From positions 1-37,689 of the forward strand of contig JAJDZJ010000119.1 in NCBI GenBank assembly GCA_022824685.1: DNA of 37,689 nucleotides. The letters run 5' to 3'. Below the pieces are notes generated by a model. It was not told the DNA's origin. It saw nothing but the letters and a program-made list of their open reading frames with translations, and did not search any database. The position numbers and the translations under genes were made by a program. Below, piece by piece: positions 1 through 37,689 of this stretch. Numbering within the stretch: the stretch's first letter is position 1; each line of letters opens with the position of its first letter. The DNA comes from Caldilineaceae bacterium (GTDB taxonomy: Bacteria; Chloroflexota; Anaerolineae; Caldilineales; Caldilineaceae).

Positions 1-970
1 TGGCGGCATCGAGAACGGAAGCTTCGGCGGGGAAGTAGCCGACGCGTTCGATCTCTTCGTTTACGTAGGTCAGGTAGAAGTTGACGAAGGCGGCGACCTG
101 CGGCTTTTCGGCCATGATGCCGGCATCGGAGTAGATGTACAGCGGCCGCGCGAGCGGGTAGCTGCCGTTGTCAACATTGGCGGCAGTGGCGTCAACGCCG
201 TTGATGGCGACGATCTTGAGCGTATCGGCATTTTCCTGGTAATAGGCGTAGCCGAAGTAGCCGACCGCGTAGGGGCTGCCGGTGACGCCCTGGACGAGGA
301 CGTTGTCATCCTCGGACAGCTGGATGGCGTCGGCGCTCAGGATGGGCTCCTTGTCCTCGTCGAAGACCTCTTCGACGAAGTAGTCGAAGGTGCCGCTGTC
401 GGTGCCGGGGCTGAAGCGCTGGATCGGCTCTGCCGGCCAGTCCGGGTTGACGTCCGCCCAGGTGGTAGCGGTGGAGAAGACGAGAGCGAGCTCATCGAGG
501 GACAGGTTGTCGACGAAGTCATTGTCCTTGCTGACGGTGACGGCAAGGGCGTCGGTGCCGACGCGGAACTCGATCGGAATGCGGTCGATGGCGGCGCAGG
601 ATTCCCGTTCGGAGTCTTTGATCGCTCTGCTGGCGTTGGAGACGTCAGATTCGCCGGCGACGCAGAATCGCTCGAAACCGGCGCCGCTGCCGATGCTGTC
701 GATGGTGATGTTGTCGGCGTAGCCTTCGTCCTTGAAGCGTTCGGCCATGGCCTCAGACAAGGGGAAGACTGTGGAGCTGCCGGCGGTGATGATGTCACCG
801 GTCACTTCCAGGGGATTTACCTCGGGCAGGCCATCAGTTGTCTCTGCGGCAGCCATCGCGCTCCTGTTCATGGCAGGCTCATCAGCTGAAGCTTCCTCTT
901 CAGATGAGCCCCCGCACGCAGCAAGCACGAGTCCTGCTATGAGGAACCATATAAGCAGTAAACGACGCAT
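1..970 (-). CDS. pstS: Phosphate ABC transporter substrate-binding lipoprotein PstS (C-terminus cut by window edge)
   Basis: Binds inorganic phosphate outside the membrane and delivers it to the PstCAB importer. The frame is open from an ATG at 970 to the window edge, giving 323 residues without a stop. Residues 1-19 form a lipoprotein signal with lipobox LAAC (Cys19), so the mature protein is probably lipid-anchored. Typical PstS features follow: TAGSSTVFPL near residue 62, GSGAGFERF, a SDVSNASRAI segment and SPGTDSGTF, the usual phosphate-contacting Ser/Thr/Gly loops. A strong ribosome site (AAAGGAG) lies 7 bases before the ATG. The PhoB/PhoR pair upstream on the same strand fits control by phosphate limitation; pstC, pstA and pstB would be expected beyond position 1. 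Family certain from motifs; only the C-terminal end is missing. Confidence 0.93.
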   Translation of the reverse strand, partial: MRRLLLIWFLIAGLVLAACGGSSEEEASADEPAMNRSAMAAAETTDGLPEVNPLEVTGDIITAGSSTVFPLSEAMAERFKDEGYADNITIDSIGSGAGFERFCVAGESDVSNASRAIKDSERESCAAIDRIPIEFRVGTDALAVTVSKDNDFVDNLSLDELALVFSTATTWADVNPDWPAEPIQRFSPGTDSGTFDYFVEEVFDEDKEPILSADAIQLSEDDNVLVQGVTGSPYAVGYFGYAYYQENADTLKIVAINGVDATAANVDNGSYPLARPLYIYSDAGIMAEKPQVAAFVNFYLTYVNEEIERVGYFPAEASVLDAA

Positions 971-1026
971 TTTCACTCCTTTGACGAATGTCACTTTGGT
1001 TGTCCTACAGTGGAGAGTTGGGCTTT

Positions 1027-1046
1027 GCAAATCGGAGGCGATTTGC
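1027..1046 (-). promoter_or_regulatory. Perfect inverted repeat in pstS leader
   Basis: GCAAATCG at 1027-1034 and CGATTTGC at 1039-1046 form an 8-bp perfect stem with a 4-base loop, 57 bases upstream of the pstS ATG. Read as pstS mRNA the loop contains CCUC, which can pair with the GGAG of the pstS ribosome site. It could be an operator, an RNA switch or a simple stabilising hairpin; no U-tract follows, so it is not a standard terminator. Confidence 0.35.
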
Positions 1047-1152
1047 CCCCGGGGCTTCGTCACAATGGAACCAGTTACGACCGTCAAATTCCAATGCAAA
1101 CATAAGCCTATCCCAACGAAGTTAATGACATGTGATGAAACGCAGGCCGGGC

Positions 1153-1196
1153 GTTAACAGCTCTTATTGGTTATGTTAAGAACCATTTAACAGCAG
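1153..1196 (-). promoter_or_regulatory. Candidate PHO box: 11-bp phased direct repeats upstream of pstS
   Basis: GTTAA occurs at 1153 and 1175 and TTTAA at 1186, with a weaker TTATT unit at 1164, so four units fall on an 11-bp phase. OmpR/PhoB-family regulators bind direct repeats on this period. The position upstream of pstS and the linked PhoB/PhoR genes support the reading. The exact consensus in this phylum is not known to me, and the distance to the pstS ATG (about 180 bases) is longer than usual. Confidence 0.4.
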
Positions 1197-1355
1197 GTCC
1201 GGCAATGTTCTCGATTGGGGATCAGGTCATTGGCGGAAAGCTGAACCATGCAAAACTCCAATGAAGGTTCAATTGAGCCGACCGCCACCATCCTGACCGG
1301 CGATGGCACTCTCCTGTGGCAAAGGACACACCGTGGCACTCTTTGTAAAGAGCGC

Positions 1356-1832
1356 CTAAAGTGGCACTGAGGCGTGCCGGTAGAGCCTTCGCAACAGTTC
1401 CTGTCGACCCGACGGATCCTCAAAGACATGGGCCATTGTGTCCAGGTCGGAGCGTACTTCAGGTGTATCCTCAAGCCTGAGGACCTCGTTTGAGGACGTC
1501 AAGAGGCCAGACTCCTTCAGCTCTTCAATCACTTCATCCAGAGCTGGCGCGTCCGTAAAGGTCACTTGGCGCACATATTCGCGGTTGATCCTGTCCTGTT
1601 GCGAATGCTTGTGCATAAAGAGCAGGAACCAGATCTTGTGGAACGAGTCGATTCTTCGATGCAGTATGAACTTCTCGAGTGAGTCCGGTAGCATTTGCCA
1701 CCCAATCCTTTCTTGAGGCCCGGATCGCGTTGCCTGGCGGAGGATTCTCCCTTGCACAGGCACTTCTCTTATAGGCACATGAGGTGGAACGTCAGGCTGT
1801 TCCGGGCGAGTTTTCTTTGTCATCTTTTTCAT
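1356..1832 (-). CDS. Hypothetical protein, possibly winged-helix-like
   Basis: A 158-residue protein not recognised with certainty. Residues 1-45 are basic and Pro-rich, probably disordered. Residues 48-75 form an amphipathic helix rich in aromatics (SLEKFILHRRIDSFHK). Residues 80-115 alternate helix, turn and helix (REYVRQVTFTDAP then LDEVIEELKESGLL), followed by a short strand-like segment. That resembles a winged helix, and the pattern of a regulatory or adaptor protein. The last 25 residues (DPSGRQELLRRLYRHA) form a charged helix. It sits between phoR and pstS on the same strand, so a role linked to phosphate response is possible but unproven. The ATG at 1832 lacks a clear ribosome site; an ATG at 1823 is an alternative. 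Confidence 0.6.
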   Translation of the reverse strand: MKKMTKKTRPEQPDVPPHVPIREVPVQGRILRQATRSGPQERIGWQMLPDSLEKFILHRRIDSFHKIWFLLFMHKHSQQDRINREYVRQVTFTDAPALDEVIEELKESGLLTSSNEVLRLEDTPEVRSDLDTMAHVFEDPSGRQELLRRLYRHASVPL

Positions 1833-2443
1833 GTCGACTTGAAGCTTAGGCGGTTTCGATTAACGTGTCGTAGAGATGACGTAAATGGAGAGTTAGGAGT
1901 CGGTTAAAGGAGGGTGAGCCTCTGAAGAGCATAATGGCGTGAGAAGTGGGAGACAGGATACAGCTGGCTCGCGAGGCCTCGTAATCCCCGCACGCCGAGG
2001 GCCGCGAGCCGCCCTGAGGCAACTCCCTCTTTCGCCGCTCAGGAACTTGACGAATGAATTGATGAAAGGGCCTGATATCAGTCGTGAGAAGCCGGAAACG
2101 CGACAAGAGCTGTCGAACTCTGAAGCGCCGTGGTCGGGCACTTAAGAAACCGGGATCCCGATTTGGGCCGTGGCTAATGCCGGCAATCGCTCAGAGCGCC
2201 AATTTTCTTACGGCGTGTGCGCCCGTCATCTTCAGATTGCTAAGGGAGAGTTGGCGAAAGGGTGCGAAGGTGAAGAGGTTGGAGGTTTTGCGGCGGGTGG
2301 TCTCCCGTCAAAGAGAGGCCGCTTGCACCAGCCCAATGGGAGAGCGGGCTCGCCGGACTGGAGTTCTGGTTCATCGAAAACCGTTTGGCTGTCGCAGCTC
2401 TGGCCGACTTAGTCCTCTTCTCCAGCCGGGCTGGGGAGCCAAG
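1833..2443. other. Intergenic region without identifiable gene
   Basis: About 610 bases between the histidine kinase and the small hypothetical protein. Short open frames exist on both strands but show no recognisable motif, ribosome site or coding bias. The 10-bp palindrome CGGGATCCCG lies at 2152-2161. No tRNA-like or terminator-like structure was found. It could be a decayed gene remnant. Confidence 0.4.
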
Positions 2444-4396
2444 CTAGGTCGTAAACTGGCCCTGATTGCCGTTCGCGGCGACGGAGAGCGTAAACGAAAA
2501 GGTGCTGCCGCGACTCTCGATGCTCTCAACCCAAATCCGGCCGTTGTGTGCCTGAACAATATGCTTGGCAATCGCCAGACCCAGGCCTGTGCCGCCTCCT
2601 GCGCGGGCCCTGTCGGTCTTGTAGAATCGCTCGAAAATACGGTCGGTGTCCTCAAAGGGGACGCCGATCCCCGTGTCATTGACGGAAATCGTCACCTGGC
2701 GGGAGTCCGGTTCTGCGACTGCAGAGATCTTGACCGAGCCACCGGCAGATGAGAATTTCAACGCGTTGTGGACGAGATTTGTTATCACCTGGTGGATTCG
2801 TTCGGCATCGGCGAAGACACGCGGGAGGCGCGGCGGCAGATCGACGATAAGGTCGATATGGCTGCGGGCCGCAAGCGGTTGCAGTCGCTCTACGGGAGTC
2901 AAAACAGTCTCGCTGACCGGGACTGGCCGAAAGCGAAAGGGTACCTGTCCCGATTCAATGCGCGAGAGCTCAAGTAACTCACGGACCATTTGGGCAAGCG
3001 AATCAACCTCAGTTTCAATGCGGTCGAGAAAGTGGGGCGCGGCATCCGGATCGTCGATCGCGCCATCGCGCAAAGTCTCGGTAAGGGCCTGAAGCGAGGC
3101 AAGAGGCGTTCGCAGTTCGTGCGAGATATTGCTAACGAAGTCGCGCCGGACTCTTTCCAGCCGGTGAACCTTGGTCATGTCCTGGAGAAGCACGATGAAG
3201 CCATCACTTCCACCGGCGACAAATGGAAGGGCTATTACGCGCAAAGTGCGGTTTCCCCACTGAAAGATGCTCTCCGCCTGCTGCCCGTCATTGCGGCATT
3301 CCTCCCACGTTTCAACGATTCGGTGATCCTTTACAATCTGGGCTAACGGCAGCCCTCGAAACCCTTGCCTGCGGCCATGAAGGTGGGGGGAGCCAGCCTC
3401 AGTGGGACGCGGCGTGGTCTCATTCGCCGTTCCTGGTGTTTCACGTTCGACGTCCGCCTGTGATTGGGCCTCCCTTACACCGTCCAACCCGACCATGTGG
3501 GCCGCGACCAGGTTGCAAAGCCGAACCCGCCCCTCGCTATCCAGGATGAAGACGCCGTCAACCAGGTTATCCAGGACGGAGTTGAGCCGTTCCCGTTCAC
3601 GTGAGACAGTCGCGACCTGTGAACGTAGTCGTTCGCTCAAACGGTTGAAGACCCTGGAAAGCTGTCCGGCCTCGTCGGATGCCCGCGGTTCAAGGCGGAT
3701 GCCTAATTCACTTTGAGCCAGACCGGCTGCAACGCGCAGCAAATCTCGGAGAGGGAGTGAAGTCCGTCGGGCAACGAGATAGGCGGCGCAGCCAGCCAAG
3801 GCCAGAGCCAGCAGAGTTGCGAACAGGATGGTGCTGCGAAGTTGATTGGGCGCAAGGGCAACATCCGAACTTGGGACTGAGATGCCCACGACGCCCAAGG
3901 CGCTATCGAGTTGCCTGCGGTCGCCGTCGGCCGGCGCCTCCGTTAGGGGCTGCACCGCCGCGGCCGCAAAAAACATCTCTGAGCCCAGCGTCCTGCTTCT
4001 GCGTATGGAGTTCCCTGTCCCTTCCGCAAGGGCGGCACGGAATTCAGGCTGCTGGGCTATTCCCGTCATGGTCAAAGGATTGGTGTGCGAGTCCGCCAAG
4101 ACCTTGCCGTCGGTTAGGGACACGGTAACCCGCGCGTCCAACTGATCGCTCCAGGCGAGCGCCAGGTGCGCCAGTTCCCTGTCACCCGCTTGCCAGCGCG
4201 ACTCGGCTAACCCCATTCTAAGTTGGACGTCGCTGGAAAGCAGTCGGGCAACGGTCGTCAAGCGTTCACGCGCCTGGCCGGCATGGTATAGATTGAACTG
4301 ATAGAGGGCAAAGAAAGAGAGGGCTGCAAGCAGGGCAGCGGTCAAAAGGAAGAACTGTACGGTGATTCGCCAGCGGATTGAGCGAAACCGGAGCAT
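2444..4396 (-). CDS. phoR: PhoR-type sensor histidine kinase
   Basis: Membrane sensor kinase that autophosphorylates and passes phosphate to the response regulator encoded just upstream. From the chosen ATG (4396) the protein has 650 residues: a first membrane helix at about 11-34, an extracytoplasmic sensor loop, a second helix near 187-209, HAMP, a PAS-like domain with an inserted acidic/Pro-rich stretch, then HisKA with the H-box SNISHELRTPL, and a HATPase with N-box (NLVHNALKFS), G1 (NDTGIGVP) and G2 (GTGLGLAIAKHIV). The frame continues upstream to a TTG at 4492 inside the regulator's last codons, but the ATG start places the first membrane helix at the usual distance from the N-terminus. 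The PhoR name rests on domain order, the OmpR-type partner and nearby pstS. Confidence 0.85.
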   Translation of the reverse strand: MLRFRSIRWRITVQFFLLTAALLAALSFFALYQFNLYHAGQARERLTTVARLLSSDVQLRMGLAESRWQAGDRELAHLALAWSDQLDARVTVSLTDGKVLADSHTNPLTMTGIAQQPEFRAALAEGTGNSIRRSRTLGSEMFFAAAAVQPLTEAPADGDRRQLDSALGVVGISVPSSDVALAPNQLRSTILFATLLALALAGCAAYLVARRTSLPLRDLLRVAAGLAQSELGIRLEPRASDEAGQLSRVFNRLSERLRSQVATVSRERERLNSVLDNLVDGVFILDSEGRVRLCNLVAAHMVGLDGVREAQSQADVERETPGTANETTPRPTEAGSPHLHGRRQGFRGLPLAQIVKDHRIVETWEECRNDGQQAESIFQWGNRTLRVIALPFVAGGSDGFIVLLQDMTKVHRLERVRRDFVSNISHELRTPLASLQALTETLRDGAIDDPDAAPHFLDRIETEVDSLAQMVRELLELSRIESGQVPFRFRPVPVSETVLTPVERLQPLAARSHIDLIVDLPPRLPRVFADAERIHQVITNLVHNALKFSSAGGSVKISAVAEPDSRQVTISVNDTGIGVPFEDTDRIFERFYKTDRARAGGGTGLGLAIAKHIVQAHNGRIWVESIESRGSTFSFTLSVAANGNQGQFTT

Positions 4397-4469
4397 CTGT
4401 TTGTACTGGTAGTGCGGGACGCTCTTTGAGGGATGCGAGGTTTGAGGTCCTGCAGCGGAAGCGGCGGGG

Positions 4470-5195
4470 CTATCCGTCAAAGCGATATCCAATGCCCCGT
4501 ACAGTCAGAATGCGTTGCGGGTTAGCTGGATCAACCTCGATTTTCTCTCTCAGCCAGCGAATATGAACATCGACTGTGCGGCTGCCCCCGTCGAAGTCCC
4601 AACCCCAAACTCGTTCGAGTATCAGGCTCCGGCCCAAGGCGATGCCCCGATTGCGGGCAAGGAAGATGAGCAGTTCAAACTCCTTCGGTTTCATTGCCAG
4701 CACATCCCCATCGCGTCGGACTTCAATTCTTCCTTCGTCGATCACCAGGTCCTCAAAGGTAAAGACCGCACCGACGTCTAGCGCTGCGGAAACTGTCTGA
4801 CCTGAGCTCTCGATCTCTTCGCGCAGCAGCCGTACCCGGCGCAGGTGCGCCTTAACTCTTGCCTGAAGTTCCCTCATGCTGAACGGTTTTGTCAGATAAT
4901 CGTCTGCGCCTACTTCGAGGCCGACAATCTTGTCTACCTCTTCATCCTTTGCCGTCAACATGATAATTGGGAGGCTCATCTCCTGCCGCAAAATTCGGCA
5001 AATCTCGAAGCCATCCAACCCGGGCAACATGACATCGAGGATCACCAGGTCCGGCTTCTCGCTTCTCGCCGTCGGCAGAGCCGTGACGCCGTCCGACGCA
5101 GTGATGACCTCATATCCCTGCCGCACCAGATTGTACTTGAGGGTTTCAAGCAGCGTCGGCTCGTCTTCAACAATCAACAGTTTTGTCTTGCTCAA
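4470..5195 (-). CDS. phoB: PhoB/OmpR-family response regulator
   Basis: Transcription factor activated by phosphorylation. The receiver domain (residues 1-120) starts KLLIVEDEP, has the phospho-acceptor Asp in [10 protein letters not shown], the switch Thr in [10 protein letters not shown] and the Lys in [10 protein letters not shown]-terminal winged-helix DNA-binding domain follows with [11 protein letters not shown] and the recognition region [16 protein letters not shown]. The start chosen is TTG at 5195, with GGGAGAG placed 8 bases upstream and the receiver beginning at once; an in-frame ATG at 5246 would add 17 residues of no domain character. The 241-residue length fits PhoB. It is the first gene of the regulator-kinase pair and probably controls pstS through the repeats at 1153-1196. 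Confidence 0.9.
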
Positions 5196-5320
5196 GGAAC
5201 GAGCTCTCCCGAAGTCATAGTTGAGGGTTGCGAATCGACGATCCAATGCCGCCGAAACCGGTCGAAGGTCTCTCGCAACGCCTTCACGGTGGGCGGTCTG
5301 TGGGCGCCGCTTCCCCGACC

Positions 5321-6997
5321 TTACTCCAGCAGGACGCTTTCGTGCAAAGAGCCGGCGCGGTCGCTGAGAATGTTGAGATTGATTTCAGCTCCGGCGGGGC
5401 CCCGCAACATCCATTCGCCCCAAGCGCGATTGTCGGTCGGGCTTGCGGCGTAGATGGGCGTTACCGAGAGCTTGCTGCTTCGTCCTTCCAGGTGTCCAAT
5501 CTCCAGCTTTTTGTGCCCGCTCGTGATCTGAACGTCTGGGGACACTTTGAGCTCGACGCGAATGGGCCTCATTGCTTTGCGGTTTCGCCCCTGGGCGCTT
5601 GTATAGGTTGGGAAGAAGCCGCTGTTCTCTACAACCAGCCGCAACCGGTAGTCCCCTTCCGTTGAGAGTCGTTCCACCAGGAGAGTGTGGAGGGTCAATC
5701 GCGGCAGCATATCGGCCAGCGACAGGACGAACGCTGCGTTCGCCTTCGCCTCTTCGCCCATAAAGCTGGGAGGCGGATTCCGCCAGGTGTACATCCTGTC
5801 GTATCCACCTATCTCAACCGGCCCAAGTTGCGGATGCTCGAATGGGTACCACTCCACCAAAGGCGGGTCTTCACAGTTCTCCTCCAACCACTCCAGGATT
5901 CTCACGTCATCCTGATGAGGATGTTTCCGAAACCAATCAATGAAATCCCGGTCCTTTATCCCTGCTCTGCCCGGCAGATCCCACAGTTCGATCGTGAACG
6001 AATACATCCCCAAATGGTCATAGACCCAGTCGTCGAAACCTCCCGTTGTAACTTGCTTGGGATGATAGCGAAAGCCATGGAAGACCGACAGACAGGGGTA
6101 CCCGGTTGCCTCCTTCCCTCTTTCGCCCATCATCTCATAGACCCAGAGGTCGCCCGTCTCCATCTTTTCGTCCGGCCTTGTACTGAATGGCCGCAGGATG
6201 ACGCCGCTTTGTGTGTGGTAGGTTAGCGCTACATTGATGTTGTTGCGCCGGCTGAAAAAGTCTACGACGGCGCGGATCTCCTCTTCAGAGCCGGGAAACG
6301 GCCCCGCGCCCGCCTGCGTCGATTCAGGCTGCCATTCAAAGGGGAAGTTGCGGTTAAAATCCAGTCCTTGCAACGGCCTGGCCACCTGGAATGTGACACC
6401 GTCGTAATCTTCAATCTTGCCCTCAGGCAAAAGTCGATAAAAGCTGCCATCATGCTCGTCCGGCCCTCGCTTTTCCATCAGCCGCGGGTTCAGCGAACTG
6501 ACCTTCCAGTCGCCGTGGGGATCAGGAACACGCATCTGCAGAATGCGCCCATCACCATCCATGTCCTCTTCATGCAGACCGGCCAAGGGCTCCGGAAAAG
6601 GGTAGGGACGCGTTCCGGATCGAACATACTGTGGTCGGTCCGCGAGCGCAAGGGCGGCGCCGTCCGGATTCAGACGGGGCACAATGTAAAAGGCGCCATT
6701 ATCGAGCAGCCGACTGCACTGCGCGTCAGTTCCGAAACCTGAGAGAAGTGTGTAAGCGACACGGAGGGCTACTGTCGTGCCGGCGACTTCGGTCGCATGG
6801 ATGTTCGCGTCGATCCAGAGGGCAGGCTTGTCCTCATCCGAACCTGTCTCACGATTGGTCAGAGTCAGCAGATGGATGGGTCTGCCTTCGTGGCTCCTGC
6901 CAAGTTCGGAAAGCCGAGCCAGCTGAGGATAGCTGTCTGTCCACTCGCGCAAAATGGAGGCCAGCTCTGTGTTGTTGAAGTACCGGCAAAAGTCCAT
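5321..6997 (-). CDS. M14-family zinc carboxypeptidase-like protein
   Basis: Predicted zinc metallopeptidase releasing C-terminal residues from peptides. From the chosen ATG (6997) the protein has 558 residues. M14 landmarks are all present: zinc-binding HxxE in [13 protein letters not shown] after it, the substrate-binding Arg in FNRNFP, the third zinc ligand in TYHTQSG and the catalytic Glu in [12 protein letters not shown]-terminal beta-rich domain of about 130 residues follows. No signal peptide is visible, so it may be cytoplasmic. GGAAAGAG lies 5 bases before the ATG at 6997; a longer frame to 7162 would run into the M20 gene, which ends at 7077, so it is rejected. The M20 peptidase gene lies 79 bases upstream, suggesting co-transcription and linked peptide breakdown. 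Substrate unknown. Confidence 0.88.
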
Positions 6998-7076
6998 ATC
7001 TCTTTCCGTCTCCAAGCTGACCTGGAAGAGGGCAGCGCCTTTTTCCAGGTTCTCGTGTGTGCTGTTACGAACGGAA

Positions 7077-8237
7077 TCAAGGAGAAAGTTCCAGCAGGAG
7101 CAACGTAAGGATGGCAGCCCTCTCGGCGATCTTGTCCACCTCGATGTGTTCATGGTCGGCATGGGCGCCGTCCCCCGGAATGCCGAGCCCGTCCAAGGTT
7201 GGAACGCCCAAGGCGCCCGTCAGGTTGCCATCGCTGCCACCCCCTGTCCCGGCCTCCTCCAAGTCGATGCCAAGCGGACGCGCGATCCGCCGCGCCTGTT
7301 CGAAGAGCCCTCCAGTAACGCTTCTCTCCAGCGGAGGGCGGTTCTCTCCGCCTGTCACCACCAGCTCAGTGCCGCTTACGTTCGGCTGAAGCCCCATTAT
7401 GGCCTCGCCTACCCGGCCCGTCTCCTCTTCAGTCCAAGCTCGTACATCGATGTGCGCCTCGGCATGGGCGGCCACGACGTTAGAGCGAGTGCCCGCGGTT
7501 ACGACTCCGACGTTCACTGTCGTGCCGGCCGCAAGGTCCGTCAGGCCGTGGAGAGCGAGAATCTGATGGGCCATTTCCTGGACGGCGCTGACACCCTTCT
7601 CCGGTTCAACACCCGCATGGGCGGCCCTGCCCTTAATTTTCAGGGAAAAGTGGGAACTGCCTTTGCGGGCTGTTTTCAATTTGCCGCCAGGCAAGGGCGG
7701 CTCCAGAACCAGAACGTAAGCGGCGCGGCTTGCCTCCTCCTCGATCAGTTCGCGGGAAGTCTGGCTGCCCACCTCCTCGTCCGAAGTCGCCAGCAAAGTC
7801 AACGGCCGGGGCAACCGAAGTCCAAGGCTTTGAATCCCTCGCAACGTACAATCGGCCAGCGCCAGGCTCGACTTCATATCGAAGATGCCGGGCCCGTATG
7901 CCCAGCCCAGGTCGTCCACGCGAAATGGATGGGACGCCAAAGAGCCGACCGGCCAAACGGTGTCATAGTGGCAGAGAATCAGAGCCGGCGCCGCGTCCAG
8001 TTTTTCAACAAATTGCCTTTTATCAAAGCGGCCTCGCAAGTGGTTGCCCCTTGTTGGACTGGAAATTGTCTCTGTCTCCAAGCCGGCTCCCGAAAAGCGC
8101 TCCGAAAGTCGTTCGACAAAGATGTCCAGTCGCTCCTTATCGTTTGAGGGCGTCTCCTCCCTTACCAGGTCGCCGATGGTCTGCAGGATCTGGGTCTCCT
8201 GTTCCTGATAGAAGCCGATCAGTTCAGTGGGGTTCAT
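7077..8237 (-). CDS. M20-family metallopeptidase (glutamate carboxypeptidase-like)
   Basis: Predicted two-zinc exopeptidase or deacylase of the CPG2/ArgE/DapE group, 386 residues. Motifs in order: first zinc His in LILCHYDTVWP, bridging Asp in GPGIFDMKSS, catalytic Glu pair in ATSDEEVGS, a dimerisation domain beginning near residue 195 with GRAAHAGVEP, then GTGGGSDGN and HADHEHI at the C-terminal zinc site. These match the carboxypeptidase G2 branch better than DapE. The ATG at 8237 is preceded by AGGAG at 6 bases. The M14 gene follows 79 bases downstream on the same strand. Cytoplasmic, no signal peptide. Substrate cannot be told from sequence; N-acyl amino acids or folate/peptide glutamates are usual for relatives. 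Confidence 0.92.
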   Translation of the reverse strand: MNPTELIGFYQEQETQILQTIGDLVREETPSNDKERLDIFVERLSERFSGAGLETETISSPTRGNHLRGRFDKRQFVEKLDAAPALILCHYDTVWPVGSLASHPFRVDDLGWAYGPGIFDMKSSLALADCTLRGIQSLGLRLPRPLTLLATSDEEVGSQTSRELIEEEASRAAYVLVLEPPLPGGKLKTARKGSSHFSLKIKGRAAHAGVEPEKGVSAVQEMAHQILALHGLTDLAAGTTVNVGVVTAGTRSNVVAAHAEAHIDVRAWTEEETGRVGEAIMGLQPNVSGTELVVTGGENRPPLERSVTGGLFEQARRIARPLGIDLEEAGTGGGSDGNLTGALGVPTLDGLGIPGDGAHADHEHIEVDKIAERAAILTLLLLELSP

Positions 8238-8305
8238 TCGTCTCTCCTGCTGGGAGGGCTATTGCTTACGGCGCCGCAAGGCCAGTCCAAACTCCGCAGA
8301 ATTCG

Positions 8306-8863
8306 CTATCTTCCGAAGCCAAATTCAACTGCGCTGAAGAAGATAGGAACAATTGCGATGGCGCCGAAAAGAATTGCCATGATTTCAAGATACACCCAAC
8401 CTTGGGCTACCCGCAGCCAAACGCGCCTTGCGTCTGTGGCCGCACGCTCCTTTTTGCGGGCAATATATCTGACGATATGCTGCTCCGACGGCTCTACTTT
8501 CTCAAGGGGCATGACTGTCCAACCAGCCTGCTGGAAGATGCCAGGGAATGAAGTCACAAATCTGTGGGCGCCATAGCCGAAGGGAAGTAGGACGAACGCG
8601 ACATAAGCCGCGGTACCGATGAGAAGCTCAAACGGCCGCGGCTCGAACGGGCTAAAGAACGAAAAAAGATCCAACCACATCCATCCCAGAAAGCCGACTC
8701 CCGGCGCCGCCAGTATCCAGTGGCCCAAGCCCCCTGCGCTTGGCGTGGCCTCAACAAGGTGCGCTTGTACCTTCCGCCGCTCCTTTCGCTTCGAATTGGC
8801 GTCGAGTGTCAACTGGTCACTCCATGCGTTAGAGCAGAATCTGTCGGTACTTCCCCTGGGCAT
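8306..8863 (-). CDS. Hypothetical membrane protein, three predicted helices
   Basis: A 185-residue protein with no recognised family. A charged N-terminus (about 45 residues with a RKERRK stretch) is followed by hydrophobic segments near residues 48-70, 80-100 and 155-180. A cytoplasmic or exposed loop of about 50 residues between helices 2 and 3 contains EPSEQHIVRYIARKKERA. The ATG at 8863 has a weak ribosome site, so the true start may be an internal TTG. It lies between the NYN-domain gene and the M20 peptidase on the same strand, with about 60-70 bases on each side, so it may be part of one transcription unit. Function unknown. Confidence 0.65.
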   Translation of the reverse strand: MPRGSTDRFCSNAWSDQLTLDANSKRKERRKVQAHLVEATPSAGGLGHWILAAPGVGFLGWMWLDLFSFFSPFEPRPFELLIGTAAYVAFVLLPFGYGAHRFVTSFPGIFQQAGWTVMPLEKVEPSEQHIVRYIARKKERAATDARRVWLRVAQGWVYLEIMAILFGAIAIVPIFFSAVEFGFGR

Positions 8864-8923
8864 TCTGATGGATGGGGGTCAAGCGTCTTGTCCGACACCT
8901 CTTCGACAATCGCGGCGAAACTC

Positions 8924-9586
8924 TCAGCGTTTGCGACGTTTACCCTGCAATCTCTTGCGCAGAGCCTCCTGGTCGCGGGAAAACGCGGTCCGGTTTGGGG
9001 ACTTCGGCTTGCGCGCCGCAGAGCTCCGCCGTCTTGGCGCCGGCTTTGGCGGCCCAAAGAGTTCCATCCAATCATTCACTTCTTGACCGGAAAGGTCGAC
9101 GTGACTTTCAGCGCCCTCTTCGTCAGGAGCTGCAGTCAACTTCCCTGACGCGAAGGATCCGCCACCTGGCTGCGTGTCGTCGCGGCGGCCAGAACCGGAG
9201 CGCCCCCGCCCGCGTTCCATACGTTGTACAAACTCCTCCGCCTGCCATGTCTCGACATCGTACAGCTCCGCTTCCTTACGGAGGGCCCAGTCATTCGTTA
9301 CGACTACTAACCCCGCCTGGCATCCGTGAATGCGCCGCCTGATCAGGTCGTCCGCTTCCTGGGGATCGCGGGCAAAAATGACGTCCACACCGGCGCCGCT
9401 CAACTCTCGGGAGGATCCGCCGACAATCCCCCGATCGAAGACAACCGTCATGTTGCCACGGTAGCCGCTTCGCCAAACGCGTAACCGCAACACGAATCGC
9501 TGCTCGTCGTCCTCGTCCTCCAGGCTGATATCCTGCAGGATGCCCGACCCGATTATGTTATGACCGTCAATGAGAAGCGGCGCCAT
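8924..9586 (-). CDS. NYN-domain (YacP/Rae1-like) RNA endonuclease-like protein
   Basis: The N-terminal 130 residues match the NYN/PIN-like fold of the YacP family: LLIDGHNII at the start with the first acidic residue, TVVFDRG, then EADDLIRRRI and LVVVTNDWALR holding the other conserved acidic residues of a metal-dependent ribonuclease site. In Bacillus the relative Rae1 cuts mRNA on the ribosome. The C-terminal 90 residues are basic and low complexity (RKPKSPNR, RLQGKRRKR), probably an RNA-binding tail. It starts at ATG 9586, 41 bases after the glycosyltransferase stop. Family assignment is firm by motif; RNA target unknown. Confidence 0.85.
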   Translation of the reverse strand: MAPLLIDGHNIIGSGILQDISLEDEDDEQRFVLRLRVWRSGYRGNMTVVFDRGIVGGSSRELSGAGVDVIFARDPQEADDLIRRRIHGCQAGLVVVTNDWALRKEAELYDVETWQAEEFVQRMERGRGRSGSGRRDDTQPGGGSFASGKLTAAPDEEGAESHVDLSGQEVNDWMELFGPPKPAPRRRSSAARKPKSPNRTAFSRDQEALRKRLQGKRRKR

Positions 9587-9627
9587 TCAACACGCTGTCC
9601 TATACTTCAAAAGTCTTAAACCGATAA

Positions 9628-10641
9628 TCAACTGTCCCGCCACCGAATCTCTGCCCTGTGTCGATTTCGGCCGCGCCAGAGCAATCCGATCGGATAGCCG
9701 ACCATCTTTGCGAAGTCGCCGACGAATCGGATTACCGGGACCATCATGGCCGATTGCAAAAGATTGACAAAGTGAGTCCCCTCCGCCAAAAGCCAAAGTC
9801 GGCGCCACGGTCTCGCGCAATTGACGATGCCGCCGGCAAACAGCCCAAGCCAGCCCAACCAGCGAGCCTCCTGGCCCCACAGCGCGTGGCCCAACAGCGC
9901 CGGGATCAGGAGGAGGTAGGTGGCATAGCGAATGGCGTGCCGCCTCCTCCAAAGGTCAGCTTTCCCGTCCCCCCTGGCGTAACGGAAGTACTGTTGCCAG
10001 AATGACTTCAAGGAGGCGCGGGGTTGAAAAAAGACAACCGCCTCCGGCGCCCAGGCAAATTCAACCTCTTCCTTCTCCTTGATGCATATATCAAATACCA
10101 GGTCCTCGCTGTAATCGAGCCATTCAGGGTAGCCGCCAACTCGTTGCCATATCTCCTTGGAAAACGCCAGCGACCGGCTGCTGGGAAGAAAACTGGCCGG
10201 GATTATCTCAGAAATGTGTGGCAGAACTGTCGCCCCCATTGCCAGCTGAAAGGGCCCGGAAACGTCTGGCAGAAAGAACCCGGCCACCGCCTGTACGCCA
10301 CTCTCTTCCGGGTCGTCGCCTTGTCCAAATGGCGCGACCAGCCTTTCCAACCATTGTGGTTCCAGGCGGACGCCGGCGTCGGTGGTGGCGATAATCGGGC
10401 CTGACGCCTCGGTTATTGCCTGATTGCGCCCCTGGCTGATATTTGCGCCGGGCGCGATCAGGATCCGCAACCCGGCTATTCTGCCACTGTATTCTCTCAG
10501 AGTCGTGACGGTATCGTCATTGCTGCCGCCGTCACAGATTACCACCTCGTCTGGCTGGCGAGTCTGTTCCAGCAGGGAGTCCATCAAAGATCGGATGCTC
10601 TCCGCTTCATTATAGACTGTTGCGACGACCGAGACGCGCAT
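9628..10641 (-). CDS. Family 2 glycosyltransferase (membrane-associated)
   Basis: Predicted inverting sugar transferase with a GT-A fold, 337 residues. It starts VSVVATVYNEAESI, followed by VVICDGGSNDDT and the DxD-like IIATTDAGVRLEP that would bind nucleotide-sugar and metal. The catalytic acidic region is DYSEDLVFD near residue 187, followed by a QQYFRYARGDG motif seen in processive or membrane-linked GT2 enzymes. Two or three hydrophobic segments after residue 243 would anchor it in the membrane. No polysaccharide cluster surrounds it, so the acceptor is unknown; cell-surface glycan or glycolipid synthesis is likely. The NYN gene follows after 41 bases. Confidence 0.88.
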   Translation of the reverse strand: MRVSVVATVYNEAESIRSLMDSLLEQTRQPDEVVICDGGSNDDTVTTLREYSGRIAGLRILIAPGANISQGRNQAITEASGPIIATTDAGVRLEPQWLERLVAPFGQGDDPEESGVQAVAGFFLPDVSGPFQLAMGATVLPHISEIIPASFLPSSRSLAFSKEIWQRVGGYPEWLDYSEDLVFDICIKEKEEVEFAWAPEAVVFFQPRASLKSFWQQYFRYARGDGKADLWRRRHAIRYATYLLLIPALLGHALWGQEARWLGWLGLFAGGIVNCARPWRRLWLLAEGTHFVNLLQSAMMVPVIRFVGDFAKMVGYPIGLLWRGRNRHRAEIRWRDS

Positions 10642-10694
10642 CGAGAATGGGATGTCTACCGGCTCACCAGGCTACAACGGCCGCCTAATGGCGC

Positions 10695-10724
10695 AAAAAG
10701 CGACGCGCCTCTGCTGGGCGCGCC
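10695..10724 (-). terminator. Intrinsic terminator downstream of hpf
   Basis: On the minus strand GGCGCGCC (10724-10717) pairs with GGCGCGTC (10709-10702) in an 8-bp stem with one G-U pair and a 7-base loop. GC and then five T residues (10699-10695) follow. It lies about 185 bases after the hpf stop and before the glycosyltransferase start, so it separates the two units. Confidence 0.6.
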
Positions 10725-10908
10725 CAACACGCGCAACGTTTTGTAAACCGAAATGGTTTCCCATATCGATATATGTTCGGCTTCGTCGCGCCCGAAGGGC
10801 ACGCTGCACGGCATTCTTTAGCCAGGCCTACAGACTGTCCTCCAGGCCGAAGCGACGATCCCCAAAGCCTTCCCAGCGCCGCCCCGCCTCAGGTCGTCAC
10901 CCCGCTGC

Positions 10909-11460
10909 CTAATTTACTCTGGGCTGGAGCAACCCGTAGTTGCCGTCGCGTCTGCCGTATACGATGTTCAGGGAACGCGTGTCGACATTGTAGAAGATGA
11001 AGAAGTCGTGGCCCAGCAACTCCATCTGTTCGACGGCCTCTTCCGGTAACATCGGTTCTGCCACGAACTGTTTTGTGCGAACAATGTGAACCGGATCGTC
11101 TTGCAGTTGAGTCGCCGACAGTTCCACAGCGGCGGCCGCGGCCGCCGCGTTACGCCTCTTTCTCTCAAACCGCCTCCCCTTGAAGCGTTCAATCTGGCGG
11201 TACATTTTATCGGCAATCGCATCAATCGATGCAAAGAGATCTTCGCTCGACTCTTCGGCGCGCAAGATCTGACCGCTCGTCCAAATTGTCAGTTGTGCCG
11301 TATAGCGGTCGGCAGCGGCCCGGGTTTCGCTCCTGACCAACTCCGTTCTTGCCTCGCGGATCTGCGGCAGGTACTTTTCGAGCCTGCCTACCTTCGTCTC
11401 GACGTAGTCCTGAACTCTGTCAGAGACCGCCACATTCCTTCCGTGTACCGTCAGGTTCAT
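10909..11460 (-). CDS. hpf: Ribosome hibernation promoting factor, long form
   Basis: Binds 30S subunits and pairs ribosomes into inactive 100S dimers in stationary phase or starvation. The N-terminal 100 residues match the S30AE/YfiA fold, starting MNLTVHGRN and including VETKVGRLEKYLP. An Ala-rich linker (about 105-115) leads to the C-terminal dimerisation domain, with VRTKQFVAEPM and GHDFFIFYN and a YGRRDGNYGL end. At 183 residues it is the long form that dimerises ribosomes by itself. GGGGAGAGG lies about 5 bases before the ATG at 11460. A terminator is seen at 10695-10724. The ComF gene ends 106 bases upstream. Confidence 0.96.
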   Translation of the reverse strand: MNLTVHGRNVAVSDRVQDYVETKVGRLEKYLPQIREARTELVRSETRAAADRYTAQLTIWTSGQILRAEESSEDLFASIDAIADKMYRQIERFKGRRFERKRRNAAAAAAAVELSATQLQDDPVHIVRTKQFVAEPMLPEEAVEQMELLGHDFFIFYNVDTRSLNIVYGRRDGNYGLLQPRVN

Positions 11461-11566
11461 TCTAACCTCTCCCCTCTTCGCAATCTCAATTCGTAATCCT
11501 AATGATTCATCGGCCAGAAAAGACAGTTACTCTGCTGGCGCGGTATAGCGTGCGCCCAGTGAACAG

Positions 11567-12301
11567 TCAAGGCGCTGGATCCCGCCCCATGGTCGGTCTT
11601 GCCAGGGCAAGGCCATACACCGCGGTGGCCCCATTACTCCGTAATGCCGCGGCGCACTCCCGCATCGTCGCGCCTGTTGTTAGAACGTCGTCAACCAGCA
11701 GCAGGGTCAACCCTGCCACAGTCTGCGAATCAGCCCAGAACTTTCCCGATACATTATCGGCGCGTTCCGCTCGTGAAAGACCAACCTGGGAACGTGTTGC
11801 CTCGGTCCGCAGAATAGCCTCTTTCAGCACGGGCTTATCTGCGCTTGAGGCAAGTGACCTGGTCAGAAGCTCCGCCTGATTGTATCCCCTCTCTCGACTT
11901 CTGTCTGAGTGGAGCGGCACCGGCGTCATGGCATCCAACTGGGGAAAAATGGCGGTCCATGGCGTCTCTGCAGTCACGGCGTACAGGTACCGGGCCAGGT
12001 TCGGAGCCAGTTCAACGCGCCCTTCGTATTTGAAAGCGTGAATTGCAGGTCGAAGTGGTCCTTCATGCAGCGCGGCTGCGCCCATCCAACCCCAACTCTC
12101 ACCACAAGCTGGGCACGGGAATCCGCTCGCCTCTGCGTTTTCCGGTAGTTCATTTCCGCAGTGCAGGCACTCCCGCCGCCCCGGCGCCGGGATAACATCC
12201 TGGGCGCATGCGTCGCAAAACCAGTGCCCGAAGCGAAGGCAGCCGGCGCAGCGGGGGGGAAAGACCAGGTCTAACAGATAAGAACCGAGGCTCCGGAGCA
12301 A
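11567..12301 (-). CDS. comF: ComF-family phosphoribosyltransferase-like protein
   Basis: Cytoplasmic protein related to amidophosphoribosyltransferase; in naturally transformable bacteria ComF handles incoming single-stranded DNA. The N-terminus has two zinc-knuckle-like Cys pairs (CAGC and CDAC) and a further CLHCGNE/CPACGES pair. The middle contains AFKYEGRVELA and SRERGYNQAELL, and the PRPP loop LLVDDVLTTGATM is near residue 215. At 244 residues it is full length. It starts at TTG 12301 with GAGGG 8 bases upstream. Only 19 bases separate it from the Flp-type pilin gene upstream, so the two are very likely co-transcribed, which is suggestive because DNA uptake needs a pilus. Confidence 0.93.
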   Translation of the reverse strand: MLRSLGSYLLDLVFPPRCAGCLRFGHWFCDACAQDVIPAPGRRECLHCGNELPENAEASGFPCPACGESWGWMGAAALHEGPLRPAIHAFKYEGRVELAPNLARYLYAVTAETPWTAIFPQLDAMTPVPLHSDRSRERGYNQAELLTRSLASSADKPVLKEAILRTEATRSQVGLSRAERADNVSGKFWADSQTVAGLTLLLVDDVLTTGATMRECAAALRSNGATAVYGLALARPTMGRDPAP

Positions 12302-12320
12302 GTTGAAGGCCCTCAGGCGG

Positions 12321-12560
12321 TCAGGTCATATGCCCGCGGCCAAGTGGCAGCGCGAATCGCAATGTTAAAATCTGCAGTCCCTGCGAGGCTTCTTCCGTTG
12401 TGGGGAACCAACGCTGAAGTATATCACTGATCAATGTTCGCAGGTCGTTGCCTAAAATCAACAAAATAGAAAGCAGGACTATCGACACCAGAATCAACAG
12501 CAAAGCATACTCAATGAAACTCTGGCCACCCCGGCCTGGTGAAGATCTGAACATCGACAT
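12321..12560 (-). CDS. Flp/Fap-type pilin precursor
   Basis: A 79-residue pilin-like protein: a short basic leader ending GRGGQS, then FIEYALLL with the Glu five residues into the hydrophobic helix, as in class IVb pilins processed by a TadV/PilD-like peptidase after the Gly. The hydrophobic helix runs to about residue 37, and the C-terminal part is short. The chosen ATG (12560) has GGAAGGA 7 bases upstream; an upstream ATG at 12617 would add a leader with no clear ribosome site. It has a good -10 element at 12672-12677. No tad secretion genes are in the window, so assembly proteins must be encoded elsewhere. comF follows after 19 bases. Confidence 0.82.
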   Translation of the reverse strand: MSMFRSSPGRGGQSFIEYALLLILVSIVLLSILLILGNDLRTLISDILQRWFPTTEEASQGLQILTLRFALPLGRGHMT

Positions 12561-12671
12561 GGGAACGTCCTTCCTTTCGGCGCCCAGAGGGAGCTGCGAT
12601 CTATCGAACTGCCCCATTTTCGCGACTCTCTGTCCTCGGTTCTAATCTTACGGAAAATGGGAAGAAACGCA

Positions 12672-12704
12672 ATTATAGCCCCGCGCGGGTTCGGTTCACG
12701 AACC
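12672..12704 (-). promoter_or_regulatory. Promoter for pilin-comF with palindrome over -35
   Basis: A perfect TATAAT -10 box on the minus strand at 12677-12672, about 112 bases before the pilin ATG. A palindrome GGTTC-AC-GAACC at 12693-12704 covers the expected -35 position, where only a weak match to TTGACA is found. The palindrome may be a repressor or activator site. Confidence 0.35.
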
Positions 12705-12955
12705 AAGATCCACCACTACTTTTTCAAGCATGACCCGAGGGGCTCATTTGTAGGCTCCTTGGATGAATGATTATCCCGCCCCCTACTCCCGGCTTTTGCA
12801 AACGCAATTTCGGTCGAAAATCGCCGGTCCAAATTGGCCTGACTGGGCGCCATCCCAGCAAAGGGTAGTCAGGAGCATCCTGTTGCAGCACTAATTGAAA
12901 CTGCCCACAGGTAGCCTGAAAATCGACCTGAACTGAACTGCACGCTTCCTGAAAC

Positions 12956-12985
12956 TTCATTGATTGGCCAATGGAGTGATATGAT
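12956..12985 (+). promoter_or_regulatory. Extended -10 promoter upstream of zinc-ribbon gene
   Basis: TGA-TATGAT at 12977-12985 is an extended -10; TTCATT at 12956-12961 is a weak -35 with an 18-base spacer. Transcription would start near 12992, giving a leader of about 285 bases to the gene at 13276. Confidence 0.35.
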
Positions 12986-13275
12986 AGACTAAGGAGGAAG
13001 GCCCCCGATAACAAGCTGGCTGCATGGCAAACACCTGCCGTCTATGGCCCTGCGTGCAACTGAAAGGGTTCAGAAACCGCGGCGATGCGCTGAGTGGCAT
13101 GGCCCCCCAATGGGATCAGCCCTTCAGCTTGCAGCGTTAAGCTGAGACAGGAAGTATCTATCTGTGGTTCCCGTTTCCCGGCAGGATCTTATCCTTTAGG
13201 GGCAGGAATCTGGCGGTCCCTCTGCCACTCTCGCGGCTGCTCACCAAGAAACCTATAAGCGGATTGGGGAAAAAT

Positions 13276-13980
13276 GTGAAGGCTAAAGTCGCATTGCTCA
13301 AGATGCACGAAATCGATTCACTCAATGACAAGGTTCGTCGACGCATTCTCCTTCTCAACCGGGCTGTCGAAGGTTCGACGGAATTGACTGCCCTGCGCCA
13401 AGAAGTCGATTCCCTTGATCAGGAATTGCAGACCACCCGCACTGAACAACAGGACCTGGAACTTGAATCACGTTCGCTGACCGAAAGAATACGTGAATCG
13501 GAACAAAGCTTGATGAGCGGCGAGCTGCACAACCCAAGGGAACTGGAGGCTCTGCAGGCCAGCATTGACGCGATGAAGAGCCAGAGAACCGATTTGGAGA
13601 ACAGAAGCGTAGAGCGCTTGGTCATGTCCGATTCTCTCCAGGGCTCATTGGAGCAGAAGCGAGCGACTCTTGCCGAAATAGAGGAGGAATGGACCACTCG
13701 TCAGGCAAAGCTCGAAAAAGAGATTGAACGGCGCAAGAAAGAGTATGTCTACTTGAAAAGGGCCCGTGAACAGGTGGCGGAAGCGCTGTCCGACGAAAAC
13801 CTTGAGTTGTACGAACACCTCCGCCGCCGCAAAAACGGTGTGGCAGTAGCACTCTTGGAAGATGAAAATTGCGGGGCCTGCCACACACAGGTTGCAGTCG
13901 GAATCCTCGACAACATTCGCTATCGCGATGAACTCCTCAACTGCCCCTCTTGCGGCCGCATTCTACTTACCCAAGACTAG
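13276..13980 (+). CDS. Coiled-coil protein with C-terminal C4 zinc ribbon (COG1579-like)
   Basis: A 234-residue cytoplasmic protein. Residues 1-170 are a long coiled coil with heptad Leu/Glu spacing and a central hinge (HNPRELEALQ). The C-terminus has CGACHTQV and CPSCGRIL, a C4-type zinc ribbon. The family has been linked to nucleic-acid or secretion adaptor roles, but function is unsettled. The start chosen is GTG 13276, with GGGGA 5 bases upstream; an in-frame TTG at 13264 is the alternative. It stands alone with its own promoter and an 8-bp hairpin right after the stop. Confidence 0.9.
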   Translation: MKAKVALLKMHEIDSLNDKVRRRILLLNRAVEGSTELTALRQEVDSLDQELQTTRTEQQDLELESRSLTERIRESEQSLMSGELHNPRELEALQASIDAMKSQRTDLENRSVERLVMSDSLQGSLEQKRATLAEIEEEWTTRQAKLEKEIERRKKEYVYLKRAREQVAEALSDENLELYEHLRRRKNGVAVALLEDENCGACHTQVAVGILDNIRYRDELLNCPSCGRILLTQD

Positions 13981-14001
13981 GTGAATTCGATTTGGAGTCG
14001 A

Positions 14002-14024
14002 GGAAGCGCCAAGTTTGCGCTTCC
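14002..14024 (+). terminator. Hairpin after the zinc-ribbon gene
   Basis: GGAAGCGC (14002-14009) and GCGCTTCC (14017-14024) form a perfect 8-bp stem with a 7-base loop, 21 bases after the stop codon. No U-tract follows, so it may act as an mRNA end-stabiliser or a Rho-type stop rather than a classical terminator. Confidence 0.35.
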
Positions 14025-14104
14025 GAGCAGGGCCGCAGCGAATTCCTGGAAAGCGCCTTCGACTGACGGCGGCACACCTTCAAATTCCCCCTTGGAGCAT
14101 ATCA

Positions 14105-14860
14105 ATGTCAAAACGAATCTTGGTGACCGGTATGAGCGGCTTGATCGGCGGAGCCGTCCGCAGGCGCCTCGAGGGCCGGTACGATTTGACCGCTCTCAAC
14201 CGCAGCCAGGTGCAGGGCGTGCCCACAGTGCAGGCGGACATCGCCGACTTTGCCGCCATTCGGCACGCGTTCGACGGACAGGAGACCGTGGTCCACCTCG
14301 CCGCCTCCGCGCGCGGGGGAGACCCTTGGGAACGGGTGCGAGATCCCAATCTGATCGGTGTGCACAACGTTTTTGAAGCCGCCCGCCAGGCCGGGGTCTC
14401 CAGGGTCATTTTCGCCAGCAGCGGTTCGACGATTTCCGGCTGGGAACAGGAACACCCATACAGCGCGCTTGTGAACGGCGATTACGCGAGTGTCCAATCT
14501 CCCTGGCCGATGATTACCCACGAGACGCCCGTCCGACCGGCTGGTGTCTACGGGGCAACGAAGGTGTGGGGTGAAGTCCTTGCCCGGCATTTTACAGACA
14601 GCTCTGAGCTATCGATCATCTGCCTTCGCATAGGACTCGTCAACGCTCAAGACCGACCGACTGACTCGCGTCAGTTCTCCGTATGGTGCAGCCAGCGAGA
14701 CATCAGCCAGATGGTAGTGGATTGCATCGAGGCGCCGCCTGAACTCAAGTTCGACATCTTCTACGCCCTCTCCAGGAACAAGTGGAGCTACCGCGACCTG
14801 TCGCATGCCCGGGAAGTTGTCGGATTCGAGCCCCAGGACGAGGCTGAAGCCTTCCGTTAA
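14105..14860 (+). CDS. NAD-dependent epimerase/dehydratase-like protein (extended SDR)
   Basis: A Rossmann-fold oxidoreductase of 251 residues from the chosen ATG at 14105, preceded by GGAG at 7 bases. The N-terminus has the dinucleotide loop TGMSGLIGG; the cofactor region includes DIAD and VHLAAS; the active site has SSGSTISG and the Tyr-Lys pair in YGATKVWGE. The final RNKWSYRDLSHAREVVGF segment is usual for this family. It is shorter than typical UDP-sugar epimerases (about 310), so a sugar-acid dehydrogenase-like enzyme is more likely than a UDP-glucose epimerase. Neighbouring creatininase, hydroxyacid dehydrogenase and lactonase genes suggest carbohydrate or small-acid catabolism. Substrate not determined. 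Confidence 0.85.
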   Translation: MSKRILVTGMSGLIGGAVRRRLEGRYDLTALNRSQVQGVPTVQADIADFAAIRHAFDGQETVVHLAASARGGDPWERVRDPNLIGVHNVFEAARQAGVSRVIFASSGSTISGWEQEHPYSALVNGDYASVQSPWPMITHETPVRPAGVYGATKVWGEVLARHFTDSSELSIICLRIGLVNAQDRPTDSRQFSVWCSQRDISQMVVDCIEAPPELKFDIFYALSRNKWSYRDLSHAREVVGFEPQDEAEAFR

Positions 14861-14994
14861 ACGCCGACAGAGGTCAGAACAGGGGCAGTTCACACGGTAG
14901 TTGCCCCGGGGGCTTGCGGTTTCCCATTTGCGCAGGCAGCGCGCGCAACCCTCAAACATTTTGCCATACTGCGAAGAAAGTTGAGTGAAGCCCA

Positions 14995-15816
14995 ATGGAT
15001 CCTCTTTTGGAACACCGCTACAACCGCCTAACGTGGGCCGAGATGAACGGCGCCATCGCGGCGCAGAAAGTGGTTCTGCTCCCGGTGGCCTCGACTGAGC
15101 AGCATGGTCGCCATCTGCCGCTGGACGTGGACGTCTTTCTCTGTGAATCCGTCTGCTTGGAGGCCGGCCGGCGGGCGTCGGACTCGATTCTAGTCCTCCC
15201 GCCAATCTCCTATGGCCTGAATCTCCACCACATTGACTTTCCCGGTACGATCCACATTGAGCCCGACGTCTTCATCTCCTTCTGCCTCAACATCACGAAA
15301 AGCGTCGCCTACCATGGCTTCGAGAAGATTCTTCTTGTCAACGGCCATGGTTCCAACACGCCCTTGATCGACCTGGTCGCACGCAAAACCGTGCTGGAGA
15401 CCGACTCACTTTGTGGCGCCCTTGGCTATTTCGGGCTGGCGATGGAGGCGTTTAACCAGGTCAAGGAGACGGAAGTGATGGCGCACGCTGACGAATTTGA
15501 AACCTCACTCTATATTCATCTGGCGCCTGAACGCGTTCAGATGGATAAAGCCGAGGCAGACGACGACGTGCGCGGCAAATACGTCAGTTCAGACAGTGTC
15601 TATACCAATCCCGTTCGCTTCAATGACTTCTGGGGCCGCTGGACCCGTTTGGGCGTCCATGGCGACCCGACATCTGCGACGCCGGAAAAGGGAGAAGCGA
15701 TCTTTGAGGCTGCAGTGACGGGGTTGATCGAGGTTGTCAAGGAGTGGCGCACGTGGCCGATTTCTGAACGCTCCGATCAACATGAGGGACCCGTACAGAG
15801 CCACATTCGTTGGTAA
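14995..15816 (+). CDS. Creatininase-family amidohydrolase
   Basis: A zinc- or manganese-dependent cyclic-amide hydrolase fold, 273 residues. Family motifs: STEQHGRHLPLDVD near residue 33 (metal ligands Glu, His, Asp), HHIDFPGT, NGHGSNT and HADEFETSL with further ligands, then GVHGDPTSAT. Relatives include creatinine amidohydrolase, FAPy deformylase and MftE peptidase; the sequence alone does not separate them. No mycofactocin genes are near, so MftE is unlikely. The ATG at 14995 has a weak ribosome site. It converges with the hydroxyacid dehydrogenase gene. Confidence 0.9.
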   Translation: MDPLLEHRYNRLTWAEMNGAIAAQKVVLLPVASTEQHGRHLPLDVDVFLCESVCLEAGRRASDSILVLPPISYGLNLHHIDFPGTIHIEPDVFISFCLNITKSVAYHGFEKILLVNGHGSNTPLIDLVARKTVLETDSLCGALGYFGLAMEAFNQVKETEVMAHADEFETSLYIHLAPERVQMDKAEADDDVRGKYVSSDSVYTNPVRFNDFWGRWTRLGVHGDPTSATPEKGEAIFEAAVTGLIEVVKEWRTWPISERSDQHEGPVQSHIRW

Positions 15817-15894
15817 GCCGAACTGCCACTTGCCAAATCGCCTCTGGCCAAATGGTTGACGGCACGGCCAAGCGGCAAATCCAGCCCGGCTCTG

Positions 15895-16866
15895 TCAGAC
15901 TGTGCCCTTCTTCATGCGACCTGGCCACGCTTCCGGATTGGCAATCCACGTCGGCCGTTCGCCCTTCAACACCTTCACCATATTCTCGACGGTGCCTGCC
16001 TGCATCGCGGCCACGCCGGCATCGGTATTGGAGGCGATGTGGGGCGTCAAGACAACATTCCGCATCTTCAGAAGCGGGTTGTCCGCCAGCGGGGGCTCCG
16101 GATCAAAGACATCCAACCCCGCCCCCGCCAGATGTCCCTCCTCGAGTACTCGAATCAGAGCTGACTCATCGACGACACCTCCGCGGGAGGCATTGATCAA
16201 ATAGCTGCCCGGCTGCATCATCCGCAGCCGCCTTTCATTGGCCAGATGGCGGGTTGCCGGCAGAAGGGGCGTGTGCAGCGTGACAAACTGGTTCCGGGCG
16301 AATACCTGGTCGAGATTATCAGTTCGGCCCACCCCGGGAGGGAGTTGAACATCGCCGGGCAGGAACGGATCATATATGGTTACTTTCATCCTGATACCAA
16401 GAGCGCACATTTCGGCCACTCGCCGGCCAATGCGTCCGTAGCCAACGATGCCAAGAGTACTGCCAAGCAGTTCAGTGCCCCGCATTTCGTCCCGCCCAAT
16501 ATCGGCGGCGCCGCGAACCTGGTTGTCACCGACAATGACGCGCTTGGCAACCGCCATCAGGAGGGCGACGGCGTGCTCTGCTGTTGACTCGGAAGGCGCG
16601 TCCGGCGTATTGCACACGAGAATGCCGCGCGAAGTGGCTGCTTCCAGGTCGATATTGTCGACGCCGATTCCGGGCTTGGCGATCTGCTTCAGACTCGGCC
16701 CCACGCGGTCCATGAATTCACCGTCGTAGAAGCGGCGAATTCCGGTTATCACTGTGGATCCGGTCAGTCTTTCCATATCGCCGTCGTCGACAACCTCAGC
16801 AATTTCTGTGAGCTGCGCAAGCAGATTTGGCGGCAGCGGCCATTCCATCCAAACTCTTCTGGTCAT
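15895..16866 (-). CDS. D-isomer-specific 2-hydroxyacid dehydrogenase
   Basis: NAD(P)-dependent oxidoreductase of 323 residues interconverting a 2-hydroxyacid and a 2-oxoacid. The NAD site is LGIVGYGRIGRRV near residue 139. The catalytic triad is read as Arg in NASRGGVV, Glu in DVFDPEPPL and His in LTPHIASN. The N-terminal segment lacks an ACT domain, so it resembles single-domain glycerate/phosphoglycerate dehydrogenases; the serA name is not justified because no serine genes are near. Catabolic neighbours fit oxidation of sugar-derived acids. Diverges from the lactonase gene across a 219-base gap. Confidence 0.92.
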   Translation of the reverse strand: MTRRVWMEWPLPPNLLAQLTEIAEVVDDGDMERLTGSTVITGIRRFYDGEFMDRVGPSLKQIAKPGIGVDNIDLEAATSRGILVCNTPDAPSESTAEHAVALLMAVAKRVIVGDNQVRGAADIGRDEMRGTELLGSTLGIVGYGRIGRRVAEMCALGIRMKVTIYDPFLPGDVQLPPGVGRTDNLDQVFARNQFVTLHTPLLPATRHLANERRLRMMQPGSYLINASRGGVVDESALIRVLEEGHLAGAGLDVFDPEPPLADNPLLKMRNVVLTPHIASNTDAGVAAMQAGTVENMVKVLKGERPTWIANPEAWPGRMKKGTV

Positions 16867-17085
16867 TTCTTTCTTTGCCTTTCGGGAGGGGTTGAGAGAT
16901 TAACGCTCCGCCAACATTACATCAGCCCGCGCAATCCCACAAAACCACTGGCGTGACAGCGGTCATGGACAGGCCCACAGAAGGTCAATTTGACGGGGCG
17001 CCTTTGATAATCAGAAGCAGAAATCTCCAACATACAGATTCCAGAATTCGGTATCGCCATCGAACTGCATAGTGAAAGGGTACGA

Positions 17086-18120
17086 ATGACTACACTCGTC
17101 TACATTTCCCTGGCTGAGGACGACCTCATCCGAACCTATGAAATGGATAGTGAAGGCCACCTGAGGCATCGCCGACGTGTCCCACTGGTAGGTGGGCCAT
17201 CCGCCCTGGCAGCCTCTCCGGATGGGCAGACGCTCTACTGTTCTCTGCGGGGCGCCAAGGAAGTAGCGGCGCTGCGCTTCGAAAACGAAGGAGGGTTGCA
17301 GTTGCTGGGGTCGAGACAACTCTCAGCCGATGCCTGTTACCTCGCCCCGGACAGGACTGGCAGCTACCTGCTGAGCGCCTACTACGGCGCAGGAATGGCG
17401 ACCGTTCACCGGCTCGAATCTGACGGTTCCGTTGGCCCGGAACTGTGCCGTATGGATACGGCGCGGCGCGCCCACTGCATCGAAACGGACGGGTCTAACC
17501 GGTTCGCCCTGATTCCTCATCCTCTGGACGCAAACAGCATCTACCTGTTCCGGTTTGACGAAGTTACTGGTCAACTGTCTCCCAATCCGGGCCTGCCCCG
17601 CTACGTAGCCGCCGAAGGGCTCGGACCCCGCCACTTCGTCTTTTCACTGGACCAGAGATTCATCTATACCTCCGACGAAGACGGGTCGAGCGTGAGCGCC
17701 TACCACTTCGAGAGACCGGCCATCGATTCAAAGCAACAAGCGAATAGCGGTTGCTCGCTCCGCCATATCCAGACGATTTCGACGCTGCCTGGCGGGTTCG
17801 ATGGCTCAAATACCTGCGCCCAGATACACTTGCACCCTTCAGGACGTGCGTTGTACGTCTCAAACCGGGGCCATGACAGTATCGCCATCTTTTCGGTGGA
17901 TTCAGAGAGCGGCGCCCTCAGCCACCTTGGTTGGAAGTACACTGAACCAGTGCCGCGGGTCTTCAACATTGACCCTTCAGGCCGCATTCTCGTGGCCGCG
18001 GGACAGGGATCAGGCAACGCAATCTCATACCTGATCGACCCGGACACCGGTATGTTGACCCCTCTGGACATGTACGAAGTGGGCAACAGGCCGATGTGGG
18101 TCCTGTTTCGGGAAGCATGA
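17086..18120 (+). CDS. Lactonase family protein, seven-bladed beta-propeller (6-phosphogluconolactonase-like)
   Basis: A 344-residue beta-propeller of the YbhE/Pgl type, which opens sugar lactones. Blade-like repeats are visible: ALAASPDGQTLYCS, YLAPDRTGSYLLSAYYG, HCIETDGSNRFALIPH, GPRHFVFSLDQRFIYT, IHLHPSGRALYVSNRG, FNIDPSGRILVAAGQG. The GPRH segment and the aromatic/His loops agree with the family's lactone pocket. No signal peptide, so it is cytoplasmic. It could act on 6-phosphogluconolactone or on non-phosphorylated aldonolactones from the neighbouring dehydrogenases. It converges with the SDR gene. Confidence 0.9.
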   Translation: MTTLVYISLAEDDLIRTYEMDSEGHLRHRRRVPLVGGPSALAASPDGQTLYCSLRGAKEVAALRFENEGGLQLLGSRQLSADACYLAPDRTGSYLLSAYYGAGMATVHRLESDGSVGPELCRMDTARRAHCIETDGSNRFALIPHPLDANSIYLFRFDEVTGQLSPNPGLPRYVAAEGLGPRHFVFSLDQRFIYTSDEDGSSVSAYHFERPAIDSKQQANSGCSLRHIQTISTLPGGFDGSNTCAQIHLHPSGRALYVSNRGHDSIAIFSVDSESGALSHLGWKYTEPVPRVFNIDPSGRILVAAGQGSGNAISYLIDPDTGMLTPLDMYEVGNRPMWVLFREA

Positions 18121-18131
18121 CCAAGGAAGCG

Positions 18132-18167
18132 ATGCAGCTCGTCGTTTCGCCTGCAAACAGGCTGCAT
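18132..18167. terminator. Possible hairpin between convergent genes
   Basis: ATGCAGC (18132-18138) and GCTGCAT (18161-18167) form a 7-bp stem enclosing a smaller GCCTG/CAGGC hairpin. It sits between the lactonase stop and the convergent SDR stop, where a bidirectional terminator would be expected. No U-tract on either side. Confidence 0.25.
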
Positions 18168-18184
18168 GACGCAGGAGCGTACAG

Positions 18185-19072
18185 TTACTGTGAATTGCTA
18201 TTTTCCGCTCCCTCCTCGAAGCGTCTTCTCCGGTAGCGGGAGACATAGATCAAGGCCCAGTGGAACAACGCGGGCAAATGCACGGCTGTCCAGACGAGCG
18301 CGCGGTCAAAGAGGGTTATGTAAACCTCCCTTTCGCCCCGCTTGATCGCCTTGACTGTGCGGCGTCCCACTCGCCCGGGCTCGACGCCTTGGCCGAGTGA
18401 ATGGCGTTCACCTTGGCGGTGTTCAGCGCCGGGTACACTGATTCGGCTGTGCTCGGAAAACTCGGTGTCTGTCAACCCTGGGCAGATTAGGACCACATCG
18501 ATGTTGTCGCGCTTCAGTTCGGCTCGGGCCGCCCCGCTCGCGCCCTGAAGCGCGAATTTAGTTGCCGTGTAGCCCCCTCCCAATGGTTGAGGAAACTTCC
18601 CGACGATACTGCTGACGTTCACGATAGCTCCCCCGCCCTGTTGCCGCATGACACGCACGGCCTCTTGCATCGCCGCCATCGGACCAAAAAAGTTGACCTC
18701 AAAGACATGCCGCAGGTCATCCAGGCGCAGCTCGTCCACGGCTCCGTAGATGCCGACACCGGCGTTATTCACCAGGATGTCGACAGCGCCAAAACGGTCC
18801 ACCGCCTTCTCGATCAGATTCCGGGCCTGGCTCTCGTCACCGATATCGGTGGGGATGGTCAGCACATCGATACCGTGCCGTTCAGTCAGGTTGGCTGCGA
18901 CCTCCTCTAACTGGTCAACACTGCGCGCTGCCAGAACGAGCCGGCACGCTTCCTCCGCAAGCGCCTCGGCAATAGCCGCGCCGATCCCCCTGCTTGCCCC
19001 AGTCACAACGGCCACTCTCCCCTTGAGCGATCTGCCTTCCATCCGGTAAGCGGGTCGTCTGCTGTCTGTCAT
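18185..19072 (-). CDS. Short-chain dehydrogenase/reductase (classical SDR)
   Basis: NAD(P)-dependent oxidoreductase, 295 residues from ATG 19072 (GGGGA 8 bases upstream; an earlier in-frame ATG at 19126 lacks a ribosome site). It shows TGASRGIGAA (cofactor), NNAGVGIYG, the catalytic Ser in NVSSIVG and the Tyr-Lys pair in YTATKFALQG. The Arg in the cofactor loop (AARSVDQ) favours NADP. A C-terminal extension of about 50 residues with a hydrophobic stretch (ALVWTAVHLPALFHWALIYV) may tie it to the membrane, as seen in DltE-like and retinol-type SDRs. Substrate unknown. Confidence 0.92.
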   Translation of the reverse strand: MTDSRRPAYRMEGRSLKGRVAVVTGASRGIGAAIAEALAEEACRLVLAARSVDQLEEVAANLTERHGIDVLTIPTDIGDESQARNLIEKAVDRFGAVDILVNNAGVGIYGAVDELRLDDLRHVFEVNFFGPMAAMQEAVRVMRQQGGGAIVNVSSIVGKFPQPLGGGYTATKFALQGASGAARAELKRDNIDVVLICPGLTDTEFSEHSRISVPGAEHRQGERHSLGQGVEPGRVGRRTVKAIKRGEREVYITLFDRALVWTAVHLPALFHWALIYVSRYRRRRFEEGAENSNSQ

Positions 19073-19496
19073 TTCACGAATCCCCGTGTAGAACGGCCGA
19101 AGGCGGTCGCCTTTAGTACAGTCCATCCATCTGCGGGGCCGGCGGGCCTCTTTCCGCCTCGGGCCATGAAACCATGGCGACCCCTTGGCAGTGCTTGCTG
19201 CAGGTAAGCCACCCCCCTGAGACAGGGGACTTCAGCAGCGTGAGGTACAAGCGCTTGCGACAGCTACTGGCTATCTGTTTCCAGCATTAGCTTACTTTGA
19301 AATCGTCCCATGGGAAAGAAGCCCCTGCCGCCGGTGACAGAAATCGACGACGGTTTTGTGAACAACTGAAATCGGTGCTATATTCAAATATTAGGGTGTG
19401 ATCGCAGCGGAGTGCTCCTGTTCGTCATGACTCGGCCTCTGCCGTCACGGAAGTCTGAAGTCCCATGCGTGCGTCTTATTGCTTTAACAAGGAAAC
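19073..19496. other. Divergent intergenic region between SDR and dsb genes
   Basis: About 424 bases. It holds a good plus-strand promoter (19356-19384) and a 6-bp hairpin CCCCTG/CAGGGG at 19214-19228. No credible gene on either strand. Confidence 0.5.
19356..19384 (+). promoter_or_regulatory. Promoter of the dsbA-dsbB operon
   Basis: TTGTGA at 19356-19361, a 17-base spacer, and TATATT at 19379-19384 preceded by TGC, an extended -10. The start would be near 19391, about 106 bases before the DsbA-like ATG. Confidence 0.5.
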
Positions 19497-20216
19497 ATGA
19501 CTCGATCAAGCAAAAGCCGACAGAGAGAAAGACCAAACCAGGGCAGACGATTTAGCAAAGTAGGTCTGTACCTGATCGCCGGCGTCGTCGTCCTGGCCTG
19601 TGTAGTTGCCGTCGTATTGGCTGGGACAGCAAATGAACAGGAGCCCGCGGAACAGGCGCTAGACTATTCTGGCATCCCCGCGGCGTGGCAGAACCGAAAC
19701 GTGTTGGGCGACCCCGATGCCCCTGTTACCGTGCAAGCGTGGGAGGATTTCCGCTGTCCTGCATGCGCCGCATTCAATCAGCGGGTCAAACCGGGACTTG
19801 TGGAAAACTACATAGCCAGCGGCCAGGTGAAGTTGGAGTTCCACCACTTCCCTCTGCAGCAACATGAGCCCGGCGCCTCTCTGGCGGCGCAAGCGAGTGA
19901 GTGCGCCGCCGACCAAGGACAGTTCTGGGTCTACCACGATCGAGTTTTCGAAGCGACCGCCTCAGGGCCAAGCGCATTCCTGATGGAAAGATTGATCGAC
20001 TATGCCGCTGAACTGGAGCTCGACGAGGCCTCCTTCACCTCCTGCCTTACCAACCAGACGCACCTCATCACCATATCGGAAAGCCTCCAACAAGCTCGGA
20101 CTGATGGCCATAACAGCACGCCAACAGTTCTTGTGGACGGTGTCCGCGTTGACAACCCGCTGGACTACGATGTAGTCTCCGCGGTGATCGACGAGCGGCT
20201 GTCTACGGGACAATGA
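19497..20216 (+). CDS. Membrane-anchored DsbA-family thiol oxidoreductase
   Basis: Extracytoplasmic disulfide-forming oxidase of the thioredoxin fold, 239 residues. A basic N-terminus and one membrane helix (about 22-44) anchor it; the catalytic CPAC is at 87-90 in EDFRCPACAAF, and the cis-Pro loop is STPTVLV near residue 208. Two more Cys (SECAADQ and FTSCLTN) match the extra structural pair common in DsbA homologues of Actinobacteria and Chloroflexi. Its stop overlaps the start of the DsbB-like gene (ATGA), so the pair is translationally coupled: DsbB should re-oxidise this enzyme. The preceding promoter at 19356 starts the unit. Confidence 0.93.
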   Translation: MTRSSKSRQRERPNQGRRFSKVGLYLIAGVVVLACVVAVVLAGTANEQEPAEQALDYSGIPAAWQNRNVLGDPDAPVTVQAWEDFRCPACAAFNQRVKPGLVENYIASGQVKLEFHHFPLQQHEPGASLAAQASECAADQGQFWVYHDRVFEATASGPSAFLMERLIDYAAELELDEASFTSCLTNQTHLITISESLQQARTDGHNSTPTVLVDGVRVDNPLDYDVVSAVIDERLSTGQ

Positions 20217-21148
20217 GAGCCCAACCTCTTCCTATGAAAAGCGCACGGTTCTGGTCCAAACTAGGACTTTTCGGGTCCCTCATCGCTGCATGGACTGCGA
20301 TGATGGGCAGTCTCTACTTCAGCGAGGTGAGCGGCTTCACGCCGTGTACACTCTGCTGGTATCAGCGCATCCTGATGTATCCCCTCGCCGGCCTGCTGGC
20401 CTTCGGTATCCTGCGTCGGGACAGCCACCTTCCCCACCTTGTGCTGCCTTTTTCATTGTTGGGGCAAGGCGTCTCCGTCTATCACTTCCTGTTGCAGAAG
20501 ACGCCCTACCTCGGTTCTCCGTCCTCCTGTGGAGTCGGCGTAACCTGCACAACGGTTTGGATTGACTGGTTCGGGGTTGTGACGATTCCTCTCCTGGCCA
20601 TGGCCGGGTTCATGATCATCACGACCGGCATGCTGATCGTTATCGCAGCCGATTCCGGAGGCGCCGGGATGATCGGAACGTATCGGTGGCCGCGCTGGCC
20701 CGTGCCTCTGATCGTGCTGGCCGTCGTTGGAATCTACCTGGCTGGCTCCTACCGCGCTGGGAAGGTCTACTTTTCGCTGCCCGCGATGGATATTCCCACA
20801 CTCGAAGATCTGCCTTTCATCGATCTCTCGGCTGACCCCACTGCGACGCCCGGACCGACCCCTACACCCACAAGCATGGAGAATGGCGAAGCCCTGTATT
20901 CTCAACAGTGCGCGTCCTGCCACGGAGAAAATGGCGAAGGCGCAGACGGGTTAGGTACCGCTCTGGCAGATTCTCCTTACGTTTCGGGCCTGACGGACAG
21001 CGAAATGATGGCGTTGATCCGGAATGGTCGCGCAGCCGGGGCGCCAGACAACCGAACGGGCGTAGCCATGCCGGGCAGCGGGGCCTCCGCTAATCTGACT
21101 GATGAACAGATTGTCGACATAGTGAACTACGTAAAATCCTGGCAGTAA
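20213..21148 (+). CDS. DsbB-like quinone-linked oxidoreductase fused to a C-terminal c-type cytochrome domain
   Basis: A 311-residue two-domain membrane protein. Residues 12-145 are DsbB: four helices, the first Cys pair in TPCTLCWYQR (Cys45, Cys48) with the Arg that DsbB proteins use near the quinone, and the second pair at Cys106 and Cys112. A fifth helix lies near 163-180. After a Pro/Thr linker (about 207-221) comes a c-type cytochrome of about 90 residues: haem-binding CASCH (233-237) and a probable axial Met in VAMPGSG (286). DsbB normally passes electrons from DsbA to quinone; here a haem domain on the outer face is attached. The ATGA overlap with the DsbA gene supports pairing. The fusion is the unusual point. 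Start ATG 20213; Met8 is an alternative. Confidence 0.9.
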   Translation: MRAQPLPMKSARFWSKLGLFGSLIAAWTAMMGSLYFSEVSGFTPCTLCWYQRILMYPLAGLLAFGILRRDSHLPHLVLPFSLLGQGVSVYHFLLQKTPYLGSPSSCGVGVTCTTVWIDWFGVVTIPLLAMAGFMIITTGMLIVIAADSGGAGMIGTYRWPRWPVPLIVLAVVGIYLAGSYRAGKVYFSLPAMDIPTLEDLPFIDLSADPTATPGPTPTPTSMENGEALYSQQCASCHGENGEGADGLGTALADSPYVSGLTDSEMMALIRNGRAAGAPDNRTGVAMPGSGASANLTDEQIVDIVNYVKSWQ

Positions 21149-21251
21149 GATTCTTCGCCGCGACCAACCGGCATTCAATCAGAGTGCTTCTGGCCGGCGT
21201 CCCCAGAAATGCCGGCGCCGCCTGTAGAAACACCAAAGGACCTAGTTGCGC

Positions 21252-22151
21252 ATGACAGGACGTAGCCTTACTCTCCTTACAATTCAGAGATGTTCATTGC
21301 GAACTGTGTCCTTCAATCTAGTCTTCATTTTCACACTGGCCCTGTTAGGGCTTGTGCTTGCATCCGGCACTTCGAACGCGGCCGAATTGCAGGACAGCGG
21401 TAGAGCCCTTGGCGATCACGGCCCAGGAGTCCGGTTGGACAGAGTACAGGCTCCGGTTGGGCAGACGGGTCAGTCAGGCATCACCTCTCCCGCGCCCGGC
21501 AGCACCGTAGCCGGACCTGTCCCCATCATTGGAACGGCAACGGGCTCGTCATTCGCCCGCTATGAGCTTTCTTTCAAGCAGGAGCCGAGCGGAGAAGAAG
21601 CCTATTCATATTTTGCCGGCGACACTCGGCAGATCGTCGATGGTCAACTGGGAGTCTGGCAGACCGATGTACTCCAGCCGGGCACGTATACGCTGCGCAT
21701 GCGGGTCGTGCGCCCGGATGGAAACTATGGGGAATTCTTCGTTCCGAACATCACCGTTGGCAGTGAGCCCGCAACGCCCACCCCTGACGCGCCTACTGCT
21801 ACACCCATACCGATCGATACGCCCACCCCTTACCCGCAGCCAACCGTTCCAACCGTCCAGGTCGAGCAGCCGAATATCGGCGGAACGGCCGACGAACCGA
21901 CAATAACGCCACCGCCTCCCTCCCAGAATACGGGAGGAGACGCCTCCGGGGAACAGGCTTCAACATCCGGCCAAGCAGCGATAGCGCCCCAACCTGGCAT
22001 TCTCGGAGACCTGGGCGAATCGCTGTCTTTGGATCGGCTGCGGGCGCGCTTCTTCACAGGGGTACGCTGGAGCGCCGGTCTCTTTTTGCTGCTCGTAGCA
22101 GTTTTCGCCGCCAAACGCCTCTTGGAGTGGGTCGTCGCCAAGAATGAGTAG
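21252..22151 (+). CDS. Cell-surface protein with Ig-like domain, Pro/Thr stalk and C-terminal membrane anchor
   Basis: A 299-residue exported protein of unknown function. An N-terminal hydrophobic segment (about 21-38) ends near SNAA and looks like a signal sequence. Residues 75-165 form a beta-rich domain (ITSPAPGSTVAGPVPIIGTA, then YTLRMRVVRPDGNYG), similar to Ig-like or Gmad2-type domains of bacterial surface proteins. A Pro/Thr stretch (about 172-230) acts as a stalk, and residues 275-295 form a membrane helix with a positive end. The start is ATG 21252 or TTG 21246; AGGA lies 11 or 5 bases upstream. It lies 100 bases after the DsbB-cytochrome gene on the same strand, so it may be co-expressed. 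Confidence 0.75.
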   Translation: MTGRSLTLLTIQRCSLRTVSFNLVFIFTLALLGLVLASGTSNAAELQDSGRALGDHGPGVRLDRVQAPVGQTGQSGITSPAPGSTVAGPVPIIGTATGSSFARYELSFKQEPSGEEAYSYFAGDTRQIVDGQLGVWQTDVLQPGTYTLRMRVVRPDGNYGEFFVPNITVGSEPATPTPDAPTATPIPIDTPTPYPQPTVPTVQVEQPNIGGTADEPTITPPPPSQNTGGDASGEQASTSGQAAIAPQPGILGDLGESLSLDRLRARFFTGVRWSAGLFLLLVAVFAAKRLLEWVVAKNE

Positions 22152-22523
22152 AATCGACCAGGCCGAGAGACTGACATTAGAGTCTGGTCTACTCGGGCAT
22201 TCCCGCGAGCCAGGTGGCGGACGATGGATTCGCGCGCGGGAGGTCTGGCGCGGCGCAGCGGCTCTTATGTCAGGCCGGATCCTGTCAGTATCAGACTCTG
22301 CGACACCCGTTGGATGGCCGTGCCGTTCTGGGCTTGATGGAACCTGAGCCCCTTCAGATCAGATCGGCAGCTTGTGCCACTGGTGGCGGTCGCCGCAGCG
22401 GAGGCGGCCTGAAGCCTGACAGCGACGGTCGTACAACCGGCTAACCTCGTTTAGCTGCCTAGGCGTACGACCTGTCCGTTCTGTAAGACAGACGGTTCAG
22501 CCAGGAATCTCGAAGCAAACAAC
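22152..22523 (+). other. Intergenic region and structured leader before the LRR gene
   Basis: About 370 bases. The last 100 bases hold an 8-bp inverted repeat (22427-22434 and 22465-22472) and a second short hairpin (22476-22495). No known riboswitch was recognised and no gene is visible. Confidence 0.45.
22427..22495 (+). promoter_or_regulatory. Structured 5' leader elements before Fn3-LRR gene
   Basis: GGTCGTAC and GTACGACC form an 8-bp perfect inverted repeat across a 30-base loop. Four bases further, CCGT-T-CTGT pairs with ACAGACGG around a 3-base loop with one bulge. Both would be in the leader if transcription starts upstream; function is not known. Confidence 0.3.
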
Positions 22524-24818
22524 GTGATCAAGTCGACCTTGCGGATTCATCGCGCGGCAATTGTCATTGTAGTGGTGCTCTCCTGGTCTATGTCATCAGG
22601 AGGAACCGTTCGCGCGCAGTCGTTGCAACAGGAACTTCTGGAGTCGCCATCCCTGACTGCCGCCGCCGCGGGAGCTACCGCAATCGAACTCAGTTGGACC
22701 CCTGTCACAGGCGCCGCAAGGTATGTACTTTGGGTGTGGTTGGACGACGGGACAGGCTGGCAGCAGCTGGACAGGGGCGACCTTACTGAGACGTCCTTTA
22801 ACCATTCCGGCCTGACCGCGGGGAGAACCTACTACTATGTCGTCGCCGCCATAGACAATAGCGGTGTAAGGGGCGAATGGTCACGGCAAACGTCCGTGAC
22901 ACTGCCCACGACCTCGCAGCCGCTGCCTGCGCCAGTCGTTACAGCGACGAATTCTGGGGCAAATGCAATCGCTGTCAGCTGGAACCCGGTCGCGGGGGCT
23001 TCCAGGTATGAGCTGTGGGTTTGGGTGAACAAGGAAAGCGGATGGCAGCAACTAGATGACGGCAGCCTGACAGATACGAGTTTTTCCCACACAGGGCTTT
23101 CGGCAGGCAGCACGTACTACTACACGGCTGCCGCTGTGGACGCGAACGCGCTGCGCGGAGCCTGGTCGACCCCGGTGTCGGCCACCGTTCCCGGAACATC
23201 AGGCAATTTAGATGCCCCGACGCTGACCGCGACATCCCTGCTGACATCCTCAGTCGAACTCAACTGGACGGCCGTGCCCAATGCCTCCCGGTACGTGCTC
23301 TATACTTGGTTGGATGCTTCCACCGGCTGGCAGAAGCTCGACGACGGCAGTTTGACGGCGACAGTGTACGTACACAGCGGTGTGACCTCCGGGCTAACCT
23401 ACTACTACACAGTGGCGGCTTTGGACAGCAACGGTGTCCTGGGGGCGTGGGCGCAGAATGCATCAGTTACCGTGCCTGAATCCCCGGCGAATCCGGACCT
23501 TCCGGCGGAAAGGGCGGCCCTCTCGGCACTCTACAACGCGACGGATGGACCGAACTGGGCGAGGAACGCCAATTGGTTAAGCGAGTCTTCGATCGCAACC
23601 TGGCACGGAGTGGTCACAAATGAAGAGGGCCGCGTTATCGAGCTTACGCTCGCGAGCAACGGGTTGCAGGGGACGATTCCAAACCTGAGCGCGCTTACAG
23701 AGCTCAGAATCCTCTCGCTCGGTTCAAACCGCCTGAGCGGGTCGATTCCTGTTTTGAGCCATTTCACCAAGCTGGTGGCCCTTGACCTCGACTCGAATCA
23801 GATGACTGGCTCGATCCCCGACCTGGCAGCATTGACTGCGTTGGAATGGTTGTCCCTTAGCAACAACCAGCTTTCGGGCCAGATTCCGGCACCGGGATCT
23901 CTCACAAGCCTTACAGTTCTCGACCTCAGCAACAACCAGTTGACAGGGTCCATCCCGGCGGTGAACGCGCTCACCCAACTTGGAAGCCTATCCCTGTCCG
24001 GCAACGAACTGAGCGGCTCCATTCCAGATCTGAGCGCGCTAACTGATCTGACAGACCTTCACTTGGGCGCCAACCAGCTGAACGGTTCGATACCGGATCT
24101 GAGTAAGCTGGCCGGCCTGAGATCGCTTTCTCTGTCAGACAATGAGCTAAGCGGCGCAATTCCGAATCTTGGCAACCTCAGCAATCTGACTGTTCTGGAG
24201 ATTGGCAACAACCAGCTATCGGGCAGCGCGCCCGACCTGAGCGCCCAAGTCGGTCTCAGGTTATTGAATCTGGGCCACAACCAGCTGAGCGGCGCCCTCC
24301 CTGACCTGAGTGGGCTGACCAACCTGACTGAACTATCCCTGTCCAACAACCAGTTTACAGGGTCAATCACGCATCTCAGTTCGCTATCGAAACTTACCTG
24401 GCTAGATCTGAGCAACAACCAACTGACTGGGAGCCTCCCCGATCCCAGTTCTCTGACCGAACTCACGCGACTGGACCTGAGCCACAATCAGCTGTCCGGA
24501 ACGATTCCCGTTCTTAGCGCCCTCTCAAAGCTGCTCCATCTGAATCTCGGCTCGAACAAACTGACGGGAACTGTGACCAATCTGAGCCCGCTCACCAGCT
24601 TGACCAGCCTGATTCTTGCGTCAAACCGGTTGTCCGGTCCGGTTCCGGACCTGAGCGCCCTCGTAAAGTTGGCGACCCTGGACCTTTCCGCGAATCAGTT
24701 CTGCCTGTCAGCAGATTACGACCTAACAAGCTTGGAGCCGAGTGTGGCCGCCCATCTAACCAGCTTGAACCTTCCGGATTGCGCGGCGGGGCAGCTCTTC
24801 GGTCCTTCTGCGGGATAG
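22524..24818 (+). CDS. Secreted fibronectin type III - leucine-rich repeat protein
   Basis: A 764-residue exported protein. A signal peptide (about 1-31, ending VRA) precedes three fibronectin type III domains (about 40-127, 135-224, 232-320), each with a shared WQ(Q/K)LD(D/R)G motif and TYYY strand. A capping segment (ALYNATDGPNW) leads to 15 to 16 leucine-rich repeats from residue 371, every one exactly 23 residues, of the LxxLxLxxNxLSGSIPxL type common in plant-like and some bacterial LRRs. The C-terminal 26 residues are a short cap with two Cys (FCLSA, PDCAA). No membrane anchor or sorting motif is seen, so it is released or bound by another protein. The GTG start at 22524 has a weak ribosome site. 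Likely a surface adhesion or binding protein; target unknown. Confidence 0.9.
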   Translation: MIKSTLRIHRAAIVIVVVLSWSMSSGGTVRAQSLQQELLESPSLTAAAAGATAIELSWTPVTGAARYVLWVWLDDGTGWQQLDRGDLTETSFNHSGLTAGRTYYYVVAAIDNSGVRGEWSRQTSVTLPTTSQPLPAPVVTATNSGANAIAVSWNPVAGASRYELWVWVNKESGWQQLDDGSLTDTSFSHTGLSAGSTYYYTAAAVDANALRGAWSTPVSATVPGTSGNLDAPTLTATSLLTSSVELNWTAVPNASRYVLYTWLDASTGWQKLDDGSLTATVYVHSGVTSGLTYYYTVAALDSNGVLGAWAQNASVTVPESPANPDLPAERAALSALYNATDGPNWARNANWLSESSIATWHGVVTNEEGRVIELTLASNGLQGTIPNLSALTELRILSLGSNRLSGSIPVLSHFTKLVALDLDSNQMTGSIPDLAALTALEWLSLSNNQLSGQIPAPGSLTSLTVLDLSNNQLTGSIPAVNALTQLGSLSLSGNELSGSIPDLSALTDLTDLHLGANQLNGSIPDLSKLAGLRSLSLSDNELSGAIPNLGNLSNLTVLEIGNNQLSGSAPDLSAQVGLRLLNLGHNQLSGALPDLSGLTNLTELSLSNNQFTGSITHLSSLSKLTWLDLSNNQLTGSLPDPSSLTELTRLDLSHNQLSGTIPVLSALSKLLHLNLGSNKLTGTVTNLSPLTSLTSLILASNRLSGPVPDLSALVKLATLDLSANQFCLSADYDLTSLEPSVAAHLTSLNLPDCAAGQLFGPSAG
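23634..24668 (+). repeat. In-frame LRR-coding repeat array, 69-bp period
   Basis: Fifteen consecutive repeats encode 23 residues each with no insertion or deletion, so the DNA has an exact 69-bp period over about 1 kb. The core NQLSG/NNQL codons are the most conserved. This is a coding repeat, not a CRISPR or satellite. Confidence 0.85.
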
Positions 24819-25206
24819 GCCTCCTCGACAGCGCTCCATCTGCCAAATTCTGGTCCTCGATGAAGCCCCGGCAGTCACCTTACGTCATAACCGGAGCGGG
24901 ATTCCCTCGCCTCTACGGTCGTTCAATCGGGGAATGAGAGCCAATCCCACCGCCGTAGCGAAACCGGCTCGAGCGCGGCTCCGGTGGACGGCCCTCTCAG
25001 TTTTGAATGGAGCTACAGATGCGGGATAATCAACTGCTGGGGGTCGACCGAACTTGAGTACGGCGCAGAGCGCAACGCAGACAGGTGGGACAATCGGACA
25101 TCAGCGGCGCCCAAATCGTGTCGCTTCGTCACTCACTCTCTTCAGCAATCCGCATAGGGCTGTTTTCAAGAGTGGGTATCGACGGTAACCGTAGGGAAAC
25201 ATTGCA
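24819..25206 (+). other. Intergenic region with promoter for pth-mfd
   Basis: About 390 bases after the LRR gene. It holds a candidate promoter at 25003-25030. No terminator with a U-tract was found for the LRR gene, and no small gene is visible. Confidence 0.45.
25003..25030 (+). promoter_or_regulatory. Candidate promoter for pth-mfd
   Basis: TTGAAT at 25003-25008, a 16-base spacer and GATAAT at 25025-25030, about 175 bases before the pth start. Confidence 0.4.
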
Positions 25207-25887
25207 ATGAAAATGATTGTGGGTCTGGGCAATCCCGGACCCAGATTCGCGCGCAGTCGACACAATATTGGCTTTCTGGTCGTGGACACATTGGCCCGAC
25301 GGCATGGAATTTCACTGTCCCGGTCCAAGTTCAACGCCCTATTTGGCATTGGCACGGTTCTTCCTTCCGGAAGGGCGGAGCCAGGTCGTTCGCCGAAAGC
25401 AGGTACAGCCGGTCAGAAGGCGCTTCTTGTGCGGCCGCTCACCTTCATGAACTTGTGCGGAAACGCTGTCGCGCCGCTGGCGAGCTACTATCGGATTGAA
25501 TCGCCAGACATCTTCGTGATTTATGACGAACTCGACCTGCCCAGCGGGCAACTGCGGCTTCGCCCATTCGGCGGAAGCGGCGGCCATAATGGTATGAAGT
25601 CGCTCATCACCAGGCTGGGAACCGACCGGTTTCCAAGAGCCAGGGTTGGCATTGGACGGCCCCAAAGCCCGATGAGGCCGGCAGACTATGTTTTGCAGAA
25701 CTTCAGCCCCAGTGAAGAGATCGTATTCGAAACGCTGCGCCGGCAAATCGCTGACGCTGCCGAGTGCTGGCTCTCTTTCGGAATCGACCTGGCCATGAAT
25801 CGGTACAACGTAGCCCACAGGGCATCGTCCCCTATCCAGGATGGACCCGAACAGGGCACTGCGAGTCAACGCGCTCCCAGGAGATGA
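25207..25887 (+). CDS. pth: Peptidyl-tRNA hydrolase
   Basis: Releases peptides from tRNAs that drop off the ribosome; cytoplasmic. Hallmarks: GLGNPG at 6-11, the catalytic His19 in SRHNIGF, RPLTFMNLCG, YDELDLPSG with the conserved Asp, and GGSGGHNGMKS. The length is 226, longer than the usual 190 or so, owing to an insert of about 20 residues near 53-75 (rich in Gly, Pro and Arg) and a polar C-terminal tail. AGGG lies 10 bases before the ATG. mfd follows 44 bases later, a common pairing in many bacteria. Confidence 0.96.
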   Translation: MKMIVGLGNPGPRFARSRHNIGFLVVDTLARRHGISLSRSKFNALFGIGTVLPSGRAEPGRSPKAGTAGQKALLVRPLTFMNLCGNAVAPLASYYRIESPDIFVIYDELDLPSGQLRLRPFGGSGGHNGMKSLITRLGTDRFPRARVGIGRPQSPMRPADYVLQNFSPSEEIVFETLRRQIADAAECWLSFGIDLAMNRYNVAHRASSPIQDGPEQGTASQRAPRR

Positions 25888-25931
25888 GAGCTTCGTGATT
25901 TTGACCCAGCAAACAAACGGCCCCTGATATT

Positions 25932-28900
25932 ATGAATCTTTCCGGCCTGCTCCCTCTGCTTAAGAATCTGCCATCCTTTCAGGAACTCCTCAAAGGACAT
26001 GACTCAGCCCCCCAAAAATTGTATGAGGCTGCGCGCGCCTTCGTTGTCGCCGGGCTCGCTACTGAAGTTGAAGGCCCGGTTCTGGTGATCACGGGAACCG
26101 GGGAACAGGCCCAGAAATGGGTGGAACGTCTGGAACTGTTTCTACCGCCTGCGCACGGCACGCCGCATGTATCCCTATATGCTGAGCCAGACGCCCTGCC
26201 CTTTGAGCGCATTCCCTGGACTGGGAAGACACGACAACTCAGGTTGACGGCGCTGGCCGCGTTGCAGCAGAAGGGAAGCGGGCCAGCGGTCGTTGTCTCT
26301 ACGGCACGCGCCGCGTTGCAAAAAACGCTGCCTGCCAGGGCTTTTCGCATCGCGCTGCGGCCGTTGCGAGTCGGCAGCTTCGTTCAGTTGGATGAGTTGA
26401 CCGGGCGATGGGCGCAAAGCGGCTACGAACCCGTTCAGGTCGTGGAGGAGCCGGGAACTTTCGCCCGTCGCGGCGGCATTGTCGACATCTGGCCGCCGAA
26501 CCTGCCGCACCCTGTTCGCGTCGATCTTTTTGGCGACGAGGTTGATACGCTTCGGTCATTTGATCCCGCAACCCAACGCAGTGAGCGGCAGCTGCAACGG
26601 GTTCTAATCGGGCCGGGAAATGAAGCCCTTGGCGGCTCCATTGCTCTGAACGCCCAACCAAAACCCGACCTGGAACTTCCTGGCGCCTCGCTGGCGGGGA
26701 GACAGGAAGGCGCCGGTCTGACAGACCTGTACGCTCGCGAAGAGGCTGCTGAAACTGCGACGAAGTCCAGAGCCTCCTCCGCCTCTCCCGGCGATGTCAA
26801 CGGACTGAGGGAGACTCTGTTGGGGGAACCCAATCTGCTCCTTGCCATCAGAGAGGAAATTGCCCAGGAGCTGGAAGACCTGGACGCCGGCCGAACTTTC
26901 CGTGGAGTCGAATGGTATCTGCCGTACCTGTTCGGGCGGCCTGCTTCGCTGTTGGACCACCTGCCCGCAAACGGCAAATTGGTCATTGATGACGGCGAGC
27001 AGGTGGTCGCAGGCCTGAACGAGGCCGAAGATGAGGCTGCGGGCGCCTACCAGGATCTGATGCGGGGCCATGAAATACCATCAAGATCAATCTCAAGTTT
27101 TTTCGATCCGGTGACTTTGCTAACCCAGATTGCATCCCGCAACCCGCTTGTGCTGGGCTCCAGCGGTCTGCCTGGGGCCGCGGTCGAAAGCGAGGGCTCC
27201 GCGCTTTCACGCCACTTTGTGCCCAGCCCCCACTATGCCGGTCAAACCAAACGCATCCTGCAGGAGATGCGCAAGTTCGCTGGCTCTCCTGATTCGGTCG
27301 TTCTGATTTCGCGGCAGTGCGCTCGGCTCGAAGAGGAGCTGAGAGAGGCGCATTTGCCGTCCTTCCTTATCCCGGACCTGGACAAGCCACCTCGCAAAGG
27401 GATATCTCTCATGCAGGGCGCCTTGACGGAAGGGTTTGCAATGGCCGGTTCCGACGGGGCGGAGCGTACAGACAACGGTACGCGGGCCCAAGGACTGCGC
27501 CTCTTGACCGATTCCGAGCTGTTCGGTTGGACCCGGCAGTCGCGACAACGGCAGCGCAGTTCCCAGTCGAAAGTGGCGCCGGAACTATTCTTTGCCGACG
27601 TCAACCCCAACGACTATGTCGTCCACATGGAGCACGGCATAGGCGTCTACGAGGGTCTGATCAGACTCGAGCTGGGAGGCGTTGAGCGGGAATACCTGCA
27701 GGTGAACTATGCCAGAGGAGACAAACTCTACGTGCCGGTCCATCAGGCGGACCGGCTCAGCCGCTACGTAGGGGCGGGAGATGCGGGCATTCCTCCCTCC
27801 GTGACCCGCCTGGGAACAAGTGACTGGCAGACTGTGAAGGCCCGCGCCAAGAAGGCTGTAGAGGACATTGCAGAGGATCTGCTCAAGCTGTATGCCGAAA
27901 GGGAGGTCGTCCCCGGTTATGCCTTCAGCCCGGATGGTCCCTGGCAGGAAGAGATGGAGGGCGCCTTCCCCTTCCGCGAAACGGCGGATCAGATGGACGC
28001 GATCGTTGACGTAAAACGGGATATGGAAACCGACCGGCCGATGGATCGAATTATTATCGGCGACGTCGGATACGGCAAGACTGAAGTCGCCATCCGCGCC
28101 GCATTCAAGGCTGTCATGGACGGCAAGCAGGCGGCGGTGCTCGTGCCGACAACGGTGCTTGCGCAGCAACACTTTCGAGTTTTCAGTGAGCGGCTGAGTC
28201 AGTTTCCCATCCTGGTGGAGATGCTCTCCCGCTTCAGGACGCAGTCTCAACAGGAGAAGGTGCTGCAAAAGATGCAGCAGGGCGCTGTTGACATCGTGAT
28301 TGGGACGCATAGATTGCTGTCAAAGGATGTCCAGTTCAAGTCGCTGGGGCTTCTCATCATCGACGAAGAGCAGCGGTTCGGGGTCAGTCACAAGGAGCGG
28401 CTCAAGCAGCTGCGGACGCAGATGGACGTGCTAACGCTGAGCGCAACGCCAATTCCCCGCACTCTCCACATGAGTCTCAGCGGCGTGCGCGACATGAGTA
28501 CGATCAATACGCCGCCCAGAGAACGGCTGCCGGTGCGCACCATCCTGTCAGAATTTGACAACACCTTGTTGCGCCAGGCTGTGCAAAGAGAGCTGGAACG
28601 AAATGGACAGGTGTTCTTCGTTCATAACCGGGTTCGGGGTCTGCAAACGCTTGCATCAAGACTTCAGCGAGAAGTTCCGGAGGCAGTTGTTGCCATCGCT
28701 CACGGCCAGATGGCCGAGCGCGAGTTGGAGGACACGATGCTTCGTTTCGCGGACGGCGAAATCGACGTTCTCGTCTGCACAACCATTGTCGAGAACGGGC
28801 TGGACATACGCCGGGCCAATACGATCATCGTTAACAGGGCCGATCACTTTGGACTGGCCCAATTATACCAGTTGCGAGGGCGTGTGGGCCGCGGTGCCGT

Positions 28901-29822
28901 CAGAGGATACTGTTATCTCTTCTATGATCGGCATACCACCCTGTCCTTCGATGCTCGACGCCGTTTGGAAGCGCTGCTTGAAAGCAGCGATGAGCTGGGC
29001 GCGGGCTTCCGCATTGCCATGCGCGACCTTGAAATCCGCGGCGCGGGTGAGCTGCTTGGATCCCGCCAGCACGGCCAAATCGCAAGCGTTGGATTTGATC
29101 TCTATACTCGGCTCCTGGCGCAATCCGTTAATGAGCTGAGAGAGAGAAGGGAACGTCTGGATGGAAGGCAGCAAAACGGCGCGACGGGGGGGGTGCCGGC
29201 ATCAAAGAATGGGGACAGCGCCTCCCAGCGCCCGCAACCGCTGCCCAATGAACTGCCCTTCCCGAGCGCCCTGGACGATCCGCTTGCCCCGCCGGTGACG
29301 CTCGACCTCCTGTTGCGCGCCGAAATCCCGCCAGACTTCGTTAAAGAAGAGGCGTTGCGTCTGCAACTGTACCGGCGCATCGCCGGGCTGAAGTCGCAAC
29401 ATGAGCTGGAAGAAATGCGGCGGGAAGTGGAGGATCGCTTTGGCAGAGACCTGGAGACAGGGACTCTTCCTCCCGAGATGGAGAATCTGTTCTACCAGAT
29501 CAGAGTGAAAATTGAGGCGCTGCGGACCGGGATCCTGAACATTGGCCGCCGCCGCGACCAGATCGCCATCCGTATTCCACAGGGCTTTCCGTTGCACGCG
29601 ATAGGAAGGGAGGAGGTAGTCAAAGGGGAGATTGCGGCCGGCCACAGGCGAAGGCTTCAGGAGTTCCTGCGTATGGCGTTGGGCGGCACGACCGACGAAG
29701 GTGAATTCATACCGAACAATGCGATCCATGTTGGGCGGGAAGCTGTCTATATTCCGATCGACGAAGAGGACCGGTGGCGGACCAATCTGCTGCATTCGCT
29801 GAAGGCGTTAGCGGGGAACTGA
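25932..29822 (+). CDS. mfd: Transcription-repair coupling factor Mfd
   Basis: A 1296-residue ATPase that removes stalled RNA polymerase from damaged DNA and recruits UvrA. Domain order: UvrB-like N-terminal modules (about 1-500), the CarD-like RNA polymerase interaction domain (about 553-640, [15 protein letters not shown]), the superfamily 2 helicase with Walker [10 protein letters not shown] near residue 711 and the DEEQ box near 810 (IIDEEQRFG), the second helicase domain with RGRVGRG, and the C-terminal TRCF domain (about 1140-1250). A linker near residue 265-290 is Ala/Ser-rich. Two low-complexity linkers (around 525 and 1085) are longer than in E. coli, which has 1148 residues. It follows pth by 44 bases. 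Confidence 0.97.
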
Positions 29823-30054
29823 TAGGGCCAGACCAGCGCGAATTCGCAGTTGCGCTTGGGCAAAGAATGCCGTTAGCCTACCAGGGCCAACGTCGCGGAT
29901 AAGCCGAGACTACGACGCTTGACATCCATTCAGTTTCGTCCCGTAGGCGACTTAAACGGCTTGTCCGCGCTTTGACCTGCACGGAGTTTCAACTCGCGGT
30001 TGGACACGAGAGAACAGTTAAGAGAGGTAAAGTCTGCGCTTTCCTGCATCCTAG
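29823..30054. other. Short convergent intergenic region
   Basis: Between mfd and the convergent HMG-CoA synthase gene. A 10-bp palindrome (GCGAATTCGC) lies at 29839-29848. No U-tract terminator was found. Confidence 0.4.
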
Positions 30055-31161
30055 TCAGTTGGTCGAGAGCTTCCCTCGTAGCCGCACGTACTGCGCATAG
30101 TCAATCTCGATTCGGCGACCGATGTAATCCTGTGTTCGAGGAGCCCTTCTTTGGGCGCCTGCAATCAGATTGGTCGTACGCAGAAGGAATGCGTCGGAGC
30201 CTGCCCCGCTGCCGTAACTTACCGCCAAAACCAGCTGTTCTTCGGCAGCGACGTCGAGAACGGCGGTGAGGCCGATGAGCGCTGAACCGGCATAGGTGTT
30301 GCCGATGTCTCCCACCAGCATTCCGATCTTCCACTGCTCCTCATTGAACCCCAGCGCGCGCATCGCTCGAACAGGAAACTTGACGTTTGGTTGGTGCACG
30401 ACCACATGATCGATATCCGCGGCAGTCACTCCTGTTTCCCGCAACAACTGTTCGGCTGCGGGGATGACATGGCCGAAGTATCCCGGGTCCCCGCTGAATC
30501 GTTCCGCATGGCTTGGATATTGCGCCCCGGGCCGGCGCCAAAAGTCCGTCGTATCTGAGACATAGCTAAGGCTTCGCTCAATGACGGCGACAGATCGGTT
30601 CGCTGCCCCTAGCAGAATTGCCGCGCCGCCCGCCCCGGCTGTGTATTCCAGGGCGTCACCCGGACGGCTCTGCGCAGTGTCCATTCCGATTGCCATCGCG
30701 TACGGGGCCATTCCGCTCCCCACGAGTCCGATTGCGCCCTGCAAAGCTTCCGTTCCAGCTTTGCAGGCGAACTGCCAGTCTCCTGCCTGGGTGGCGGGTG
30801 TGGCGCCGATCGCTTCTGCCACGATTGTGCCGGTCGGTTTCACTGCGTAGGGGTGGCTCTCACTGCCCACCCAAACTGCCCGGATGTCCTTTGGATCGAC
30901 CTGTGACCGCGCAAGCGCATTGCGGGCCACTTCGATACTCATGGTCGCTGTGTCCTCGTCAAGCCCTGGCACCGCCTTCTCCTTTACCGGGCTGGCTGCG
31001 GACTCCGTTCGGTGAATTGCTCCCTTCACGCTGGTCTCACGGTCCTCTACACCGATCTCGCCCATCCAAATCCGGCTAATCTCTGCGCCCGGCAGGCGAA
31101 AACGCGGAACATAGGCTCCGTATCCGACAATCCCTACTTGCCTAACTGGTTGATTTAACAT
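30055..31161 (-). CDS. Hydroxymethylglutaryl-CoA synthase (archaeal-type)
   Basis: Condenses acetyl-CoA with acetoacetyl-CoA to HMG-CoA, the first dedicated step of mevalonate synthesis. From ATG 31161 the protein has 368 residues, of the thiolase superfamily. Catalytic residues are read as Glu101 in VGSESHPYAVKP, the nucleophile Cys133 in QFACKAGTEAL and His in VVVHQPNVKFP. The DEDTATM and SESHPYAVKPT signatures resemble archaeal enzymes rather than eukaryotic or Gram-positive MvaS. AAGAGG lies 7 bases before the ATG. The HMG-CoA reductase gene ends 43 bases upstream, so the two form an operon. The archaeal thiolase and DUF35 partner genes are not present next to it. Confidence 0.93.
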   Translation of the reverse strand: MLNQPVRQVGIVGYGAYVPRFRLPGAEISRIWMGEIGVEDRETSVKGAIHRTESAASPVKEKAVPGLDEDTATMSIEVARNALARSQVDPKDIRAVWVGSESHPYAVKPTGTIVAEAIGATPATQAGDWQFACKAGTEALQGAIGLVGSGMAPYAMAIGMDTAQSRPGDALEYTAGAGGAAILLGAANRSVAVIERSLSYVSDTTDFWRRPGAQYPSHAERFSGDPGYFGHVIPAAEQLLRETGVTAADIDHVVVHQPNVKFPVRAMRALGFNEEQWKIGMLVGDIGNTYAGSALIGLTAVLDVAAEEQLVLAVSYGSGAGSDAFLLRTTNLIAGAQRRAPRTQDYIGRRIEIDYAQYVRLRGKLSTN

Positions 31162-31204
31162 GCGTATGCCTCTTGGGGAAAGTTCTGGCTGGCCGCCCTG
31201 CACG

Positions 31205-32578
31205 TCAGTTGTCTGTATCTCGCAGCAGTTCCCTGGCCCGTTCCACTCGGATGGTACCTTCCGACACCAGCTTGCCGGCGATCACTTCGACCGCCATTCC
31301 TTGTGCGCCCGCGGACACGGCTACCTGGCGCGCATGAAGACGCATATGGCCCTTCTGAATGCCTATGGTCGCTAGGGCCCGAAGGGCAGCCAGATTCTGT
31401 GCCAGACCCACAGCGGCCACGATTTCGCTTAGCCTGGCAGCGGCGCCGGACGGAGGCGCCGCCGCTTCGTCACCATTTGAACAAGGCCGAACGTGGGCCT
31501 GGCCGTCATTCACGCCGGCGTCCAGCCCCAGAATTTTCAACGCGATACGGGACGAGGGATGGCTCTGGGTGGCCCCGCCCACAGTGCCGACCGCCAGCGG
31601 CATTTCGAGGCGGCCATGCAACAGCTCCGAACCGGGCGCGCCCTGCACATGCCAGCTGGTGAGAGAACGGTACTGCCCGTCCCGCGCCGCCCAGGCGTGG
31701 GCCCCGGCCTCCACCGCCCGCCAATCGTTTCCGGTCGCCAAAAGCACGGCGTCCACACCGTTGAAAATGCCCTTGTTGTGTGTTGCAGCTCGGTAGGGGT
31801 CCGCGTAGGCGAACGCGCTCGCTTCCGCGATCCGATGAACGACTTCGCGACCAGGAAACTCGACGCTGTCAAACGCGTTGGCGGGTATCTCGACCTCTGC
31901 CCAGGCGCGCCGCTTGTCGCTCAAGTTCGATAGAATCCGCAATCCAGCCCGACCCCCTGTGAGCTGTTCCAGAAGCGGCGCGACGGCTTCAGCGGACGTA
32001 TTGGCAGCGTTTGCGCCCATGGCGTCGCGGCAGTCGATGAGAAGGTGAACGACTAACATGGGTCCTGCGGGCGTGTCCGGCAGATGCCGCACCTCAATGT
32101 TTTGCGGGCCTCCACCCAGGCGCGTCAGCGATGGGCTGGTTTCGGCGCATGCCAAAATCTGTTCACGTGCCGCAACTATCTCTTTCTCCGCCTTGCAAGG
32201 ATCACCCACATCCAGTAGCTGAACTTGGGCGATCATGACCGGTCGAGTGCTTCCTGCCGAGATGCCCCCGCCTGCCCTCGCAAGCAGGGCTCCAAAGCTG
32301 ACCGCCGCCACCACTGACGGCTCTTCCACCGCCATGGGAACCAGGTAGTTCCTGCCGTTGATCAGGAAATTGGCGCCGATTCCCAGCGGCAGAGCAAACC
32401 GCCCGACGACGTTTTCGATCATCGCGTCGGCTTCCTCGGCGCCGATACTCTCAGCCAGGAGCGCCGTCTCTGCCCCGCTCAGCTCCGCCCAGCCAGCAAG
32501 AATCTCCACGCGGTCGCTCAGACCTCTCCGATAGAAGCCCTCGAGTCTCGAAGAACGACAGTCCTTGTTAACAGTAAT
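31205..32578 (-). CDS. Class II hydroxymethylglutaryl-CoA reductase with probable ATT start
   Basis: Reduces HMG-CoA to mevalonate, or the reverse, depending on physiology. Class II motifs: Glu in ENVVGRFALPLG, IDCRDAMGANAAN, the catalytic Lys in THNKGIF with Asp 16 residues later in ATGNDW, and His in KGHMRLHAR. No ATG, GTG or TTG lies upstream of a GTG at 32509, yet the frame continues with GFYRRGLSDR, the aromatic-LS-Arg pattern expected at the N-terminus of this class. An ATT at 32578 is preceded by GAGGAGG at 6 bases and the first stop upstream is at that same leader, so ATT is the likeliest start (457 residues). HMG-CoA synthase follows after 43 bases. Confidence 0.9.
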   Translation of the reverse strand: MTVNKDCRSSRLEGFYRRGLSDRVEILAGWAELSGAETALLAESIGAEEADAMIENVVGRFALPLGIGANFLINGRNYLVPMAVEEPSVVAAVSFGALLARAGGGISAGSTRPVMIAQVQLLDVGDPCKAEKEIVAAREQILACAETSPSLTRLGGGPQNIEVRHLPDTPAGPMLVVHLLIDCRDAMGANAANTSAEAVAPLLEQLTGGRAGLRILSNLSDKRRAWAEVEIPANAFDSVEFPGREVVHRIAEASAFAYADPYRAATHNKGIFNGVDAVLLATGNDWRAVEAGAHAWAARDGQYRSLTSWHVQGAPGSELLHGRLEMPLAVGTVGGATQSHPSSRIALKILGLDAGVNDGQAHVRPCSNGDEAAAPPSGAAARLSEIVAAVGLAQNLAALRALATIGIQKGHMRLHARQVAVSAGAQGMAVEVIAGKLVSEGTIRVERARELLRDTDN

Positions 32579-32748
32579 GTTGTGCCTCCTCAGTTAGGGA
32601 CAGCATTGGGACTCCATACGCCGCAGATGTATGGGACGCCCCGCGGCCCCAACCTCGCGATCCGACCCTGCCTGCATTCCAAACAATAGCAGGGCCGTGC
32701 TGCCAATCTCTATCAGATGTCTGTGGGAAAGGTTCTGACAGTACCTGT

Positions 32749-34167
32749 TCAGTCAAATGCCAGAAGTGTCTTTGCGATTGGGCCTTCAAAGAGCTGCGGG
32801 GCGATTGCCATGCTGGTGACCAAAACGATCGCGATCACGGCAAAGACGACTCCGATTGGCCGCTCACGCGGGAGCAATGGATTGTTCAGAGGGCCGAAAA
32901 AGATGCCGACCATGCGCACGAAACCGAGAATGACGCTTGCGCTTGCCACCAGGACAACCGCCGCGAAGCGCCAATCGCCTTCCGCCAAGGCCTGAAGCGC
33001 CGACCAATGCCCGGAGAACCCGGCGGTCAACGGGAAACCGGCCAGGCCAAGGCTGCCCAAAAGAAATGCCGCCGTACTCCATGGCAGACGTGCGCCCACC
33101 CCATGTAGGTGATCGGGATTCAGACTGCCTGCAGCTTGGCGAATTTGGGCAAGCCCGGTCGCCGCGCTCATCGTGCTCAAAATGCGGAGCGCGAAGAGAG
33201 AGATGAATAAAGGCCGACTGCGTTCGTCCGTCCCGGTCAGTAACAGTAGAATCAGGCCCCAATCGTGCAGCATGGCGTAGCCCAGCAGGCGGCCCGGATG
33301 GCTGGCCGCGGCAGCGGCAACACCGCCCCAAACCAGAGTGATGGTGGCTGTTGAAGTCAACCAAACGTTGAGTACGGTGCTGTCAAATAGCAGTGGGAAA
33401 CTCGAAGTCGCAAGGTAAAAGATGTAGAGAGCGAGAGACTGGTAAAGCAGTATTGCCAACGCCATCGCGATGGGAGGAGACGATTCGGCCAGTTGCGGCT
33501 GGGCGCTATGCAAAGGGACCGGCGCCAGCAGCAGCAGCAGTCCTGCGCCGAGAAGCTGAGCTCCGGTTGCTGCCAGTCGAATGTCCTGTGGATTGAGAGG
33601 CAACTGCTCCATATGCCACGCGGCAAGCAACATGAACGGAGTCGCCAAAATGGGCGGCAGTATCGCACGTAAGGAGCTCATCGCTTCCCCGGGGATGCCG
33701 ACCTGAATGGGAAAGACGCTAACCGTCATCAGAACTGCCAGCATGGCCGGGGCAAGGAAAACGGGCGAAAGCGGCGCATCCGTCACCAGGGCCATTCCAA
33801 TGTAGCCTGCTCCTACGAGCAGCATCGACGGCGGAAACACTTTGCCCTGGGTTGCCGCCGCAGCCAAAAGCATGCCGGACCCTAGCAGAAGAAGCGCGAT
33901 GACGACGATCGGTTCATTGGTCTGTGTCAACTGAAGGCGGAATCCGAACTGCCAGATCCCTGCGCGTAGATTCAGTTCGATGGGAATGAATGGAAAGGCT
34001 AGTGAAGTCGCGTTCAGGGGAAACTGCCAGAGCAAAATGCCAACGAGATTCAGCATCACGCCGTTGGCAAGCAGAACGCCCCGCTCCCATATGCGCAGGA
34101 AGTAGCTCGAGAGTATGCAAAACAGCAGGAGACTCAACAGAAAAGAAGGTAGGGCAAGTTGGACCAT
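32749..34167 (-). CDS. Complex I/Hyf antiporter-like membrane subunit (NuoN-like, divergent)
   Basis: A 472-residue integral membrane protein with about 13-14 hydrophobic helices and the general layout of the NuoL/M/N and HyfF family, including APVPLHSAQPQL where canonical proteins have a Pro-Phe-His-x-Trp motif and LPWSTAAFLLGSLGLAGFPLTAGFSGHW near residue 385, typical of the C-terminal half of this family. The channel Lys and Glu of canonical subunits are not at their usual places: Lys is replaced in the segment before PLH, and Gln stands in ILLYQSLAL. It is the last of three neighbouring membrane genes. It may work as a proton or sodium conductor with an unknown partner, or have lost transport. 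No quinone-reducing subunits are near. Confidence 0.7.
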   Translation of the reverse strand: MVQLALPSFLLSLLLFCILSSYFLRIWERGVLLANGVMLNLVGILLWQFPLNATSLAFPFIPIELNLRAGIWQFGFRLQLTQTNEPIVVIALLLLGSGMLLAAAATQGKVFPPSMLLVGAGYIGMALVTDAPLSPVFLAPAMLAVLMTVSVFPIQVGIPGEAMSSLRAILPPILATPFMLLAAWHMEQLPLNPQDIRLAATGAQLLGAGLLLLLAPVPLHSAQPQLAESSPPIAMALAILLYQSLALYIFYLATSSFPLLFDSTVLNVWLTSTATITLVWGGVAAAAASHPGRLLGYAMLHDWGLILLLLTGTDERSRPLFISLFALRILSTMSAATGLAQIRQAAGSLNPDHLHGVGARLPWSTAAFLLGSLGLAGFPLTAGFSGHWSALQALAEGDWRFAAVVLVASASVILGFVRMVGIFFGPLNNPLLPRERPIGVVFAVIAIVLVTSMAIAPQLFEGPIAKTLLAFD

Positions 34168-34312
34168 GGAACGCAGCTATTCACTCATTGGCACAAGCAT
34201 TCTGGCATTCCCTGATCGCCGCTCAGCGGCAAAGCAAGCAGATCGATCCGTTTTGTGGGGCGCTCATCAGTTCAGCGCCGTAGCAGCACAGTCGCGGGGC
34301 AACTGCGTTTCT

Positions 34313-35056
34313 TCACCCATTATGGGGATCTGTCTTCTGGCGACGACTAATGAGACTGTAGAACCAGTATCCGAATCCATAACCAAGGACTCTCGCGCCC
34401 GAAGCAATGGTGTGACGGGGTTGGACTCCCGGGTTCAAGTCGGGATCGGTAGCCGAAACCTCGACCAGAGTAAGGGCATCATCCTCGGCCAACAGCAGAT
34501 AGCTGCAAGCCAGAGCGACAAGTATTTGCAGGACCCCCAATATGACGATGACTGCGGGCAATGGAAACAATATCGATAGGAAAGCCTGAACAGGGATGAG
34601 CCACAAGAGCAGGCCAAATCCTCCAAAAAGGGCGGTCTCGGTCATTCCCAAGGTGATCAGTGCAACGGTTGCCAACCAGAGGAAGAGGGCCTTGGTCGCG
34701 TTCGACAGTAGAGGCAGTTCGACGGCTTCGCTTGCATTCCAAATCAACAGGCTCGCGATGCCCAGGACAAGCAGACGAAACAGTCTGGAACTGAATTCGC
34801 CGGAAGTTTGGACCTGCACATTGCTGGTCTGCAGGATCGACAGCAAGAGAATGACGCAGGCCAAGACCTGAACACCGAAGTGCACGGTGGGCCAAGGCCC
34901 CGGCAGCCCATAGACGGCGCCAACTAAAGCGCTCGTGCCAATCTGAACGACCAGCAGGCTGGGCAACGCGATGCGCCAATCCCACAATACCACGGGCAAT
35001 ACCGCGGCCAGTCCTAGCAAAATGTGAATGGGAACAGATGCCCACAGCGCAGCCAT
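34313..35056 (-). CDS. Membrane protein, HyfE/NuoK-like candidate
   Basis: A 247-residue membrane protein with about six or seven hydrophobic helices, then a charged C-terminal tail with a YGFGYWFYSL segment. The helix with ITLGMTETALFGGFGLLLW and the next one recall the NuoK half of HyfE, but similarity is weak. The position between a NuoL-like and a NuoN-like protein matches the hyfD-hyfE-hyfF order, which is the main support. A start at ATG 35056 is used; the ribosome site is weak. Exact family uncertain. Confidence 0.6.
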   Translation of the reverse strand: MAALWASVPIHILLGLAAVLPVVLWDWRIALPSLLVVQIGTSALVGAVYGLPGPWPTVHFGVQVLACVILLLSILQTSNVQVQTSGEFSSRLFRLLVLGIASLLIWNASEAVELPLLSNATKALFLWLATVALITLGMTETALFGGFGLLLWLIPVQAFLSILFPLPAVIVILGVLQILVALACSYLLLAEDDALTLVEVSATDPDLNPGVQPRHTIASGARVLGYGFGYWFYSLISRRQKTDPHNG

Positions 35057-35227
35057 GTATAGTGCTCTTCAGGTCTAAAAATACGCGTACTGACTCAATC
35101 TGTCGCAAATGGCGGCCCAAGCTGGGCCCGCTGCACCAGAATACGCCCATTTGCCGATTCAGAGAAAAGTCTGTCTCCCTGGAGGCGGGCTTTCCGAGCG
35201 ATTCGCGGCTCCCCAGAGCGGCCGTTA

Positions 35228-37054
35228 TCAGACACTCAGCAGGAGGTAGCCGATAATGCCGAAAACGACGACCCAGCCCATGTGCCCCGTGCCTTCGACA
35301 ATCTCCAGACCAACATCCCATACGTTGCCCATTCGATGCGTGCTCCACCTTGTCAGGGCCGAGAGCCAGTCAAGCGTCGCGAGTCGGGCAATTCGACTGA
35401 ACCATGACCGGATAGATGGCAACGTCTCGGCCCTGCTGCCACTGGCGCTAAGCATCTCCCTGACCTGAGAACGGGCGATCGCCAGCCCTATGCCCAAGGT
35501 GAGCGGGCCGGCCAAAGTCAGCCAGACCTGCCAGCTTGCAACCGCGCTGGGAGGGTTCCCCGCGCCGCGGGGAATGGCGTCAGGGAGATTGGCCAGGCTG
35601 GTCATCATCTCGGGAAATACACCGGCAATCGCCAGCGGAATGGCGAGAATCACCACATAGACAAGAAGCCTGCCGACAATCCAGGTGTCCGGCTTCATTT
35701 CCCAAACGGAACTGTCGGGTTCTCCGTCCCAACTTCGCAACAGCGAGGAGACGTAAATCATCTGCGTGATGATATAAGCCGCAAAAAGCGGCCACATCAG
35801 CCCCCCCAGTCTTTGGCAGAGGCTTCCTTCGTCAGGGCAGTTTCCGACCATCAACAGCTGGGCGACCACAGACTGCGTCAGAAAACCGGGCGTAAACGGC
35901 ACGCCAACGAGCGCGAGCACGCCCACACTAATCGGTATCTGCCAGTGCCAAGCGCGCCAGATGCGTTCTCCGATCAGCCAGAGGCCCCCGCCGAGAGCGA
36001 AGGTTGTGGTCGGCCAGAGTACGGCTGCCGGGCCTCGAATCTCTGACAGGATGCTCGTCAGTCCCGCGATGCCGACTGCCGTGACCAGCACGAAGGTTGT
36101 ATGCTCTTGCCGAGTCGTCGTTGTAAATGTTGCGATGGCGGATCCAAGCAGGCCAAGCAGAGCGAGAGCCGCAATCTCAGGGCGCGCCAGAAGCTCTTCC
36201 CCGGCCAAGCCGCTCGACCATCCCAGCAACCAAAGCCCGCACAGCGCCGGCGGCATCTGGTCGATGAGCCGATCCGGCATATACATTCGTTCTCCACGCT
36301 GAGGCAGGAGCCACAGATGAAGGGGATAGACTCCGGCACGTATGACGCCGGCCACCAGCATCAGGATCACAGTTTCCTGGGGCAACTGGCCCCCGGCCAA
36401 CAGCTCCGCAGGCCCACTCTGACCGGCCGGTAGCAGTCCTATCAGGAGCAGAAGCGCTCCCATCATGCTCAGGCCCTGAAACTGGCGCGTGGTTGACAGG
36501 CCAGGACCTTCCGGCACAACAGTGCTGCGGGCTATGAAAAAGAGATCCATCACGACCCACATCAGGGTAACGGTGAGGAGGTTTCCGCTGCTGACGAGGA
36601 ACAGCGCGCTGGCGATTGCAGTCAAAGACAATGCCAACGTCAACGCCCGAGAGTGCCAGTTTTCGTCGGTGGTCAGTTCTCGGTTTGAACCGGAAACGCC
36701 GCTGAAGAGCAGGCCGCCCCCTCCCAGCAACAGGATCAGGCAGGATATATACCAGTTCCAACCATTGCTTATCCAGAGCAGATCGGCGCCCTGCGAAAAG
36801 AATGGGCGCCACGGAATACTGAATGCCGGGGCGACGGGTTGAACGCGCAGCGCCACTGTAAGACCTGCGGCAAGACACCAGAAGAGCAGGGCGACGCCAC
36901 TGAGGATCCCGGTCGCGCTTTCAAAGCCCTGCCAGCGTTCGCCAGGCCGGACAAATCGGCCCAATATCCAGAGGACCAGGCTTCCAAGAGTTAAGAGGAG
37001 CGGAGGCGCGACCGGCAAAATCAGCGCTGACCATGTCGCAAGGAAACTGTCCAT
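35228..37054 (-). CDS. Complex I/Hyf antiporter-like membrane subunit (NuoL/M-like, divergent)
   Basis: A 608-residue membrane protein with about 14 or more helices. The family landmarks are visible: LVSSGNLLTVTLMW near residue 153-166, where canonical proteins have WE and this one has WV, and IRAGVYPLHLWLLP near 248-262, where the expected Lys is Arg. So two ionisable channel residues are altered. A C-terminal part of about 150 residues with two or more further helices ends with YLLLSV. The ATG at 37054 is preferred over the upstream open frame to 37282, which encodes no membrane-like sequence. No ribosome site is seen, but an extended -10 lies 8 bases upstream, so the mRNA may be leaderless. 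First gene of the three-gene membrane block. Confidence 0.75.
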   Translation of the reverse strand: MDSFLATWSALILPVAPPLLLTLGSLVLWILGRFVRPGERWQGFESATGILSGVALLFWCLAAGLTVALRVQPVAPAFSIPWRPFFSQGADLLWISNGWNWYISCLILLLGGGGLLFSGVSGSNRELTTDENWHSRALTLALSLTAIASALFLVSSGNLLTVTLMWVVMDLFFIARSTVVPEGPGLSTTRQFQGLSMMGALLLLIGLLPAGQSGPAELLAGGQLPQETVILMLVAGVIRAGVYPLHLWLLPQRGERMYMPDRLIDQMPPALCGLWLLGWSSGLAGEELLARPEIAALALLGLLGSAIATFTTTTRQEHTTFVLVTAVGIAGLTSILSEIRGPAAVLWPTTTFALGGGLWLIGERIWRAWHWQIPISVGVLALVGVPFTPGFLTQSVVAQLLMVGNCPDEGSLCQRLGGLMWPLFAAYIITQMIYVSSLLRSWDGEPDSSVWEMKPDTWIVGRLLVYVVILAIPLAIAGVFPEMMTSLANLPDAIPRGAGNPPSAVASWQVWLTLAGPLTLGIGLAIARSQVREMLSASGSRAETLPSIRSWFSRIARLATLDWLSALTRWSTHRMGNVWDVGLEIVEGTGHMGWVVVFGIIGYLLLSV

Positions 37055-37062
37055 AGCTGCCA

Positions 37063-37071
37063 ATTCTAGCA
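37063..37071 (-). promoter_or_regulatory. Extended -10 placed for a leaderless transcript
   Basis: On the minus strand TGC-TAGAAT (37071-37063) ends 8 bases before the ATG at 37054. A start about 7 bases downstream of the -10 would coincide with the initiation codon. No ribosome site is present, in agreement with leaderless translation. Confidence 0.35.
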
Positions 37072-37481
37072 CAGCCCTACCAACGCCCGAAACATTGCGG
37101 CGCAATCCAGGGATCCTTCTAACCTGTTTGGCTGGCGCTTGTAGGGTCCCTTTGACGTTGTAGACGGCGAAACGCCAGGTGCAGTGGACACAACCGGTCG
37201 GGAGCGGGGCCGCAAGGAGGGAAGAGGCGCCGGCCGCCGGACTCCACTGTGCCAAATGTAGCCACTGGTGAGGGCGCCTCAAGGGGCCTGCGAAGGCAAT
37301 CCCAGGCAGTGAGGCGGCACCGGAAATGGCCCTTCAGTGAGGCAGCCTCTTTACCGCTAATGCCTGGTTGAAAGCGGCGGGAGCGATAACTGGAAGGAGC
37401 GTTGTGGACCTGAATCGGACGAGAGACCAGCCTTCGTCTCCCTGCTTTCCTACAAAGCAGGCTGTCCCAAGCTCAAGTACA

Positions 37482-37511
37482 TTCGCGATGGCGCGCCCTC
37501 TATGCTATACT
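37482..37511 (+). promoter_or_regulatory. Extended -10 promoter candidate, plus strand
   Basis: TTCGCG at 37482-37487, an 18-base spacer and TATACT at 37506-37511 preceded by TGC. It would drive a gene or RNA beyond the window edge. Confidence 0.3.
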
Positions 37512-37689
37512 CAGGGCGATTGCATCTTAATTGGGTCAGAACATCGAAATGCAGCCGAATACTCTTCCAGGTCGGGGTAAGACACAGGGAAATGTACGAA
37601 AGATGGCACGTAGACGGAGAATTTAACTTATCTCGCCGACTGAGGGCCTGATCCGCGGCGTCTTCCCGTCGATATTCAGTAAGCGCAGG

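Follow-up and report, generated by a model that had tools for sequence, protein, structure and literature searches.

A DsbB–cytochrome c fusion protein in Chloroflexota, a putative DsbA-oxidizing enzyme with an electron exit

In a bacterium of the family Caldilineaceae (Chloroflexota), a membrane thiol oxidase of the DsbB type and a class I cytochrome c are encoded as a single protein. The gene lies in a window of 37,689 nucleotides (the whole stretch of DNA analyzed; contig JAJDZJ010000119.1), to which all positions below refer. The DsbB family itself is known; what is new is its combination with a class I cytochrome c. Judging from sequence comparisons, the fusion is rather likely to be the cell's DsbA-oxidizing membrane enzyme, equipped with a built-in exit for electrons.

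The gene and its two domains

Positions 20213–21148 of the forward strand form a single open frame of 311 codons without interruption. Both Pfam domains fall within it, which bears out the preliminary description, where a DsbB and a cytochrome had been read in one frame. DsbB (PF02600) matches ORF residues 22–121 with E 6.9e-11 (43.2 bits against a curated cut-off of 22.1), and Cytochrom_C (PF00034) matches residues 223–309 with E 5.5e-13 (50.5 bits against 21.3). The best NCBIfam match is PRK03113, the BdbC-like disulfide oxidoreductase subfamily (134.5 against a cut-off of 124), and VKOR is absent among the Pfam matches of the protein. By every sequence test available, the protein is a DsbB and also a class I cytochrome c.

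The gene had been thought to start at 20213 and to overlap the upstream dsbA by four bases (ATGA). The real start is likely 20234, since the shared start methionine of 13 of the 13 closest relatives corresponds to M8 of the window ORF, and since a gene 92% identical to that of the window (L033) has no start codon at the position of M1. This start leaves 17 bases between the end of the dsbA stop codon (20216) and the fusion gene. The overlap is thus probably not real and, the upstream start not being conserved, it is rejected as a sign of translational coupling; positions 20213–20233 probably comprise the end of dsbA and a spacer outside the protein. The DsbA-like nature of the upstream gene is itself confirmed by its Thioredoxin_4 match. 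Residues are numbered here from 20234, so that the cysteines first listed as C45/C48 and C106/C112 become C38/C41 and C99/C105 (Table 1). Both pairs, as well as the Pro/Thr-rich linker, the CASCH site, and the methionine, are located where they had been described.

Table 1. Features of the fusion gene and its immediate neighbors. A1 is an alignment of 19 fused proteins from two families (f1 and f3, see below).
Feature	Position	Strand	Basis
DsbA-like thiol oxidase gene, membrane-anchored thioredoxin fold, CPAC at about 19755–19766	19497..20216	+	Pfam Thioredoxin_4 (PF13462) E 1.7e-34, DSBA E 2.7e-8
Start codon of the preliminary description and seven further codons	20213..20233	+	Not conserved as a start
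DsbB–cytochrome c fusion gene, 304 aa and stop (likely start)	20234..21148	+	One open frame; full-length relatives; A1
DsbB (BdbC-type) four-helix domain, residues 1–142	20234..20659	+	PF02600, PRK03113
First Cys pair, C38-x-x-C41 (E. coli DsbB C41/C44)	20345..20356	+	Aligned to 2hi7; invariant in A1
R45, four residues past CxxC (E. coli R48)	20366–20368	+	Aligned to 2hi7; invariant in A1
H84 (E. coli H91)	20483..20485	+	Aligned to 2hi7; invariant in A1
Second Cys pair, C99-x5-C105, second outer loop	20528..20548	+	Invariant in A1
Fifth transmembrane helix, about residues 156–174	20699..20755	+	Hydropathy, 70 fused loci; predicted helix 157–174 (low-confidence model)
Pro/Thr-rich linker	20756..20866	+	Sequence
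Class I cytochrome c domain, residues 212–304	20867..21145	+	PF00034; fold matches
Haem attachment site CASCH, C226–H230	20909..20923	+	CxxCH invariant in A1
M279, probable axial haem ligand, motif AMPxxG	21068..21070	+	Met-Pro invariant in A1
Downstream gene, secreted protein, weak Ig-like match	21246..22151	+	Big_7 below cut-off; neighbor conserved in Caldilineaceae

In the DsbB half, C38, C41, R45, and H84 align in phmmer with C41, C44, R48, and H91 of E. coli DsbB (2hi7), while E47 of the E. coli site is replaced by Q44 in the window protein. These four residues, together with C99 and C105, are invariant in 19 of 19 aligned fusions. In E. coli DsbB, R48 and H91 act in quinone reduction (PMC11208910). 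From the topology of the family, both cysteine pairs would face the outside of the cell.

The two halves are separated by an additional hydrophobic stretch. The DsbB chain ends inside the cell after four helices, and c-type cytochromes receive their haem outside the membrane; a fifth helix would return the chain to the outer side and place the C-terminal haem domain there. Such a helix, already noticed in the preliminary description, is found between the DsbB part and CxxCH in 70 of 70 fused loci (some of which are the same gene counted twice). It also occurs in 14 of the 57 loci scored that lack CxxCH, mostly from other families, and thus may predate the fusion.

Within the haem domain, C226, C229, H230, and M279 are invariant in all 19 proteins of A1. 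A downstream methionine motif is present in each of 44 distinct fused sequences, and M279 is the probable distal haem ligand. AlphaFold2 models of 15 fused sequences are of low confidence (mean pLDDT 47.7), with the haem domain mostly at about 50–83, and only this domain was compared with solved structures. It superimposes on solved cytochromes c with Z of about 10 and rmsd of about 2 Å over 80–90 residues; the fold matches include the haem arms of three-domain nitrite reductases (NirK), cytochrome c6, and ActE of the Chloroflexota alternative complex III.

Both domains are clearly under purifying selection, as judged from median dN/dS values (Nei–Gojobori, 15 sequences) of 0.067 for the DsbB part, 0.205 for helix 5 and the linker, and 0.147 for the cytochrome part, all of them rough estimates with many pairs near dS saturation. 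Helix 5 and the linker are the least constrained part, and of the two domains, the cytochrome shows the faster evolution. Two genomes deviate from the common pattern: in one fused relative (G330, locus L069), CAACR replaces CxxCH, so that the haem histidine has become arginine, and in one family member (G335, locus L091), the DsbB part and the fifth helix are followed by an unrelated tail without the cytochrome part. Both losses may reflect sequence error or decay.

Distribution and repeated pairing with cytochrome c

Scanning 84,980 species genomes with near-exact peptide patterns, a procedure that finds close relatives only, returned 14 relatives, all of them full-length and from Chloroflexota (13 are titled Caldilineaceae). 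The same dsbA-like gene lies upstream of the fusion at every one of these loci. The DsbB sequence of locus L044 is the same as that of G333, a genome of the window's family, and the fusion is present on two single-contig chromosomes (OY282376.1 and OX638330.1). A stop or a frameshift between the two domains, proposed at the outset as the observation that would count against the fusion, was looked for in the relatives, and the fusion survived. An assembly artefact or a frameshift was also considered and rejected, since dozens of independent genomes carry the fusion.

In the window's family, the Caldilineaceae (f1), a match over both domains is found in 44 of 46 genomes, including that of the window (G000; 5.2 Mb, about 99% complete); no match was found in G322, whose genome is 85% complete. 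A second family (f3) shows the same architecture in 23 genomes from a wider sample of the class; there, the fused gene is not beside a dsbA, and one genus (g291) has a plain DsbB. The architecture recurs in a genome of a third family (G485, f4). In a sample of 301 genomes from the phylum, only five, the window's own included, match over both domains, and most other matches represent plain DsbB or a separate cytochrome c. Within Chloroflexota as surveyed, the fusion is therefore characteristic of two families, with scattered occurrences in others. Most of the remaining families seen in the phylum normally have DsbB without a cytochrome, which indicates that DsbB can in general work without the haem. 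No relative was found in viral contigs scanned with the alignment; among plasmid records, 240 matches were obtained, of which none reached 80% coverage of the query, and the 25 listed of these 240 correspond to the DsbB part only.

The preliminary description had asked whether such a protein was already described and common. It is common, in two families of one class; a description of a DsbB–cytochrome c protein was not found in text searches of an open-access library. Nor are cytochromes mentioned in a phylogenetic survey covering VKOR and DsbB.

A single DsbB (PF02600) is present in 29 of the 30 genomes examined; where the fusion occurs, that single DsbB is the fused one. VKOR (PF07884) was not found in any of eight f1 and f3 genomes tested, G000 among them. 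With one DsbB and no VKOR found, the fusion is the only DsbA oxidase of these two kinds detected in G000. In families f8 and f9, VKOR is present in four of four genomes tested.

The fusions of f1, f3, and f4 are referred to here as type 1. Their DsbB tree requires several changes and is poorly resolved, with long branches; a single origin is possible, as the cytochrome tree leaves it open. A separate observation concerns the window's genus (g1). No second close copy of the haem domain was seen there above threshold, whereas a separate cytochrome c lipoprotein is retained by many of the family's other genera; in g1, the fused domain may have replaced that lipoprotein.

A second fusion is found in family f8. 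The DsbB–cytochrome protein of G592, used as a query, retrieves full-length proteins with 62–68% identity in G676, G679, and G680 (two copies in the latter). The cytochrome c of this fusion is of a different sequence type (CTACHSL). In the DsbB tree, the f8 fusions fall into a single, supported clade surrounded by unfused DsbBs of f8, apart from the Caldilineaceae fusions; on this phylogenetic evidence, the f8 fusion arose separately from the Caldilineaceae type. In the three f8 fusion loci with sequence past the gene (L101/L143–L145; G592, G676, and G679), the gene for Sco1/SenC, a cytochrome oxidase assembly factor, follows within a few bases.

Aside from fusions, f8 contains adjacent-gene arrangements. 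In four genomes of genus g12 (G144, G398, G439, and G682), an unfused dsbB is directly followed by a gene for a cytochrome c lipoprotein, whereas the gene order in G422 is dsbA–cytochrome c–dsbB. Cytochrome c has thus been associated with DsbB in at least three separate ways, an argument that the pairing serves a common function. Natural sets for comparison are available in the convergent second fusion and in the gene pairs that are not fused. The order of dsbB and an adjoining lipoprotein gene is that of loci L117 (5001–5867), L151, L152, and L024. In G398 and G439, the cytochrome gene resumes without a change of frame immediately behind the dsbB stop codon, an arrangement that resembles a precursor (or a split form) of the fusion.

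Proposed function and competing readings

The genome of the window (G000) carries two Cytochrom_C_asm (PF01578) genes for haem attachment, ten matches to c-type haem domains, and one haem-copper oxidase subunit I (COX1). Next to the latter lies COX2, in which the CuA motif (CAELCGTNHSGM) is intact and a haem domain is lacking. The haem-attachment genes and the CuA oxidase make it plausible both that the fused domain acquires haem and that an oxidase consuming cytochrome c is at hand.

According to the mechanism proposed here, reduced DsbA, the product of the upstream gene, would give two electrons to C99/C105, from which they would move to C38/C41 and then, as in DsbB, to a quinone held by C41, R45, and H84. 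The haem domain, carried outside the membrane on the fifth helix and the flexible linker, would take electrons singly from the bound quinol and deliver them either to a cytochrome c or to the CuA oxidase. The expected quinone of Chloroflexota is menaquinone, a weak oxidant for thiols. The presumed gain is that DsbB would have an acceptor of high potential for its re-oxidation, in addition to the quinone pool.

An electron exit is favored because DsbB and cytochrome c were joined repeatedly, both halves are constrained, the additional helix would put the haem outside, and the quinone site is intact. The preliminary description had suggested a direct route from disulfide formation to a cytochrome oxidase. 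The route is supported by the comparative evidence, i.e., the second independent fusion, the adjacent-gene versions, the haem ligands, the sole copy, and the CuA oxidase. The word "direct" does not stand if a bypass of the quinone is meant, given that the equivalents of R48 and H91 are invariant in the 19 aligned fusions. Conservation of the quinone site suggests that quinone is still used, so that the haem more likely acts as a second step than as a way around the quinone. From general redox considerations, electron flow the other way, from haem to thiols, is unlikely.

A further-reaching proposal can be made only tentatively, as a serious possibility: the protein may be a bacterial DsbB acting as a thiol:cytochrome c oxidoreductase in one polypeptide, with the quinone as an internal relay only (or unneeded), which would have arisen at least twice in Chloroflexota in parallel to mitochondrial Erv1.

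The strongest alternative to an electron exit is that the two halves have unrelated jobs, an ordinary quinone-reducing DsbB serving as the anchor of a general electron carrier (e.g., between complex III and the aa3 oxidase). The nearest free relatives seen for the haem domain, the monohaem cytochrome c lipoproteins of Chloroflexota, fit this explanation, as do the fold similarities to the general carriers cytochrome c6 and ActE. Moreover, since g1 lacks a second close copy while several other genera have a separate one, the fused domain could have assumed the role of the lipoprotein. The repeated independent associations weigh against this explanation: DsbB acquired two different cytochrome c domains in independent fusions, and further cytochrome c genes lie adjacent to it, which would not be predicted for an arbitrary anchor. 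We therefore regard it as unlikely.

It is quite improbable that the haem domain is a redox sensor or governor, in which the state of the haem (responding to oxygen, NO, or the level of the cytochrome pool) tunes DsbB with no exit of electrons. Haem held by a thiol oxidase could indeed report the state of the respiratory chain, and the sequence is compatible with such a role, but the His/Met ligand pattern, with its invariant methionine, is that of electron carriers, no output or signaling domain is present, and the flexible linker suits a moving carrier.

A role in the assembly of cytochromes or of the oxidase appears very improbable. The enzyme would then set the thiol state of CuA, Sco1, or apocytochromes, with the haem domain as a substrate or a docking part. 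Sco1/SenC does follow the f8 fusions, and a study in E. coli describes an interplay of DsbA/DsbB with cytochrome c maturation (PMC3420020). However, the neighbors of the fusion in Caldilineaceae are dsbA, the Ig-like protein gene, pth, and mfd rather than oxidase or haem-assembly genes, and the COX1 and CcsA-type genes are found on contigs other than that of the fusion.

Finally, a non-functional fusion, accidental read-through, or an assembly artefact is scarcely credible: the loss of the haem histidine in G330 and of the cytochrome part in G335 would agree with it, but the fusion is present in dozens of independent genomes, with dN/dS of about 0.15 in the haem part and invariant ligands.

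Relation to known systems and genomic surroundings

The fusion resembles the known BdbC/DsbB proteins in its four helices, the CxxC and short C-x5-C pairs, the arginine and histidine of the quinone site, and the dsbA gene next door. It differs from them in the added fifth helix, linker, and outer c-type haem domain, as well as in the replacement of E. coli E47 by glutamine. The closest free homologues of its haem domain, the Chloroflexota cytochrome c lipoproteins, are, unlike the fusion, lipid-anchored and separate and have no DsbB part.

VKOR is a quinone-reducing membrane thiol oxidase that re-oxidizes DsbA, and VKOR–DsbA fusions exist. They belong to a different family, and the part fused there is thioredoxin-like and not a haem domain.

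Redox enzymes that carry a class I cytochrome c in frame, as an arm for electron transfer, also include heme-Cu NirK and C1-C2-NirS, the latter exemplifying how Chloroflexi fuse cytochrome c domains to nitrite reductases (PMC8756737). In these enzymes, the haem feeds the enzyme, whereas the haem of the DsbB fusion would carry electrons away; moreover, the latter haem is joined to a thiol oxidase that is an integral membrane protein.

In descriptions of oxidative folding in bacteria, the electrons drain into the quinone pool. Erv1 of mitochondria is a FAD enzyme unrelated to DsbB. In the Erv1/ALR relay, electrons from thiols reach cytochrome c and its oxidase (PMC3848088). The fusion would similarly pass thiol electrons to cytochrome c and then to cytochrome oxidase, with the difference that the cytochrome c of Erv1/ALR is a separate protein. 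Disulfide formation may thus be tied directly into the respiratory chain, as it is in mitochondria, though with different parts. If true, some bacteria would couple disulfide formation to cytochrome c like mitochondria do, by unrelated parts, and it becomes a testable question how organisms that have only low-potential quinones maintain the oxidized state of their thiol oxidase.

Two other regions of the window may be mentioned. Positions 22524–24818 encode a large secreted protein with a fibronectin type III domain and many leucine-rich repeats. On the reverse strand, at 30055–32509, a gene for HMG-CoA reductase lies beside that for an HMG-CoA synthase-like protein whose C-terminal domain is of the ketoacyl-synthase III type; the pair suggests genes of the mevalonate pathway.
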